NCBI RefSeq assembly: GCF_000331995.1
Contig: NC_020134.1
Coordinates: 1,091,465 to 1,155,464, forward strand
DNA: 64,000 nucleotides
Direction of reading: 5' to 3'
Source: Thermoclostridium stercorarium subsp. stercorarium DSM 8532
GTDB taxonomy: Bacteria > Bacillota > Clostridia > DSM-8532
The translations under genes were made by a program, and so were the position numbers. Of the stretch, positions 1 through 64,000 are shown piece by piece. Below the pieces are notes generated by a model that saw only the letters and a list, made by a program, of their open reading frames with translations, was not told the DNA's origin and did no database searches. Numbering within the stretch: position 1 is the stretch's first letter; every line of letters starts with the position of its first letter.

Positions 1-2
1 AC

Positions 3-314
3 ATTCCCGAAGGAATAGCGGTCTCAATACCCGTTTACTATGCCACCGGAAGTAAAAGAAGGGCCTTCAGGCTGTCCTTCCTGTCGGGTTTATCCGAACC
101 CCTCGGTGCGGTTATCGGTTATTTAATTCTTCTGCCGTTCATGAATGACATTGTTTTTGGTATTCTTTTTGCCGCCGTGGCGGGAATAATGATGTTTATA
201 TCACTGGATGAGCTTTTGCCGTCGGCAAGGGAATATGGCGAGGCCCATTTGTCAATTTACGGTCTTATCTCCGGTATGATGGTTATGGCAATAAGTCTGC
301 TCCTGTTTATTTAG
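3..314 (+). CDS. ZIP family metal transporter, C-terminal part (gene enters from the left edge)
   Basis: This is the 3' end of a membrane divalent-metal (zinc type) uptake transporter. About 103 residues are visible before the TAG stop. They start inside the family motif, as I-P-E-G-I-A-V, the usual H-N-x-P-E-G metal site of ZIP helix 4. The second helix-5 motif follows (S-E-P-L-G-A), then three more hydrophobic segments and the short ZupT-like ending. The order and spacing match ZupT/GufA proteins, which take up zinc and other divalent metals across the cytoplasmic membrane. The N-terminal half is outside the window, so the start and neighbours are unknown. A strong hairpin terminator lies about 30 bases after the stop. 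Confidence 0.85.
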
Positions 315-345
315 CGTTTGGTTTTGAAATGAAATAATCTGGCCC

Positions 346-380
346 AAAGCCGGGTAGCAGCGTCTGCTATCCGGCTTTTT
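346..380. terminator. Bidirectional terminator between converging genes
   Basis: A 15-base-pair stem (346-360 with 364-378, one G-U pair) has a three-base loop and T or A runs on both sides. It lies between the ZIP gene on the plus strand and the aldo/keto reductase on the minus strand, so it can end both transcripts. Confidence 0.9.
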
Positions 381-407
381 ATGATTTCCAATGTCAGTAA
401 TATTATT

Positions 408-1550
408 TCATACATTAACAAGGAGCTGGTGGGCTTCCTTAAGTTTCTGAATAACCGGAATACTCTGCGGGCATGCTGATTCGCACTGACCGCATTCAAT
501 GCACTGAGTGGCATCGTTTTTCTTTTCGATTAACTCCCTGTAGCCGCCGCGGCCTTCGTTCCATTCATTATACATTGCGGCGTTGTTAACGATATTAAAA
601 ATGCGCGGGATTGATACCCCTTGAGGACAGGGCATGCAGTATTTGCAGTTGGTGCATGGCACTTTTGTTTTACTGAGATAAAGGTTTCTGACCTCTTCCA
701 CAAGTGCCAGTTCTTCTTCAGTCATGCTGTTTGCTTTTGCGTCGGAAAAGATGCGCAGATTATCCTTCAACTGTTCCATGTTGCTGACACCGCTTAAGAT
801 TACGGCTATTTCGGGGAAATTATAAAGCCAGCGGAACGCCCATTCCACCGGTGTCCTTTTAACCGTTGACTTGTTCCATACTGCTTCGATATCCGGAGTG
901 ACACTGGAAGCAAGCTTGCCGCCTTTAAGCGGTTCCATGATAACTACGGGTATACCTTTAGAACCTGCATATTTCAAGCCTTCGACAGTGGCCTGTTCAT
1001 GCATGTCCATGATATTAAGCTGAATTTGGCACATATCCCAGTCATAGGCGTCAATTATTTTACGGAAGGTATTGTAGTCGTCATGGAATGAAAAGCATAT
1101 ATACCTGATTTTGCCCGAAGCCCGTGCTTTTTCAAGAAAATCAAACACGTTAAGCTTATTAACCGTTTCCCATCTGTCCTTGTTCAATGCATGCAGTAGA
1201 TAAAAATCCACATGGTCTGTATTCAATTTCTTGAGCTGTTCGTTTAACAGTCGTTCAAAATCGCTATATTCCTTAGCAAGCCAGACAGGCAGTTTGGTAG
1301 CAAGATAAACCTTTTCCCTGTAGCCATCCGCCAGGGCTTTACCCACCACAATTTCACTCTGACCGTCATGATACCCGTAGGCCGTGTCAATATAGTTTAC
1401 GCCCTGGTCTATACCGTATCTGATCATTCTGATGGCTTCATCTTCATCGATAACGGTTTTGTTTTCCTTAGTGACCGTTGGTAACCTCATGCATCCGATT
1501 CCGAAAAGAGACACAGGTTTTTCAAACTTACTGAATTTACGGTATTCCAT
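408..1550 (-). CDS. Aldo/keto reductase with C-terminal 4Fe-4S ferredoxin domain
   Basis: This is a predicted cytoplasmic oxidoreductase of 380 residues. Residues 1-280 form the aldo/keto reductase barrel: D-T-A-Y-G-Y near residue 58 carries the catalytic Asp and Tyr, followed by the A-T-K-L lysine and the L-L-H-A histidine. The C-terminal 100 residues hold two cysteine clusters, C-x2-C-x2-C-x2-C-P and C-x2-C-x2-C-x3-C-P, typical of 4Fe-4S ferredoxin domains. This fused architecture is common in anaerobic clostridia and suggests electron exchange with ferredoxin. The substrate is unknown. The start is chosen because AGGAGGT sits seven bases upstream. The gene stands alone and converges with the ZIP gene. 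Confidence 0.9.
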   Translation of the reverse strand: MEYRKFSKFEKPVSLFGIGCMRLPTVTKENKTVIDEDEAIRMIRYGIDQGVNYIDTAYGYHDGQSEIVVGKALADGYREKVYLATKLPVWLAKEYSDFERLLNEQLKKLNTDHVDFYLLHALNKDRWETVNKLNVFDFLEKARASGKIRYICFSFHDDYNTFRKIIDAYDWDMCQIQLNIMDMHEQATVEGLKYAGSKGIPVVIMEPLKGGKLASSVTPDIEAVWNKSTVKRTPVEWAFRWLYNFPEIAVILSGVSNMEQLKDNLRIFSDAKANSMTEEELALVEEVRNLYLSKTKVPCTNCKYCMPCPQGVSIPRIFNIVNNAAMYNEWNEGRGGYRELIEKKNDATQCIECGQCESACPQSIPVIQKLKEAHQLLVNV

Positions 1551-1691
1551 TTTTACCTCCTGAGGTTCAAATATTTATTTATATATATTCAAGTATATCA
1601 TGATTTTGGATTAATAGGAATGGTACGCCGTGGCATTAGTGTAATTTTCATTTTAAATTCAGAGAAAAAATTTTTATAATCAGTTTTTATA

Positions 1692-1720
1692 TTGATAATT
1701 TTTTAAAATTACAATATAAT
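1692..1720 (+). promoter_or_regulatory. Strong sigma-A promoter of an orphan transcription unit
   Basis: TTGATA (1692-1697) and TATAAT (1715-1720) are separated by exactly 17 bases. The transcript would start near 1727 and run to two tandem terminators at 1976-2040. No recognisable gene lies between. Confidence 0.75.
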
Positions 1721-1975
1721 GGAAGTGGCGTACTGAAAAAACAGGAAAGGGGTGTAAATAATGATTAAAATTAGATTTAGAGCAATAAACATTATTATTT
1801 CCGAGGTGATTAAGGTATAAAACTTAATATATGCAGAAGGTGTGACGGCCTTCTGGTTTTGGAAAATAACCCTTACACCTGCACTGAACGGACGGTGGCG
1901 AGTCTGTGTCTTTTGCCGTATTTGCTGAATGAACACAGTCGGTCCGGGAACGGAATAGTTGAATTGTAAAATCAG

Positions 1976-2004
1976 GCGCGGTAAATGGTTATCGTGCTTT
2001 TTTT
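1976..2004 (+). terminator. First of two tandem terminators
   Basis: A 9-base-pair stem (1976-1984 with 1989-1997, two G-U pairs) has a four-base loop and is followed directly by seven T. Confidence 0.75.
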
Positions 2005-2007
2005 ATG

Positions 2008-2040
2008 TCCGCAGAGAAGGTTATTTTCTGCGGATTTTTT
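2008..2040 (+). terminator. Second of two tandem terminators
   Basis: A perfect 8-base-pair stem (2008-2015 with 2027-2034) is followed by six T. Confidence 0.8.
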
Positions 2041-2117
2041 ATAATCTGAAATATTTAATCTTTCAGGTTTAGCATAAGTTTAGGTTAAGGGTTAAAATTC
2101 AGAAGGAGTGTGGCAAA

Positions 2118-2394
2118 ATGAAATACAACAATGCCAGAGACCTGTTGCCCGAATGGTTATTACAGCAGATACAGGTATACGTACAGGGCGAAGTTTTATA
2201 CATTCCAAAAAAAGAATCGGTCAGGCTGAAATGGGGAGAAGCAAACGGAACACGGAAATTTTACATGAAGAGAAATATGGAAATAATAAAAAAAATACAG
2301 GAACGGTACCGGTATATCGGACTTATCGAAACAGTACTGCCTTTCGGAATACAGTATTAAAAAGATTTTGAACAATATGAAGAAAGTTATATAA
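2118..2394 (+). pseudogene. CD3324-family (Mor-like HTH) small protein, frameshifted at an A8 run
   Basis: The start at 2118 follows AGAAGGAGTG. The first frame reads M-K-Y-N-N-A-R-D-L-L-P-E-W-L-L and then Y-V-Q-G-E-V-L-Y-I-P-K-K, the signature opening of the CD3324 family of small clostridial proteins. That frame then loses similarity and stops at 2360. The family's helix-turn-helix ending is intact in another frame: G-I-S-D-L-S-K-Q-Y-C-L-S then S-I-K-K-I-L, with its stop at 2392-2394. The two halves meet at a run of eight A (2288-2295). The frames join if the run is A6 or A9, and A6 gives the better family spacing. Possible explanations are a real mutation, transcriptional slippage that restores the frame, or a sequencing error. 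Family function is unknown, probably DNA binding. Confidence 0.7.
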
Positions 2395-2453
2395 AAAAAG
2401 CTGAACATAGCAACTTTCCGAATATTATATATAGAGGTTGTTGAATTATTCTG

Positions 2454-2496
2454 AAAAAACGGCTGTTATTCCTTCTGGAATGGCGGCCGTTTTTTT
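2454..2496 (+). terminator. Terminator after the CD3324-type gene
   Basis: A 14-base-pair stem (2459-2472 with 2477-2490) with a TTCT loop is preceded by A and followed by a T run. Confidence 0.85.
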
Positions 2497-2507
2497 ATCC
2501 TTATTAC

Positions 2508-2535
2508 TTGCGTTATTTCTGATTGCTGTTATAAT
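2508..2535 (+). promoter_or_regulatory. Promoter of azlCD
   Basis: TTGCGT (2508-2513) and TATAAT (2530-2535) are 16 bases apart, about 50 bases before the azlC start. Confidence 0.6.
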
Positions 2536-2588
2536 ATTTCAAAATAAATGGATGCATTATGTAAATTTACAGCGGGAGGAAGGAGATT

Positions 2589-3281
2589 TTGGAAGAAAAT
2601 AAGCTTAACGAACTGAAAAAAGGTGTAAAAGCTGCAGTGCCGATTATGACGGGATATATACCGATTGGGGCTGCCTTTGGCATTCTTGCTTCCCAGCAGG
2701 GTTTCACGACAGGGACGATATTTTTGATGTCGCTGCTGGTTTATGCGGGTTCGGCTCAGTTTATTGCAGCGGCGATGATATCAGAAGGTGCCGACGCCGT
2801 TTCAGTCATAACAACGACGTTTCTTGTAAATTTAAGGCATTTGCTTATGAGCGCTTCCCTTTCGCCTTATATGGGAAAATTTTCAACGTGGCTTCAGTCA
2901 GTTATAGCTTTCGGTATAACCGACGAAACTTTTGCGGTTTCAGAAAGCTATACCCGGCATAATGGGGCTTCCGGGCAGTTTTTCCTCGGTCTTCACATGG
3001 CATCTCAGGGAAGCTGGATATTAGCCACGGTATTGGGTGGAATTTTCGGGACAGGGCTTGGCCAGGCAACGAAATGGGGGATTGATTTTGCGCTTTCGGC
3101 GATGTTCATCGGCCTGCTGCTTATGCAGTTAAAGGATAAAAAAGGTCTATTGGTGTCAATCTGCGCCGGTGTACTGTCTCTGGCACTGAAGATAAAACTC
3201 GGAGGGAATTTTAATGTGATAATTGCAGCGGTTGTTGCAGCGACTGCAGGGGTGATCGCGGAAAAATGGATAAAAAAGTGA
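2589..3281 (+). CDS. azlC: AzlC family branched-chain amino acid exporter, large subunit
   Basis: This is a membrane protein of 230 residues with several hydrophobic helices and the AzlC opening (K-A-A-V-P-I-M-T-G-Y-I-P-I-G-A-A-F-G). AzlC and the small partner AzlD together export branched-chain amino acids or analogues. The start is a TTG behind a strong GGAGGAAGGAG ribosome site. The C-terminus overlaps azlD by 16 bases in another frame, which fits translational coupling and a two-subunit complex. Regulation is not clear, since no azlB-like repressor is next to it. Confidence 0.9.
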   Translation: MEENKLNELKKGVKAAVPIMTGYIPIGAAFGILASQQGFTTGTIFLMSLLVYAGSAQFIAAAMISEGADAVSVITTTFLVNLRHLLMSASLSPYMGKFSTWLQSVIAFGITDETFAVSESYTRHNGASGQFFLGLHMASQGSWILATVLGGIFGTGLGQATKWGIDFALSAMFIGLLLMQLKDKKGLLVSICAGVLSLALKIKLGGNFNVIIAAVVAATAGVIAEKWIKK

Positions 3282-3589
3282 TACTCATTATCCTCGGAAT
3301 GAGCATTGTTACATATCTTCCAAGGGTGCTTCCGATTATTGTGCTGACAAAAGTAAAAACTCCCGAATGGTTTATGAGGTGGTTAAAGTATATACCCACC
3401 GCCGTTTTGGCTGCGTTGCTTGCGCCGGAACTTCTGGTATCCGGCGGAACGCTGGAGCTGAGTTTAAAAAATAAGAATTTGCTTGCCGCCGTACCCTGTT
3501 TTATGGTTGCATATAAAACCAAAAACCTGTTTGTCACCGTTGTGACAGGGATAGTGTCGATGCTGCTTTTAAACCTCATATATGCTTAG
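3266..3589 (+). CDS. azlD: AzlD family branched-chain amino acid exporter, small subunit
   Basis: This is a 107-residue hydrophobic protein with four predicted helices and the AzlD motif (T-Y-L-P-R-V-L-P) near residue 17. It pairs with AzlC in the cytoplasmic membrane. Its start lies inside the end of azlC, so the two are translated from one transcript. The length is normal for the family. Confidence 0.88.
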   Translation: MDKKVILIILGMSIVTYLPRVLPIIVLTKVKTPEWFMRWLKYIPTAVLAALLAPELLVSGGTLELSLKNKNLLAAVPCFMVAYKTKNLFVTVVTGIVSMLLLNLIYA

Positions 3590-3659
3590 GATATATGCTA
3601 AAGCCATAAATAAAACACTATGCTTGTGGAAATATTTTACTGATTTATTGATTTTTATA

Positions 3660-3688
3660 TTGTAATAAAAGGCGAGATGTGATAATAT
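3660..3688 (+). promoter_or_regulatory. Probable promoter of the tetR-efflux operon
   Basis: TTGTAA (3660-3665) and TAATAT (3683-3688) are 17 bases apart, about 30 bases before the TetR start. Autoregulation by the TetR protein would be expected here. Confidence 0.5.
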
Positions 3689-3718
3689 ATTTTTAAAAGT
3701 AAACGGGAGTTCATTATT

Positions 3719-4321
3719 GTGCAGGTATTAAAGGATGAAGTGCGTAAAAATATTCTGGAGGCCGCAAAAAAACTCTTCTATGAGAAAGGGTACAGCAGCG
3801 CCTCGATAAGGGATATTGCCAATAATTCGGGAATAACGGTGGGGAATGTATACCGTTATTTTGAAAACAAGGAAAAGGTTCTTGAGGGAGTTGTGTATCC
3901 CGTTTATAAAAAAATAATGGATTACATCGAATTGTCGGAGAGCTATATTAAAGCCGGCGAGAATAAAACCTTTGAGGATTTCAGGAATGAAATAAACAAT
4001 TATATCATACAGATATCCGAAGACTTCAGGCTCGAGCTTTTAATTCTCTTTAAGGGCACGGAGGGGACGAAATTCGAAAAAACCAGACGTGAACTGGTTT
4101 CGCTCATTGAAAACCGTATATACGAAGGTTTATTTAAAAGAATGAAAATGGATGACGTTGAAGCCGCCTTTTTTTCAAGAATTGTGGCCCGATCTTTTCT
4201 GGACAGTCTGATTATGGTTATATCCGAGACCGGGGAACCCGAAAAACTGAAAAAAATGATTTACCGTCTTAACGATTTTTATTTTAAACATTTAAGCGAC
4301 AGGTTTGAAACCGAAGTTTAA
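3719..4321 (+). CDS. TetR/AcrR family transcriptional repressor
   Basis: This is a 200-residue regulator. The N-terminal HTH covers about residues 10-55, with S-I-R-D-I-A-N-N-S-G-I-T then G-N-V-Y-R-Y-F-E-N-K-E, the classic TetR recognition helix. The C-terminal 140 residues are a helical ligand domain without obvious family. The GTG start follows GGGAG at 3705-3709. It lies 97 bases upstream of a membrane-fusion lipoprotein and an RND pump on the same strand, so it most likely represses that efflux operon in response to a pump substrate. Confidence 0.88.
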   Translation: MQVLKDEVRKNILEAAKKLFYEKGYSSASIRDIANNSGITVGNVYRYFENKEKVLEGVVYPVYKKIMDYIELSESYIKAGENKTFEDFRNEINNYIIQISEDFRLELLILFKGTEGTKFEKTRRELVSLIENRIYEGLFKRMKMDDVEAAFFSRIVARSFLDSLIMVISETGEPEKLKKMIYRLNDFYFKHLSDRFETEV

Positions 4322-4418
4322 TTTTTTTTAACCCAAAAATGAACATGTGTTTATTATTGTTTATTTTTGGAAGAAATATTGGCCTAAAGTTAAGAACCGA
4401 ACGAAAGAGGTGTTACGG

Positions 4419-5639
4419 ATGAACGGTAAAATACCGTTGCTTTTAATAACAGGATTATTGCTCATGGCCAGCGGATGTTCTGCAGGTACCGGAACGAAAG
4501 CCGAGAGGGTGGTTCCGGTAAAGGTCTACCGCGTTTCTGAACGGGAGAGGCAGGATATTTCTCAATACATTGGAACGGTACAGCCGGAGAAAACGGTAAG
4601 GCTTTCCTTTAAAACAGGCGGAAGAGTTGAAAGCATTAAAGTTAAAAAAGGAGATGCTGTTAAAAAAGGAGATGTTTTAATTTCCCTTGACAGGACCGAT
4701 CTGTTATACGCTGAAAACCTTGCAAAAGCTCAGCTGGAAATGGTGATGGCCCAGTATGAGAAGGCATCCAACGGTGCAACTGAAGAGGATATTGAACAGG
4801 CAAGACTTAACGTTGTAAAGGCCGAGGAGGCGTACAATTATGCCCTGGAGAGGTTCAGGGAAGCGGAGGAATTGTATCATAAAGGTACGGTAACAAAGCA
4901 GGCATATGAGCAGGCCGAACTAGAGGTTAAATTGAGAGAGGCTGACCTGAAGCTTGTAAGGGAAGTACAGGAACAGGTTCAGAAGGGAGCAAGGTATGAG
5001 GAAATAAAAGCGCTGTCAGCTCAGGTGGAAAGCGCGAAAACCGAGTATGATTACAGAAGAAATCAGTTAAACGAAGCAGTTCTGAAATCGCCTGTTGACG
5101 GAACGGTGTTGGAAATTTTATGTGAAGAAGGAGAAATGGCGGCTGCAGGTTATCCTGTGATTGTCCTTTATACCGGAGAAAAAATTGTCAGCGTAGGCGT
5201 GCCTGAAAGGGAACTGAAGAATATCAGGCCGGAAACTGAAGTATGGATTGAAAAAGATGGCAGGGCATTTGAAGCAAAAATTAAAAACATTGCCGTTTTA
5301 CCCGATTCCTCAACGGGCCTGTACAATATTGAAATTGAATGCGGCGAACCGGTGGATGAGCCTTTCGGCTCAACGGTTACTGTGAACTTTCTGGTGGGAA
5401 ACGTAAAAGGGTGTTTTGTGCCTCTTGCGGCAATTTTGAATGACGGAACGGACTATGTCCTGACCGTTTCAGGAGACAGAGCTGTGCGAAAAAACGTGAC
5501 GATTGAAGGAATATACAATTTTGAGGCTATGGTAACCGGCTTAAGTGACGGTGAGCTGCTGATTGTATCTGGCATAAACAGACTGAGTACGGGTGATCGG
5601 GTTACGGTGAAAGAGGTGGACTATGGCACGGATAATTGA
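4419..5639 (+). CDS. RND efflux adaptor lipoprotein (HlyD/AcrA family)
   Basis: This is the membrane-fusion subunit of a drug or lipid efflux pump, about 406 residues from the chosen ATG. That start has AGAGGTG upstream and gives a clean lipoprotein signal with lipobox A-S-G-C near residue 20. A longer frame back to 4347 lacks a ribosome site. A biotinyl-lipoyl hairpin (G-R-V-E-S-I-K-V-K-K-G-D) comes next, then a long coiled coil rich in Ala, Glu and Lys, then beta-barrel domains. The gene overlaps the RND pump gene by 17 bases. A Gram-positive cell has no outer-membrane channel, so the adaptor probably sits lipid-anchored on the outer face of the membrane. Confidence 0.88.
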   Translation: MNGKIPLLLITGLLLMASGCSAGTGTKAERVVPVKVYRVSERERQDISQYIGTVQPEKTVRLSFKTGGRVESIKVKKGDAVKKGDVLISLDRTDLLYAENLAKAQLEMVMAQYEKASNGATEEDIEQARLNVVKAEEAYNYALERFREAEELYHKGTVTKQAYEQAELEVKLREADLKLVREVQEQVQKGARYEEIKALSAQVESAKTEYDYRRNQLNEAVLKSPVDGTVLEILCEEGEMAAAGYPVIVLYTGEKIVSVGVPERELKNIRPETEVWIEKDGRAFEAKIKNIAVLPDSSTGLYNIEIECGEPVDEPFGSTVTVNFLVGNVKGCFVPLAAILNDGTDYVLTVSGDRAVRKNVTIEGIYNFEAMVTGLSDGELLIVSGINRLSTGDRVTVKEVDYGTDN

Positions 5640-8600
5640 AACGGTGATAAAACACAGAAAAGTAACGATGTTTGCCATTTTTCTCGTTTTCATCTTCGGA
5701 GCATACAGTTACTATATTATGCCGAAACAGGAAACGCCGGACATAAGCGTCACCGTTGCGATGATAACGACGGTGTATCCCGGAGCGCCGGCGGAGGACG
5801 TGGAACGCCTTGTTACGCGGAAAATAGAGGACAAGGTAGTGGAAGTAACGGGTTTCAAGACTGTAAATTCCACGTCGCAGGATAATCTTTCAGTGGTTAT
5901 TCTTGAATTGGAAACGGGAACAGATGTGGACAAGGCATGGAATGAGCTGCGGCAAAAAATGGATGAGCTGCAGAATGAGCTTCCGGATGAATGCGGAGAA
6001 ATAAATGTCAACACAGATCTGTACCAGACGGCAGGTATTATAATCAGTCTTTCGGGCGAAAACCATTCCTATTATGAGCTGGCTGAATATGCAGAAAGAC
6101 TGAAGAACAGGTTAATTGACATTGACGGGATTACAAGGATTGATATACTGGGAGAGCAGGAAAACGAAGTCTGCGTCGAAATAGATACAGAGAAATTAAA
6201 CGCCCTCCCTTTATCTTTGGAGGACGTAGCAAATATAATACAGGCACAGCTGCCCGAGATCCCGATGGGTACTCTGGAAGACAACAGAAGCAGGATTAAC
6301 GTAAAACCCCGTGTCAGTTTTTCGTCAGCTAACGATATTGAAAACATCGTAATTTTAACTTCATCTGAAGACCGAAGCGTTGTGAGGCTTAAAGATATAG
6401 CAGATGTCTATTATAAACTTCAGGATTCAAGTTATAAGGTAAAAACAAACGGTGAAAATGCGGTGCTTTTGGCGGGTTATTTCAAGAATGACAGGAACAT
6501 TCTTATTATAGGCAGAGAAATTCAGAAACGGATTGAAGCCTTTAAGGAAGAAATTCCCGATGATCTGCATCTTACAAAGGTTTTATATCAGCCTGACGAT
6601 GTAAGGGCGTCGGTAAATGAATTCATTAAAAATCTTATTGAAGGTATTGTGTTCGTTCTCGCCGTTGTATTCGCAGGAATGGGGTTCAGAAATGCAGTTC
6701 TCGTTTCAACTTCAATACCTTTATCAGTTTTAATCACTTTTATTGCGATGAAAGTTTTAAACATTCATATTCATCAGATTTCGATAGCCGCTTTGATAAT
6801 TGCCCTTGGCATGTTTGTGGATAACGCAATCGTTGTAAGTGACGCCATACAGGTGAGAATTGACAATGGGGAGGAGAAGCTTAAAGCCTGTGTCGAAGGG
6901 GTAAAGGAAGTGGCAATTCCGGTACTTATGTCAACATTAACAACGGTGGGGGCATTTTTACCCCTGTTGATGCTCGCAGGAATGGCTGGTGAATTTATCC
7001 GCAGCGTTCCGCAGATTGTAATAATATCGCTTTCGGCCTCATATGTTTCAGCCGTTTTTATTTCTCCCGTAATGGCTTACATATTCTTTAAACCCTCTAA
7101 GGACAGGAAGAAAAAACATATATGGAGGACTTTTTTTGCAAATCTTTTAAAAGGCGCATTAAAAAGAAAAAAGCTTACGCTGTTTTTGGCTTTAATGTTG
7201 ACAGTGCTGGCAATATGGGTTGCCGGAATTATTGGGCTTCAGTTTTTCCCTAAAGCCGACACAAACATACTTTTAATAGACATACATCGGGATACTGCTG
7301 GTGACATCAACAAAACCGAACAACTGTCCGATTTGGTTGCGGGGATAATTACACGGGAACCTGAGGTAACGGGATATACCGTCGCGATTGGAGACGGACT
7401 GCCTAAACTGTATTATTCAATGCCTCCTTCAATGCGCTCCGCGGACTATGCCCAGATGGTATTCACCGTGGATTTGGGTAAGGGTGGAAGGTTTAAGACC
7501 AATGATGAATTCGCTTCTTACCTGCAAAATGTTCTGGACAGTGAAATAACCGACGGCACCGCTACGGTGAAGCTGTTTGAACAGGGTGAACCTATAGGTG
7601 CGCCGGTAAGAATAAGAGTGCTGGGGCAGGACTATGAAAATATGGCGGGAGTCTCAAACGAGATTAAAAATATACTTAAATCCATTGACGGTACCTTTAA
7701 TATCCGGGACGATTACAGTGCCAAAGTATATAATTACAGCATAGATATCAATTCCGACGAGGTTTTGAGAAATGGCCTCACGAATTATGAGATTCAGAAA
7801 GAACTGAATATAGCGATAATGGGGAGAGAAGCGGGAAATATGAGGCCTAAGTCGGGACAAAACCAATACACCGCCGGAAAACAGATACCGGTAAAGGTGA
7901 TATCCGATATAAAAAACATTGAAGATTTGAAAAACTTTGCAATAAAGTCACCGGTCACAGGAAATAAAATTTTTCTGAAGCAGGTGGCTGAAATAGGACT
8001 TGAGGCAAAGGTGTCAAAAATCGAAAAGTATAACAGGGTTCCGGCGATAACTGTATACAGTGACGTTGAAAAGGGCTACAGTTCGGTTGAAATTCAGAAG
8101 CAGATTGAAAAAGAACTGGAAAACGCTGCTCTTGGAGATATTAAGGTGGTTTTTGACGGCGAAAGGGAATCAATAATAAAGTATTTCGGGAATATTGGCG
8201 CACTTGGAATGATGGCTGTATTTGTGATATATTTGCTGTTACTTATTGAATTCGGAAATTTCTCGCAGCCGTTTATAATCATGTTCACAATACCGCTTTC
8301 AGCGGTTGGATCGGTGATAGGCCTGTATTTGTTCAGGCAACCGTTGTCATTTACATCCTTTCTCGGAATTGTGAGCCTGTTTGGAATTGTTGTCAACAAT
8401 GCGATCGTTCTGGTGGACTGTATCAACGTTCTCAGAGCCTCGGGCAGAAACATTGAGGATGCATGTGTCGACGCCGTTATGCGCCGGTTCAGGCCCATTA
8501 TGCTTACCACAATAACCACGCTGGTCGGGCTTGTTCCTCTGATCCTTTCAGGAAGCAACCTGTTTACGCCAATGTCCGTATCCCTGGCTTCAGGACTGGC

Positions 8601-8682
8601 GGTGTCCACGCTGCTGACGCTGAATATTATACCTGTGGTTTATGCGGCGGTTGAAAGGAGGTCGCGCGGAAAAACTTCATAA
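5623..8682 (+). CDS. RND family efflux pump (AcrB/SwrC-like)
   Basis: This is an inner-membrane proton-driven exporter of 1019 residues, full length for the family. It has the N-terminal helix, a large porter domain (about residues 35-330), six helices, a second porter domain and six more helices. The helix-4 motif is F-V-D-N-A-I-V-V-S-D-A, keeping one of the paired aspartates of AcrB and replacing the other by Asn. The helix-10 motif is V-V-N-N-A-I-V-L-V-D. Both are usual in the Gram-positive SwrC/YerP-like branch, whose members export surfactant, fatty acids or antibiotics. It forms an operon with the adaptor and probably the TetR regulator. The true substrate cannot be read from sequence. 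Confidence 0.9.
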   Translation: MARIIETVIKHRKVTMFAIFLVFIFGAYSYYIMPKQETPDISVTVAMITTVYPGAPAEDVERLVTRKIEDKVVEVTGFKTVNSTSQDNLSVVILELETGTDVDKAWNELRQKMDELQNELPDECGEINVNTDLYQTAGIIISLSGENHSYYELAEYAERLKNRLIDIDGITRIDILGEQENEVCVEIDTEKLNALPLSLEDVANIIQAQLPEIPMGTLEDNRSRINVKPRVSFSSANDIENIVILTSSEDRSVVRLKDIADVYYKLQDSSYKVKTNGENAVLLAGYFKNDRNILIIGREIQKRIEAFKEEIPDDLHLTKVLYQPDDVRASVNEFIKNLIEGIVFVLAVVFAGMGFRNAVLVSTSIPLSVLITFIAMKVLNIHIHQISIAALIIALGMFVDNAIVVSDAIQVRIDNGEEKLKACVEGVKEVAIPVLMSTLTTVGAFLPLLMLAGMAGEFIRSVPQIVIISLSASYVSAVFISPVMAYIFFKPSKDRKKKHIWRTFFANLLKGALKRKKLTLFLALMLTVLAIWVAGIIGLQFFPKADTNILLIDIHRDTAGDINKTEQLSDLVAGIITREPEVTGYTVAIGDGLPKLYYSMPPSMRSADYAQMVFTVDLGKGGRFKTNDEFASYLQNVLDSEITDGTATVKLFEQGEPIGAPVRIRVLGQDYENMAGVSNEIKNILKSIDGTFNIRDDYSAKVYNYSIDINSDEVLRNGLTNYEIQKELNIAIMGREAGNMRPKSGQNQYTAGKQIPVKVISDIKNIEDLKNFAIKSPVTGNKIFLKQVAEIGLEAKVSKIEKYNRVPAITVYSDVEKGYSSVEIQKQIEKELENAALGDIKVVFDGERESIIKYFGNIGALGMMAVFVIYLLLLIEFGNFSQPFIIMFTIPLSAVGSVIGLYLFRQPLSFTSFLGIVSLFGIVVNNAIVLVDCINVLRASGRNIEDACVDAVMRRFRPIMLTTITTLVGLVPLILSGSNLFTPMSVSLASGLAVSTLLTLNIIPVVYAAVERRSRGKTS

Positions 8683-8743
8683 AAAAGGAAGGCGACTGAT
8701 ATATTATATATAATATGTGGGGGGGTGAGGACATCGCCTTCCT
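8681..8743 (-). terminator. Terminator of the stalk/PrcB gene
   Basis: A 10-base-pair stem (8686-8695 with 8734-8743) encloses a loop that is itself AT-palindromic and carries a run of seven G. On the minus strand it is followed by six T (8681-8686). Confidence 0.65.
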
Positions 8744-8769
8744 GATGCAGGTTTTAGGTTAACAATTCG

Positions 8770-9957
8770 TTAATTTATTTGAAAAGCAGAATTACGTATA
8801 TTTCCGTGAACATTCCTTATATCTGTGTTTTCAAACCTGATTACGGTATACGGCCATGTAATTACCTGAGTTACCAGCATTCCAGGTTCGGGGCTTTGAA
8901 CCGTCGCATAAATGTAAACATCACCGGTTTTGTTTTTTGCCACTCTGTCGATTGTTACCCTGTAACCGCCGGTATTCCTTTGTCCCGCAGCTACAAGGGC
9001 ATAGACAAAATTATCTTTGATCGTGTAATGAATTCCTGCCTGAGTGTATAACCGGCTTACCCATGCGGACAGTTCTTCATCGGATGCGACGGTGTCGGGT
9101 GTTACTATTTCAAAACCAATTTCTTCCGTGCTTTCCTCTGCGGAATTTTCTATAACTCCGTCCACAGTAAAATCGCCGTCAATCGCTATCAGTTTGCAGG
9201 GATATGTTATTACAGAGATAACACTTGAGTCGGGATTAGGTTCGTTTATTTTGGCAACCAAATAAACCTTTCCGGGATAAATAACGGTTGCGCTTTCGAT
9301 TTCCACCGAATATCCGCCTGTTGGTTTTTCCCCTGCACAAACCAGCACATAGGTTTTGTTGTCCAATGTTTTCTGGTAAATTCCCATATTGTCTCTGTTT
9401 TCCTGTACCCAGGAATAAAGCTCTTCGTTTTCAGACAACCCTAAAATATCTATTTCTTTATATTCCGCCGGCCTTTCAACGGGAACTGTTACCGTTTCGG
9501 TTTCGGCTTTGACCAGAACGGATTTGTTTGCGCCGTCCCATTCCACAACAGCACCAAGGCCTTCGGCTGCAAAACGCAGAGGCACATAAACTTTTCCGTC
9601 CTGTATAAACGGCTCCACGTCCATTTCAATTGATTCCATTATTCCTGCAGGCTGGTTCTTTCTTTGAACTGATGCGTTTTTTTCGCCGATGAAAAATTTA
9701 ACCGTTGAATTAGCTCCGTCAATTGTAATGGTTCCGGTTTCCCGGTCGAAAACCGTTACAACACCCAATTTATTAAAAAAATCGGAGTCGGTGGGTATCA
9801 TTATTCTTTGATTTTTAAATATGGGCGATGTTGTAAGTTCAATTCCTTCGCCGCTGACATCGATAAATACCGTTACATCCCGGTCCGCCTGAGCGGTTGA
9901 GGGAAATACCGACAGCAAAAGCATTAATGATAAAATCAGGATGTGAATTTTCTTCAT
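8770..9957 (-). CDS. Secreted copper-amine-oxidase-like stalk domain protein with two PrcB-type domains
   Basis: This is a predicted exported protein of 395 residues. The chosen ATG has AAAGGAG eight bases upstream and starts a standard signal peptide (M-K-K-I-H-I-L-I-L, cleavage after A-Q-A). Residues about 30-150 match the stalk domain named after copper amine oxidase (repeated I-x-V-P-L-R-F-A-A-E-G-L-G-A type segment). Two similar modules follow, each with T-G-G-Y-x-V-x-I and then V-I-T-[YW]-P, the PrcB C-terminal type, at about 200-275 and 305-385. In clostridia such proteins are surface or spore-associated. The function is unknown. It is a single gene ended by its own hairpin. Confidence 0.82.
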   Translation of the reverse strand: MKKIHILILSLMLLLSVFPSTAQADRDVTVFIDVSGEGIELTTSPIFKNQRIMIPTDSDFFNKLGVVTVFDRETGTITIDGANSTVKFFIGEKNASVQRKNQPAGIMESIEMDVEPFIQDGKVYVPLRFAAEGLGAVVEWDGANKSVLVKAETETVTVPVERPAEYKEIDILGLSENEELYSWVQENRDNMGIYQKTLDNKTYVLVCAGEKPTGGYSVEIESATVIYPGKVYLVAKINEPNPDSSVISVITYPCKLIAIDGDFTVDGVIENSAEESTEEIGFEIVTPDTVASDEELSAWVSRLYTQAGIHYTIKDNFVYALVAAGQRNTGGYRVTIDRVAKNKTGDVYIYATVQSPEPGMLVTQVITWPYTVIRFENTDIRNVHGNIRNSAFQIN

Positions 9958-10354
9958 GTCATCAACTCCTTTAACCACTTTTTTGTCTCTGTCACTGTAT
10001 TAGACCGAAATCAGCGAAAACGGTTCGCATTTTTCGGAATTTGTAACCATATTGTAATATAAGCCGTTGTATACGAATAAACAAAAGCGGCCGATTTTAT
10101 AACCATTCTTTCTCTTTACATTGCCAAAAAGGAAAGGTAATATTATAAGAGCGGCGTGCAATCGGAGGTATTGACATGTCTTTTTCGCTTTTTTGCAATA
10201 AAACGAAAATTTGATAATCAGTAAAATTTATCGTCCATCATTTTTGGCTTTCGGCGCACATTGATAAAGAGAGTGCAGGGGTTGGTTTGCACTCTTTGTT
10301 TGGGGTTGTTTTGTTTTACCGTTTGATGCGACAACCGGGGAGGTTTTTGTATTT
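9958..10354. other. Divergent intergenic region before the ABC exporter operon
   Basis: No gene is seen in this stretch. A possible promoter reads TTGACA (10171-10176) with a weak TGCAAT 17 bases later. A hairpin with an 8 to 10-base-pair stem (10268-10277 with 10288-10297) and a G-rich loop lies in the leader of the exporter operon and could act as an attenuator. No known riboswitch pattern is recognised. Confidence 0.4.
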
Positions 10355-12160
10355 ATGAAAAAGCTCAGGATTTTGAAGGATTTCATGAAAGGAAACCTGT
10401 TTAAGTATTTTGCAGCCGTTATATTTTCCGGCATAGCGGTTGTATTTTCAATTTTAAGTCCGATGGTAATCAGCTTTACCGTGGATTCGGTTATAGGTGA
10501 CGAACCCATGGACTTACCCGCTTGGCTTATGAAACTGGTTTCTGATTTTGGCGGAAGGGATGCCTTAAGAGGAAATATATGGGTTTTGGGGCTTCTGTTT
10601 GTTTTTCTTACATTGATGACAGGTGTTTTTCAGTATATAAAAAACCGCTGGTTTGCGGTAAGTACCGAAAATGCCACGAAAAATATCCGGGATGCGTTAT
10701 ATGATCATCTGCAACATATGGAATATTACGAACATGTCAGATCGCAGACCGGTGATCTCACCCAGAGGTGCACCGCGGACGTGGAAACCGTTCGGAAATT
10801 CATGGCAAACCAGGTTACACAGGTCGGTGAAATATTGTTTACAGTAGCCGTCACTCTTGTGGTAATGGTGCGCCTGAATGTCGAACTCACGTTGTACTCC
10901 CTTTGCGTAGTTCCTTTTATTTTCCTTGCTTCGGTGATATTTTTCACAAAGGTCAAAAAAACTTTTCTGGAAGTTGAGGAGGCAGACTCGGAACTGCATG
11001 CGACGCTTCAGGAGAATTTGACGGGGGTACGTGTCGTCAGGGCTTTCGGAAGGCAGGAATACGAAATTGAAAAATTTAACGGAAAGAATGAAAAGTACAG
11101 GGACAAAATACGGGAATTGAACGAACTTATGGCGTGGTACTGGTCAATGAGCGATTTGTTGTGCATGGCCCAGGCGATGCTTGTGCTGTTTATTTCGGTA
11201 AGCTGGGCAGCAAACGGCAGAATTACCCTTGGAACGGTTATTCTTTTCATAACATACATAAGAAACCTGATATGGCCGATACGCCAGCTAGGAAGAGTTA
11301 TTTCGGACATGGGTCAGGCCCTTGTGGCTTTCGGGAGAATTGTCGAAATACTTGAAAAACCGGCGGAGCCAAAATTCACTCAGGGGCTTACGCCTGAAAT
11401 TAAGGGGCATATAGTGTTTGAAAACGTAAGTTTCCGGTATCCTGACGGAACAAACCCCATTAGGGATATTTCCTTTGAAGTAAAGCCTGGGCAGACAGTG
11501 GGAATCCTGGGGCCTACCGGATGTGGAAAGTCTTCCCTGGTGCATCTGCTGGTGCGGCTTTTTGACTATCAGGAAGGTTCAATAAAGATTGACGGGTATG
11601 AATTAAAAGACATAGACAAGAAATGGCTGAGAAGCCACATAGGAATAGTGCTTCAGGAACCGTTCCTTTTTTCGAAAACGGTGCTTGAAAACATAAAGCT
11701 TGCAAAACCTGACGCAACTATGACCGAAGTGGAACATGCAGCCAGAATTGCTGCCATACATGACACAATAATGTCATTTGAAAAAGGATACAAAACCCTG
11801 GTCGGAGAACGAGGGGTAACCCTTTCGGGAGGTCAGGTCCAGCGTGTCGCAATAGCACGCACCGTTCTGAAAGAACACCCGATACTTATCTTTGATGATT
11901 CCCTCAGTGCGGTGGATATGGAAACCGATATCATGATCCGCCGGGCATTGAAGGAACGGGCAAAGGGTGTAACCACATTTATAATTTCTCACAGAATAAA
12001 CACTCTGGCTGAGGCCGATTTTATAGTGGTTATGGATAAAGGCAGGATTGTTCAGATGGGCACCCATGAGGAACTTATACGCCAGGAAGGCCTGTATTCG
12101 CGTATTTGGGCCATTCAGAGCGCTCTCGGGGAAGGGTTGGAGGTGAACGGAAATGAGTAA
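10355..12160 (+). CDS. Heterodimeric ABC exporter subunit with degenerate catalytic site
   Basis: This is a half-transporter of 601 residues with six membrane helices (residues 1-320) and an ATPase domain. Walker A is G-P-T-G-C-G-K-S near 386, the signature is L-S-G-G-Q, and Walker B is I-L-I-F-D-D. The catalytic glutamate after Walker B is replaced by Asp, as in the TM287-type subunit of bacterial heterodimeric exporters. The neighbouring gene supplies the second half, so one ATP site hydrolyses and the other only binds. Lipids or drugs are the usual substrates. The start follows GGGGAGG. The reading frame overlaps the next gene by 8 bases. Confidence 0.92.
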   Translation: MKKLRILKDFMKGNLFKYFAAVIFSGIAVVFSILSPMVISFTVDSVIGDEPMDLPAWLMKLVSDFGGRDALRGNIWVLGLLFVFLTLMTGVFQYIKNRWFAVSTENATKNIRDALYDHLQHMEYYEHVRSQTGDLTQRCTADVETVRKFMANQVTQVGEILFTVAVTLVVMVRLNVELTLYSLCVVPFIFLASVIFFTKVKKTFLEVEEADSELHATLQENLTGVRVVRAFGRQEYEIEKFNGKNEKYRDKIRELNELMAWYWSMSDLLCMAQAMLVLFISVSWAANGRITLGTVILFITYIRNLIWPIRQLGRVISDMGQALVAFGRIVEILEKPAEPKFTQGLTPEIKGHIVFENVSFRYPDGTNPIRDISFEVKPGQTVGILGPTGCGKSSLVHLLVRLFDYQEGSIKIDGYELKDIDKKWLRSHIGIVLQEPFLFSKTVLENIKLAKPDATMTEVEHAARIAAIHDTIMSFEKGYKTLVGERGVTLSGGQVQRVAIARTVLKEHPILIFDDSLSAVDMETDIMIRRALKERAKGVTTFIISHRINTLAEADFIVVMDKGRIVQMGTHEELIRQEGLYSRIWAIQSALGEGLEVNGNE

Positions 12161-13985
12161 TAACACATTTCAGGAGGAAGTATTTTCAAAAGGTGTTAAC
12201 ATAGATTTGTGGAAAAAGCTTTTGAAATATGCGAAACCGTATACAAAGGAATTGATACTGCTGAGTTTTTTCATGGCAATGCTGGCGGCATTTGATGCAA
12301 TTATTCCGCTTATGCAGAGATATGCCATAGACAATTTTATTGTTGTGCATTCCACGTCAGGCGCTGCGGTGTTTTTTGCCGTTTACGTTCTGGTTGTGGT
12401 TTTGCAGACTATTATAATCAAGGTTATGATTTCATGCGCCGGATATGTGGAAACAGGAATATGCTATGACATAAGGAAAGACGGGTTCGAACATCTTCAG
12501 CGGCTTTCTTTCTCGTATTATGACACAACCCCGGTGGGTTGGATGATGTCGAGGCTGACGTCGGACATATGGAGGCTTGGCAACACGCTGTCATGGGGAT
12601 TGGTTGACTTTGCCTGGGGCTTTTGCATGATGGTTATTACAAGTATAGTAATGCTGGTACTCGAATGGAAGCTGGCGCTGCTTACATTTACCGTAATTCC
12701 CCTTTTGTTCGTGGTTAGCATTTATTTTCAGAAAAGAATACTTCTGAACCACCGCGACATCCGTAAAACAAACTCCCTGATAACTGCCGCGTTCAACGAA
12801 GGAATTCAGGGAGTGAAAACCACAAAGACTCTTGTACGGGAAGAGGGTAATCTGGAGGATTTCATGAAACTTACAGGCGAAATGAACCGGAAATCAATAA
12901 GCGCCGCGACCTTTGCCGCAATATACATGCCCATTGTAACCCTTCTTGGAAGCATAGCCGCGGGCATAGTGCTGTGGAAGGGCGGAAACAGGCTTATGGC
13001 AGGAACACTGAGCTATGGTACGCTGGCGGCATTTATATCCTATGCCATACAGTTTTTCTTTCCGATAAGGGATATGGCAAGAATTTTCACCGATCTTCAG
13101 TCTGCGCAGGCTTCGGCGGAGCGGATAATGTCACTGCTGGAGACAAAGCCCGACATAGTGGACGACGAGGAGGAACTTGCCAGAAAGGGACTCAATGACA
13201 GAAGAAACTGGCCTAAAATAAAAGGGAACATAGTTTTTGAAAATGTTTCCTTTGCCTATAAAAACGGCGAAAAGGTGTTGGAAAACTTCAATCTGACGGT
13301 AAAGGCCGGGGAAAAGATCGCTCTTGTAGGCGATACCGGCGCAGGAAAGAGTACCATTGTTAACCTGGCCTGCAGATTTTACGAACCGACCGAAGGCAGG
13401 ATTTTGATTGACGGCTATGACTATACGAAAATGCCAATGATGTGGCTGCATTCAAATCTCGGCTATGTCCTTCAAACGCCGCACCTTTTCAGCGGCACCA
13501 TTAAGGAGAATATACTGTACGGTAAGCCCGACGCCACAGATGAGGAAATAATAAGAGCCAGCAAACTTGTAAACTTGCACGATATTGTGATGAAAATGGA
13601 AAAGGGATATGATACCCCTGTGGGGGAAGGTGGCTCGCTTTTATCCACAGGGGAAAAACAGCTTGTATCCTTTGCGAGGGCGATTATAGCCGATCCTGCC
13701 ATATTTGTCCTTGACGAGGCGACATCGTCGGTGGATACCGAAACCGAGCATCTGATTCAGGGCGCAATAGCCAACATACTCAAAAACAGAACCAGCTTTA
13801 TTATAGCCCACAGGCTTTCCACTATACGTTCATGTGACAGAATACTGGTAATAAGGGACGGCAAGATTATAGAGGAAGGAACCCATAAGGAGCTTCTGGC
13901 ACGCAAAGGCCACTATGCAAAGCTTTATACCAGCCAGTTTATGATGCAGTTAAATCATAATGATACGCTGTTTAACGAAAATTAA
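12153..13985 (+). CDS. Heterodimeric ABC exporter subunit with active Walker B and altered signature
   Basis: This is the partner half-transporter, 610 residues, with six helices and a C-terminal ATPase. Walker A is G-D-T-G-A-G-K-S near 394 and Walker B is V-L-D-E-A-T-S-S with an intact catalytic Glu. The signature is altered to L-L-S-T-G-E-K-Q instead of L-S-G-G-Q. An altered signature here faces the degenerate Walker B of the first subunit, exactly the pairing known for TM287/TM288 and LmrCD-type exporters. The start overlaps the end of the upstream gene, so the two are co-translated. A terminator follows. Confidence 0.92.
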   Translation: MSNNTFQEEVFSKGVNIDLWKKLLKYAKPYTKELILLSFFMAMLAAFDAIIPLMQRYAIDNFIVVHSTSGAAVFFAVYVLVVVLQTIIIKVMISCAGYVETGICYDIRKDGFEHLQRLSFSYYDTTPVGWMMSRLTSDIWRLGNTLSWGLVDFAWGFCMMVITSIVMLVLEWKLALLTFTVIPLLFVVSIYFQKRILLNHRDIRKTNSLITAAFNEGIQGVKTTKTLVREEGNLEDFMKLTGEMNRKSISAATFAAIYMPIVTLLGSIAAGIVLWKGGNRLMAGTLSYGTLAAFISYAIQFFFPIRDMARIFTDLQSAQASAERIMSLLETKPDIVDDEEELARKGLNDRRNWPKIKGNIVFENVSFAYKNGEKVLENFNLTVKAGEKIALVGDTGAGKSTIVNLACRFYEPTEGRILIDGYDYTKMPMMWLHSNLGYVLQTPHLFSGTIKENILYGKPDATDEEIIRASKLVNLHDIVMKMEKGYDTPVGEGGSLLSTGEKQLVSFARAIIADPAIFVLDEATSSVDTETEHLIQGAIANILKNRTSFIIAHRLSTIRSCDRILVIRDGKIIEEGTHKELLARKGHYAKLYTSQFMMQLNHNDTLFNEN

Positions 13986-14024
13986 GAAGCTGAGACTTTG
14001 AACCGGCCCCGAAATCGCACAAAT

Positions 14025-14050
14025 CCGGCTGTTTTGAGGCCGGTTTTTTT
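14025..14050 (+). terminator. Terminator of the ABC exporter operon
   Basis: A 5-base-pair GC stem (14025-14029 with 14039-14043) is followed by seven T. An alternative longer pairing starts near 14000. Confidence 0.7.
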
Positions 14051-14132
14051 CATGGCCGGATACGGCTCAAAGGGGGAATGGGGCTTGAAGGCGCAGATAC
14101 TTGCCTTTTGAAGTTTATGCCGCCAAAATGGA

Positions 14133-14163
14133 GTTTAAAATTGGGTTTTTGTTTAAAATTGGG
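14133..14163 (+). repeat. Short direct repeat upstream of the DUF4097 gene
   Basis: The 13-base unit GTTTAAAATTGGG occurs twice (14133-14145 and 14151-14163), 18 bases apart, about 85 bases before the DUF4097 gene. It could be a tandem binding site for a regulator. Confidence 0.45.
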
Positions 14164-14245
14164 CAATATTATTGTAAAAGCTGTATATTTATGTTAAAAA
14201 GTAAGTGGGCGAAATTCTGGATATTTAAACCGGGAGGAATTTTCA

Positions 14246-15238
14246 ATGGGTATAATATCGGATTTAAAAAAAATGGGCGGCTATGTGGTAGATGAGGAAA
14301 GTGAGGTTTCGGCACACGAAAAGGATGAAATTTCGGTGGATGCGGATGCTGCGGATGTAAACATTTATACTCATGCTCACGACAGTGTAAAAGCCCGTCT
14401 GCACGGTAAGGTTATGGCAGCCAAAGAGTCCGCCGTACCATGCCTGGAACTGAAAGAATGCGACGGTGCAGTGGTTGTAAGGGTTAAATATCCTGAAAAT
14501 TTCAGTTTCCGTTTCTATTGTTCCGTGCAACTGGATGTTACAATACCCGAAAACTGGACGAATAAACTGCAGATCAGTACCGTATCAGGCGATATTTACG
14601 CAGACAAACTTACGGGTTCGGATATATTTGTAAAAAGCACTTCAGGAGATATAACAATACGGGACGTAACCGGAAAAAATATCACATCCGGAACTGTTTC
14701 GGGCGAAACCGAGATAAATAAGGCTGACGGAGAGAACGGATTTTTTGAGTCTGTTTCGGGGAGCATACGGACGGATGATGCGTCTTTTTTGTATAATTTT
14801 GAGGCAATAACGGTATCGGGGGATTTAAAAATTAATAGGCTGGAATGCGCCACGGCAAAAGCCGGGACAACCTCGGGAGATATTGAAATGGCCTGTGTAA
14901 GTGCCGGGAACGTCAAGGCTGAGACAGGCTCAGGTGACATAAAAATACGGATTGGAAAGGGTTCTTTGGAATTGATAACGTCTTCGGGTAATATAAAGGC
15001 AGAAGTAGATGAAGGTTTTAATTCAATTAAGGCGCGAAGCGTGTCGGGGGACATTAAACTCCATTTACCTGCAGCCAGTGAGTTTTCCCTGAAAGCAGAA
15101 AGCGTTTCCGGGGATATAAAATGCAATTTTCCGGTCAGGGTTGTTTCGGCCGACGACAACTGCCTGACGGGCGTTACGGGAAGCGGACGCGGTGAAATTG
15201 CCGCCAGTTCGGTATCCGGTGATGTTCTGATAACTTAA
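14246..15238 (+). CDS. DUF4097 family beta-strand repeat protein
   Basis: This protein of 330 residues is built of repeated short beta strands with the recurring pattern V-S-G-D-I or T-S-G-D-I (at least ten copies), the hallmark of DUF4097/YvlB-type proteins. The repeats would stack into a beta-solenoid. There is no signal peptide or membrane helix, so it may be cytoplasmic or membrane-associated through partners. YvlB-like proteins are often linked to envelope stress operons, but here the gene is alone behind the exporter operon. The start follows GGGAGGAATTTTCA. Confidence 0.8.
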   Translation: MGIISDLKKMGGYVVDEESEVSAHEKDEISVDADAADVNIYTHAHDSVKARLHGKVMAAKESAVPCLELKECDGAVVVRVKYPENFSFRFYCSVQLDVTIPENWTNKLQISTVSGDIYADKLTGSDIFVKSTSGDITIRDVTGKNITSGTVSGETEINKADGENGFFESVSGSIRTDDASFLYNFEAITVSGDLKINRLECATAKAGTTSGDIEMACVSAGNVKAETGSGDIKIRIGKGSLELITSSGNIKAEVDEGFNSIKARSVSGDIKLHLPAASEFSLKAESVSGDIKCNFPVRVVSADDNCLTGVTGSGRGEIAASSVSGDVLIT

Positions 15239-15327
15239 CTGATATTTTAGTTCCAGCGTTTGTTCATGACAAATGATTTTATTCCTGCAGAATATTCCAT
15301 TTGCGCGCGGTATGAATGACAGTTTTT

Positions 15328-15354
15328 ACCTGTGCAGTTGGCACAAGTCTTTTT
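15328..15354 (+). terminator. Weak terminator after the DUF4097 gene
   Basis: A stem of 8 pairs with one mismatch (15328-15335 with 15341-15348) is followed by CTTTTT. Confidence 0.4.
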
Positions 15355-15383
15355 AAATTTCCAGCGCGTTTTTTTATATATAA

Positions 15384-15412
15384 TTGACAGAAGGATAATA
15401 ATTTGATATTAT
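15384..15412 (+). promoter_or_regulatory. Promoter of the LacI regulator gene
   Basis: TTGACA (15384-15389) and TATTAT (15407-15412) are separated by 17 bases. Confidence 0.75.
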
Positions 15413-15426
15413 AAGTTTGAAGATTT

Positions 15427-15438
15427 AAAACGTTTACG
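15427..15438. promoter_or_regulatory. LacI-type operator (autoregulation)
   Basis: AAAACGTTTACG just downstream of the promoter has the palindromic A-A-A-C-G-T-T-T core of LacI-family operators. The same core precedes the iolM-like gene. Confidence 0.6.
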
Positions 15439-15455
15439 ATAAAAAGGATGCTAAA

Positions 15456-16454
15456 ATGGCTGTAACAATAAAGGACATTGCAAAAGTAGCTGGCGTATCC
15501 TACGCTACGGTTTCGCGGGCGCTGAATGATCACCCTGAAATCAGTGACGAAACTAAAAAAAGAATTAAGGAAATAGCAAAACAGATGGGTTATACCCCAA
15601 ATGCCGTTGCAAGAGGTCTGGTAAAAAAGAACACGAACATGATAGCCTTGCTGATACCTGACATAACAAATCCCTTTTACCCCGAGGTGGCGAGAGGGGT
15701 TGAAGATTTCGCGAGAGAGAACGGATATTGTGTTTTTCTGTGCAATACAAACTGGGACGAAAAAAATGAGCAGAAATACCTCAACATACTGAAAGAACGC
15801 AGGGTGGACGGCATAATCATAGCGCCTGTGTCGGTCGGCACGTACGAATACATTTCAAAGGAGAAAGAGGATATTCCCGTAGTTTATATAGGGAGCAGAA
15901 CAGAAGACGACACATCAAGCTATGTCGTAATTGACGATTTTAAAGCCGGCTATATAGCCACCGAGTATCTTATAAAGCTCGGGCACAGAAATATCGCATT
16001 CATTGGCGGGCATGACAGATCCACTTCCCATATGGACCGTATAAACGGGTATAAACGTGCGCTTATGGAAAACGGGCTTGAAGCCGACATAAACAGCATC
16101 ATGGGATACAGCTTCAAAAAAGAGAGCGGATACGGGACCTTTCTTGAGATGATTAAAAACAGAAAGGTGCCTTCGGCGATTGTCGCCGAAAATGACATTA
16201 TTGCCCTCGGAATAATGGAATCCGCTGAAAGACACGGTTACCGTGTGCCCGATGACATTTCGATAATAGGCATAGACGACATTGAATTCGGGGCTTTGCC
16301 GAAAATAAACCTTACAACGGTGGCGCAGCCAAAATTTGAAATCGGTCAGACGGCATGCAGCATACTTCTTGATTTAATTTCAGGAAGCGTGGATTCAAGG
16401 CGGGTAATACTCGAACCCTTTTTAATAGTAAGAGGCACGTGCAAAGAGGTATGA
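15456..16454 (+). CDS. LacI family transcriptional regulator of the inositol locus
   Basis: This is a 332-residue repressor. The N-terminal HTH (T-I-K-D-I-A-K-V-A-G-V-S-Y-A-T-V-S-R) and hinge helix (A-V-A-R-G-L) are canonical, followed by a periplasmic-binding-protein-like sensor domain. Matching operator cores lie between its promoter and start and before the downstream dehydrogenase gene, so it probably represses itself and the iolMNOG genes and is released by an inositol-derived ligand. The ligand is inferred from context only. The Thermotoga inositol locus uses a different regulator family. Confidence 0.88.
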   Translation: MAVTIKDIAKVAGVSYATVSRALNDHPEISDETKKRIKEIAKQMGYTPNAVARGLVKKNTNMIALLIPDITNPFYPEVARGVEDFARENGYCVFLCNTNWDEKNEQKYLNILKERRVDGIIIAPVSVGTYEYISKEKEDIPVVYIGSRTEDDTSSYVVIDDFKAGYIATEYLIKLGHRNIAFIGGHDRSTSHMDRINGYKRALMENGLEADINSIMGYSFKKESGYGTFLEMIKNRKVPSAIVAENDIIALGIMESAERHGYRVPDDISIIGIDDIEFGALPKINLTTVAQPKFEIGQTACSILLDLISGSVDSRRVILEPFLIVRGTCKEV

Positions 16455-16495
16455 ACGGTGCCCGTTGTGAGCTTGTACTCTATTTTGTTAGCGGT

Positions 16496-16520
16496 AACAG
16501 GAAATTTTTGCTCCTGTTTT
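16496..16520 (+). terminator. Possible weak terminator or attenuator between lacI and iolM
   Basis: A 7-base-pair stem (16496-16502 with 16512-16518) is followed by a short T stretch. It would partly separate regulator and catabolic gene expression. Confidence 0.35.
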
Positions 16521-16533
16521 CGTAAACGTTTGC
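16521..16533. promoter_or_regulatory. LacI-type operator upstream of the inositol operon
   Basis: CGTAAACGTTTGC lies 24 bases before the iolM-like start and shares the A-A-A-C-G-T-T-T core with the site before the regulator gene. Read on the other strand it also comes close to a CcpA catabolite site, so both controls are possible. Confidence 0.65.
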
Positions 16534-16556
16534 ATATATAAAAGGGGGTTTTTGCG

Positions 16557-17756
16557 ATGGAAGGTAAAATGAGAGGCGTAACGCTTATTGCCGACTGGGA
16601 GCCCAGGGAAGGTTTCAAACTGGGGCCGAAGGACATTGAAGGAAAGCAGACGTATCTTGGCAGCCAGGTATGGAGAAATCCAAGAATTGAAATTCGTGAG
16701 TACGACATTCCGAAACCCGGGCCGGGGGAAGTACTGGTTAAGGTTAAGGCCTGCGGTATTTGCGGTAGCGACGTGCATATGGCGCAGCCCGATGAGGAAG
16801 GCTATATATATTACCCGGGCTTAACGGGTTTTCCTGCAATTTTGGGGCATGAGCTTTCGGGAGTTGTGGTAGAAGCAGGACCCGGCGCTATAGACAAGGT
16901 AACAAATAAGCCTTTTAAAGGCGGGGAGATGGTATGTACCGAGGAAATGGTATGGTGCGGAGCCTGCCAGCCATGTGCGGACGGATTCCCCAACCACTGT
17001 GAGCGACTGGACGAGATAGGTTTCAATATAAACGGAGGTTTTGCAGATTATATTGTGCTCCCTGCAAAACTTCTGTGGAGCCTTGAACCGCTGAAAAAGA
17101 TGTATAAAACCGAAGAAGAAATTTTCCTTGCCGGATCTCTTGTAGAGCCTTTTTCAGTCGCATATACCGCAGTGATACAGAGAGGTGGCGGCATTAAACC
17201 CGGCGACAATGTGGTTATATGCGGTGGAGGCCCGATTGGAATTGCGGCGTGCGCAATCCTTAAACGGCAGGGTGCCGCAAGGGTTATTCTTTCAGAACCC
17301 CAGCCTGAAAGAGCACAGCTTGGAAAACTGATGGGCGCTGATTATATTATCGATCCGACAAAAGAAGATTTCGCAGAAAGAGTTCTTGAAATAACCGAGG
17401 GAATGGGAGCAAAACTGTACCTGGAAGCAACAGGACTGCCTTCGGTTGTGTACCCCGGAATTGAAAAGGCTATATGGGAAGGAAGAACGCTTGACAGCAC
17501 CGTTGTTGTTGTTGCAAGGGCAGCGGCTAAGATGCCTGTGACCGGTGAGGTGCTGCAGGTAAGAAGGGCTCAGATTGTCGGTTCTCAGGGACACTCAGGC
17601 GACGGAACATTCCCGAGGGTAATCCAGAGCATTGCTTCTGGAATGGATGTACTGCCTATGATTACAAAGAAGATTAAACTGGAAGAAGTTCCGGAAAACA
17701 TAGTCATGTTAAGAACCGACAGGAAAGAATGCAAGATTACCTGTGTCATGGATTAA
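16557..17756 (+). CDS. iolM: Scyllo-inosose 3-dehydrogenase, zinc-dependent (IolM-like)
   Basis: This is a medium-chain zinc alcohol dehydrogenase of 399 residues. The opening A-D-W-E-P-R-E-G-F-K-L-G-P-K-D-I-E-G-K and the segment C-G-S-D-V-H-M-A-Q-P-D-E-E-G-Y closely match my memory of Thermotoga maritima IolM (TM0412), which oxidises 2-keto-myo-inositol to a diketo-inositol. Catalytic zinc ligands are C66 and the G-H-E at 97-99. Structural zinc cysteines are C134, C137, C140 and C148. The nucleotide fold carries G-G-G-P-I-G near 223. Its neighbours are the other three enzymes of the same pathway, which strengthens the call beyond a generic dehydrogenase. The start follows AAGGGGGTTTTTGCG. 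Confidence 0.85.
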   Translation: MEGKMRGVTLIADWEPREGFKLGPKDIEGKQTYLGSQVWRNPRIEIREYDIPKPGPGEVLVKVKACGICGSDVHMAQPDEEGYIYYPGLTGFPAILGHELSGVVVEAGPGAIDKVTNKPFKGGEMVCTEEMVWCGACQPCADGFPNHCERLDEIGFNINGGFADYIVLPAKLLWSLEPLKKMYKTEEEIFLAGSLVEPFSVAYTAVIQRGGGIKPGDNVVICGGGPIGIAACAILKRQGAARVILSEPQPERAQLGKLMGADYIIDPTKEDFAERVLEITEGMGAKLYLEATGLPSVVYPGIEKAIWEGRTLDSTVVVVARAAAKMPVTGEVLQVRRAQIVGSQGHSGDGTFPRVIQSIASGMDVLPMITKKIKLEEVPENIVMLRTDRKECKITCVMD

Positions 17757-17777
17757 CCGAAAGGGGAGCAAGTAAAA

Positions 17778-18896
17778 ATGGCTGAAAAGGATAAAAAATG
17801 GCTTTTGACCGATAACCCGGCGATAATTTTCGAGGATAATGAAGTAGGAAGACTTAAAAAACAAATTTGGGACGCTTCAAAGGAAGAAATTGAAAAAATC
17901 CTTGAGGAATATGGAATACCCTCTGAGTCCGAGCTGGGCAAACCTGGCTGCTATATCCAGAATACCCCGAGATACAAGGTTATAGAAAAAAGAAGAAAAA
18001 ACGACATAGTGCTGGTTCCGATAGGATGTACCGAAAACCATGGCCTGCATGCAAACAGCGGTCTTGACACCTTTATGGTGACACAGATACTTGAAGGTGT
18101 CAGAAGGTATACTGCGAAAAAAGGCTACGAAGTAAGCCTTGCTTTTCCGCCCCTCAATTACGGGGGCCATCCCTATCATCATCTCGGAATGCCCGGTACA
18201 ATTGTAATGCCCGAGGAAGTGGTGAAGGAAACCCTTATTTACACAATGCTTGGCCTGTGGAATGACGGGTTCAGAAAAATAATCATGGTAAACAACCATG
18301 GGCATCTGTGGATGCTGGAATCCGCAATACAGGAGTTCATGAAGAGATATCACCTGCCCGGCATTTTCCGCGTACTGGACTGGCACAGGGCAGTACGTGA
18401 ATTCTTCTACCCCGTGGACAGGGAAGACAGTATGGAAACCCATTTTGTCCATGCCGACGAGGCCGAAACATCGGTTGCCCTGCTGCTGTTCAAGGACATG
18501 GTTGACATGTCGGTAGTTCAGGACGCAGAACCTAAAAGCTTTCTTCCCGACGGGCACTTCGACAAATCGGTGGATCCGTTCAGAAGACCCCACCGCTGGT
18601 CCGAAGGGGAAGGCCATGCCGCAATAGAAAGAGCTGCGACACCTCAGGGCGTTGTGGGCAAGCCTTCGCTGGCATCGCCTGAAAAGGCGAAAAGGCCGAT
18701 AGCTGCAATACTGAAGTACCTGACACTGGTTATTGACCAGATACTCGAGGCATTCCCTCCCGGAACGGTACCTCCTGTGGAAGAAACAACGCTGCGTACT
18801 GCAAAGGAAATGGAGCCGTTCCTGAAAGAACCCTTAAGTGAAGGCTGGAAATCGGTTTACGAATTACCTGCAATGGGTGTGTTCACGAAACTGTAA
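17778..18896 (+). CDS. iolN: Diketo-inositol hydrolase, creatininase family (IolN-like)
   Basis: This is a 372-residue creatininase-fold metal hydrolase, longer than the usual 240-260 residues. The metal site is G-C-T-E-N-H-G-L-H-A with E86, H88, H91 and D97, and a later V-N-N-H-G-H-L-W motif replaces the usual N-G-H-G-G-N. In Thermotoga the homologue IolN (TM0413) lies beside IolM and opens the ring of the diketo-inositol to give 5-keto-L-gluconate. Here it follows iolM by 21 bases, which fits the same step. The start has GGGGAGCAAG upstream. A very strong hairpin follows the stop. Confidence 0.82.
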   Translation: MAEKDKKWLLTDNPAIIFEDNEVGRLKKQIWDASKEEIEKILEEYGIPSESELGKPGCYIQNTPRYKVIEKRRKNDIVLVPIGCTENHGLHANSGLDTFMVTQILEGVRRYTAKKGYEVSLAFPPLNYGGHPYHHLGMPGTIVMPEEVVKETLIYTMLGLWNDGFRKIIMVNNHGHLWMLESAIQEFMKRYHLPGIFRVLDWHRAVREFFYPVDREDSMETHFVHADEAETSVALLLFKDMVDMSVVQDAEPKSFLPDGHFDKSVDPFRRPHRWSEGEGHAAIERAATPQGVVGKPSLASPEKAKRPIAAILKYLTLVIDQILEAFPPGTVPPVEETTLRTAKEMEPFLKEPLSEGWKSVYELPAMGVFTKL

Positions 18897-18907
18897 TCCG
18901 AATGAGT

Positions 18908-18955
18908 CGTGGGATTCGTACGGCTGTTCCCGTACGAATCTCACGATTATTTTTT
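18908..18955 (+). terminator. Strong terminator or attenuator inside the inositol gene cluster
   Basis: A 16-base-pair stem (18908-18923 with 18930-18945, one G-U) with a six-base loop is followed by ATTATTTTTTG. It sits between iolN and iolO, so iolOG and the mannosidase are either read through at lower level or have their own promoter. Confidence 0.85.
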
Positions 18956-18996
18956 GTGAATACCGATGTAATCATGATACAAAACAAGGAGGAACC

Positions 18997-19812
18997 ATGA
19001 TAAAATACAGTGCAACCGTTGCAAGCGGCGGAACCGAAACAATGCCTTACCTTTTTAAGGGTAACGTCGAACAGGCCGTTGAAACCTGTGCAAGGAACGG
19101 TTTTGATGCGGTGGAACTGCATCTGAGAACACCCGATGATATTGACAGGCGGCGTATAAAGGATATCTGCGACATGAATGGCATTGCCGTTTCCACAATA
19201 GGTACCGGTATGGGATATACTTTTGACGGGCTGTATCTTACCGCTTCTGATGAAAATATAAGGAAGGGTGCGATTGAAAGAATTAAAAGGCATATCGATC
19301 TTGCCGCCTTTTTTAGGTGCGCCGTAATAATAGGTTCGATGCGGGGGAAAATGCCGGAAAACAACGGCAGGGAAACGGCTTTGAAAAATTACCGGGAATC
19401 CCTCCTGATATTGGCTGATTATGCCGAAAAAAAGGATGTTACCATTCTCATGGAACCCCTAAACCGGTATGAATGCAATATTCACAACACGGCGTCTGAA
19501 ATGAGGGATTTTCTCATTTCTCTCGGAAGCGGCAAATTAAAAATTCTTCTTGATACGTTTCATATGAATATTGAAGAGTTTGGCCAGAACGGAATGTACG
19601 ACGCAATAAGAATATGCGGGGAAATGCTGGGGCATGTGCATTTTGCCGACAGCAACAGAAAAAGGCCGGGCAGCGGGCATATAGATTTTTCCGGAATATT
19701 GAAAACGCTGAAAGAAATAGGATATGACAAATACATTGCCTTTGAATGCCTGCCGTGGCCCGACCCCGAAACTGCTTCGGCTGAAGGGCTGAAGTTTATT
19801 AAATCTCTTTAA
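18997..19812 (+). CDS. iolO: 5-keto-L-gluconate epimerase, xylose-isomerase-like TIM barrel (IolO-like)
   Basis: This is a 271-residue sugar-phosphate isomerase/epimerase type barrel. Features shared with Thermotoga IolO (TM0416) as I recall it include G-T-G-x-x-Y-x-x-D-G-L, I-E-P or M-E-P-L-N-R-Y-E, D-T-F-H-M-N-I-E-E, H-V-H-F-A-D-S-N-R, G-H-I-D-F and a closing F-E-C-L-P. The Glu, Asp and His residues in these motifs form the metal site. The predicted reaction converts 5-keto-L-gluconate to D-tagaturonate, which then enters the uronate route. The ATG at 18997 is chosen because AAGGAGGAACC directly precedes it. A longer frame runs back into iolN and lacks a ribosome site. Confidence 0.82.
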   Translation: MIKYSATVASGGTETMPYLFKGNVEQAVETCARNGFDAVELHLRTPDDIDRRRIKDICDMNGIAVSTIGTGMGYTFDGLYLTASDENIRKGAIERIKRHIDLAAFFRCAVIIGSMRGKMPENNGRETALKNYRESLLILADYAEKKDVTILMEPLNRYECNIHNTASEMRDFLISLGSGKLKILLDTFHMNIEEFGQNGMYDAIRICGEMLGHVHFADSNRKRPGSGHIDFSGILKTLKEIGYDKYIAFECLPWPDPETASAEGLKFIKSL

Positions 19813-19825
19813 GGAGGTGGTTAAT

Positions 19826-20839
19826 TTGTCGGAGAAAGTTTTAAACCTTGGTATTATAGGAGCCGGCAGGATAGGGCGGCTTCATGCGGAGAATATCGTG
19901 TCCTGCTACAGAAATGTCCGACTGAAATCAGTTTCTGACCTTTACTACGAGAATCTTCAGGATTGGGCCAAAAGTCTCGGGATTGAGAATCTTACCGGAA
20001 ATTACGAAGATATCCTGAATGATCCGGAAATAGATGCGGTGCTTGTATGCTCCCCGACCGACACCCATGCCCGTATTTCCATTGAAGCCGCAAGGGCCGG
20101 AAAGCATATTTTCTGTGAAAAACCCGTGGATATGGACCCCAACAGGATAAAGGAAGTACTCAGACAGGTCGAGCAGGCCGGAGTTATATTCCAGGTAGGT
20201 TTTAACAGACGCTTTGACAAGAATTTTAGAAGAGCATACGAAATGATAAGGGAAGGAAAAGTGGGTGACATACATGTTATCAGGATCACATCAAGGGATC
20301 CCGCTCCTCCGACGCCTGAATATATCCGTGCGTCGGGTGGTATTTTCATGGACATGACTATCCATGATTTTGACATGATGAGGTACCTGTCGGGCAGCGA
20401 AGTAGCCGAAGTGTACGCAACGGGGGCGGCAATGATTGACAAAAACATAGCCGAACTCGGCGACATAGATACTGCGGCGGTGGTATTAAAATTTAAGAAC
20501 AATGCCATCGGAATAATAGACAACAGCAGAAAAGCGGTATACGGTTATGATCAGCGTATAGAGGTATTCGGCTCGAAAGGGTGTGTAACCGTTTCGAATG
20601 AAACCGACAGCCTCGCGGTATTAAGCAATGAAGAGGGTGTGTGGTCCGAAAAGCCGAAATATTTCTTCCTTGAAAGGTACAAAGAATCCTTTATTATAGA
20701 AATAGGAGAATTCATTGACAGTATATTAAAAGGAAAAAAACCTCCTGTCGGAGGTGTGGACGGGCTTAATTCAGTTCTGATCGCGATGGCGGCGAAAAAA
20801 TCTTATTTAACCCGACAGCCCGTAAAGGTTGAATTGTGA
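19826..20839 (+). CDS. iolG: Myo-inositol 2-dehydrogenase (IolG)
   Basis: This is a Gfo/Idh/MocA oxidoreductase of 337 residues. It begins with the Rossmann motif G-I-I-G-A-G-R-I-G-R-L-H-A-E-N-I, has C-E-K-P-V with the catalytic-region lysine near residue 97, and then the C-terminal beta sheet with M-D-M-T-I-H-D-F-D-M-M-R-Y-L, whose Asp and His are usual in inositol dehydrogenases. The reaction oxidises myo-inositol to 2-keto-myo-inositol with NAD. A TTG start is chosen because AAGGAGG lies eight bases before it; the in-frame GTG at 19817 overlaps that ribosome site. The stop overlaps the next frame, which suggests coupling with the mannosidase gene. Confidence 0.87.
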   Translation: MSEKVLNLGIIGAGRIGRLHAENIVSCYRNVRLKSVSDLYYENLQDWAKSLGIENLTGNYEDILNDPEIDAVLVCSPTDTHARISIEAARAGKHIFCEKPVDMDPNRIKEVLRQVEQAGVIFQVGFNRRFDKNFRRAYEMIREGKVGDIHVIRITSRDPAPPTPEYIRASGGIFMDMTIHDFDMMRYLSGSEVAEVYATGAAMIDKNIAELGDIDTAAVVLKFKNNAIGIIDNSRKAVYGYDQRIEVFGSKGCVTVSNETDSLAVLSNEEGVWSEKPKYFFLERYKESFIIEIGEFIDSILKGKKPPVGGVDGLNSVLIAMAAKKSYLTRQPVKVEL

Positions 20840-20883
20840 TTTTCAGTATATGTGGCATCAGGGAAAGGGTGGATTATAATAAG

Positions 20884-23800
20884 ATGAAACTGAATAACGA
20901 AATGCAAAGGTATCTGTTCGGGGCATCGGAAATTCCGTTCAGTAAGGAATGGGGATCCAGAATAAAATCATGGATGCTGGAATTATTGAACCATTTTTAC
21001 ATAGAACTCGGAACAATTGAATTTTCAGGTTTTACAACAACGGATTTTCTGTCATATGAAAAAGCTTCAGCCGGTCCCTTTTCTCCGATGCCACCGGGTA
21101 CAAGGTGGGGAGCAAAATGGGAATACGGATGGTTTAAGGGAACGGTATGCCTTCCTGATGAAGCGCAGGGCAGGCGAATTGTCGCAAAAATAGATACCGG
21201 GGCCGAAAGCATGGTTTTTGTGAACGGGGAGATAGCAGGGGCGATTGATCACGCCCATGAAGATATTACCCTTACCAGATCCGGCAAACCGGGGCAAGTA
21301 TATGAAATTATCGTGGAAAGCTATGCAGGTCACGGCCCGCGCCTTGAAAACATAGGTCCTACACCGCCCGGAAGAGTAGCCGTCCCCGAACCGGGGAAAA
21401 CCCAAGCCGTGGTGGGAAAAAGCTCGTTCGGGATATGGGATGAGGATGCTTTTCAACTATTTATAGACGTCAGTACGCTTTACAAGGTTTTAATCAGCAT
21501 AAACAGTAAATCACTGCGCGCTCAGGAACTGTTTAAGGCGCTTTGTGACTTTACATTAATTGTGGATTTTGAACAGCCCTACGAAAAAAGGGTGCAAAGT
21601 TTCAGAGAATGCAGGGAAAGGCTGAAACCGTTACTTCAATGCGTAAACGGCTCCACAATGCCGTTGATGTACATATTCGGACAATCCCACCTTGATTTGG
21701 CGTGGCTGTGGACAGTTAACGAAACCAGAAGGAAGGCCGCAAGGACATTTTCAACCCAACTGGCTCTGCTGGATGAATACTCTGATTACAAATTTTTCGT
21801 CACTCAGCCGCCATTGTTTGCGATGCTGAAAGAGCTTTATCCGAAGTTATACGAACGGGTGCTGGAAAAGGTGCGGAACGGCCAGATTATGCCTGAAGGA
21901 GGAATGTGGGTGGAAGCCGATACAAATCTTCCCTCGGGTGAAAGCCTTATACGCCAGTTCATTTACGGCAAGAAATTTTTCAGGGAGGAATTCGGCATAG
22001 ACAGCAAACTTCTATGGCTTCCCGATACTTTCGGTTTTTCGGCTGCGCTTCCGCAGATTGCAAAAGGCTGCGGGATAAAATATTTCTCCACGCAGAAAAT
22101 TGTAAGGAACTATTACGAGGGTGATCCGTTCCCGTACAATATATTCTTCTGGGAGGGAATTGACGGAACCCAAATTCTTTCTCACATTCACAAGAAAAAT
22201 AATTCCCATATCGATCCCGAAATGCTGATACAGCGCTGGGAACAGGACAGAAACCAGCAGGAGAATATTTCAGCGTTTATTTTCCCCTTTGGTTTTGGAG
22301 ACGGCGGCGGTGGCCCGACAAGGTATCATATCGAATACGCGGAAAGAATGAAGGATCTTGAAGGTGTGCCGCGTACCAGGATGAGCCATCCGAATGAATT
22401 TTTCGAGAATATAGAGAATAACGGCCTGCCCGAAAACAGGTATGTCGGCGAGTTGTATTTCCAGGCCCATAGGGGTACTTACACGACACAGGCAAAAACC
22501 AAAAAAGGAAACAGAAAATCGGAATTTGCGCTGAGGGAATGCGAGTTCTGGCTTACTGTGGCGAATAAACTCAAAGGCTTTGAATATCCGTACGAAGAAC
22601 TGGAAAGTTTATGGAAAAAAGTACTGTTTAACCAGTTCCATGATGTCCTTGCCGGAACGTCCATAAAAAAGGTTCACGAAGAGGCTGTGGCGGATTATGA
22701 AATGGTCATGAAAAAAGCCGGGGAACTTAAAAACAGGGCCTTGGCGGCGTTAACCGACCGGGGCGGCAAAATAACCGTTTTCAATTCATTTTCATGGGAC
22801 AGGGAGGAATTAATACCTTTACCCGCCGGGGTTAAATCCGTCAAATCGGGTGAAGGAGAAATAATGCCCGTTCAGAATATAATGGGAACGTATTATGCGC
22901 TGGTAAAAATACCGGCGTGCGGATGGACTGTTTTTGAACCTGCCGATGAAACCGTCCATGAAAGTATAAATGTGAAGGCAGGGGAATATTTCCTCGAAAA
23001 CGAATGTTTGCGGGTTGTATTTAATAAAACCGGCCAGATTGTAAGTATTGTGGACAAACAAACCGGCTTTGAAACGGTAAAAGGTCTTTGCAATGATTTC
23101 AGAATGTACCGGGATGTAACTTCAAACTATGATGCTTGGGACATCGACAGTATGTACGAAAAGGTTCCGGTTCCGCTGGATGACATAGCTGAAATGGAAA
23201 TATTGTATCAGGGAAATCTTGAGGCCGCAATAAGGATAAAACGCAGACTCAATAATTCTGAAATGACGCAGGTAGTAACATTAAGAAGTAACAGCAGAAG
23301 GGTGGATTTTAAAACGATAATAGACTGGAAAGAGGATCATAAATTACTTAAAGTGAATTTCTCAACTAATATTCACACCGATGAGGCGCTGCATGAAATT
23401 CAGTTCGGTTATGTCAAAAGGCCGAATCACAAATCCAGAAGGTATGACGCCGACAGATTTGAGGTATGCAATCATAAATGGACGGCGATCGCAGAAGGGA
23501 AAAGAGGCTTTGCCGTACTAAATGACTGCAAATACGGGGTTAACGTAACCGACGGCAGTATAAACCTTACGCTGCTGAAATCGCCGTTGGTTCCCGATAT
23601 GACCGCCGACAGGGGAATACATGAATTTACCTATTCGTTTTATATATGGAACGGGAATTTCTGTGACAGCAATGTAATCAGCGAAGCATACAACCTGAAT
23701 TCGCCCGTCTGCGTAACAGAAGGTGATGCCGGTGAAATCAGGCTTTTTGACATTGATCAGGAGAATATAATTCTTGAAACCGTTAAGCTTGCCGAAGACA

Positions 23801-24006
23801 GATCGGGAGACGTTATTCTGAGACTGTACGAAAGCACGGGCTCCACTTCGGTATGCAGCCTGCGGACTGTTTTACCGGTCGATAAGGCATGGGAGACAAA
23901 TATGCTCGAGGAATTTGAAAAGGAAATTGAAATTGAAAAGAAAACCGTCCGGTTGTTTTTCAGGCCCTTTGAAATAAAAACCTTAAGGCTCAGGATAAAA
24001 TCCTGA
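20884..24006 (+). CDS. Alpha-mannosidase, glycoside hydrolase family 38
   Basis: This is a large cytoplasmic glycosidase of 1040 residues. The N-terminal 250 residues form the bacterial GH38 lead domain. The catalytic part has G-Q-S-H-L-D-L-A-W near 265, with metal-binding His and Asp, and W-L-P-D-T-F-G-F near 378, with the nucleophile Asp. Beta domains follow to the end. No signal peptide is present, so it acts on imported oligosaccharides. The frame is also open back to a GTG at 20836 that overlaps the iolG stop, so the true start could be either. Its place at the end of an inositol operon suggests a mannose-inositol substrate. That is inference only. A strong terminator follows. Confidence 0.87.
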   Translation: MKLNNEMQRYLFGASEIPFSKEWGSRIKSWMLELLNHFYIELGTIEFSGFTTTDFLSYEKASAGPFSPMPPGTRWGAKWEYGWFKGTVCLPDEAQGRRIVAKIDTGAESMVFVNGEIAGAIDHAHEDITLTRSGKPGQVYEIIVESYAGHGPRLENIGPTPPGRVAVPEPGKTQAVVGKSSFGIWDEDAFQLFIDVSTLYKVLISINSKSLRAQELFKALCDFTLIVDFEQPYEKRVQSFRECRERLKPLLQCVNGSTMPLMYIFGQSHLDLAWLWTVNETRRKAARTFSTQLALLDEYSDYKFFVTQPPLFAMLKELYPKLYERVLEKVRNGQIMPEGGMWVEADTNLPSGESLIRQFIYGKKFFREEFGIDSKLLWLPDTFGFSAALPQIAKGCGIKYFSTQKIVRNYYEGDPFPYNIFFWEGIDGTQILSHIHKKNNSHIDPEMLIQRWEQDRNQQENISAFIFPFGFGDGGGGPTRYHIEYAERMKDLEGVPRTRMSHPNEFFENIENNGLPENRYVGELYFQAHRGTYTTQAKTKKGNRKSEFALRECEFWLTVANKLKGFEYPYEELESLWKKVLFNQFHDVLAGTSIKKVHEEAVADYEMVMKKAGELKNRALAALTDRGGKITVFNSFSWDREELIPLPAGVKSVKSGEGEIMPVQNIMGTYYALVKIPACGWTVFEPADETVHESINVKAGEYFLENECLRVVFNKTGQIVSIVDKQTGFETVKGLCNDFRMYRDVTSNYDAWDIDSMYEKVPVPLDDIAEMEILYQGNLEAAIRIKRRLNNSEMTQVVTLRSNSRRVDFKTIIDWKEDHKLLKVNFSTNIHTDEALHEIQFGYVKRPNHKSRRYDADRFEVCNHKWTAIAEGKRGFAVLNDCKYGVNVTDGSINLTLLKSPLVPDMTADRGIHEFTYSFYIWNGNFCDSNVISEAYNLNSPVCVTEGDAGEIRLFDIDQENIILETVKLAEDRSGDVILRLYESTGSTSVCSLRTVLPVDKAWETNMLEEFEKEIEIEKKTVRLFFRPFEIKTLRLRIKS

Positions 24007-24008
24007 AG

Positions 24009-24045
24009 AAAAAAGCCCGGATGTTTAAACAGTCCGGGCTTTTTT
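24009..24045. terminator. Bidirectional terminator between the mannosidase and the AraC regulator
   Basis: A 13-base-pair stem (24009-24021 with 24033-24045) has A and T runs on its two arms. It ends both converging genes. Confidence 0.9.
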
Positions 24046-24066
24046 CATGCATAATAAACGTAAACA

Positions 24067-26466
24067 TTATTGTTCGGTTTCAAGAAAAGATTTTTGTTTT
24101 CTGAAACTGTTCGGCGTGTATCCGTATCTGGCCTTAAACTGCTGTATGAAATACGCGGGAGTGTTGAAACCCACTTCATGGGCTATTTGCTGTATTGTCA
24201 GGTCACTGTTGAGGAGAAGGTCCATGGCCAGTTCAAATTTAAGTTCCTTAACATATGTAACGAAATTAACCCCGGTATTTTCCTTGAATAATTTGCTTAA
24301 ATAAGCGGGACTGATATTGATATGCTCCGCCACTTCATCAAGGGAAATGTCTTTTTTTATATTGTTATAAATATACCGTTTTGCTTTATTTATAAGAATT
24401 GCATTCTGGCTTTCAGCCCTTTCATTCAGACCGTTAATCACGCTTCTTGCCAGTTCAACAATCCAGTCACAGAATTCATTTACATTGTTAATGTTTTTAA
24501 ACACCGCATAAATATCTTTTTTCTCAATATCCTTGAACTGGTATTTCATGTCCCGTATGTACCGTGAAACGATATTTACGAATTCAAACATTACCTGGTT
24601 CAAATGGTCAGCGGAATAGCCGCCTTTACTACACAGACTTCTGAATTTGTCCATCAGTTCCTTTATCCTGTTGATATTTTGAAGCTTAAGACTTTCCTGA
24701 AACTTCATGATTAAACCCGGCGGTATATGTTCCTGACAGTTTTCCCTTTCCAGAGTGTCCGCATGAAGCAGCGGAACATGGGGATAGAAAAATCTGTACT
24801 TAAGCAGTGTTTTGGTATCATTGAACGAATTGTGAACATTAAGTATGTTATCCACCCATCGGCCCAATGCGGCGGTTATTGTGACATAAAAACTGTTATA
24901 GGCATATGATGATAAATTTGAAACAATTTTACCTATTTCCTTCTCATCCGTCGTAGTTGCGCCGACAATAACGCCAATCCGGAAATCAGGCAAATCCACC
25001 GCAATGAATTTAAGACTGTCATTGCTGTTTTTTTCTGTTTCATCAATTAGGTTGTATTTCAGGAAATGCATGTTTTCAACGCTGAGATAGGATATATCCC
25101 TCAGTGATTCTATTTCAATTGTCATTGCGGCATAATACGGAAAGTCCATGTCGATGTTTATCAGTCTGAATTTCTCCCTTGCTTCGTTGACATTTATAAT
25201 CTGATTATGCAAAAGCCCCATAATCAGGTTGTATTTTATTATCGGAATATTGTTTTTTAAAGTTTTCGTCAAATCGTCGATGGTTAAATATAAATTGTCA
25301 ATCGCGTTGTCAATGATTTTAAATTCATTGGCTTTATGCTGAATGCCGGTGTTTATAACAAGCTGCCTGCTTCTTTTGTTTCCGGCGTTTACATTACCGA
25401 TGAGTGATCTGATTTTATCAAGCAGCAGTTTCAGGGGGTTATACAGATTTTTTGTTATCAGCGAGGCGATGACCGTACCGATGATTATTGACATGAGGCA
25501 CAGAATAACAAGCATTCGGGTCAGCGACGCGGTTTTTTCATAAAACTGCGACAGAGGAGTTATGTTGATTAATATCCAGCCGGTGTCGGGAAAACTTGTA
25601 TACGATATCATGCTCTTTACGCCGTTAACTTCATCCACCGTGCTGCCGTAAAGCATGCGTGAATCAAGTATATGCTCAATGTATTTCTGATCGTTCAGGC
25701 ATTCATTCAGCATGTCTTTTTCGGGATGGGAAATTATTTCGCCGGTACCGCTGATTATAAACGTATTCGTGTATTCCGACGGTGCGCTCATTTTTATTAA
25801 ATCGCTGAATATGCTTTCATTTATGTCAATGGCTATGAATCCATCACTGTTTATTCCCGTTGAAATGACAGGGTATGATCGTACATATGTGAGCAGATTA
25901 ATCTTCAGGCTGGTATCGGGGCGTTCGAGGTTTAGCGGAACCTTCCTCGTTTCAAGCCATATATGGCTTGTGTTTTTACCCGACATTTCGTTTATCCAGT
26001 CCTGATTCATGTAATACGGCCAGTTGGTTTCGTTTAGATATTTAACACCCAATGAGGACGAGATCAGTATTTTCTGTTTTTTATAATAAATGTGGATATT
26101 GGAAATAACGGTGGAATTGTTGGACACTATTTTTTTTAAATAGTTATACGTCTGGAGTATTTTTGTATGGTTGCCCGAGACGTCATCGTGAAAACCGAAC
26201 AGGTCGTTTGTATTGCTTATAAATTCATGAACCAAAATCATGTAATTGCTTTCAACCGTTTCAATAATTTTCGTATTCAGTGTGTTTTTTACCTGTTCAA
26301 GCATTTTTAAATGGACATTTTCCACCGCTTCATTATAACTTGCGGTAAAATAAAAATAAAAAGTTCCTCCCAATACCAGCGTGATAAAAAGGACTATGAT
26401 TATATACGAAAGGATCATTTTGTTAAAAATGGAGTCCAAATTGGGAAATCGGTTGAAAATTTTCAT
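24067..26466 (-). CDS. Membrane-bound AraC family regulator with extracellular sensor
   Basis: This is a 799-residue one-component transmembrane regulator. A helix at about residues 14-36 and a second near 300-325 bracket an extracellular Cache-like sensor domain. A cytoplasmic linker and a degenerate middle domain follow. The last 100 residues are an AraC HTH pair (D-I-S-L-D-E-V-A-E-H-I-N-I-S and T-I-Q-Q-I-A-H-E-V-G-F-N-T-P-A-Y-F-I-Q-Q-F-K). Such proteins sit divergent from LplB/YtcP importers and activate them when oligosaccharide is sensed. Exactly that arrangement is seen here, with the importer starting at 26731. The start follows GGGAGT. The best divergent promoter is at 26535. Confidence 0.88.
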   Translation of the reverse strand: MKIFNRFPNLDSIFNKMILSYIIIVLFITLVLGGTFYFYFTASYNEAVENVHLKMLEQVKNTLNTKIIETVESNYMILVHEFISNTNDLFGFHDDVSGNHTKILQTYNYLKKIVSNNSTVISNIHIYYKKQKILISSSLGVKYLNETNWPYYMNQDWINEMSGKNTSHIWLETRKVPLNLERPDTSLKINLLTYVRSYPVISTGINSDGFIAIDINESIFSDLIKMSAPSEYTNTFIISGTGEIISHPEKDMLNECLNDQKYIEHILDSRMLYGSTVDEVNGVKSMISYTSFPDTGWILINITPLSQFYEKTASLTRMLVILCLMSIIIGTVIASLITKNLYNPLKLLLDKIRSLIGNVNAGNKRSRQLVINTGIQHKANEFKIIDNAIDNLYLTIDDLTKTLKNNIPIIKYNLIMGLLHNQIINVNEAREKFRLINIDMDFPYYAAMTIEIESLRDISYLSVENMHFLKYNLIDETEKNSNDSLKFIAVDLPDFRIGVIVGATTTDEKEIGKIVSNLSSYAYNSFYVTITAALGRWVDNILNVHNSFNDTKTLLKYRFFYPHVPLLHADTLERENCQEHIPPGLIMKFQESLKLQNINRIKELMDKFRSLCSKGGYSADHLNQVMFEFVNIVSRYIRDMKYQFKDIEKKDIYAVFKNINNVNEFCDWIVELARSVINGLNERAESQNAILINKAKRYIYNNIKKDISLDEVAEHINISPAYLSKLFKENTGVNFVTYVKELKFELAMDLLLNSDLTIQQIAHEVGFNTPAYFIQQFKARYGYTPNSFRKQKSFLETEQ

Positions 26467-26534
26467 AATTTTACTCCCGTAACCCGCTCCGATAAGTTAA
26501 TTTCTCTGGGTATTTATGTATATATGTCTGTATT

Positions 26535-26563
26535 ATTATATCATTCCAACGGATTTTGTGAAA
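26535..26563 (-). promoter_or_regulatory. Probable promoter of the AraC regulator
   Basis: On the minus strand a TGATATAAT extended -10 (TATAAT at 26535-26540) is preceded 17 bases upstream by TTTCAC. Confidence 0.45.
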
Positions 26564-26730
26564 GAGAATATAAAAATATTGATATTGGTTAAAAAAATTA
26601 TATTTAAAATTTAAAGATTTTTACATGATAAAAAAATGATTTTATTGAAAACAGAGGTATTATGGGCTTAACATTTAATTGTCATTTCCACCGGATGTTT
26701 GAACATTCATATACTTAGGAGTGATTATAA

Positions 26731-27675
26731 TTGAAAACTAAAACAAATTCATCTGTCGCAGAAAACCGTTTTATCAGAACACTATACCAATACTGGAAAT
26801 ACAGGTATCTGGTTATATTGTTTCTGCCGGGCATCATATATTTTATAATTTTTAAATATCTGCCAATTTATGGTCTTGTGCTTGCATTTAAAGACTACAG
26901 ATTCCTTGACGGTATCATGGGGAGTCCCTGGGTAGGTCTGAAACATTTCCGTGAGATGTTTGCACTGCAAAGCTTCTGGGAGGTTTTCAGAAATACCGTA
27001 ATAATAAGTTTTTATAATCTGATTTTCGGTTTTCCCGCCCCGATAATATTTGCGCTGTTGCTGAACGAGATAGGAAACACCCATTATAAAAAAATTGTCC
27101 AGACCATAAGTTATCTTCCTCATTTTGTGTCGTGGGTAATTCTGGGTGGGCTGTTTATGCAGTTCCTTTCACCCTCCATAGGCCCGATAAACATTTTGAT
27201 TAAATCGCTTGGAGGCACACCGATTTATTTCCTGGCAGATCCCAAATGGTTCAGGGCAGTTTTGGTGGTAACCGAAATGTGGAAATCGTTAGGGTGGGGA
27301 TCTATTGTTTATCTTGCTGCAATAAGCGGAATAGACCCGAGTTTGTATGAATCGGCGTCTATTGACGGGGCCGGAAGATGGCAGAAAGTAATACATATAA
27401 CACTGCCGTCAATGACTCCGGTTATAACAATCATGCTGATACTTAATGTCGGCAAACTGGTAAACGACAATTTCGATCAGATCTTCAACCTTTATAATCC
27501 TGCGGTTTATAAAGTCGCTGATGTTATCAGCACGTATACTTACAGAATGGGTCTTGAAAATATGAGATACAGTTTTTCCACGGCAGTTGGGCTTTTTAGA
27601 AATGTGATATCCTTTACGCTTCTGGTTATTGCCAATCAGATAAGCAAAAGGATAAATGATTACGGTATTTGGTAG
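26731..27675 (+). CDS. ABC sugar permease, LplB type
   Basis: This is the first membrane subunit of a carbohydrate uptake ABC importer, 314 residues, six helices. It has the LplB opening (L-F-L-P-G-I-I-Y-F-I-I-F-K-Y-L-P-I-Y-G) and the ATPase-contact loop (Y-E-S-A-S-I-D-G-A-G-R-W-Q-K). The start is a TTG behind TTAGGAGTGATTATAA. It overlaps the second permease region and is followed by a lipoprotein binding protein. No ATPase gene is present, so a shared MsmX-type ATPase elsewhere is expected. The likely cargo is a pectin-derived oligosaccharide, judged from the GH105 genes downstream. Confidence 0.9.
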   Translation: MKTKTNSSVAENRFIRTLYQYWKYRYLVILFLPGIIYFIIFKYLPIYGLVLAFKDYRFLDGIMGSPWVGLKHFREMFALQSFWEVFRNTVIISFYNLIFGFPAPIIFALLLNEIGNTHYKKIVQTISYLPHFVSWVILGGLFMQFLSPSIGPINILIKSLGGTPIYFLADPKWFRAVLVVTEMWKSLGWGSIVYLAAISGIDPSLYESASIDGAGRWQKVIHITLPSMTPVITIMLILNVGKLVNDNFDQIFNLYNPAVYKVADVISTYTYRMGLENMRYSFSTAVGLFRNVISFTLLVIANQISKRINDYGIW

Positions 27676-27692
27676 AAAAGAGGCGATTAAAG

Positions 27693-28577
27693 TTGGCTGT
27701 TAGAAAAGCTTCAAAGGGAGAAAAAACATTTGACGTTTTTAATTACACTTTCATGTTCCTGCTGTGCGTAACAACCATATATCCTTTTCTGTACCTGTTT
27801 TCAAACTCGCTTGCTTCAACTGAAATAGCTCAGACGCAGATAACTATTATCCCTAAAAGCGTAACGTTTGAAAATTATAAAAGGGTGCTTACAAATCCGT
27901 TAATTGCAGCAGGGTATTATAATACAATTTTAAGGACCGTGCTGGGGACTTTTCTGAGCCTCATAACAACTTTTGCACTGGCTTATCCGTTATCAAAAAG
28001 ATATTTTCCCAACAGAAATTTCTGGACAGGAATTATTGTGTTTACGATGTTTTTCGGCGGCGGGATGATTCCAACATACATACTGGTACGCAATCTGAAC
28101 CTCATGAACACAATATGGGCACTTATACTGCCTGAACTGGTTAGCGCATATAATTTCGTTATTGTAAGAAATTACATGATGTCGCTTCCTGAAAGTATAG
28201 AAGAGTCGGCCAGAATTGACGGTGCAAACGACATAATTATATTAATCCGCATTGTGTTGCCTGTCTGCAAACCCATACTTGCAACTGTTGCCCTGTGGAT
28301 TGCCGTGTGGCACTGGAACAGCTGGTTTGACAGTATGATTTATTCGCAAAAGGCCGAAAAGCAGGTTGTGCAGCTTATTATGCGAAGAATTGTTCTGGAA
28401 GGTTCGCAGCAGGTGATGAATATGTCAACAATGGATGAGAGCGGTATGAGGGTTGTTACCCCAGAAAGCTTGAAAGCTGCAACGGTAATGGTAACTACAA
28501 TTCCAATACTGATGGTATATCCGTTTATCCAGAAGTATTTTGTAAAGGGCGTTATGCTCGGATCGCTGAAAGGATAG
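27693..28577 (+). CDS. ABC sugar permease, YtcP/AraQ type
   Basis: This is the second permease of the importer, 294 residues from the TTG at 27693, which has AAGAGGCG upstream. The frame is open back to 27669, but that TTG has no ribosome site. Six helices, E-E-S-A-R-I-D-G-A-N-D (the EAA loop) near 180, and a C-terminal F-V-K-G-V-M-L-G-S-L-K-G tail are typical of YtcP. It works with the LplB-type permease directly upstream. Confidence 0.9.
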   Translation: MAVRKASKGEKTFDVFNYTFMFLLCVTTIYPFLYLFSNSLASTEIAQTQITIIPKSVTFENYKRVLTNPLIAAGYYNTILRTVLGTFLSLITTFALAYPLSKRYFPNRNFWTGIIVFTMFFGGGMIPTYILVRNLNLMNTIWALILPELVSAYNFVIVRNYMMSLPESIEESARIDGANDIIILIRIVLPVCKPILATVALWIAVWHWNSWFDSMIYSQKAEKQVVQLIMRRIVLEGSQQVMNMSTMDESGMRVVTPESLKAATVMVTTIPILMVYPFIQKYFVKGVMLGSLKG

Positions 28578-28594
28578 CAGTATTTTGTTATTTT

Positions 28595-28617
28595 CAGACG
28601 GTTTTTAGAACTGTCTG
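28595..28617 (+). other. Hairpin between permease and binding-protein genes
   Basis: A 9-base-pair stem (28595-28603 with 28609-28617) lacks a T run. It could stabilise the downstream lipoprotein message, which is usually needed in excess over the permeases. Confidence 0.5.
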
Positions 28618-28655
28618 TAAAATATATAATAATTGAAGGGGAGGAAGTGGACCGT

Positions 28656-30380
28656 ATGAAAAAAAGTAAAGCTCTGCTGATTTTGGTTTTACTCATCAGC
28701 CTGATTATGACGACGGTTGTCGGTTGCGGACAGGCAAAGGTATCACAAAACGACGGGCAGAAAGCAGACAACAGTGGGCAACAACAGGGACAGGCAAAAG
28801 AGCCGGACGATCCTTATGCACCCGAAGAAGGGAAAAAGTACAGGATTTCATGGACCAACTATCAGATTCAGCCTGCCGAAGAGGGCGCAATTATTTTAAA
28901 AATGCTGGAAGAGAAATTCAATGTTGAAATTGATCTTTGGAACATGGAACATTCAAGGTATCATGAACTGCTGAACTTAAGGCTTGCGTCGGGCGAAATA
29001 CCTGACGTGTTCCGTATGACCGATCCCAACACCCTGTTGACATACGCAGAACAGGGAGTTCTGGCCGAACTGCCCGAGGACTTTTTGCGGAAATATGCCC
29101 CTGACATATTAAAGGTAATAGAGGAAAATGCACCCGGTTATATGGATTTCGGAAAAGTCAACGGCGTTCAGTACGCAATACCAGCGATAAATCCTACAAA
29201 CATCTTCAGACTGCCTCTTGTTTATCGCCTTGACTGGATGGAAAATGTGGGTGTTACCAAAACCCCCGAGACTCTGGAAGAGTTTGAAGAACTGATGTAT
29301 AAATTTGCAAAAGAAGATCCCGACAGAAACGGAAAAGACGACACATATGGCTGTTCACAGACGGTATTGTATCCCGTGCTCGGCGCTTTTGGACTGGTCA
29401 TCGATTTTGGCGGCAGCTCATTTTTTGTGGAAAGAGACGGAAAACTCATAGACAGCGCCGTGGCTCCTGAACTGAAGGATGCTCTTGCCATTCTGGCAAA
29501 ATGGTACAAGGACGGAGTTCTTGATCCCGAGTTTATTACCGGTGAAAATTACGGCGGTTACTGGGCTTTGTCTCATGCATTCATCAACGGAAGGATTGGT
29601 TATTCAAGTTTGGGTAACTATTATCACTGGCTTCCCGAAGGGGCATACATGATTCCCACTGAAGACGGTACCGAAATACCAAGCAGCGATGAAGCAAATG
29701 CGAGAGAAATAAAACTCGTTAATCCGAACGCAAAATGGATACAGGGAATGCCGCTTTTGGGCCCAACAGGCCAGAGAGGCATAAAGGCCTATAACAGACT
29801 GATGAATTTCTACGGTATCGGAAAACTTGCTGAAAAAGATAAAGGAAAAATGGGCAAAATTATGGAAATTTTCAATTACGTAAGCGCAACACCCGACCTG
29901 GATGAAAGAACGACTTACAGATGGGGAATAAAAGGCGTTCATTGGGACTGGATAAACAAGGAAATGGAGACAATAAAGATACTTCCTCCGTATGATACCG
30001 AATCGGGTTATGAGAACAGAATCGGTGCCAACCTGGGTATGACGCTTCCGTATCCGCCTAAGGCGCCAAGAGAACAGTGGGCTTATGAACACGGACTTGA
30101 TAAGTATGCTATAGAATCACCCATTCAGATTGGATTACCTAAAGCAATGCAATATAGTGCAGAGCTGATCAAAATAAGGGATGAAGCCATTGTTGCGATA
30201 ATTACGGGCGACAAGCCGCTGGATTATTTTGAGGAATATGTGCAGATTTACATGGCTGCAGGCGGTAAGGAAGTAGAAGATGAAGCAAACGAATACTACA
30301 AATCAATAAAGATTAACCGGTATATGACCCCTATTTTTGCCGTGTCATTTAAAGAAATAAATGGACTGGTGGCTGTTTAA
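28656..30380 (+). CDS. Extracellular oligosaccharide-binding lipoprotein, LplA type
   Basis: This is the solute-binding protein of the importer, 574 residues, within the usual LplA size. The signal peptide M-K-K-S-K-A-L-L-I-L ends in a V-V-G-C lipobox near residue 24, and a short Gln-rich linker follows. The body has the N-terminal E-x-G-K-K-Y-R-I-S-W strand and many aromatic residues expected for sugar stacking. The ATG at 28656 is chosen because GGGGAGG lies 11 bases upstream; an in-frame GTG at 28647 is too close. A terminator stem overlaps its stop codon. Confidence 0.9.
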   Translation: MKKSKALLILVLLISLIMTTVVGCGQAKVSQNDGQKADNSGQQQGQAKEPDDPYAPEEGKKYRISWTNYQIQPAEEGAIILKMLEEKFNVEIDLWNMEHSRYHELLNLRLASGEIPDVFRMTDPNTLLTYAEQGVLAELPEDFLRKYAPDILKVIEENAPGYMDFGKVNGVQYAIPAINPTNIFRLPLVYRLDWMENVGVTKTPETLEEFEELMYKFAKEDPDRNGKDDTYGCSQTVLYPVLGAFGLVIDFGGSSFFVERDGKLIDSAVAPELKDALAILAKWYKDGVLDPEFITGENYGGYWALSHAFINGRIGYSSLGNYYHWLPEGAYMIPTEDGTEIPSSDEANAREIKLVNPNAKWIQGMPLLGPTGQRGIKAYNRLMNFYGIGKLAEKDKGKMGKIMEIFNYVSATPDLDERTTYRWGIKGVHWDWINKEMETIKILPPYDTESGYENRIGANLGMTLPYPPKAPREQWAYEHGLDKYAIESPIQIGLPKAMQYSAELIKIRDEAIVAIITGDKPLDYFEEYVQIYMAAGGKEVEDEANEYYKSIKINRYMTPIFAVSFKEINGLVAV

Positions 30381-30395
30381 TCAGTCCATTTATTT
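30355..30395 (+). terminator. Terminator overlapping the end of the binding-protein gene
   Basis: A perfect 14-base-pair stem (30355-30368 with 30382-30395) has a 13-base loop. The stop codon (30378-30380) lies in the loop, so terminating ribosomes could block hairpin formation. Confidence 0.7.
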
Positions 30396-30450
30396 CTTAA
30401 TAAATCGAAATCTTCGACAACAATACTGTGTTAATGTTTCAGGAGGAAAA

Positions 30451-31497
30451 ATGGAAAATTATATTGATCTTGCTGAAAAAGTAATTCAGAGGCTGCTGTA
30501 TGCGGGAAATGATCCAGAAACCAATGATCATTTCAGCATGGAAAAATGGGAATGGCCTCAGGGAGTGGCATTGTACAGCCTGTATCTGTATTACAAAAAA
30601 ACCGGGAAAACAAAGTATCTTGATTTTATAATCGACTGGTTTGAGAGAAAAATAAAGGAAGGGTTGCCGGAAAAGAACGTTAATACTGTTGCCCCGTTGC
30701 TGGCTTTAATTCACCTTTATGAAATAAAACCCGATCAAAGATACTTAGACATTTGTAAAAAGTGGGCGGAGTGGATTGTCAACGAAATGCCCAGAACCGA
30801 TGAATGGGGATTACAGCACATAACTTCAGACCTTGTTAATGACGGTCAGATATGGGCGGACACATTGTTCATGACAGTCCTTTTTCTTGCGAAAACAGGG
30901 GCGGTAACAGGAAACAGGGATTACATTGAACAAAGCATTTATCAGTTTTTGCTGCATATCAGATATTTAAGCGACCCTGTAACCGGCCTTTGGTATCACG
31001 GATGGACATTCGGCGAACGCCACAATTACGGGAAAATTTTCTGGGCGCGCGGGAATTGTTGGTATACCATCGGAACGGTGGAGTTTCTCGACATTATTGA
31101 TCCCGGCGAGGCAAACAGGGAATATTTGTTACAGGTTCTTAAAAATCAGATTACAACGCTGTGCAAGCTTCAGGATAAGTCGGGGTTGTGGCATACGGTA
31201 CTGAACGATGAGGCGTCCTATGTTGAAACCTCCGCATCGGCGGGATTTGCGTATGGCATTATGAAAGCCGCAAGAAGGGGATACATTGACAAAAAGTATA
31301 AGGAATATGCGGAAAAAGCGGTAAAAGGCATATTGAGTAAAATAGACAGGGACGGAACTGTGCATGGTGTTTCCCACGGTACACCTTTGGGCAGTACCGT
31401 TGAACATTACAGGAATATACAGTGTGTGCCGACGGCTTACGGCCAGGGATTGACATTTTTAATGCTTGTCGAGTATGCTTTAGGCAGCGGGGGATGA
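30451..31497 (+). CDS. Unsaturated rhamnogalacturonyl hydrolase, GH105 (YteR-like)
   Basis: This is a cytoplasmic hydrolase of 348 residues that removes the unsaturated uronic acid left by rhamnogalacturonan lyases. The fold is an (alpha/alpha)6 barrel. Recognisable segments are W-E-W-P-Q-G-V-A, N-E-M-P-R-T, I-W-A-D-T-L-F-M with the catalytic Asp near residue 140, W-Y-H-G-W-T-F and F-W-A-R-G-N. There is no signal peptide. The start is chosen for AGGAGGAAAA directly upstream; the longer frame from 30361 lies under the terminator. A close paralogue is at 39524. It follows the importer, which fits uptake of lyase products. Confidence 0.88.
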   Translation: MENYIDLAEKVIQRLLYAGNDPETNDHFSMEKWEWPQGVALYSLYLYYKKTGKTKYLDFIIDWFERKIKEGLPEKNVNTVAPLLALIHLYEIKPDQRYLDICKKWAEWIVNEMPRTDEWGLQHITSDLVNDGQIWADTLFMTVLFLAKTGAVTGNRDYIEQSIYQFLLHIRYLSDPVTGLWYHGWTFGERHNYGKIFWARGNCWYTIGTVEFLDIIDPGEANREYLLQVLKNQITTLCKLQDKSGLWHTVLNDEASYVETSASAGFAYGIMKAARRGYIDKKYKEYAEKAVKGILSKIDRDGTVHGVSHGTPLGSTVEHYRNIQCVPTAYGQGLTFLMLVEYALGSGG

Positions 31498-32159
31498 TTG
31501 AAGTGGATCTGAAACTGGTTAAAAAATATTTTCCGAATATTTATTTTGACGAAAATGAACCATTTTATCCGAGAAGAATAGGGTGCACGGTTTTTACCAG
31601 ACCGGGGCCGTCACCGTCCTTCAGAAGGGAAATTATGTTTAACACTGACGAAATAAAGTATGTTATTGAATATGCCATGTATTGGGATTTTGACATTCAG
31701 CACCTGTATGAGCTTGAACACGTTTGGGTGTATGTGGCGCATAACGGTCAGGTGGCTGATTGCGAAGCCAGTTTCCACGGAAGGTACCTGAAAGGTCTGC
31801 TGAAAGACAGAAGTAACATTGAGGATGAAACTCATGTAAAGTTATACTCACAGCCCGGAAAGCATGCTTTTTCCCCGATTGCCCAGGTGTTTGAACTTTT
31901 GCCCGACTTTGAGACGGCAACTTTCGAAAATGCCGGAAATAACGGTTTATTAATTACTTCGGCTCTTGAAGGACGGTACAGTACGAATGACGAAATAAAC
32001 GGGATTGTAAGCCGTTATTTGAAGAAATTCAGGTTCAGGCCGTCAATGAAATATGAAAGGTATGAGTTCGGCGATGATGTTTTTACCGATTGGGAAACGC
32101 TGTATGAAGAAATTCCGAAATTTATTCAGCTCAAACTGGATGAGATTAGAAACGGTTAA
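31494..32159 (+). CDS. Uncharacterised protein of the GH105 unit
   Basis: I do not recognise this 221-residue protein with certainty. It starts at an ATG that overlaps the stop of the GH105 gene (ATGA), with GGGGG just upstream, so it is translationally coupled to it. It lacks a signal peptide and membrane helices. A conserved-looking core reads Y-E-L-E-H-V-W-V-Y-V-A-H-N-G, then S-F-H-G-R-Y-L, then Q-P-G-K-H-A-F-S-P. This spacing of His and aromatic residues recalls metal-binding beta sandwiches of the Vps62/NPP1 kind, but that is only a resemblance. Context suggests a role in handling the same unsaturated oligosaccharide. Confidence 0.7.
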   Translation: MIEVDLKLVKKYFPNIYFDENEPFYPRRIGCTVFTRPGPSPSFRREIMFNTDEIKYVIEYAMYWDFDIQHLYELEHVWVYVAHNGQVADCEASFHGRYLKGLLKDRSNIEDETHVKLYSQPGKHAFSPIAQVFELLPDFETATFENAGNNGLLITSALEGRYSTNDEINGIVSRYLKKFRFRPSMKYERYEFGDDVFTDWETLYEEIPKFIQLKLDEIRNG

Positions 32160-32188
32160 GCAATAGTGGTGGGGAGTTATATTAAAGC

Positions 32189-32219
32189 AAATACCCGGCT
32201 GAGTTACAGCCGGGTATTT
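32189..32219. terminator. Bidirectional terminator
   Basis: A 13-base-pair stem (32189-32201 with 32207-32219) with a five-base loop lies between the uncharacterised gene and the converging heparinase-like gene. Confidence 0.8.
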
Positions 32220-32242
32220 GTTTCAGGTTGATTTACGCAATC

Positions 32243-33892
32243 TCATTTTGCCCTGATTGTTATCGTCCGATCAAAATTTGTATAGTCGGTCATATACAGG
32301 ATATAGTTGTGTTCGCCGGTGGAATCTCCCGAATAACCACCTCTTATAAATTCGTGGAAGGCGAACCCTCCCGATATAATAATTCCGTCATTGTCTTTTG
32401 TGAAAAGCACATCCCCGTTTTTTAACAGCATATAACCTTTTCCCGTGGTTTCGGTTATGAAATTTTCAGAATAAAGTTTCCCACCCACGGGAAGGCTTAT
32501 TTCCACTCTTACTGGAATTCGGTCTATGCCGTCGGTTTTAACACGTACTTCAATACCGTCGGGGATATCTGTTATTTCAACGACGATTTCGGTAAAGCTG
32601 TTTATATACAATTCCCTGCATTTATTGTCCATCTGCCACCAGTCGGCTGTTGCGGGCTTCTCCTTGAAAGGCATGTAGTACCAGCCATCGGCTCTGAATT
32701 TCATTATATAAGTATTTTCCTTGCGTTCTATTGTTTCGGCCAGGAAGTTTCTGTGCTGAAAATAGCATACACCTATTTTCATTGCCAGCCTTATTGCGTT
32801 GTTTTGAAAATACAGAAAATTCTTTTCGTTCCTGATAAGGGAATAGGTTATATTGTGTTTTCTTACCCTTACAAGGCCGGAGTAAGGAAAATATTTGTTA
32901 TACTCTTCAGGAAAGCCCATTTTATTGAATTCTATGTCTATGTTTTCCATCCAGTCATGGAGCATCAGAATGTGCAGACAGTCGAGAGAATAATCCCTGT
33001 TTTCGACGGCGTCGGCAATAATTTTGTGGGCTGCTGCCTTAAATTCGCACGCGTGTTTTTTGCTTTTCTGAGACATATAAAGGTACTGGTAAAAATATTT
33101 CGTCGGGTATTCCCTTCTTCCCCTGTCCTGCCTTAACGAATTCTCGGTGAATATGCTTCCGTCGGGGTCAATCATCATTAGCATCATGTTCAGGTTCCGG
33201 TCAACGTATTCAAGGAATCTTTCGTCTTTCAGCTCTTCATACAGCATTATCATTGCAGTGTTTACAACGGCATTGTAATTTCCCGAAGAGCGTTCCGAAT
33301 ATTCCCCGTCGTCGGTACAGTCAATGGGCTCTACAAAATATTCTTCCATTCTCCTGATGCATCGCTCTGAAAGGGTTTTGTCCTCGATGATATTGGAACA
33401 GGCCGCAAGCCCGGCGGCTATCGCCCAGCGGTGGTTGGGTGTGTGAAAACCTCCGGTTATTAGTGCGTTTGCTGCCGAACAGATTATTTTGTATATTTTG
33501 TTTTTTATTTCATTTAATTTGTTCCCTGTATCGTATTTTTCAATAAGTTTGTATGTATATGTCAGGCGTTTTAAAATAAATGCGGTATCAGGAGCGCTCT
33601 TGAAATTGCAGCTTGCCAGATCGAAACTTCCGTCCTCACGCTGATATTTCCGGACAAAATCATATGCAACGGACAGTCTTTTTACAAGGTTTTCATTTTT
33701 ATAATGTCTGCTTTTCGGATTGAAATAGGCCGCAACGCATGTGCAGCAGACATACACCGTTTCTTTCACATCAATAAAAACATTCCTTATTGAACCATAA
33801 TCAGGCCTTTTCTCATCCATTACCTGATTATTGATAAAATAATCCACTTTTCTGTCCGCACATTCAACGATAAAACCATAATATCGTTTCAT
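32243..33892 (-). CDS. Heparinase II/III-like (alpha/alpha)6 toroid protein, putative polysaccharide lyase or hydrolase
   Basis: This is a 549-residue protein without signal peptide. The first 330 residues are helical, with repeats resembling the toroid of chondroitin/heparinase-type lyases (Y-S-E-R-S-S-G-N-Y-N-A-V-V-N-T near 210-225, H-R-W-A-I-A-A-G near 165). The last 200 residues are beta-rich, as in the lyase beta-sandwich. I cannot assign a CAZy family. The start at 33892 is chosen because ACGGAGG lies seven bases upstream; another ATG two codons earlier is too close. It is divergent from an MFS transporter and a ROK regulator, with symmetric operators, so all three probably handle one glycan. 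Confidence 0.65.
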   Translation of the reverse strand: MKRYYGFIVECADRKVDYFINNQVMDEKRPDYGSIRNVFIDVKETVYVCCTCVAAYFNPKSRHYKNENLVKRLSVAYDFVRKYQREDGSFDLASCNFKSAPDTAFILKRLTYTYKLIEKYDTGNKLNEIKNKIYKIICSAANALITGGFHTPNHRWAIAAGLAACSNIIEDKTLSERCIRRMEEYFVEPIDCTDDGEYSERSSGNYNAVVNTAMIMLYEELKDERFLEYVDRNLNMMLMMIDPDGSIFTENSLRQDRGRREYPTKYFYQYLYMSQKSKKHACEFKAAAHKIIADAVENRDYSLDCLHILMLHDWMENIDIEFNKMGFPEEYNKYFPYSGLVRVRKHNITYSLIRNEKNFLYFQNNAIRLAMKIGVCYFQHRNFLAETIERKENTYIMKFRADGWYYMPFKEKPATADWWQMDNKCRELYINSFTEIVVEITDIPDGIEVRVKTDGIDRIPVRVEISLPVGGKLYSENFITETTGKGYMLLKNGDVLFTKDNDGIIISGGFAFHEFIRGGYSGDSTGEHNYILYMTDYTNFDRTITIRAK

Positions 33893-33944
33893 AAACATGC
33901 CTCCGTTTGTTTCCCAGGCAAAAATTTATTGGGAAAACAATTAA

Positions 33945-33957
33945 TTAACTAAGTTAA
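33945..33957. promoter_or_regulatory. Palindromic operator beside the heparinase-like gene promoter
   Basis: TTAACTAAGTTAA is a perfect 13-base palindrome just downstream of the minus-strand -10 box. A related site lies in the mirror position of the divergent promoter. Confidence 0.65.
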
Positions 33958-33985
33958 TAATACATTTTATAACGCTTAAAGTCAA
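33957..33985 (-). promoter_or_regulatory. Promoter of the heparinase-like gene
   Basis: On the minus strand TTGACT (33980-33985) and TATTAT (33957-33962) are separated by 17 bases. Confidence 0.7.
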
Positions 33986-34003
33986 TATTTTTAAAACTTT
34001 TCA

Positions 34004-34032
34004 TTGACTTGAGACTCGCTAAATATTATATT
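34004..34032 (+). promoter_or_regulatory. Promoter of the MFS-ROK operon
   Basis: TTGACT (34004-34009) and TATATT (34027-34032) are 17 bases apart. The -35 hexamer is the same as in the divergent promoter. Confidence 0.7.
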
Positions 34033-34033
34033 A

Positions 34034-34046
34034 TTACTTAAGTTAG
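34034..34046. promoter_or_regulatory. Second copy of the ROK-type operator
   Basis: TTACTTAAGTTAG matches the site at 33945 in 10 of 13 positions and sits just after the -10 box of the MFS promoter, so one repressor could close both promoters. Confidence 0.55.
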
Positions 34047-34074
34047 TTAATTAATTGATTGGGTGGTTTTGTTT

Positions 34075-35241
34075 ATGGACGCATCAAAGTTTCCGACACG
34101 TTTTTTCCTTCTTTATATTTTGTATTACTCTGGACAGGCCGTATACAGCGTGTATTTCAACCTGTACCTTTCCGGCATAGGCTTTTCAAATACAATGATA
34201 GGCCTGCTTGTGTCCCTGTCAACGCTTTTATTGCTTATAGCCCAGCCATTTTGGGGACTGATGAGCGACAGGGCAAAATATAAAAATACGGTATTGACGA
34301 TGTTATTTCTTTTTTCGGGTTTGTCTGCGCTTATGTATTATTTTTCAACCGGCTATTTATATGTGATAATAATAAGTCTCTTTTTTACCGCCTTTTATTC
34401 GGCCGTTTCCCCGCTGCAGGACAATCTTACGCTGGAGTATCTGGAAAATAAAAAATGGGATTTCGGGAAAATCCGAATGGGAGGAACACTTGGATATTCC
34501 GTTGCCGCGGTATTGTCGGGAATTATGCTTAAAGGGCGTTATTCCAATATATTCTGGATTGTTTCACTTTTTCTGCTGCTTTGTTTTGCATTAATGTTCA
34601 CAATTCCGTCTGTTCCCGGAGGCAGGAGGAAAAACGAAAGGGTTCCCGTCGGTTGTATTTTAAAGAATAAAACGTTAATGTGTCTGATTGGATTTAACCT
34701 TTCATATTCCCTTGGATTGAGTTTTTTCTACACATATTACCCGATTTATTTTGAATCAATAAACGGAAACAGTTCCTATACGGGGATTTTGATTTTTACA
34801 TGTGCGATTGCGGAAATACCCTTTATGATGATAATTGACAAAATATTAAAGAAATTCGGCATGATTAAACTGCTGATTTCCGCAGCAGCGGTATCAGGAA
34901 TAAGATGGCTGCTGATGTATTTTTTGACCAATCCGGTACTGATTATATTGGCCAATTTAATGCACGGCTTTAGTTTTACATGTTTTACATACAGCATTCT
35001 TACGTACATTAATGTAAACACCCCAAAGAGCCTGAAAGCCACGGCACAGACTTTAAATTCAATGGTTTCGGCCTTCTTTTCAAAAGTGGTGTTCGGCATT
35101 TTGGGCGGCGTTGCAAGCGATATTTTCGGAATTAACAAGATTATGCTGGTATCTTCGGTAATTACTTTCATCGCAACATTTATATTTGGATCTTTATTGA
35201 TAAAATTGGGTGAAAAGAATGAGGCAGTTACGTTATCATGA
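34075..35241 (+). CDS. MFS family sugar transporter
   Basis: This is a membrane transporter of 388 residues with about 12 helices. The loop between helices 2 and 3 reads G-L-M-S-D-R-A-K-Y-K, the common MFS motif A region. The opening (F-F-L-L-Y-I-L-Y-Y-S-G-Q-A-V-Y-S-V-Y-F-N-L-Y-L) resembles LacY/NupG-type proton symporters. The ATG at 34075 is chosen because GGGTGG precedes it; the GTG at 34063 overlaps that site. The next gene is a ROK regulator and the divergent gene is a heparinase-like enzyme. The cargo is probably a mono- or disaccharide from that enzyme's substrate. Confidence 0.82.
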   Translation: MDASKFPTRFFLLYILYYSGQAVYSVYFNLYLSGIGFSNTMIGLLVSLSTLLLLIAQPFWGLMSDRAKYKNTVLTMLFLFSGLSALMYYFSTGYLYVIIISLFFTAFYSAVSPLQDNLTLEYLENKKWDFGKIRMGGTLGYSVAAVLSGIMLKGRYSNIFWIVSLFLLLCFALMFTIPSVPGGRRKNERVPVGCILKNKTLMCLIGFNLSYSLGLSFFYTYYPIYFESINGNSSYTGILIFTCAIAEIPFMMIIDKILKKFGMIKLLISAAAVSGIRWLLMYFLTNPVLIILANLMHGFSFTCFTYSILTYINVNTPKSLKATAQTLNSMVSAFFSKVVFGILGGVASDIFGINKIMLVSSVITFIATFIFGSLLIKLGEKNEAVTLS

Positions 35242-35292
35242 TTTGCAGGTGACTGCCTAAATATTGTTCAGTTTGCTATGGAGGTTACAGGA

Positions 35293-36432
35293 ATGGAAGC
35301 ATTTGAGCCCAATTATATCAAGGCACAGAACCGAAAACTTGTATTTGATCTGTTTATGTCGGAAAATGAACTTTCAAGAGCCGATATTGTCAAAAAAACA
35401 AACATGAGTTTTCCGACGGTTATGAAGATTATTGACTTTTTTATCTCAAGAAATCTTGTTCATGATACGGGGATAAGTGTGTCAAGCAGCGAAGGGGCGG
35501 GGAGAAAGGGAAGGCTTCTCAGGTTTAATCCCGACGCATATGGTGCCGTCGGCATTGTTTTTGAAGGGAAATATATAAATATGGGGTATGTAAACCTGAA
35601 AGGGGAAACAATTGAAAGCGTTTCGATGAATTCTGGCGACAGCAGTGGGAATTTCAGGCTTTCGAAACTGCTCGGCGGGATAGGGAAATTGATTGAAAAT
35701 AATAAAAATATACCATGTCTCGGTATAGGAATAGGGTTGCCAAAGGTTGTCAATCCTATGAAAAAAACAGTAATTGAGTATTCGGACAGGGTTATAGAAG
35801 AAGTCAGCTTTGAAAAATATGCCGGGTTTTCCGCCGATTTTTTCAAAATACCCATATTTATTGAAAATGACGTGAATACGGTATGTATCGGCGAAATGTT
35901 CCTGAGAAAAAAAGCCGATGTCAAAAATCTTGTGTATATTTCCTTGGGCAGCGGTCTTGGATCGGCAATTGTTATTGACGGCAGAGTACACCGGGGGGTT
36001 AATTTTCTTGCCGGTGAAATCGGAGCCTTGGTATTGGATGATCCGGAAATGCTGGATTTTAAAAATCTTTCGGCTAAAGCGGTGGAGAGGAAAATAAACC
36101 TGAAGGCAATAAAAGAAAAGTTCGGAATTGAAATAAAGAAGGAACTGGTTGTACCGGAGGCTCTTAAACAGGAAATAACCGAGTATGTCGCAAAATATCT
36201 GGCAATTATTATATATAACTACGTTCATATACTTGATGTGGACGAGTTTGTAATATCGGGAATAATTCCCGAATTTCTTGGCGAAGAGTTTTACCAGTAT
36301 CTGAAATTCTTTGTCAGAAGGCTTCTTAAAACAGGCATAAAAATTACCCCGCCTGTCAATTCCAATGCAGGTTTAGTCGGAGCGGCGGTAATGGTTTTTG
36401 ATAATACGATTATGAATACAGTTTTAAAGTAA
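35293..36432 (+). CDS. ROK family transcriptional repressor
   Basis: This is a 379-residue NagC/XylR-type regulator. The N-terminal HTH (S-R-A-D-I-V-K-K-T-N-M-S-F-P-T-V) covers about residues 25-50, followed by a sugar-kinase-like fold with N-D-V-N-T-V near 197 and a glycine-rich segment, S-L-G-S-G-L-G-S. The usual zinc-binding ROK cysteine cluster (C-x-C-G-x2-G-C) is not visible, so it may not bind zinc. The start follows GGAGG at 35280-35284. The matching paired palindromes at 33945 and 34034 are the probable targets. Confidence 0.85.
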   Translation: MEAFEPNYIKAQNRKLVFDLFMSENELSRADIVKKTNMSFPTVMKIIDFFISRNLVHDTGISVSSSEGAGRKGRLLRFNPDAYGAVGIVFEGKYINMGYVNLKGETIESVSMNSGDSSGNFRLSKLLGGIGKLIENNKNIPCLGIGIGLPKVVNPMKKTVIEYSDRVIEEVSFEKYAGFSADFFKIPIFIENDVNTVCIGEMFLRKKADVKNLVYISLGSGLGSAIVIDGRVHRGVNFLAGEIGALVLDDPEMLDFKNLSAKAVERKINLKAIKEKFGIEIKKELVVPEALKQEITEYVAKYLAIIIYNYVHILDVDEFVISGIIPEFLGEEFYQYLKFFVRRLLKTGIKITPPVNSNAGLVGAAVMVFDNTIMNTVLK

Positions 36433-36471
36433 AGGAAATGAAATACCCTAAAAAATGATGTTGATATACCA

Positions 36472-36500
36472 TTGAATAACTGCGATGTGTAAATTATTAT
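36472..36500 (+). promoter_or_regulatory. Probable promoter of the GH105-acetylesterase-GH105 operon
   Basis: TTGAAT (36472-36477) and TATTAT (36495-36500) are 17 bases apart, about 60 bases before the large GH105 gene. Confidence 0.5.
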
Positions 36501-36561
36501 GAATATAACATTACGTGTTCCTGTATAAATTTATATTGCTTTCAACAGGGAGGATTTATCC

Positions 36562-38733
36562 ATGGGTTATTATTTTCCGGATGAACTGTCCATATTTTCA
36601 AAAACACAGGACATAAAAACCGTGCTCGAAACCGTTGCAAACCGGTATATCGGACAAAATCCGCCCTTCGGAGTTTCATATTACGCCTATCAGAAGAACG
36701 GAATAAGACAGGACAAACATTACAGGTATGTGTTTGATTTTGCTGACATTTATCCGCTGGCAGGGCTTGAAACCAGTGTATACGCATGGAGCAAGCTCTG
36801 GAGCGACGATGATATGCCGATGACCTTTGAAATAAGCTGTTTCGGTCCGGTAATAATATATTGCAATGGTGAAAGGGTTTTCAAACCGAATGTCCTAATT
36901 GAAAGAAAAAGCGAACTTTCGGCTTCTTTTACCGTTAAGCTAAAAAAAGGATGGAATAATTTTGTTCTGAGGTTTATTCGTACCAATATCGGATGCGGCG
37001 GAATTCTGGGAGCCGTTTCATCAAGAAACAGACCTTTGAGCTTTATTGTTCCGTCATGGGACAGAGATGGGCAGAAGGGATGGCTATATACCCTTCCGCT
37101 GAAGGAGCCGCTCGAGAAACTTCCTGAGTTGGGTATGACTGAGGAAGAGACCGGGCTCTGCTGGTATCCGTTAAAAGAATGGCTGCCGGAAGAAAAAGCC
37201 ATGGGCCAGATGAAACGGATGTATTCGTTAAGAAAGGGTTGCTATGCAATCGGCTGGACAAAACTATTGGCGGAAAAAAACGGCGAGTATACCATAAAGG
37301 GTACAAACAGCGGAAGTATTCAGATTTATCTGGATGATAAAAGGGTTTATGTTTCCGACAAATCGGGTGAATTTGAATTTAAAATCCAATTAAAATACGG
37401 ATGTTATAACCTTTTTGTCATAAACCAGTGTGGGGAAACCGACTGGGGATTCACGGCCGAATGCCTGTTTGAAGACAGAAAAGTCATGTTTGTAAATCCG
37501 CTCAACGTGAAAGGCACCGACGAAAAGTGGATTTATGCAGGGCCGTTTTCACAGCCTGTGAATTTTGATCCCGAAAAAATATGTTCTGCCGACATACCCT
37601 TGGACGGAGCCAAAGGAAAAGTATTCTGGAGACTGGACAAACCTCACACCGTTATAAGGCCGTATAATGACAACAAACTGTTCGGACACTGGAATTATCC
37701 CCTCGGCGTAACACTGTACGGGCTTGCCGAAGCGGGCAGGTTTATAAAGGATTCATCCTTGGTGGATTATGTAACAAAGCATGTGGAACTTTGCACCCGT
37801 TTCTTTGATTACGCTATGTGGGACAGGGACAGATACGGTGCGGCAAGCATGCATAATCTCCTTTCCACGTTAAGCACGCTGGACGACTGCGGTTCTTTCG
37901 GCTCTCTTATGCTTGAGGTTTCAGGAGAGCTGAATGATGACGCTTATGTCAGGATTGCCGATTATATAGCCGACTTCATCAGGAACAGGCTTGACAGACT
38001 GCCCGACGGGGCTTTTTACCGGGTGAACCCCGAACATCTGCTTATGGATCAGACCCTCTGGGCAGACGATTTATATATGAGCGTTCCGTTCCTGTGCAGG
38101 TATTACAAACTTACAGGCAGGCAGGAATTCATTGACGATGCCGCTAAGCAGCTTGTGCTGTACCATAAATATCTTTACAGGCCCGACAAAAAAATCATGT
38201 CCCATGTTTATGACGTAAGACACCGAAAAGCCACCGAAGTTTCATGGGGCCGCGGCAACGGCTGGGTTGCCTTCTCGTATTCGGAGCTTTTGCGCTTCCT
38301 GCCTGAAAATCATGAATTAAGGGAAGAACTTATCAGGAATTTCAATGATCTGTGTGAAGGATATCTTGCTTTGCAGGACGAAAAAGGCATGTGGCATCAG
38401 GTCCTTACCGATCCCGATTCCTATCCGGAAGCATCATGCACGTCAATGTTTGCCTGTGCCTTTGCCCGTGGCGTGCGCAATTCATGGCTTAATGAGCCTG
38501 AAAAATATATTGAGGCGGTAGAAAAGGCGTGGAAAGGGCTTTGCAGTGAGGCTATAGATTTGCACGGCAATGTATACGGAATCTGCAGGGGATCAGGCTT
38601 TTCCTTTTCGGAGGATTATTACAAAAATGACCTGGGCTGGCTTTTAAATGATACCCATGGTACCGGCATTGTTCTTTTGGCCGGGGTGGAATACGGGAAA
38701 CTTCTGGAATGGCTTGATAACGGAGGAATTTGA
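36562..38733 (+). CDS. Large GH105-type hydrolase with N-terminal extension
   Basis: This is a 723-residue protein. The C-terminal part (about residues 370-715) is a GH105 (alpha/alpha)6 barrel, with H-W-N-Y-P-L-G-V, L-W-A-D-D-L-Y-M-S-V-P-F containing the catalytic Asp near 498, V-S-W-G-R-G-N-G-W and W-H-Q-V-L-T-D. The N-terminal 350 residues have beta-rich segments with two carbohydrate-binding-like modules (I-Y-C-N-G-E-R-V-F and I-Y-L-D-D-K-R-V-Y are similar strands). No signal peptide is seen. Standard GH105 proteins are 340-380 residues, so the extension is notable. Its start follows GGGAGG. The stop lies 1 base before the next gene. Confidence 0.82.
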   Translation: MGYYFPDELSIFSKTQDIKTVLETVANRYIGQNPPFGVSYYAYQKNGIRQDKHYRYVFDFADIYPLAGLETSVYAWSKLWSDDDMPMTFEISCFGPVIIYCNGERVFKPNVLIERKSELSASFTVKLKKGWNNFVLRFIRTNIGCGGILGAVSSRNRPLSFIVPSWDRDGQKGWLYTLPLKEPLEKLPELGMTEEETGLCWYPLKEWLPEEKAMGQMKRMYSLRKGCYAIGWTKLLAEKNGEYTIKGTNSGSIQIYLDDKRVYVSDKSGEFEFKIQLKYGCYNLFVINQCGETDWGFTAECLFEDRKVMFVNPLNVKGTDEKWIYAGPFSQPVNFDPEKICSADIPLDGAKGKVFWRLDKPHTVIRPYNDNKLFGHWNYPLGVTLYGLAEAGRFIKDSSLVDYVTKHVELCTRFFDYAMWDRDRYGAASMHNLLSTLSTLDDCGSFGSLMLEVSGELNDDAYVRIADYIADFIRNRLDRLPDGAFYRVNPEHLLMDQTLWADDLYMSVPFLCRYYKLTGRQEFIDDAAKQLVLYHKYLYRPDKKIMSHVYDVRHRKATEVSWGRGNGWVAFSYSELLRFLPENHELREELIRNFNDLCEGYLALQDEKGMWHQVLTDPDSYPEASCTSMFACAFARGVRNSWLNEPEKYIEAVEKAWKGLCSEAIDLHGNVYGICRGSGFSFSEDYYKNDLGWLLNDTHGTGIVLLAGVEYGKLLEWLDNGGI

Positions 38734-38734
38734 T

Positions 38735-39415
38735 ATGTCTGAGACAAGGGTTAATATCTATATCGCGGGCGATTCGACGGTACAAAACTGTGCAAGTAAC
38801 TACAAGCCTCAGGAAGGCTGGGGCAGAATGCTGCCGAGGTTTTTTAAGGACTATGTGCATGTTTACAACTATGCTCTCGGCGGAAGGAGCACTTTAAGCT
38901 TTATTGAGGAAGGACACTACGACAAAATAATGGGTCTTATCGGGCCGGGGGATTACCTTCTTGTGCAGTTCGGGCACAACGACGAAAAACTTGACGGGAG
39001 ATTTGCCGATCCTTTCGGGACATATCAGGCTTACCTAAAGAGGTATGTGGACGGCGCCAGGGAAAAGGGGGCTTATCCCGTCCTTATTTCGCCGGTGAAC
39101 CGGAGAAGATTCAATCTGTTCGGCGAATTTTACCCAACCCACGGGGCATATCCAAAGGCTGTTAAAGAGCTCTGTGACGAACTGGATGTGCCGTTTATTG
39201 ACCTTACCGCATTAAGCGAGGAATATTACAAAAAGCTGGGAATGGAGGAATCCAAAAGGCTCTTTCTGTTTTTAAAGCCCGGAGAGTCTCCGAATTATCC
39301 CGACGGTTCGGAAGACAACACCCATTTTAATGAAAACGGAGCTTATGAGATCGCCGGGCTTGTTGTGGAGGGTATGAGGAGAATAAACCTGCCTCTTGTG
39401 GAACACTTAAAATAG
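38735..39415 (+). CDS. Rhamnogalacturonan acetylesterase, SGNH hydrolase (CE12-like)
   Basis: This is a 226-residue SGNH/GDSL esterase. Block I is I-A-G-D-S-T-V-Q with the nucleophile Ser near 14, block II includes Y-A-L-G-G-R-S-T, block III is Q-F-G-H-N-D, and the final D-N-T-H-F carries the catalytic Asp and His. CE12 enzymes remove acetyl groups from rhamnogalacturonan I or related pectin, and lack of a signal peptide places it in the cytoplasm. The chosen ATG follows GGAGG at 38722-38726, and the gene is packed tightly after the large GH105 gene, so they share one transcript. Confidence 0.85.
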   Translation: MSETRVNIYIAGDSTVQNCASNYKPQEGWGRMLPRFFKDYVHVYNYALGGRSTLSFIEEGHYDKIMGLIGPGDYLLVQFGHNDEKLDGRFADPFGTYQAYLKRYVDGAREKGAYPVLISPVNRRRFNLFGEFYPTHGAYPKAVKELCDELDVPFIDLTALSEEYYKKLGMEESKRLFLFLKPGESPNYPDGSEDNTHFNENGAYEIAGLVVEGMRRINLPLVEHLK

Positions 39416-39523
39416 ACTGTGTTTCACGGCATTACCGCTTTGAAAAACTCTATATTGGATACAGGGTGATTTTGTCTTAAATCATCTAAGCAAAAACTGC
39501 AGCGAAAGAAAGGTGGAGGTTTA

Positions 39524-40564
39524 ATGTCTGTAAACGTGGAAATGCTGGAACTGGCGGACAAGGTTATTGGAATGCTTATAAATAACGATAAAAGGGAAGG
39601 ACTGTACGACCACCTGCACATGGATAACTGGGAATGGCCTACGGGCGTGGCTCTGTACAGCATGTACAAAGTATATAAAAAGACAAACGATAAAAAGTAT
39701 CTTGATTATCTGATCAACTGGTATGACGTACAGCTGGCAAAACCTATCCCGCATAAAAACGTAAATACCGTATGCCCTGCCCTTACAATGGTTTGCCTCT
39801 ATGAAGAGACAAAAAACGAAAAATACGTTCCTTATATCAATATGTGGGCTGACTGGGTAATGAACGAGATGCCCCGCACGCAGTACGGCGGAATGCAGCA
39901 TATGACTGTTTTAAACCGCCATTATGAACAGTTGTGGGATGATACGCTGTTTATGACGGTGCTGTTTTTGTTAAAGGCCGGAAAGGTATTTGGCAGGGAG
40001 GGTTATGTAGAAGAGGCAAAGTATCAGTTCCTTTTCCATATAAAATATCTTCAGGACAGAAAGACAGGACTGTTTTACCACGGGTGGACATTTGATGGCA
40101 GGCATAATTTCGCCGGGGCTTTCTGGGCAAGGGGAAACAGCTGGTTCACGTCGGGAGCCGTGGAGTTTCTCGAAATTTATGGCGTTGATGACGCAGTTTC
40201 CAGGTTTGTAAAAACTTCGTGGGTTGATCAGGTTAAGGAACTGATCAAGTATCAGGGGGAAAACGGGCTTTTCAATACTCTCGTGGATATTGAGGAAACT
40301 TATTACGAAACCTCGGCAACGGCAGGTATTGCCTATGGAATATTAAAGGGTGTACGTCTCGGGCTGATTGGAGAGGAATATCTGGAGTACGGAAGGAAAG
40401 CCGCCCATGCAGTGATCTCAAAAATAGACGAAAACGGCATGGTCCACGGAGTATCCTACGGAACCGGCATGGGCAAGGATTTGGAACATTACAAGAAAAT
40501 ACCCATTGCTCCGACGGCCTATGGTCAGGGCCTGACCTTCCTTATGCTGACCGAGCTCATTTAG
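39524..40564 (+). CDS. Unsaturated rhamnogalacturonyl hydrolase, GH105 (second YteR-like copy)
   Basis: This 346-residue protein is a paralogue of the gene at 30451, with the same order of motifs: W-E-W-P-T-G-V-A, N-E-M-P-R-T, W-D-D-T-L-F-M (catalytic Asp), F-Y-H-G-W-T-F and F-W-A-R-G-N-S-W. It has no signal peptide. Two similar copies plus the large form suggest different product specificities, for example rhamnogalacturonan I disaccharide versus branched rhamnogalacturonan II fragments. The start follows GGTGGAGGT. Confidence 0.88.
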   Translation: MSVNVEMLELADKVIGMLINNDKREGLYDHLHMDNWEWPTGVALYSMYKVYKKTNDKKYLDYLINWYDVQLAKPIPHKNVNTVCPALTMVCLYEETKNEKYVPYINMWADWVMNEMPRTQYGGMQHMTVLNRHYEQLWDDTLFMTVLFLLKAGKVFGREGYVEEAKYQFLFHIKYLQDRKTGLFYHGWTFDGRHNFAGAFWARGNSWFTSGAVEFLEIYGVDDAVSRFVKTSWVDQVKELIKYQGENGLFNTLVDIEETYYETSATAGIAYGILKGVRLGLIGEEYLEYGRKAAHAVISKIDENGMVHGVSYGTGMGKDLEHYKKIPIAPTAYGQGLTFLMLTELI

Positions 40565-40655
40565 AAAAATTAATTTACGGGTATGAACCAAAAATATGCA
40601 GCATCATAGTATAAAACAGGGATTAACATAATTTGCCATGGAAAGGATGCTGCAT

Positions 40656-41294
40656 ATGTATGTTTTGCCCGGAATGCATAAACTGCCTCCGTTGCCGTAT
40701 GATTACGATGCCTTGGAACCTGTAATAAGCGCCGAAACGTTAAGGTTACACCACGACAGGCACCACAAAAGCTATGTGGACGGTTTGAACAGGGCTGAGT
40801 TGTACCTTGAGGAAGCACGCAGGACAAACGATATTGAATATATAAAATACTGGGAAAATGAACTGGCGTTTAATGGTTCAGGGCACATACTGCACAGCAT
40901 ATACTGGACTGTTATGTCACCTCTGGGGATGGGAGGCATGCCGGGGCCAAGGACGGTTTACCATGTAAACCGGTATTTCGGCGGCATGGAAGCCATGAAA
41001 CGACAGTTTGTCGATGCAACGGTAAATGTGGAAGCGTCGGGCTGGGGGGTTTTGGTATGGCAGCCTGCATGGGAGAGGCTTGAAATATTACAGGCTGAAA
41101 AACATCAGGATTTGACCCAGTGGAGCGGGATTCCGATCCTGGTGTGTGATGTCTGGGAACATGCCTACTATCTGGATTACCAGAACCGGCGGGCTGATTA
41201 TGTAAATAACTGGTGGCAACTGATAAACTGGAATGAAGTGGAACGAAGGCTTGTTGCCGCGATGAACGGCCAGGTCCAGTTGGTATGGGATTAA
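40656..41294 (+). CDS. Superoxide dismutase, Fe/Mn family
   Basis: This is a 212-residue Fe/Mn superoxide dismutase converting superoxide to peroxide and oxygen. Metal ligands are visible in L-H-H-D-R-H-H-K-S-Y-V, G-H-I-L-H-S-I-Y-W and D-V-W-E-H-A-Y-Y-L-D-Y. Two family positions differ: the N of the usual G-H-x-N-H-S is Leu, and the usual N-Q-D before the D-V-W-E-H is H-Q-D. These changes occur in a clostridial and bacillar branch and should not remove activity, but metal preference is uncertain. The start at 40656 has GGAAAGGA eight bases upstream. The gene is unrelated to pectin but sits inside the island. Confidence 0.85.
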   Translation: MYVLPGMHKLPPLPYDYDALEPVISAETLRLHHDRHHKSYVDGLNRAELYLEEARRTNDIEYIKYWENELAFNGSGHILHSIYWTVMSPLGMGGMPGPRTVYHVNRYFGGMEAMKRQFVDATVNVEASGWGVLVWQPAWERLEILQAEKHQDLTQWSGIPILVCDVWEHAYYLDYQNRRADYVNNWWQLINWNEVERRLVAAMNGQVQLVWD

Positions 41295-41320
41295 GTTTAT
41301 AATAATATGATTTATTGGAT

Positions 41321-41363
41321 AAAAGCTTGAAAATCATTTTACAACAATGATTTTCAAGCTTTT
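41321..41363. terminator. Strong terminator after superoxide dismutase
   Basis: A perfect 18-base-pair stem (41321-41338 with 41346-41363) has a seven-base loop and T-rich flanks. Confidence 0.9.
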
Positions 41364-41444
41364 AAATTTTATCGACAGAATCAGCGTACCTTAAATTGAA
41401 TTTAATCTAAAGTTAATTGTTAATTAAACTTTTTAAACAACAGA

Positions 41445-41473
41445 TTGACAGGTTTAACAAAACGGGCTATAAT
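41445..41473 (+). promoter_or_regulatory. Consensus sigma-A promoter before the apiosidase gene
   Basis: TTGACA (41445-41450) and TATAAT (41468-41473), both perfect consensus hexamers, are 17 bases apart. A roughly 150-base leader follows. Two nearby AT-palindromic stretches (around 41410-41434) could be operators. No gene is seen between 41295 and 41630. Confidence 0.8.
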
Positions 41474-41630
41474 ACATTCAGGATATTTAGCAAATTTCAT
41501 AAAACAATCAGTTCCTGTTTTACTGTTTAGGGTTGAGTGATATTTTACAATGTCAGTATGCTATAACAAAATTAGTTGAACTTACAAATAAAATTTAACT
41601 TAAAATTTAATAAATTTATGGGGTGGACAA

Positions 41631-42974
41631 ATGGAAAGAATCAAAATATCAGAAAACGGCAGATATCTGATGTATGAAAGTGGAAAACCTTTTTTCTGGC
41701 TTGGGGACACGGCCTGGCTGCTATTTCAGAAACTGAGCGCCGATGAAGCGCAGGAATACATAAATGACAGACGGGATAAAGGTTTTAACGTAATTCAGGC
41801 GGTGCTGATACATGATGTAACCGATACAAACGTGTACGGCAAACCGGCTCTGGATGATGACAGCATAACGAAGACATTCATAAACAACAGTCCCGATTTG
41901 GAAAGCCCAAACAGCTACTGGAAGCATGTCGACAGGGTTGTGGACATGGCTGAAAAAGCCGGCATGTATATGGGATTGCTTCCCGTCTGGGGCAGCATTG
42001 TAAAGGCGGGATACTTAAACAGAGATAATGTTGTGGAATATGGAACATGGCTTGCGGAACATTTCAAGGACAGAAAAAACATTATCTGGATTTTGGGCGG
42101 AGATATTAAAGGCAATGAGCACTATGAAATATGGGACACGCTGGGAAACACCATAAAAGCCCATAACCCTGATGCTTTAATGACATTTCATCCCTTTGGA
42201 AGGACGCAGTCGTCCGAATGGTTTCATAATGCGCCGTGGCTTGATTTTAACATGTTTCAGTCGGGACACAGGCGGTATAATCAGAAAATGAAACAGGAAG
42301 AGGAAGATGATGACAGAATAAGGATAGGTCAGGATAACTGGCGGTATGTAATGAATGATTATCAAAAAACGCCCGTTAAGCCCACTTTGGATGGTGAGCC
42401 CGCATATGAAAGCATTCCTCAGGGGTTGCATGATCCGACGCAGCCGTACTGGGACGCAAACGACGTTCGCAGGTATGCATACTGGTCGGTTTTTGCAGGG
42501 GCATGCGGGCATACTTACGGGCATAACGCGGTAATGCAGATGCACAGGCCATGTGACTTAAGGGGCTCATTTGGTGTGCGCGAATACTGGTACGACGCAT
42601 TAAAAGCCGAAGGGGCACGGCAGATGCATTATTTAAAGGATCTGATGCTTTCTGTTCCGTATTTTGAAAGAATTCCTGATCAGTCGGTAATTGACGGGGA
42701 TATAGGAGAAAAATATGATCGACTGCTGGCCACAAGGGGGGCAAGTTACATATTCGTTTATACCTATACCGGGCGGAGCATTAGCGTGAGGATGGGAAAG
42801 ATATCGGGCGAAAAGGTGATTGCAAGGTGGTTTGATCCAAAAACAGGAGAAATGTTTAAAATAGGAGAGTTTGAAAATAGCGGGGTGCGGGAATTTGAAC
42901 CTCCCAGAAAAGAAGGGGAATGGCCTGATTATGTTCTGATACTTACAGACAGCAGAAAAGAGTATTTTTTATGA
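41631..42974 (+). CDS. Apiosidase-like glycoside hydrolase, GH140 (DUF4038)
   Basis: This is a 447-residue TIM-barrel hydrolase of the DUF4038 family, which includes the GH140 D-apiosidase of rhamnogalacturonan II breakdown. The opening reads G-K-P-F-F-W-L-G-D-T-A-W, the candidate acid/base is in I-W-I-L-G-G-D near residue 158, and the candidate nucleophile is in L-D-G-E-P-A-Y-E near 255. The C-terminal 90 residues form the small beta domain usual in this family. There is no signal peptide. It is preceded by a consensus promoter, and the same region encodes an isomerase, kinase and split transketolase suited to apiose. Non-apiose activities exist in DUF4038, so specificity rests partly on context. 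Confidence 0.83.
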   Translation: MERIKISENGRYLMYESGKPFFWLGDTAWLLFQKLSADEAQEYINDRRDKGFNVIQAVLIHDVTDTNVYGKPALDDDSITKTFINNSPDLESPNSYWKHVDRVVDMAEKAGMYMGLLPVWGSIVKAGYLNRDNVVEYGTWLAEHFKDRKNIIWILGGDIKGNEHYEIWDTLGNTIKAHNPDALMTFHPFGRTQSSEWFHNAPWLDFNMFQSGHRRYNQKMKQEEEDDDRIRIGQDNWRYVMNDYQKTPVKPTLDGEPAYESIPQGLHDPTQPYWDANDVRRYAYWSVFAGACGHTYGHNAVMQMHRPCDLRGSFGVREYWYDALKAEGARQMHYLKDLMLSVPYFERIPDQSVIDGDIGEKYDRLLATRGASYIFVYTYTGRSISVRMGKISGEKVIARWFDPKTGEMFKIGEFENSGVREFEPPRKEGEWPDYVLILTDSRKEYFL

Positions 42975-43008
42975 ATATTCCACTCTGAAATATGGGAAGA
43001 GTTGTACA

Positions 43009-44740
43009 ATGAAAAAAAAAAAGGTTTTTTAACAAAAAAGGTTTTTTTCAGATTCCTGTTCCAGTTTGTTATTTTTTTACTGCTCCCGGTTATTTTTGCA
43101 TTAAACCTTTTCTTAACTTCTGCACAACTGGCAAAACAGAGCTGTATTGATTCAAGTCTTATCTCCCTGAGGCATGTCAGGGATGAGTTTGACAATTACA
43201 TTAATGCGTTGGACCAGATAGCAACCCAGCTGATGTTTGAACCCAAGCTCAATAAGGTAGCGACAATTAGAAAACCTCAGTATGGAAGCCGTCAGGTGTA
43301 TTATATACAGGAATTCGGGGAAGAGCTTAAGGCTAAAATGAGCCCATCCGCACAGGTGGATACCAATTTCGTGCTTTTGCTGAAAAATGCTTCAGCGGCA
43401 TATTACAGGGATAATGTTGTATTTGATCTCGAGTTTTATTATGATAAATTTTTAAATTATCATGATTATACATACCAGGAATGGCTCGACATTGTTTTCG
43501 GAAACAGCCATCCGTTTTTTATTCCCGAAAGCCGGGTACTTTATGAAGGAGTAAATATATCCGCAATGACATATGTTTTCCCAATTGTGACCGGTTATGG
43601 CGGAAAAGAAGGCTTTGCTTTTTATAATAAAAAGCACGAAGATTGAGGAACTTTGCAAAGAGAACGATGAAAAAATAAGCCGCAATATTTTCATAACGGA
43701 TTCTGATGGAAATATTCTGTTTGGAATATCTGGTTCAGTGGTTGATTATGATCTTTTTGATGTTGTATCCGGAATTGACGGCGGGGAGAATGAAGGTTTT
43801 TATTTTGATACCGTTGATAACGGGAAGTATATGATTGTGTATGCCCGATCGCGATATAATGACCTGATATTTACCGAAATTATCCCGCAGTCTGTTGCCA
43901 TGAGCAAAGTTAACAATATAAAACAAATGACGTGCTATATGGTGGCGCTATATTTTCTTATCGGTATAGTCAGTGCCGTGTCTTTCGCCAAACGCAACAG
44001 TGAGCCGTTTAATGAACTGGCGGGAAAATTAAAGCCTTTTTTGCAGAAACTGAACGGTATGCCTGATGAAAAAACAAATTCAGATGAACTTGAATACATA
44101 AGAAACGGTGTTGATTATTTAAAAAATACGGTACAGCAAACATATTACGAGCTGAAGGATATCTTTTTGGAACGACTTTTTAACGGCAGTTTTAATAATC
44201 TTGAAGATTTAAAGCAGGCAGGCGAAAAACTGAATTTAAGTATGGATGGTTCTTTTTACTGCGTTGCCGTAATGGAACTTCTTTTTTCAGAAACATGGGA
44301 AGAAAATATAAAGAGAAAAGCAGTTCAAAATATATATGAAGAAATTAGCCGGAGTTTGCCCGATTTTGTTCTCGGTGTAAACTTAAGGAAGTTCAGAATA
44401 AATTTTCTGTTTACGCTTCAGTCAAATAATAAAGAGTCGATGGATAACATAATGAACTTTGTGCTTAAAGTCAAATCATCAATACAGCGGGACGGGAGAG
44501 TTAACGCTGCATGCGGAATCGGACTTGTGGTTCCGAGTTTGACTGATGTTCAGTTCTCATATGAACAGGCAATCTTTACGCTGAACAATGTGGCAAAAAA
44601 ATCCTTAAAAATTATACAGTATGGTGATTTGCCTGATTCAACCCTTGAGAATATTTTCTACTATCCTATTGAAATGGAGCATAAGCTGATCAATTCCACC
44701 AAAGCTGTCGCCGAACTGTCACAGATTTATTTCTATAACG
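43009..44740 (+). pseudogene. Membrane AraC-type regulator remnant, two frameshifts and loss of the HTH end
   Basis: An ATG at 43009 follows GGGAAGAG. It is cut off at once by a run of 11 A (43012-43022), and one more A would put it in frame with M-K-K-K-K-G-F-L-T-K-K. That frame encodes a membrane helix and Cache-like sensor up to about 43618. A T5 run (43619-43623) then shifts the frame by one; with T4 the protein continues G-F-A-F-I-I-K-S-T-K. The next 370 residues hold the second helix and the degenerate middle domain of transmembrane AraC regulators. Around residue E-H-K-L-I-N-S-T-K the similarity stops and the AraC DNA-binding domain is absent. The ORF instead runs into the downstream permease. 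Confidence 0.8.
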
Positions 44741-44754
44741 GGGAGGGCCGTGTT

Positions 44755-45690
44755 TTGAAAACCGAACACACAGTAGCAAGGAAAAATGCTTATCATTTAA
44801 AAAGGGGAATAATCAGGCACTGGCAGTTATATTTGCTGGCAATACCGCCGGTTGCATATTTGATTATTTTTAAATATGTTCCGTTGTTTGGATCAATAAT
44901 AGCCTTTAAAGATTATAACTTTGCAAAAGGAATTCTCGGAAGCAATTGGGTCGGAACCAAGCATTTTGTTAAATTTTTCAGGTCCCCGCAGTTTAAAACC
45001 CTGATGGTTAATACGATAGGGCTTTCCTTATACCAGATAGTTGCGGGAATCTTGCCGCCCATCCTTCTGGCGGTTGCATTGAATTATGCCCGAAACAGGA
45101 TATTTAAAAAAACCGTTCAGATGGTAACGTATATGCCCTATTTTATATCAACGGTTTTGATTGTGGGAATTCTGTCCCAGCTTCTTTCACTGAATGGCCT
45201 TGTAAATCAGGTTATTAAGGCGATGGGATTAAATCCAGTTCATTTCATGGGTGAACCCAAACTGTTCAGGACCATTTATGTATTTTCGGGAATTTGGCAA
45301 AACAACGGTTATAACGCTGTAATCTATCTGGCAGCATTGGCATCAATAAGCCCTGAATTGTATGAAGCAGCTATAATTGACGGTGCTTCCATCTGGAAAA
45401 GAATATACTATATTGATATTCCGAGTATATTGCCTACAGCGGTCATACTGCTTATTCTTGCATGCGGAAGGGTTTTGTCGATAGGTTATGAAAAGGTTTT
45501 GCTGATGCAGAATAATATGAATATGCAGACTTCGGACATTATTTCAACATATGTGTACAGGGTAGGGCTGGTTTCGATGCAATACAGTTATTCCACCGCA
45601 ATTGGTTTGTTTCAGTCTGTTGTTTCATTTATACTTCTTGTTCTGGTTAACAGGGTATCAAGAAAGATAAATGAAACAAGTTTATGGTAA
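44755..45690 (+). CDS. ABC sugar permease, LplB type (reading frame fused to upstream regulator remnant)
   Basis: This is the first membrane subunit of a second oligosaccharide importer, 311 residues from TTG 44755. A clear ribosome site (GGGGAGGG at 44740-44747) and the start TTG-AAA-AC match the first LplB gene's start (TTG-AAA-AC at 26731), so this is the native start. The ORF is nevertheless open upstream to 43597 through the regulator remnant, apparently because a deletion joined them. The body has six helices and Y-E-A-A-I-I-D-G-A-S-I-W. No binding protein gene is found in this importer unit. Confidence 0.85.
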   Translation: MKTEHTVARKNAYHLKRGIIRHWQLYLLAIPPVAYLIIFKYVPLFGSIIAFKDYNFAKGILGSNWVGTKHFVKFFRSPQFKTLMVNTIGLSLYQIVAGILPPILLAVALNYARNRIFKKTVQMVTYMPYFISTVLIVGILSQLLSLNGLVNQVIKAMGLNPVHFMGEPKLFRTIYVFSGIWQNNGYNAVIYLAALASISPELYEAAIIDGASIWKRIYYIDIPSILPTAVILLILACGRVLSIGYEKVLLMQNNMNMQTSDIISTYVYRVGLVSMQYSYSTAIGLFQSVVSFILLVLVNRVSRKINETSLW

Positions 45691-45701
45691 GGGTGAAGAT
45701 A

Positions 45702-46601
45702 ATGGAAAAGGGAAAAACAAAAGATTCTGTATCTGATAAAGTTTTTTATGTTGTAAATGGCTTATTTCTGTTTTTTTGCCTGGTTGTCGTTGCTTTGCCG
45801 CTGATAAACGTTATAAGTCAGTCGTTCAGTTCACCGCAGGCAGTTATTGCCGGCAGAGTGTATTTGTGGCCTGTTGATTTTAACGTAAATGCGTATAAAC
45901 GTATTTTCACGACCAAATTACTGATGATTGGGTACAGAAATTCATTCCTTTATACTTTTGTTGGAACGCTGATTAATATAGTGATGACCGTGGCAATTGC
46001 ATATCCTCTTTCCCGTAAGGACTTTGTCGGACGAAACATTATCACGGGGTTGTTTGTTTTTACAATGATTTTTAGTGCTCCGTTGATTCCCACTTATCTG
46101 ACAATTAAAAACCTTGGATTGCTTGATACTTTCTGGGTGATGGTATTACCGGGGGCAATTTCGGTTTACAATATGATTATTGCCCGCACTTTTTTCCAGA
46201 GTACAATTCCGGCAGAACTGTTCGAAGCTGCGGAACTGGACGGGGCAAGCGATATCAGGGTGTTAACGTCGGTAATTTTGCCTTTGTCCAAACCGATTTT
46301 GGCGGTTCTGGTATTGTATTATGCCGTGGGGCATTGGAATTCGTATTTTGACGGGATGATTTATCTTAATACCGAGACAAAATTCCCGTTACAGGTTGTG
46401 TTGCGTAATATTCTGGCAAGTGTTGAAACGATTGAGCAGATGGTCAGCAGTATAGATATTGCAGATGCGCAGAAACTTGCTTATATTGAGGTAATGAAAT
46501 ACGCCATTATCGTTTTCGGAAGCATTCCGGTGATTATACTGTATCCGTTTGTGCAGAAATATTTTGTAAAAGGCGTTATGATCGGTTCGGTAAAAGGATG
46601 A
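45702..46601 (+). CDS. ABC sugar permease, YtcP/AraQ type
   Basis: This is the second permease of the importer, 299 residues, six helices, EAA loop F-E-A-A-E-L-D-G-A-S-D near 180, and the F-V-K-G-V-M-I-G-S-V-K-G tail. The start at 45702 has AAGGGTGAAG upstream. An in-frame ATG at 45684 overlaps the end of the upstream gene and lacks a ribosome site. The matching solute-binding lipoprotein is missing nearby. Confidence 0.87.
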   Translation: MEKGKTKDSVSDKVFYVVNGLFLFFCLVVVALPLINVISQSFSSPQAVIAGRVYLWPVDFNVNAYKRIFTTKLLMIGYRNSFLYTFVGTLINIVMTVAIAYPLSRKDFVGRNIITGLFVFTMIFSAPLIPTYLTIKNLGLLDTFWVMVLPGAISVYNMIIARTFFQSTIPAELFEAAELDGASDIRVLTSVILPLSKPILAVLVLYYAVGHWNSYFDGMIYLNTETKFPLQVVLRNILASVETIEQMVSSIDIADAQKLAYIEVMKYAIIVFGSIPVIILYPFVQKYFVKGVMIGSVKG

Positions 46602-46720
46602 AAAAGTTATTAAGCCTGTTAAAAATCTGAACGGTATCTTTGTTTCATCTGCTGTAAAAAGCATAAAAAAATAAAGTGTAGTTAAAATAATAATTAAAAT
46701 TTTAATAATTTTATTAAGTA

Positions 46721-46755
46721 AATTTATTGACGTGTTTAATAAATTCTTATATAAT
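46721..46755 (+). promoter_or_regulatory. Promoter and operator before the DUF1593 gene
   Basis: TTGACG (46727-46732) and TATAAT (46750-46755) are 17 bases apart. An inverted repeat AATTTAT (46721-46727) with ATAAATT (46739-46745), spaced 11 bases, overlaps the promoter. The same layout is found at 48470. The 320-base gap between the permease gene and the DUF1593 gene otherwise holds only AT-rich leader sequence. Confidence 0.7.
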
Positions 46756-46921
46756 TTTTATTGTATTTTATTTTACCATATATACGAATTTAATAAAAGA
46801 GCATATGCTTAAGCGGTTTTCTTTAAATATGATGTTTTAAGGTATTACGTAAATATCGCCAAAAAATGGGAACAAGTGGCCTGCCAGGGCATTGTATTTA
46901 ATAATAATTGGAGAGATGGAA

Positions 46922-48157
46922 ATGTTTGTTGATTTCACCAGAGGCGCTTTGTCTGGGGAGCGTTACCGGGTTATTGTCTCGAACGACATAGGCGGAAGCG
47001 ATCCTGACGATTTTCAGTCGATGGTTCACTATCTACTTTATTCGGATTTATTCGACACAGAAGGGCTTATATCTTCGCCATGGGGGGCGGGGCGAGTAAA
47101 GGATATTCTTGAAGTGATTGATCAGTACGAAATTGATTATCCTAAATTACGTTCATACTCGTCTGATTATCCCACACCTGATTACCTGCGTTCGGTTACA
47201 AAGCAGGGCGCACTTGAAATTGCTCCGTTTAAAGGGTACAGTAATCCGACCGAAGGATCTGAATGGATTATACGGTGCGCCAGAAAAGACGATCCGCGCA
47301 CTTTATATGTTCTGGTTTGGGGGCTTTTGGAGGATTTGGCCCAGGCTCTTCATGATGCGCCTGATATCAAAGACAAACTGAGGGTTTATTATATTGCAGG
47401 TCCCAACAAGAAATGGGGGCTGAATGCTTACGAATATATCCGTGAAAATTTCCCCGATTTATGGATAATAGAAAATAATTCAACCTATAGAGGATGGTTT
47501 GTGGGCGGAAATCAGGAGAATGATTTAGGCAATAAAACCTTTGTAACAAACCACGTGGCAGGGCACGGCGCGCTGGGGAATTTTTTTGCAAAGCATCTTG
47601 ACGGGGTCATTAAAATGGGAGATACACCGTCGGTTGCCTACCTGCTTAAAGGGACGCCGGAGTGCCCTGAAAAGCCGTCATGGGGTGGATCCTTCGTTAA
47701 GGTAGGGAATCGGCCTAAGTCCATATATCACGGTATCACGACCGAAAAAGACACGGTTGAGGTTTTCGGCGTGCTCGAACTGGTTTTGGAAGGACCGCAT
47801 ATCGATAAAAGCCATGATGAACCTGTGTTTTCGCTGATTGTACAGGGGCAGGAGTTTTATGGCTATTACTGCGGACAAGGCGAATACAGGGTACGTTACA
47901 TGCCGAAAACAACGGGTTTGTGGAATTATACAATTAAAAGCGATATTCCGGAACTGAACGGGTTAAGGGGTATGTTTACGTGCACGGAGGAAACCGAGGA
48001 AGGACGTAAGGGTAATGAGAAACTTTACCCGCACTGGTGGTCCGATATTATAGATGAAAGATATGCCGAGAATGAACACAAAGGTGCGAAGACGGTGAAT
48101 ATGTGGAGAGAAGAGTTTTTGCGCGATTTTCAGGCCAGGATGGATCGGTGCCTGTAA
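46922..48157 (+). CDS. DUF1593 nucleoside-hydrolase-like protein with C-terminal DUF5060-like part
   Basis: This is a 411-residue protein without signal peptide. The first 270 residues are the DUF1593 (Sde182-type) nucleoside-hydrolase-like domain, with V-S-N-D-I-G-G-S-D-P-D-D-F-Q near residue 20, the metal-binding Asp cluster. After about 290 comes a beta region including G-E-Y-R-V-R-Y-M-P-K, very similar to the DUF5060 segment of the gene at 48575 (G-I-Y-K-I-R-F-M-P-E). The exact activity is unknown, but these families occur in plant-glycan loci. The start at 46922 has GGAGAG eight bases upstream. It has its own regulated promoter. Confidence 0.75.
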   Translation: MFVDFTRGALSGERYRVIVSNDIGGSDPDDFQSMVHYLLYSDLFDTEGLISSPWGAGRVKDILEVIDQYEIDYPKLRSYSSDYPTPDYLRSVTKQGALEIAPFKGYSNPTEGSEWIIRCARKDDPRTLYVLVWGLLEDLAQALHDAPDIKDKLRVYYIAGPNKKWGLNAYEYIRENFPDLWIIENNSTYRGWFVGGNQENDLGNKTFVTNHVAGHGALGNFFAKHLDGVIKMGDTPSVAYLLKGTPECPEKPSWGGSFVKVGNRPKSIYHGITTEKDTVEVFGVLELVLEGPHIDKSHDEPVFSLIVQGQEFYGYYCGQGEYRVRYMPKTTGLWNYTIKSDIPELNGLRGMFTCTEETEEGRKGNEKLYPHWWSDIIDERYAENEHKGAKTVNMWREEFLRDFQARMDRCL

Positions 48158-48230
48158 AGGCGGGATGTGTTTTAAACTTCACAATGCAACAAATGTAAAT
48201 ATCAGAATTTATGAAAAGGATAAAATAACG

Positions 48231-48272
48231 AAAGCTCCGGAGCTGTTGCAAAATTCCGGAGCTTTGTTTTTT
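48231..48272 (+). terminator. Terminator after the DUF1593 gene
   Basis: An 11-base-pair stem (48231-48241 with 48255-48265) with a 13-base loop is followed by a T run. The 400-base gap to the next gene holds this terminator and the regulated promoter. Confidence 0.85.
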
Positions 48273-48469
48273 AATCGGCTTTTATAGTTAGCCCGGGCCT
48301 TATTTTATAAAATCATAAAAACAGGATTAAACCCGGTTATTAAGGGTTTTATTATGGATAAATCAATGGATAGGTTACGGTTTAAAAACTTTCTGAAACA
48401 GGTAAAATGCGTTATAACGGGTTAGGCACGTTAAATATTTGTTTAAAATTTTAAATTAATTTTTTAAGT

Positions 48470-48504
48470 AATTTATTGACGCATTTCATAAATTATTATA
48501 TAAT
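48470..48504 (+). promoter_or_regulatory. Promoter and operator before the DUF5060/DUF4038 gene
   Basis: TTGACG (48476-48481) and TATAAT (48499-48504) are 17 bases apart. The inverted repeat AATTTAT (48470-48476) with ATAAATT (48488-48494) has the same 11-base spacing as at 46721, so both genes likely answer to one regulator. Confidence 0.7.
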
Positions 48505-48574
48505 TTAATTTAAATTATTATTAAAATTCATTAAACGGCATTTCTGTTTCTGTTCCGGGGGAGGAGAGGAAAGG

Positions 48575-50089
48575 TTGAGTACAACTGTTGAAAAATGGGG
48601 AGTATTTGAACTTAAACTGAGCACAAGCAGGAAATATCATAATCCGTTTACCGATGTCAAACTTAAAGCGAGTTTCTATAATTCGGGTCAGAAAAAAGTT
48701 GTCCATGGTTTCTATGACGGTGACGGAATTTATAAGATACGTTTTATGCCTGAACTTGAGGGTGAATATAGCTATGTTGTCCGTTCAAATGATCCTGAAA
48801 TGAACAATATTACAGGTACGTTTACGGTAACTCCGCCTTCAGCGGACAATCACGGGCCGGTGAGGGTTACAGGCGAACATTTTACTTATGCCGACGGTAC
48901 ACCGTTTTTCGTAATGGGCACAACCGCGTATGTCTGGCATTACCGTCCGGGCGAGATAAGGGAAAGGACACTGCGCAGTTTTTCAAAGTATGGTTTCAAC
49001 AAAATACGAATGCTGTTTTTCCCAAAGCATTATAGAGGTAATTTCAATGCGGTGGATATAAGTTATGAACCGCCGTGTTATCCTTTTGAAGGCGGACCGA
49101 AAGATTTCGATTTTACGCGTCCAAACCCGGAGTATTTCCGGATGTTTGAACAGAGAGTAAAGGAATTGTGTGAACTTGGAATAGAGGCAGATGTAATTCT
49201 TTTCCACCCTTATGATTTTGGTCACTGGGATATAGATAAAATGGACGAAGAAGATGCGCTTCTTTATTTAAGGTACATTATAAACAGACTTTCGGCATTC
49301 CGCAATGTCTGGTGGAGTCTGGCAAATGAATATGATATAGGCTGCGACGAAGACAATCCCGGCAGGTTCATGCTGAGTCAAAACCGCCGAAACTGGGATG
49401 TAATCGGTGAATATATAAAAGCAAACGATCCTTACGGACATCCCCGGTCATGTCATAATATTACCTTCGGATGGATTTATCCTGACCGGCCATGGATGAC
49501 CCATGTGTCTTATCAGCATCCTGATACTTACACTCTCATGCTGGAACTTAAAAGGGAATATAAAAAACCCGTAATTAACGATGAATACCAGTATGAAGGC
49601 AATCTCCCCGACTGCTGGGGAAATTCGTCGGCTGAATTAACCCTGCTTCGGCATTGGCTTTCGGTTATGGCCGGGGGATATGCAACCCATGGAGAAGCTT
49701 TTGTAATAGGCGAAAACAACCGTGATATATTCTGGTCCTATGGCGGCGACATGGTTGGCGACAGTGCCCCATGTTTGAAATTTCTGAAGGAAATTGTCAT
49801 GACCTGCCCGTGGCAGGAAATGAAAAGGGACTACGTCAATACCGACGGTCAGAATTATTTCTCACTGTCTAAAGGCTATGAGTTTTACTTACTGTTTTTC
49901 AGGAACACGATGAATGGAAAAACCTTGTGGATTGGTCCGAAGGAAGACCCCAAAGCGGATGTGGAATATGACGCGGTTTTTTTTGATGTAAAAAACTGCA
50001 AGATCATCAAATCATGCAGAATACGTCCCCGTACTGACAAAATTGAGATCACTGCCTGGACGGCGGTTACACTTAAGCTTGTCAAATAG
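48575..50089 (+). CDS. DUF5060-DUF4038 glycoside hydrolase, GH140-related
   Basis: This is a 504-residue protein. It begins with a DUF5060 beta domain (residues 1-90), then a DUF4038 TIM barrel (about 95-430) and a C-terminal beta domain of the DUF5605 type. In W-W-S-L-A-N-E-Y-D-I-G near 250 the Asn-Glu pair is a typical acid/base, and V-I-N-D-E-Y-Q-Y-E-G near 335 holds the likely nucleophile. No signal peptide is present. This architecture is common beside pectin genes but its activity has, to my knowledge, not been fixed. The start is TTG behind GGAGGAGAGGAAAGG. Confidence 0.8.
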   Translation: MSTTVEKWGVFELKLSTSRKYHNPFTDVKLKASFYNSGQKKVVHGFYDGDGIYKIRFMPELEGEYSYVVRSNDPEMNNITGTFTVTPPSADNHGPVRVTGEHFTYADGTPFFVMGTTAYVWHYRPGEIRERTLRSFSKYGFNKIRMLFFPKHYRGNFNAVDISYEPPCYPFEGGPKDFDFTRPNPEYFRMFEQRVKELCELGIEADVILFHPYDFGHWDIDKMDEEDALLYLRYIINRLSAFRNVWWSLANEYDIGCDEDNPGRFMLSQNRRNWDVIGEYIKANDPYGHPRSCHNITFGWIYPDRPWMTHVSYQHPDTYTLMLELKREYKKPVINDEYQYEGNLPDCWGNSSAELTLLRHWLSVMAGGYATHGEAFVIGENNRDIFWSYGGDMVGDSAPCLKFLKEIVMTCPWQEMKRDYVNTDGQNYFSLSKGYEFYLLFFRNTMNGKTLWIGPKEDPKADVEYDAVFFDVKNCKIIKSCRIRPRTDKIEITAWTAVTLKLVK

Positions 50090-50139
50090 CCTTTTTATTT
50101 ACGCAGGTATATAAACAGGCGTTTTCAACGGAGGTAAAT

Positions 50140-50970
50140 ATGGATATTTATAAAGACCTGATAAAAAAAGCTGCCCAAATACGCCGGGAGGTAATTGACA
50201 TAGTTTACCGCTCGGGTGCGGGGCATGTGGGAGGTTCGCTTTCTGAAACCGACATCCTTGTTGCTCTGTATTACAAAATACTGAATATTGATCCGCAAAA
50301 TCCTGAATGGCCTGAAAGAGACAGATTTATTCTCAGCAAGGGACATTCCGTGGATGCTTACTACTGCGTGCTTGCCGATCGGGGATTTTTCGATAAGAAT
50401 GAACTTCTGACTTATTCACAGTTCGGCTCAAAGTTAATTGGCCACCCGAACAGGCAAGTCCCGGGAGTGGAAATGAATACGGGAGCATTGGGCCATGGTC
50501 TGTCAATAGGAGTTGGCATGGCTCTTGCCGCAAAGATGGACCATAAAAATTACAGGGTTTTTGTTCTGATGGGAGACGGTGAACTGGCAGAAGGTTCGGT
50601 ATGGGAAGCTGCAATGGCTGCATCCCATTACAGGCTTGATAATCTTGTGGCAATTGTGGACAGAAACAGTCTTCAAATCAGCGGAAAAACCGAAGATGTG
50701 ATGGCGCTGGAACCTCTGCAGGAAAAATGGAAAAGCTTCGGGTGGAAGGTGTCGGTTATAAACGGCCATGATATTCCTTCAATATGTGATGCCCTTTCGG
50801 AAGACAAAAAAGTGGCGGGTGTGCCTTCCATGGTAATAGCCGAGACAGTAAAGGGCAAGGGAGTATCCTTTATGGAGAATGACCCCAAATGGCACCATGG
50901 AGTTATGAGCGAAGAAGAGTACAGGAAGGCCTGTGCGGAACTGGACAGGATGCTGGAGGTGCTGTCATGA
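50140..50970 (+). CDS. Transketolase N-terminal subunit (apulose-4-phosphate transketolase candidate)
   Basis: This is a 276-residue protein with the thiamine-diphosphate-binding half of transketolase. G-D-G-E-L-A-E-G-S-V-W-E-A near 148 is the GDG motif that binds the cofactor with magnesium, and G-H-G-L-S-I-G-V-G-M-A lies upstream. It pairs with the next gene, whose start overlaps this stop (ATGA). Split transketolases in sugar loci commonly act on unusual ketose phosphates. In described apiose loci a two-subunit transketolase transfers a two-carbon unit from apulose-4-phosphate to glyceraldehyde-3-phosphate. That function fits here by context. A generic transketolase cannot be excluded. Confidence 0.85.
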   Translation: MDIYKDLIKKAAQIRREVIDIVYRSGAGHVGGSLSETDILVALYYKILNIDPQNPEWPERDRFILSKGHSVDAYYCVLADRGFFDKNELLTYSQFGSKLIGHPNRQVPGVEMNTGALGHGLSIGVGMALAAKMDHKNYRVFVLMGDGELAEGSVWEAAMAASHYRLDNLVAIVDRNSLQISGKTEDVMALEPLQEKWKSFGWKVSVINGHDIPSICDALSEDKKVAGVPSMVIAETVKGKGVSFMENDPKWHHGVMSEEEYRKACAELDRMLEVLS

Positions 50971-51917
50971 ACAAGATACATAACAGGCAGGTTGTTTGTG
51001 AAACTTTGATGGAACTGGCAAAAGAGGATCGGGACATAGTGGTGTTATGCAGTGATTCAAGGGGTTCAGCCTCGATGAAACCCTTTGCCGAAAAATATCC
51101 CGGCCAGTTTATAGAAGTCGGAATTGCCGAACAGAACATTGTGGGGATAGCGGCAGGCCTTGCAGCATCAGGTAAAAAGCCGTTTGTCGCTTCGCTGGCG
51201 TGTTTTCTCACTGCCAGAGCCGCAGAGCAGATAAAAGTGGATGTCTCCTACTCAAAAACAAACGTCAAACTTCTCGGGATTAGTGCCGGTATTAGCTACG
51301 GCGCCCTTGGAATGTCCCATCATTCACTTCAGGATATTGCACTGATAAGAGCAATTCCCAATATTTTAATCGTGGTACCTGCGGACAGGTTTGAAACCCG
51401 GCTTGCAACCGAAGCAGCAGCCCGGTATGACGGCCCTGTTTATATGCGGCTGGGACGTAATCCGGTGGAAGATGTCTATACATCAAGTGATTATGAATTT
51501 CAGCTTGGCAGGGCAATTACCATGAGGGACGGAGATTCCCTTTCCATTATAACCTTCGGGGAAACGGTCAGAATAGCGCTGGATGCGGCGGAATTAATGG
51601 CGGCGAGGGGAATAAACTGCAGGGTAATCAATATGCATACAATTAAACCTCTTGATGAGGAATGTATAATCAGGGCCGCAAAAGAGACAGGCGCAATACT
51701 TACAATTGAAGAACACAGCATTTTAGGCGGTTTCGGAGCGGCGGTGGCGGAAGTTGTCGTCCAGAATTACCCGGTATCAATGAAAATAATGGGTATTCCT
51801 GATGAGCCGGCGGTACCCGGAAAATCCAAAGAAGTGTTCGCCTATTACGGTATAAGCCCTGAAAATTTGTGTGATGAAGCTGAAAAATTAATAAAAAAGA
51901 AAAAGGCCGGTGAATAA
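50967..51917 (+). CDS. Transketolase C-terminal subunit (apulose-4-phosphate transketolase candidate)
   Basis: This is a 316-residue protein with the pyrimidine-binding and C-terminal transketolase domains. V-G-I-A-E-Q-N-I-V-G-I-A-A-G near 49 includes the conserved Glu that activates thiamine diphosphate. The ATG at 50967 overlaps the upstream stop codon, so the two subunits are coupled in equal amount. A longer frame from 50889 runs inside the upstream gene and is not chosen. Substrate as for the N-terminal subunit. Confidence 0.85.
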   Translation: MNKIHNRQVVCETLMELAKEDRDIVVLCSDSRGSASMKPFAEKYPGQFIEVGIAEQNIVGIAAGLAASGKKPFVASLACFLTARAAEQIKVDVSYSKTNVKLLGISAGISYGALGMSHHSLQDIALIRAIPNILIVVPADRFETRLATEAAARYDGPVYMRLGRNPVEDVYTSSDYEFQLGRAITMRDGDSLSIITFGETVRIALDAAELMAARGINCRVINMHTIKPLDEECIIRAAKETGAILTIEEHSILGGFGAAVAEVVVQNYPVSMKIMGIPDEPAVPGKSKEVFAYYGISPENLCDEAEKLIKKKKAGE

Positions 51918-51918
51918 A

Positions 51919-53410
51919 ATGTCTGAAAAATACATCCTTGCGATAGACCAGTCTACATCCGGAACAAAGGCGATATTATTCACGAAGGACTGTACGGTCC
52001 ACCGCAGGGTTACAATTCCCCATAAGCAGTATTATCCGAAACCCGAATGGGTTGAGCATGATCCCGAGGAAATAGCGCGGAATGTCAGGACAGCCGTTTC
52101 AAAAGTCATGCAGGAAGGAGACGCCTCATGGAGCGATGTGGCGGCCATTGCCGTTACAAACCAGCGCGAAACGGGAATGCTTTGGGACGGTGTTACAGGA
52201 AAGCCGGTTTATAACGCCGTTGTCTGGCAATGCCCAAGGGCTAAGGAAAAGTGTGATTTGCTGGCGCGAGACGCTGAAATTGCACAATACATACACAAAA
52301 AAACCGGGCTCCATATCTCACCGTATTTCACGGCACCCAAGATTCAGTGGATTTTGAACAATATTCCCGGAGTAAGGGAAAAGGCGCTGGACGGGAATTT
52401 GAAATTCGGTACGATGGATTCCTGGGTGATATGGAATCTCACAGGCGGGAAAGTGCATGCGACCGATTTTTCCAATGCCAGCAGGACGCTGTTGCTGGAT
52501 TTGGAAAGTCTTGAATGGGATCAGAAACTTCTTGATATCTTTGAAATTCCCCGTCAGATAATGCCAGAAATAAAACCTTCGGACAGTATCTTTGGATTTA
52601 CCGAAGGCGACTCGGTTATTCCGGAAGGAATACCGATAAGCGGTGTCATGGGGGATTCCCATGCGGCTCTTTTCGGGCAAAACTGTTTCAGACCCGGAAT
52701 GACGAAAGCCACATACGGTACAGGCTCGTCGGTGATGATGAACACAGGCGACAGACCTGTATACTCCGACAGCGGCATTGTTACGTCGGTAGGGTGGGTA
52801 TCCGCTTCGGACAAGGTTTATGTCCTTGAGGGCAATGTTAATTTCAGCGGAAAGACGGTAGAATGGCTTGCGGAAGCCGGTTTTATTTCAAGCCCGAAAG
52901 AAGCGGGAAAAATTGCGTCAGCATTAAACGATAACGGCGGGGTATATTTCGTACCCGCATTTACCGGCCTTGGAGCACCGTATTGGGACAATTCCGCAAA
53001 GGCGATTATATACGGACTTACACTGGGGGCGAAAATTGGGAATATTGTCCGTGCAGCGGAGGAATCAATTGTATACCAGATAACCGACATACTGGATATC
53101 ATGAGGAAGGATTCAGGTATTAACCTCGCGGAGTTGCGGGTTGACGGCGGACCGACGGGGGATTCGTTCCTGATGCAGCCAGGCCGATATCGCCAATACA
53201 AAGGTTATTGTTCCCAAAGTTGAAGAATTATCGGCTCTTGGAAGCGCAAACATGGCAGGGCTTGCAACAGGTTTCTGGAAAGACCGGAACGAGCTGGAGC
53301 AAAAACGTTCTGTTCTGGCGGAGTATGCGCCCCGGATGCAGGAAGAGGAAAGGGCAGTGTATAAAAAGAACTGGCATGAGGCAGTCAGGCGTGCTCTTTC
53401 CAGTGCATGA
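51919..53410 (+). pseudogene. FGGY sugar kinase (apulose kinase candidate), frameshifted near the C-terminus
   Basis: This is a kinase of the glycerol-kinase-like FGGY group, about 497 residues if intact. The N-terminal phosphate loop is A-I-D-Q-S-T-S-G-T-K, with V-T-N-Q-R-E-T-G and V-V-W-Q-C-P-R near 80-105. The second half has Y-G-T-G-S-S and F-T-G-L-G-A-P-Y-W. The frame breaks at about 53178: D-S-F-L-M-Q is followed by a two-base loss, and the family tail Q-A-D-I-A-N-T-K-V-I-V-P then continues in another frame to the stop at 53408-53410. As sequenced the protein stops at 53223 and lacks about 60 residues of the ATP-binding lobe. It lies between transketolase and isomerase, where apulose kinase is expected. 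Confidence 0.82.
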
Positions 53411-53443
53411 AAAATATTTTTTCAGAAAGGTGGTTAATTTAAT

Positions 53444-54847
53444 ATGGCGGTATTTGGCGTAATAATTACAACAAGGGGGTTTTTCCCGGGCTGGCTTGCA
53501 CAGGATGCCAGAAAACAGATTCTAAAAAAGCTTAACGGTATGGGACATGAGTATGTTATAGTGGATGAAAATTCAATGCCGTACGGCGCGGTTCAGACTT
53601 ATGAGCAGGCCAAAATATGTGCCGACCTTTTCAGGAAAAATGCCGACAGGATTGAAGGCATAATTGTAATCCTGCCGAACTTTGGGGACGAAATAGCGGT
53701 TGCCACTGCTATTCATGAGGCCCGTCTTAATGTTCCAGTGCTTATACAGGCCTGTGATGACGATTTGGAACTGCTGGACGTGGAACACAGGCGGGATGCT
53801 TTCTGCGGTAAATTATCGGTGTGCAATAATTTGAGGCAATACGGCATTCCTTTTACATTAACAAAACTGCATACCTGCAGTATAGAAAGTGAAGAATTCA
53901 CTGAAGACATAAAACGTTTTGAAAAATTATGCAAAACAGTGAATAATCTGAGAAGAGCCCGTATACTCGCAGTGGGCACACGGCCCGGTCCTTTCCAGAC
54001 AGTCCGTTTTTCGGAAAAGCTTCTCCAAAGGTACGGAATTTCGGTTCTGGTTGAGGATATCGGAAACATCATATCCCGCGCGAATGAAATTAATGACATA
54101 AAAAAGATTGAAGAAACCGTTTCGGAAATACGGGAATATGTAAATGTACCTGAGAATGCGCCGGCAGAAAAGATTGAAAAACTGGCACGTTTCAAAATGG
54201 CTCTTGAAGAAGCGGTTATGGCAAATGATGCTGACTGTGCTGCGGTTCAGTGCTGGAACGTGCTTCAGAACCAGTACGGATGCGCCGCATGCCTGGCTAT
54301 GAGCATGCTGGGGAATAAAGGCATTCCCCATGCCTGTGAAATGGATGTTATGGGTGCACTTACAATGTATGCACTTTCACTGGCGTCGGGGGAAACGCCC
54401 GGGTACCTCGACTGGAACAACAATTACGGAAATGACAGAAACATGTGTATCAATTTCCATTGCTCAAATTATCCCGCGTCATTCATGGGATGCAGGCCAT
54501 CGATCGGCGTACTGGATATACTTGGTACGCAGCTTGGGTATGATAACTGTTTTGGTTCGGTGGTAGGACAGGTTAAGCCCGGACCGATGACATTCTGCAA
54601 AATATCCACCGATGATGCTAACGGTAAAATCCGTGCATATGTCGGAGAAGGAGAATTCTCGGATATAAAGGTCAGTACCTTTGGCGGCCCGGCAGTGTGT
54701 AAAGTACCTGATTTGCAGAAATTAATGCATAAGATATGCGAAGAAGGTTTCGAACACCATGTGGCAATGGTTCGCGGCCATGTGGCCGATATTGTTGAGG
54801 AAGCTTTAACCAAATATCTTGGGTGGGAAGTATACAGACATCGTTAA
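53444..54847 (+). CDS. L-fucose/L-arabinose isomerase family protein (D-apiose isomerase candidate)
   Basis: This is a 467-residue sugar isomerase of the L-fucose isomerase family. It has the N-terminal Rossmann-like part (about residues 1-165), the central V-G-T-R-P-G-P-F region, and the C-terminal beta domain with G-E-G-E-F near 405 and a final M-V-R-G-H-V-A-D-I. Metal-binding Glu, Asp and His residues are plausible but I do not fix them. It follows the kinase by 33 bases with an AAAGGTGG ribosome site. In known apiose pathways an isomerase makes apulose before the kinase step, but several families do this. The assignment is by context; L-fucose or L-rhamnose are alternatives. Confidence 0.75.
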   Translation: MAVFGVIITTRGFFPGWLAQDARKQILKKLNGMGHEYVIVDENSMPYGAVQTYEQAKICADLFRKNADRIEGIIVILPNFGDEIAVATAIHEARLNVPVLIQACDDDLELLDVEHRRDAFCGKLSVCNNLRQYGIPFTLTKLHTCSIESEEFTEDIKRFEKLCKTVNNLRRARILAVGTRPGPFQTVRFSEKLLQRYGISVLVEDIGNIISRANEINDIKKIEETVSEIREYVNVPENAPAEKIEKLARFKMALEEAVMANDADCAAVQCWNVLQNQYGCAACLAMSMLGNKGIPHACEMDVMGALTMYALSLASGETPGYLDWNNNYGNDRNMCINFHCSNYPASFMGCRPSIGVLDILGTQLGYDNCFGSVVGQVKPGPMTFCKISTDDANGKIRAYVGEGEFSDIKVSTFGGPAVCKVPDLQKLMHKICEEGFEHHVAMVRGHVADIVEEALTKYLGWEVYRHR

Positions 54848-54860
54848 CGGCGTTGTATAA

Positions 54861-54898
54861 TAACAGTGGAGTGATTTAACAGGCTCCACTGTTAAATT
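54861..54898 (+). terminator. Terminator after the sugar isomerase
   Basis: An 11-base-pair stem (54861-54871 with 54884-54894) with a 12-base loop is followed by AATTTT. Confidence 0.6.
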
Positions 54899-54950
54899 TT
54901 ATGCCTGCAAAACCTCAGTGTAATGTTAAAAATTCTGTACCAAGGGGCAA

Positions 54951-57737
54951 ATGGAAATGATGAGAGTTTATAACTTAAAAACAAATCGTATTAAGAATCC
55001 TATGGGGTTTGTCATTAATAAACCAAAACTGTCGTGGTTAGTTGAGTCTGATACGGCAAAACACCAGGTCGCAGCCCAAGTTGAGATATCCGCCGATATA
55101 AATTTTGAGAATATCATATTTGACAGCGGAAAAAGAACTGATATCGACAGTATTTCATATTCACCGCAGGTAGAATTAAAACCGCGCACAAGGTACTACT
55201 GGAGGGTCAGGGTGTGGGGAGATGACGGAAGTGAAGCCGTAAGTGAAGCTGCGTGGTTTGAAACGTCCAAAATGGACGAACCATGGAAAGCAAAATGGAT
55301 TACGCCCGACTTTGATCCTTCAGTCCATCCTGTCGTTTTCACCGATTTCAGCATCGAAAGGGATGTTGCCGACGCACGGGCATATGTCTGCGGGCTGGGA
55401 TTGTATGAAATGTCGGTGAACGGTGAAAAAACCGGAGATGAATATTTGGCGCCGGGGCTTGTGGCATATGACAAATGGATACCTTACCAGACGTATGATA
55501 TAACCAGTCAGCTGAAAAAGGGAATCAATACCGCCGAATTCCTGCTTGGCAACGGGTGGTATAAGGGACGTTACGGACTGAACAGGAAACAGCCTTTCAG
55601 GTACGGCAACGAATTTGCTTTAATCTGTGAAATTCACATAACTTATCAGGACGGTACTGCGGACGTCATTTATACCGACACAAGCTGGAAGGCGCGAAAA
55701 TCAAAAGTCATTGACAGCGGTATCTATGACGGGGAGATTTATGACGACACTTTTTGTGACGATGCCGTTTATCCGGTAAGAATTGCAGACCTGGATGTAA
55801 ATAAACTTGAGCCGAGAAGAAGCCCAGGGATTAAAATAAAGGAACGCATAAAGCCGGCGGAAATCATCCGGACCCCTGAAGGCGAAACGGTTATCGACAT
55901 GGGGCAGAACATGGTGGGATGGCTTGAGTTTACGAACCGTGCGCCAAAAGGCGCGGAAATAATGCTTCAGTTCGGGGAAGTTCTACAGGACGGCAATTTT
56001 TACAGAGACAATCTGCGGACGGCTAAATGCGAATTTCATTATATTTCAGATGGTAAGGTGAAAAAGGTAAGACCTCATTTTACCTTTTACGGTTTCAGAT
56101 ATGTAAAACTTACAAAGTGGGAAGGTGAAGTGAATCCGGAAGACTTTACCGGACTTGTTCTGTATTCCGACTTGGAGAGAACCGGAAATATTACCACAGA
56201 TAATTCTCTTGTAAACAGGCTGTTCCTTAATGCTTTATGGAGCCAGAAGGGGAATTTCCTTGATGTTCCCACCGACTGCCCTCAGAGGGACGAAAGAATG
56301 GGATGGACGGGCGACGCTCAGGTCTTTTCAGGGGCTGCGGCGTTTAACATGGATGTATTTGCGTTTTTTGGCAAATATCTTTACGACCTTAAACAAGAAC
56401 AGAAGGCACGCGGCGGTAACGTACCCGTAGTTGTACCAGCCCATGATGTGAAACAGAATGGGGCATGCGGATGGGGCGACGCTGCCGTAATCATTCCGTG
56501 GAACATGTACCTGCACTACGGCGATGTTTCAATCCTGGAACAGCAGTATAAAAGCATGAAGGGATGGGTTGACTATATAAAAAGCAAGGATGACGCGGCC
56601 GGAGGAAGAAGACTGTGGCTAAACGATTTTCATTACGGTGACTGGCTGTCGCTGGACGTGGAAGACCCGTTCAACCGGTTTGGTGGCACGGAGCACGCAT
56701 ATCTTGCCAGTGCATTTTACAGTTATTCTGCCGGTATTGTTTCAAAGGCGGCTAAAATTTTGAACAAAAAGGAAGACGCCGAATATTACCGCAAACTTTC
56801 CGAAGAAGTAAAAAATGCCATCAGGAAAGAATATTTCACACCGACAGGACGGTTGGCAGTAAATACTCAAACCGCGTATGTCATTGCTCTTTACATGGAT
56901 CTTGTCCCCGATGAATGGAAGGAACGAGTTGCCTTTGAACTGAGGAAAAAGCTCAAAGAGACCAAATATCACCTGCGGACAGGTTTTCTTGGCACACCGT
57001 ATTTATGCCGTGTTCTGTCCGAATACGGAAGCAATGACATTGCGTACCGGCTTCTGACAAACACCGACTATCCGGGGTGGCTGTATCCTGTTACAATGGG
57101 GGCAACAACAATATGGGAGAGATGGAATTCAATGCTGCCCGACGGAAAAGTCAGCGATACCGGCATGAATTCCTTCAATCATTATTCCTATGGCTCAATT
57201 GTGGAATGGATTTACAGAAATGCGGCAGGAATACAGCCCGTTGAAGATGCTCCTGGGTTCAGGCGTTTCAGGCTTAAACCGCAGCCGCATTACCTCTTGA
57301 AGTCACTTGATGCGGAATTTTTATCACCTGCAGGGAAAATCATAAGCAGATGGAATATTAATGAAAACGGCTCGGTTTCGTTCTATTTCAGGATTCCTTT
57401 CAATACCACCGCCGAACTGGTTTTGCCCGATACCGAAGGTACAGGACTGGAAGGAGTTCATGAGCTTGAATGTGGTGAATATACTTATACTTACATGCCT
57501 AAAAGACCTTACAAGAAAATGTACGGAACAGATACTCCAATGCGGGAAATTTATGAAAATGAGAGGGCAAAAGAAATTGTAACAGCTTATCTGTCCGAAA
57601 TGGCAGGCTGGATGCTGTTCCCGATGTTCGCGGGCGAACGCAGCATTCGTGATTTTGTCAGGGAAGGGCTTTTGCAGATTGATGAAAAAACGCTGAAAGA
57701 AATTGACGAAAAACTCAGCAAAGTTACTGTGGAATAA
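54951..57737 (+). CDS. Alpha-L-rhamnosidase, GH78
   Basis: This is a 928-residue enzyme removing alpha-linked L-rhamnose. It starts with a beta domain (N-P-x-G-x-x-x-x-x-P-x-x-S-W type opening), then the RhaB N-terminal domains, then the (alpha/alpha)6 catalytic barrel with D-V-P-T-D-C-P-Q-R-D-E-R near 440 and G-D-A-Q-V-F. The candidate catalytic acid is the Glu of D-E-R, with T-T-I-W-E-R-W-N-S-M later. There is no signal peptide. The last 70 residues after the usual C-terminal beta domain form an extra helical tail (E-I-V-T-A-Y-L-S-E-M-A-G-W), which is unusual. The exact start is uncertain because ATG occurs at 54951, 54957 and 54960 behind AAGGGG. Confidence 0.9.
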   Translation: MEMMRVYNLKTNRIKNPMGFVINKPKLSWLVESDTAKHQVAAQVEISADINFENIIFDSGKRTDIDSISYSPQVELKPRTRYYWRVRVWGDDGSEAVSEAAWFETSKMDEPWKAKWITPDFDPSVHPVVFTDFSIERDVADARAYVCGLGLYEMSVNGEKTGDEYLAPGLVAYDKWIPYQTYDITSQLKKGINTAEFLLGNGWYKGRYGLNRKQPFRYGNEFALICEIHITYQDGTADVIYTDTSWKARKSKVIDSGIYDGEIYDDTFCDDAVYPVRIADLDVNKLEPRRSPGIKIKERIKPAEIIRTPEGETVIDMGQNMVGWLEFTNRAPKGAEIMLQFGEVLQDGNFYRDNLRTAKCEFHYISDGKVKKVRPHFTFYGFRYVKLTKWEGEVNPEDFTGLVLYSDLERTGNITTDNSLVNRLFLNALWSQKGNFLDVPTDCPQRDERMGWTGDAQVFSGAAAFNMDVFAFFGKYLYDLKQEQKARGGNVPVVVPAHDVKQNGACGWGDAAVIIPWNMYLHYGDVSILEQQYKSMKGWVDYIKSKDDAAGGRRLWLNDFHYGDWLSLDVEDPFNRFGGTEHAYLASAFYSYSAGIVSKAAKILNKKEDAEYYRKLSEEVKNAIRKEYFTPTGRLAVNTQTAYVIALYMDLVPDEWKERVAFELRKKLKETKYHLRTGFLGTPYLCRVLSEYGSNDIAYRLLTNTDYPGWLYPVTMGATTIWERWNSMLPDGKVSDTGMNSFNHYSYGSIVEWIYRNAAGIQPVEDAPGFRRFRLKPQPHYLLKSLDAEFLSPAGKIISRWNINENGSVSFYFRIPFNTTAELVLPDTEGTGLEGVHELECGEYTYTYMPKRPYKKMYGTDTPMREIYENERAKEIVTAYLSEMAGWMLFPMFAGERSIRDFVREGLLQIDEKTLKEIDEKLSKVTVE

Positions 57738-57747
57738 AGTTTTAACC

Positions 57748-57780
57748 TTAACGGCGGTGGAATACTCCACCGTCTGTTAA
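57748..57780 (+). terminator. Hairpin between rhamnosidase and next hydrolase
   Basis: A stem of 14 pairs with one bulge (57748-57761 with 57766-57780) and a four-base loop has a weak T tract, so it may attenuate rather than end transcription. Confidence 0.5.
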
Positions 57781-57831
57781 ATTTGAAATCAGTCCGGTTA
57801 ATTTTTTTAACTGAACGGGGGGCGGGATGAT

Positions 57832-59130
57832 ATGAATTCTGTGAGCGTGGGATATTATAACGCGGTAAGGGAATATATCTCCGAGAATATTGACAGGGCA
57901 TTTAAGTCGCCGAATGATCTTTTCAAATATCCGTTTATAGATCCGGGTTCAGTTTATGACGGCAACCTTTGGGACTGGGATTCCTTCTGGAGCGTTTATG
58001 CGCTGGCTGCTTATGAAAAGACACTGAACGACGGCGGGGCTTTCAGAAAAAAACTGATAGAAGGTGCTATGGGGAATGTTTTGAATTTTTTAAGCTTTCA
58101 GCTTGTTGACGGGTACATTCCCATGATAGTGAGCAAATACAACCAGGGCGAAAATGAAGAACCTTACCTGATTAAAAAGCATAAAGACGGCGTAATTCTG
58201 AATATGCACAAGCCTTTTCTGTGCCAGCAGGCGTGCCTTGTAAGCGGGCTGACAGGCTCCTTTTCATGGCTTGAAGGATATATTGAAAAACTTGAAAGAT
58301 ATTTTGAGTGCTATGACAGATATTACTATAATGAAAACTGCGGCTTATACGTATGGGCTGACGACGTAATGATTGGCATGGATAACGATCCTGCCGTTTT
58401 CGGAAGGTCGCGTTTCTCTACAGCGGGCATTTACCTTAATTCATTTATGGTAAAGGAAATGCATTCAATGGCAAAAATACTTAAAAATACAGCGCGGAAC
58501 GATCGGGCGGATTATTATGCTCAGAAAGCTGAGAATTTGAAAGCGGCAATACAGAATGAATGTTATGATCCCAGGGATAAATTTTTCTATTCCGTGGACG
58601 TGGACGTGAAAACCCGCAGTTATGACTGGTTCCATAAAGGACTGGGGGTATTCTGGAAAACGCTTCCTATTAAAATACAGGCATGGACTGGATTTGTTCC
58701 GATGTATTCGGAAATAGCAAGCGGAGAACAGGCCGAGTGCCTTGTAAGTATGCATCTGGAAAACAAAAATACTTTCTGTTCGGACTTCGGTGTTCGGTCG
58801 CTTGCAAAGGATGAGAAAATGTATAACCTTGAGGCTTCGATAAACCCATCCAACTGGCTTGGTCCGGTATGGCTTGTGGTAAATTATGTCGTTTTCCGCG
58901 GGTTACTGAACTACGGCTATAAAGAAGAAGCGGCCGAACTTTGCAATAAAACCCTTTTGCTCCTCGGCGAAGATTATAAGAAAACGGGAACATTGCATGA
59001 ATATTATAATCCTGAGACAGGACAGCCCATAATGAACCCGGGTTTCCTCAACTGGAACATGCTGCAGTTAACATGTTTCTGGAAATTAATGAAGGTTTCA
59101 GTGTATTTGATTACCTGTAGCCAATATTAA
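57832..59130 (+). CDS. MGH1/GH63-like (alpha/alpha)6 glycoside hydrolase
   Basis: This is a 432-residue protein of the mannosylglycerate-hydrolase/GH63-like clan. W-D-W-D-S-F-W near residue 45, M-H-K-P-F-L-C-Q-Q-A near 125, W-A-D-D-V-M-I-G-M-D-N-D near 180 and S-N-W-L-G-P-V-W near 342 mark the typical barrel with acidic catalytic residues. There is no signal peptide. The preferred sugar is unclear; the family includes glucosidases, mannosidases and rhamnose-linked enzymes. It lies next to the rhamnosidase, which suggests a terminal pectin side-chain sugar. The start follows GGGGGGCGGG. Confidence 0.72.
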   Translation: MNSVSVGYYNAVREYISENIDRAFKSPNDLFKYPFIDPGSVYDGNLWDWDSFWSVYALAAYEKTLNDGGAFRKKLIEGAMGNVLNFLSFQLVDGYIPMIVSKYNQGENEEPYLIKKHKDGVILNMHKPFLCQQACLVSGLTGSFSWLEGYIEKLERYFECYDRYYYNENCGLYVWADDVMIGMDNDPAVFGRSRFSTAGIYLNSFMVKEMHSMAKILKNTARNDRADYYAQKAENLKAAIQNECYDPRDKFFYSVDVDVKTRSYDWFHKGLGVFWKTLPIKIQAWTGFVPMYSEIASGEQAECLVSMHLENKNTFCSDFGVRSLAKDEKMYNLEASINPSNWLGPVWLVVNYVVFRGLLNYGYKEEAAELCNKTLLLLGEDYKKTGTLHEYYNPETGQPIMNPGFLNWNMLQLTCFWKLMKVSVYLITCSQY

Positions 59131-59259
59131 ATAAAATTAAGGTATGTAACTGTACGTAATTGGTGTATAATTTGTTTAAAGCAGTTATTGAAATTTTTAC
59201 TTAAACGGGTTACAAATATAAATAGTTAAATTTTTTACTATGAAAGGGTGTTATTTTTT

Positions 59260-60279
59260 TTGGGCGTAAAGATCAGTGAAATTGCGCAAAGGGCGAATGT
59301 TTCAACAGCTACGGTTTCGATGGTTTTGAACAATAAGCCTGGTATTAGTGAAGCAACAAGGGAAAAAGTCATTAAAATAGCCAAAGAGCTGGGGTACTCT
59401 GTCCCGCCGTTTAAAAAAGCAAGCCATAGGAACATGGGCAAGATTCAGCTGGCAATATACAGGAAGCATTCAAAGGTGGTAAGTGATACGCCGTTTTTTC
59501 ACGCCCTGATTGAAGGCATAGAATCAAAAGCCGGGCAATACTCATATCAGCTGATTATAAAATATTTGTCCGACGATTCGGACATTGATTCCATCAAAAA
59601 GGAAATAAGGGATAATTCAATAGACGGGATGCTTCTTCTGGGTACCGAGATGGAGGAGAAGGATTTTGAAAAGTTTGTGCGGATGGATGTACCCGTTTTG
59701 CTGCTTGACAGCTGTTTTATGAATATTAACGCGAATTATGTTGTTATCGATAACGTAAGCGGCCTTTACAAAGCCACAAAATATCTGCTGGAAAAAGGGC
59801 ACAGAGAAATCGGCTATCTGAAAAGTTCAATACCTATTCAAAATTTCAGGGAAAGGTATGAAGGATACTTAAAGGCACTGGCCGAGGCAAACCTGACACC
59901 GAACGTCAAGCATACGATACCTTTGCTTCCGACAATGGATGGGGCCTATGAGGACATGGTAAGGGTATTGTCAAGAAAGCCACATTTGCCGACGGCTTTT
60001 GTTGCCGATAATGATATAATTGCCTTTGGGGCGATGAAGGCGTTAAAGGAATTTAATGTTAAAATCCCTGACGAGGTTTCGATTGTTGGTTTTGACGACA
60101 TGCCGTTCTGCACTATAACTGAACCGAAACTTACCACAATAAACGTGGATAAAAACGCCCTCGGGCAGCTTGCCGTTGAAAACCTGATTTATATAATGGA
60201 AAGGGAGAAAAGGATCTTTTTTAAAACAACCCTTGGCGTAACGCTTGTGGAAAGGGACAGCGTTAAAACAATTACATAG
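59260..60279 (+). CDS. LacI family transcriptional regulator
   Basis: This is a 339-residue repressor. The HTH reads V-K-I-S-E-I-A-Q-R-A-N-V-S-T-A-T-V-S-M at the start, followed by a ligand-binding domain that ends with V-D-K-N-A-L-G-Q-L-A. The TTG at 59260 has GAAAGGGTG nine bases upstream; the GTG at 59248 overlaps that site. It may control the rhamnosidase/MGH1 or the apiose genes. The paired operator layout at 46721 and 48470 is AT-rich and does not have the A-A-A-C-G-T-T-T core of LacI sites, so I do not assign it. Confidence 0.85.
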   Translation: MGVKISEIAQRANVSTATVSMVLNNKPGISEATREKVIKIAKELGYSVPPFKKASHRNMGKIQLAIYRKHSKVVSDTPFFHALIEGIESKAGQYSYQLIIKYLSDDSDIDSIKKEIRDNSIDGMLLLGTEMEEKDFEKFVRMDVPVLLLDSCFMNINANYVVIDNVSGLYKATKYLLEKGHREIGYLKSSIPIQNFRERYEGYLKALAEANLTPNVKHTIPLLPTMDGAYEDMVRVLSRKPHLPTAFVADNDIIAFGAMKALKEFNVKIPDEVSIVGFDDMPFCTITEPKLTTINVDKNALGQLAVENLIYIMEREKRIFFKTTLGVTLVERDSVKTIT

Positions 60280-60331
60280 TGTGGTTATTTTAATGGCTGA
60301 AACCATATATTCCGCAGAGCGGGTTTGATGT

Positions 60332-62713
60332 TTACGCCATACACTTCCAGAATTTTTTCAGTTCCCCGATCAAATCAGTGCCGTTGTCTGAGGTTTTCAA
60401 CGGAAACCATTCCCGGGGCATTATTTTAAGATAAAGCGGCGTTGTAAACCTGTCATCTATAAGTACAACAAAACCTCTGTCATGTTCCGACCGTATTACG
60501 CGCCCTGCGGCCTGCTGGACCTTGTTAAGCCCCGGATAGGTGTATGCGAATTCAAAGCCTTTGCCGTTCTTTTTCTGGTAATATTTTTTTATTATATCCC
60601 TTTCTTCGCATACCTGCGGAAGCCCCACCCCCACAATTATCACACCCGAAAGGCATTCTCCTTTAAGATCAATTCCTTCTGAAAATATGCCGCCCATTAC
60701 GACGAAAGCTATCAGGGTTTCCTTCCCGTATTCCGAAAAACTGGCAAGAAATTCGGCACGCCGGTTTTCGTCCATGTCCTGCTCCTGAATAAGAATTCTG
60801 TCCCCGGGAAATCTGTTCATATATTCGGCTGCGGCCTTCTGCATATATTCAAATGACGGGAAGAAGACCATGTAGTTACCGGTTTTGACACTGACGCATT
60901 CGTGAATGCGTTCAACTATACTTGAAAGGGCGCCCGCCCTGTGCCTGAATCTGGTTGATACGGTATTGTCCACGTACAGATACAGGTTTTCCCTGGGAAA
61001 TGGCGACGGAAGGATTATAAAACCGTCTCCTTCGTTTCCCCCCAGAATTTCCCTGAAATATGACGGAGGGGATAATGTAGCCGAGAAAAAGATCGAGCTT
61101 TTTGAATTCTCGGTGCGTTTTTTCAGCATCGGCGCCGGATCAACGCAGAAAAGCTTTACTGAGAAATCCCCTTTTTCCCGGCTGTAAATTGTGGCATAGT
61201 TTTCACCGTACAAATCAAAAATCCTTGAAAAGTGTACCATTTCAAAAAACAACGCCGCCAGTTCCTCCTTGAACGGATATGGGGTTTCGTCGTTTAATAC
61301 GCCCTCTGCAAGGTAGATAAAGTTGTCTATCGGCGCTGTCAATTCCTTTGGCGGCTCAGAATCGCTCGTCACCTGCGGATAAGGCTTTTTTCCGGATACC
61401 GGTGATACTTTTGCGGCATATGACAGAAGTGCCTTCCGCACCTTTTTCAAAGAATTGGCAAGGTACGGCAGCGTGTTTTTTAGTTTGTGATAAACTATCC
61501 TTACCATTGAGCGTTTCAGTTCCGCGGAAAACATTTCCCTGGCCCTTTCAGGAAGGTTGTGGGCTTCGTCTATCAGAAGACAGATATTTTCATCCGTTTT
61601 GTCCTGAAAGAATCTCCTGAGATAAACCCTCGGATCGAAAACGTAATTGTAATCGCATATTATGAGATCAGCCTGGGTGCTAAGGTCAAGGGAAAGTTCA
61701 AAAGGGCACAGACCGTTTTCCTTTGCGGTTAGCTCTATAAATTCCCTGCTGAACAAGTCTGTCCGGCTTACGGCATTGGAAACAACACTCCTTGATCTCT
61801 GCATGTATTCGAAAATATACGGACATTCCTCTTCCACGCACTGTTTCCCGGGCATGAAGCACACCTTTTCCTTTGCGGTAATCTGCAACGTTTTAAGCCT
61901 CAGTCCCTTTTCGGCCAACATTTTATATGCTTTCAGTGCTTCCGCCTGAGTTGTATTCCTTGCGGTCAGGTAGAAAATCTTATCCACATGGCCTTCGCCC
62001 ATTGCCTTTATCGCCGGAAACAGCGCTCCGATGGTTTTTCCTATGCCTGTGGGTGCCTGGATAAACTGTTTTTTGCCGTCCCGTATCGCCCTGTAAACAG
62101 CTCCGCTCATTATTCTTTGGCCTTTCCGGAAATCGGGGAACGGAAAGGTCAGTTCCTTTATTGAGACATTACGCAAATGCTGCCAGTCATAGCGCTTTTT
62201 AAGCCCGTAGATAAACGGAAAAACAAGGGAATTAAAGAATCTTTCCAGTTCGCCGAAAGTGAGTGTTTCTTCAAAAACGCGGATTTCCCTGCTTTGGCGG
62301 TGAAGGTACAAAAGCATTACGCCAATTTTGTCAAGGCCTTTTTCTTTTGCCACGATATAGGCATAGCAGCGTCCCTGCGCCCAGTGGGCTGGGTTATCCG
62401 ATTCGTCCAGCGTGTCCAGCGGTTTGTCGGTGGTCTTAATCTCGCAAAGGGTGAAATTTCCGTTTCTTTCGATAAGCCCGTCAAGCCTTCCTGAAATCTG
62501 CAGCAGGAAAATGTCATGGGCGAAGGTGGTGGATACGGGTATTTCCTGCCGGTAAATTCCAAAGGGTTCGGTCCGCTGTTTCAGCAGCCCGTGTATGAAC
62601 ATATGGCCCTCAATGCCTTCTTTTGCGGAAACAAAAGAAAAAAAGTGCTCCTCGCCGGGGATAGAATATGAAACCAGCTCACGCACCGAAACGTTTATTT
62701 TAACAGGTTCCAT
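60332..62713 (-). CDS. DinG/Rad3-like helicase with N-terminal PD-(D/E)XK nuclease domain
   Basis: This is a DNA-repair helicase of 793 residues with three parts. Residues 30-130 look like a Cas4-type nuclease domain (S-G-R-L-D-G then L-C-E-I-K, giving D78, E91, K93). Walker A is A-P-T-G-I-G-K-T at 220-227. Four cysteines (C285, C292, C297 and one in L-C-P-F-E) form the expected 4Fe-4S cluster, and L-L-I-D-E-A-H-N is the Walker B/DEAH box. The C-terminal helicase part ends with Q-A-A-G-R-V-I-R. The promoter carries a LexA box, so SOS control is expected. The start follows TTGGAGGC. Confidence 0.88.
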   Translation of the reverse strand: MEPVKINVSVRELVSYSIPGEEHFFSFVSAKEGIEGHMFIHGLLKQRTEPFGIYRQEIPVSTTFAHDIFLLQISGRLDGLIERNGNFTLCEIKTTDKPLDTLDESDNPAHWAQGRCYAYIVAKEKGLDKIGVMLLYLHRQSREIRVFEETLTFGELERFFNSLVFPFIYGLKKRYDWQHLRNVSIKELTFPFPDFRKGQRIMSGAVYRAIRDGKKQFIQAPTGIGKTIGALFPAIKAMGEGHVDKIFYLTARNTTQAEALKAYKMLAEKGLRLKTLQITAKEKVCFMPGKQCVEEECPYIFEYMQRSRSVVSNAVSRTDLFSREFIELTAKENGLCPFELSLDLSTQADLIICDYNYVFDPRVYLRRFFQDKTDENICLLIDEAHNLPERAREMFSAELKRSMVRIVYHKLKNTLPYLANSLKKVRKALLSYAAKVSPVSGKKPYPQVTSDSEPPKELTAPIDNFIYLAEGVLNDETPYPFKEELAALFFEMVHFSRIFDLYGENYATIYSREKGDFSVKLFCVDPAPMLKKRTENSKSSIFFSATLSPPSYFREILGGNEGDGFIILPSPFPRENLYLYVDNTVSTRFRHRAGALSSIVERIHECVSVKTGNYMVFFPSFEYMQKAAAEYMNRFPGDRILIQEQDMDENRRAEFLASFSEYGKETLIAFVVMGGIFSEGIDLKGECLSGVIIVGVGLPQVCEERDIIKKYYQKKNGKGFEFAYTYPGLNKVQQAAGRVIRSEHDRGFVVLIDDRFTTPLYLKIMPREWFPLKTSDNGTDLIGELKKFWKCMA

Positions 62714-62742
62714 TATGCCTCCAAGAAATCAAAAGGATTTAA

Positions 62743-62754
62743 GAACAAATGTTC
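62743..62754. promoter_or_regulatory. LexA (SOS) box
   Basis: GAACAAATGTTC matches the Gram-positive LexA site (GAAC, four bases, GTTC) exactly. It lies just downstream of the -10 hexamer of the helicase promoter, where bound LexA would block transcription. Confidence 0.75.
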
Positions 62755-62761
62755 ATTTTCT

Positions 62762-62790
62762 ATTGTAACTTATAATGCGCCGGATATCAA
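62762..62790 (-). promoter_or_regulatory. Promoter of the helicase gene
   Basis: On the minus strand TTGATA (62785-62790) and TACAAT (62762-62767) are 17 bases apart. Confidence 0.7.
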
Positions 62791-62987
62791 TGTCCGATAG
62801 GCGGAAAGCCGGAAGATGTGCCGGGCAATATACCGGGGTTCTGATGCCCGAAAAGTCAGAAAAATGAAAGAACCAGACATCGGATTACAAGGGTTATTCA
62901 TACATTGAAACGTGCGCCGAGGCAAATGATTCATTACTGCAGGCGGGAAAGCATCCGAACTTTTCGGGTATCCCTGCCAAAGGCATA
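62791..62987. other. Gap between helicase and zinc-ribbon genes
   Basis: Together with the promoter and LexA box this 300-base stretch contains no convincing gene. Open frames here have no ribosome site and no family likeness. Confidence 0.5.
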
Positions 62988-63014
62988 TAAAAAAGGAGAG
63001 CTGTTTACTCTCCT
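62988..63014 (-). terminator. Terminator of the zinc-ribbon gene
   Basis: A 7-base-pair stem (62994-63000 with 63008-63014) is followed on the minus strand by a T run. Confidence 0.75.
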
Positions 63015-63019
63015 GTTGC

Positions 63020-63205
63020 TTACCATCTGTTACCGTTATGGCTGTGATTGTTCCTGTTATTTCTCTGAGCTTTTCTTGCCTTTCTGCATGCCGGGCATCT
63101 CTGGGGCTCATTCTCGAAACCTTTTTCCTTGTAGAACGCCTGCTCACCTTCGGTAAAAACAAATTCTGCGCCGCAATCTTTGCAAATTATTGTTTTATCA
63201 GCCAT
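63020..63205 (-). CDS. Small zinc-ribbon domain protein
   Basis: This is a 61-residue protein. I-C-K-D-C-G and C-P-A-C-R form a zinc-binding pair of C-x2-C motifs about 30 residues apart, with F-V-F-T-E-G-E-Q-A-F-Y between. The tail is rich in Arg, Asn and His. Similar small zinc-ribbon proteins are common in clostridia and their role is unknown, possibly nucleic-acid binding. The start follows AAGGAGGTTTGGAAA. A stem of 11 pairs lies just upstream of the ribosome site. Confidence 0.85.
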   Translation of the reverse strand: MADKTIICKDCGAEFVFTEGEQAFYKEKGFENEPQRCPACRKARKAQRNNRNNHSHNGNRW

Positions 63206-63222
63206 TTTCCAAACCTCCTTAA

Positions 63223-63265
63223 TTATTTTGGATTAAATATTCCCTGACCCGATGATCCAAAATAA
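63223..63265 (-). promoter_or_regulatory. Leader hairpin of the zinc-ribbon gene
   Basis: An 11-base-pair AT-rich stem (63223-63233 with 63255-63265) lies in the 5' leader directly before the ribosome site. It could sense temperature or bind protein. Confidence 0.45.
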
Positions 63266-63338
63266 ATTAAAGAGGCTGGACAATGGGAACGGAACATATT
63301 TAATCCAATTTTTTATCTGAAATGGCTTCAGTAAATTC

Positions 63339-63367
63339 ACTATAACATGGAAACCAGAAAAAAACAA
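63339..63367 (-). promoter_or_regulatory. Probable promoter of the zinc-ribbon gene
   Basis: On the minus strand TTGTTT (63362-63367) and TATAGT (63339-63344) are 17 bases apart. This gives a leader of about 125 bases. Confidence 0.5.
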
Positions 63368-63473
63368 GTGGTAAATTAATAAAAATGATCTGCATGAAAT
63401 CCCAAAATTCAACCCGTATCTAAATTATCCGACATTTGGCGGACTTTGGAAGGAGTATGAACTTTTTCCGGCA

Positions 63474-64000
63474 TTAACCGAGTATTGCCTTAAGATCCTC
63501 CTCTGGGGTTGTAATCGGCCGGATGCCAAACTTATCAACAAGAACGCCAAGGACGTTTGAGGAAAGGAATGCCGGCAGCGAAGGCCCAAGGTAGATGTTT
63601 TTAATGCCCAGGGCGAGCAGCGTCAGGAGAATGCATACCGCCTTCTGCTCATACCATGACAGGACAAGGGTCAAAGGCAGTTCGTTTACCGTGCAGTCGA
63701 AGGCTTTTGCCAAGTCCAGTGCCACCTGTATTGCCGAATAGGCGTCATTACACTGCCCCATGTCCATAATCCTCGGAAGACCGCCTATGGTGCCCAGGTC
63801 AAGATCGTTGAAACGGTATTTCCCGCATGCCAGCGTGAGAATAATCGTGTCTTTCGGGGCTTTTTTTACAAATTCGGTGTAATAGTTTCTTCCGGGTTTT
63901 GCGCCGTCGCATCCGCCAACAAGGAAGAAATGCCTTATAGCACCCGACTTGACCGCGTCAATTACCTTGTCCGCGACGCTCAAAACAGTGTTTCTTGCAA
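63474..64000 (-). CDS. hcp: Hydroxylamine reductase (hybrid-cluster protein), C-terminal part, gene cut by the right edge
   Basis: This is the last 175 residues of a hybrid-cluster protein; the reading frame continues past base 64000. Clear family segments are [34 protein letters not shown] and [17 protein letters not shown], with the cysteines and acids that bind the hybrid Fe-S-O cluster. Hcp reduces hydroxylamine or removes nitric oxide-related species and is induced in anaerobes under nitrosative or oxidative stress. No terminator is seen directly after its stop. Confidence 0.9.

Follow-up and report, generated by a model that had tools for sequence, protein, structure and literature searches.

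A regulator remnant in frame with an importer permease in Thermoclostridium stercorarium is probably a recent deletion scar

In the genome of Thermoclostridium stercorarium subsp. stercorarium DSM 8532 (2.97 Mb in a single contig, 100% complete), one reading frame is open for 697 codons and passes from the middle of a membrane-bound AraC-type regulator into an LplB-type permease. Does this frame encode a new protein, or is it what a deletion left behind? A preliminary description of the DNA left the choice between chimera and scar open. The evidence assembled here, from a stretch of 64,000 nucleotides of contig NC_020134.1 (hereafter the window; about 43% G+C), favours the scar: the locus is very probably the trace of a recent deletion in a plant-polysaccharide uptake operon, with a dead regulator fragment reading by chance into LplB. 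It is an ordinary decaying operon rather than a new fusion protein.

The shared frame at 43597-45690 is as first described, and its domain matches agree with it (Pfam GGDEF_2 at residues 202-329, E 7e-7; BPD_transp_1 at residues 490-691). The wider interval 43009-45690, initially taken as one fused unit, is not a single open frame because two frameshifts cut the regulator; it is closed at 43030 and again at 43644. The regulator and its neighbours were compared with two loci, L029 (JAAYNA010000107.1, genome G002 of the same genus; also found as L044) and L045 (JAAYRE010000195.1). The features of the window are as follows.

41631..42974, forward strand: apiosidase-like glycoside hydrolase, intact (Pfam Apiosidase, E 2.3e-119), the left anchor of the colinear block
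43009..43032, forward strand: native regulator start, an ATG after GGGAAGAG, encoding MKKKKVF (7 codons) and then TAA at 43030-43032
between about 43012 and 43044, forward strand: first frameshift, in A/T runs
43023..43646, forward strand: N-terminal regulator remnant in frame 0, covering TM helix 1 and the greater part of the extracellular sensor, ending at TGA 43644-43646
43597..43608, forward strand: second frameshift, where homology to L029 leaves frame 0 and continues in that of the 697-codon ORF
43606..44706, forward strand: second part of the regulator remnant, with the rest of the sensor, the second TM helix, a linker and the GGDEF-like domain, ending after INSTKA
44705..44708, forward strand: left deletion boundary; L029 coordinates 8518 to about 11150-11222 are missing
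44707..44740, forward strand: 34-base join segment with no confident counterpart, in which ACTGTCACAGATT matches L029 at about 11155 in 12 of 13 bases
44741..45690, forward strand: LplB-type permease (BPD_transp_1), 311 aa, intact, with a GGGAGGG ribosome site and TTG 44755
45684..46601, forward strand: YtcP/UgpE-like second permease (Pfam BPD_transp_1), intact

The ancestral arrangement is seen in the relatives. In L029, the order is apiosidase, an intact AraC regulator of 768 aa, a binding-protein (SBP) gene, a hairpin, LplB and YtcP, and L045 shares this order as far as its contig reaches, to a point within LplB. The SBP is 577-578 aa long and matches Pfam SBP_bac_1 in both; in L029 its ORF is listed from 9275, with the start more likely at about 9359, behind AAGGAGG. 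Regulator and LplB are separate genes in both loci, and two relatives with intact, separate genes indicate that the arrangement in the window is the derived state. The window and L029 are colinear at 75-79% DNA identity over 41617-44705 and again from 44806 (from 44741 by a sensitive search); their apiosidases are 80% identical.

Alignment with the relatives, the check proposed in the preliminary description, mapped the left endpoint of the deletion near 44707 and the right endpoint to about 70 bases, with L029 as a stand-in for the window's own ancestor. Homology breaks off at window 44705 (L029 8517) and picks up again at window 44741 (L029 11256), so that about 2.63-2.7 kb are missing relative to L029 and the join is placed near 44707, some 48 bases 5' of the LplB TTG at 44755. 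The 34-base join segment is probably leftover SBP-LplB intergenic sequence; a search for its source found no exact match of at least 8 bases. The regulator has lost its last ~203 codons (from codon ~565), HTH included, and also lost are the regulator-SBP intergenic region, the entire SBP gene and the hairpin between SBP and LplB. The initial proposal that a deletion joined two genes therefore stands as to the deletion, which the two intact relatives bear out, but not as to the partners: these were not neighbours, since the SBP gene lay between them. Judged from the relatives, that reading overlooked the loss of the whole SBP gene together with its putative upstream control region. Elsewhere in the window's genome there is no SBP orthologue, the best match being at 33% in the neighbouring importer at 1086683. 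Two BPD_transp_1 permease genes of a CUT1 operon are thus present (44755-45690 and 45684-46601) and the cognate SBP gene is absent.

The regulator remnant is broken in addition to being truncated. GGGAAGAG sits at a normal distance from ATG 43009, and the regulator N-terminus aligns with L029 MRDRKVFITKRIFF; the 5' part of the regulator, when read in the frame of this ATG, contains 13 stops. The frame that does hold the N-terminal remnant spans 43002-43646 and is 77% identical to the L029 regulator up to about 43604, and the second part of the remnant is 64% identical. That the regulator is of AraC type and lacks its DNA-binding end, as first noted, is borne out by Pfam: a search of the window found no HTH in the remnant, whereas both intact orthologues have HTH_18 at residues ~682-763. 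The remnant thus has neither the C-terminal HTH_18 nor the intact reading frame of an AraC-family protein. The divergent regulator at 24067, initially offered as a picture of the full protein, is not the best template because it is a less closely related paralogue, with dCache_1 and HTH but no GGDEF_2 match. This regulator (24067-26466) is full-length with its frame intact here and fits Clst_0991/0992, for which a frame break due to a 454 homopolymer error was reported and later put right by RNA-seq.

Both permeases are preserved, LplB being 82% (from the same TTG) and YtcP 83% identical to their L029 counterparts. LplB retains its own TTG and ribosome site at 44755, as had been noticed: GGGAGGG lies just 5', the TTG corresponds to the same residue as the L029 TTG (11270), the position of the ribosome site is conserved, and L045 likewise has a TTG behind GGAGG. 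Since the fused ORF lacks a functional start, translation of LplB most likely begins at 44755.

The damage appears to be young. Against L029, dN/dS is 0.08 for LplB, 0.07 for YtcP, and 0.10 and 0.13 for the two parts of the regulator, which between the two intact relatives give 0.10 and 0.14; these ratios are rough, as dS is near saturation. Because the remnant's values are near those of intact relatives, it was evidently constrained for most of its history and broken recently. Lineage-specific amino-acid changes (window versus L029) number 52 versus 22 in the remnant and 36 versus 17 in the apiosidase, with no significant excess in the remnant (Fisher p 0.85), which suggests a decay too recent to be seen. 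Second-position changes number 43 versus 11 in the GGDEF part and 22 versus 8 in the apiosidase, somewhat raised by counts alone.

The DNA lost from the window carries two putative control elements in the relatives. A paired direct repeat, TTNNACGGT, with 33 bp spacing, lies 5' of the SBP gene in L029 (9189-9230; TTGCACGGT at 9189 and TTTCACGGT at 9222) and in L045 (4511-4552; TTGTACGGT at 4511 and TTGCACGGT at 4544). The pair occurs once in G002 and is absent throughout the window's genome. It is the probable operator of the AraC regulator, its arrangement being that expected for the AraC family, and, conserved in relatives, it makes a testable candidate. The hairpin between SBP and LplB (L029 11160-11196, L045 6469-6514; -27.9 and -23.3 kcal/mol, z -7.1 and -5.3), which is missing in the window, has no clear U-tract and is likely an mRNA stabiliser or attenuator.

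These comparisons point to the following course. The ancestor carried the apiosidase, the membrane AraC regulator (sensor, TM, GGDEF-like domain, HTH), the importer promoter/operator, SBP, LplB and YtcP. About 2.63-2.7 kb, from regulator codon ~565 to just 5' of the LplB ribosome site, was then lost; comparison with the relatives shows the loss of the HTH end, the probable operator, SBP and the hairpin, and that they went as a single event is our inference. Two small frameshifts, present in this assembly, additionally break the regulator fragment. The remnant-permease ORF is incidental, having no ribosome site and being cut off from the native start, and LplB and YtcP, if made, would presumably each be translated from its own start on transcripts that read through from upstream. 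Without its SBP, the importer probably does not work, unless it is served by a different CUT1 binding protein.

The strongest competing explanation, though an improbable one, is a true chimera: the frameshifts would be errors or tolerated, and a protein of ~890 residues (sensor, TM, GGDEF, LplB) would be translated from ATG 43009, linking a sugar sensor directly to a permease. ATG 43009 and LplB are indeed in phase, as the two indels cancel, and the first frameshift lies in A/T homopolymer runs, where the frameshifts, known from the assembly alone, could be assembly errors; 454 homopolymer errors, the matching type, have been reported for the C. stercorarium genome. However, RNA-seq was used to correct the DSM 8532 genome, with an independent genome as a cross-check; this repaired an error at Clst_0992 (the 24067 regulator, by the same gene count as used below), and the list of corrections has none between 1116366 and 1201128, the interval containing the fused locus. 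This lends weak support to the frameshifts being real. For the same strain there is an independent genome, CP004044, obtained with 454 plus Illumina (PMC3593316). When deletions were simulated between the regulator and the SBP-LplB spacer, an open fusion was left in only 1% (L029 as template) to 7% (L045), a slight indication that the frame could matter; it is uncommon yet unremarkable because the locus was picked for having such a frame. The same fusion in relatives would have meant a genuine fusion protein; none was found among the LplB matches listed for 60 relatives, where no open frame exceeds 393 aa, compared with 699 in the window. LplB's retention of its own TTG and ribosome site also speaks against the chimera. 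A deletion scar is favoured because, with the two frameshifts, the fused frame has no start that could be used. That they are erroneous or bypassed and that a sugar-sensing receptor domain, covalently joined to the permease, gates or assembles the transporter is more doubtful still.

The published annotation bears on the same choice. Gene order and count match Table 2 of PMC4102724: Clst_0993-0995 (M-M-S) correspond to window 26731-30380, and eleven genes later come Clst_1007-1008, from which we infer that these two are the window's permease pair. In that table they are two separate permeases (M-M) with no S gene and 0/0 peptides, contrary to what a chimera would lead one to expect. It is similarly improbable, a shade more so than the chimera, that the join arose in assembly and that the organism has the genes intact: the first frameshift lies in homopolymer runs and the join is known from the assembly, not from reads, but the assembly is a single, complete contig with no SBP orthologue elsewhere, and the published annotation lacks an S gene at the same place. 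A 697-aa protein from 43597, made through internal initiation or through reinitiation close to the stop at 43646, is very unlikely: the frame is open and its ATG lies 47 bases ahead of the stop closing the upstream frame, but no ribosome site was found in the sequence 5' of this ATG and the product would begin within the extracellular sensor, lacking the first TM helix.

As a deletion scar, the locus resembles LplABC/YtcQP-type CUT1 importers that have a membrane AraC regulator next to them, in that it has two BPD_transp_1 permeases, a gene for a sensor/GGDEF-like AraC regulator and glycoside hydrolases. Its relatives, like those systems, also have SBP_bac_1, whereas the window has no SBP gene, and its regulator has no HTH and carries two frameshifts. 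It is also like the pseudogenes and gene-join scars that deletions generate in bacteria—a truncated, frameshifted remnant in frame with the next gene, broken recently—and differs from them in nothing notable except that several linked functions were lost together. The locus illustrates how, in one deletion, a regulator can lose its DNA-binding end and probable operator, and the importer that it targets its ligand-binding component, and how the permease frames left over are still called a transporter by automatic annotation. Clst_1007-1008, listed as a carbohydrate importer, is best regarded as a pair that is probably dead or orphaned. Three more permease pairs in the same table (PMC4102724 Table 2) that lack a gene for a binding protein, Clst_0472-0473, Clst_0673-0674 and Clst_1566-1567, may be similar orphans.
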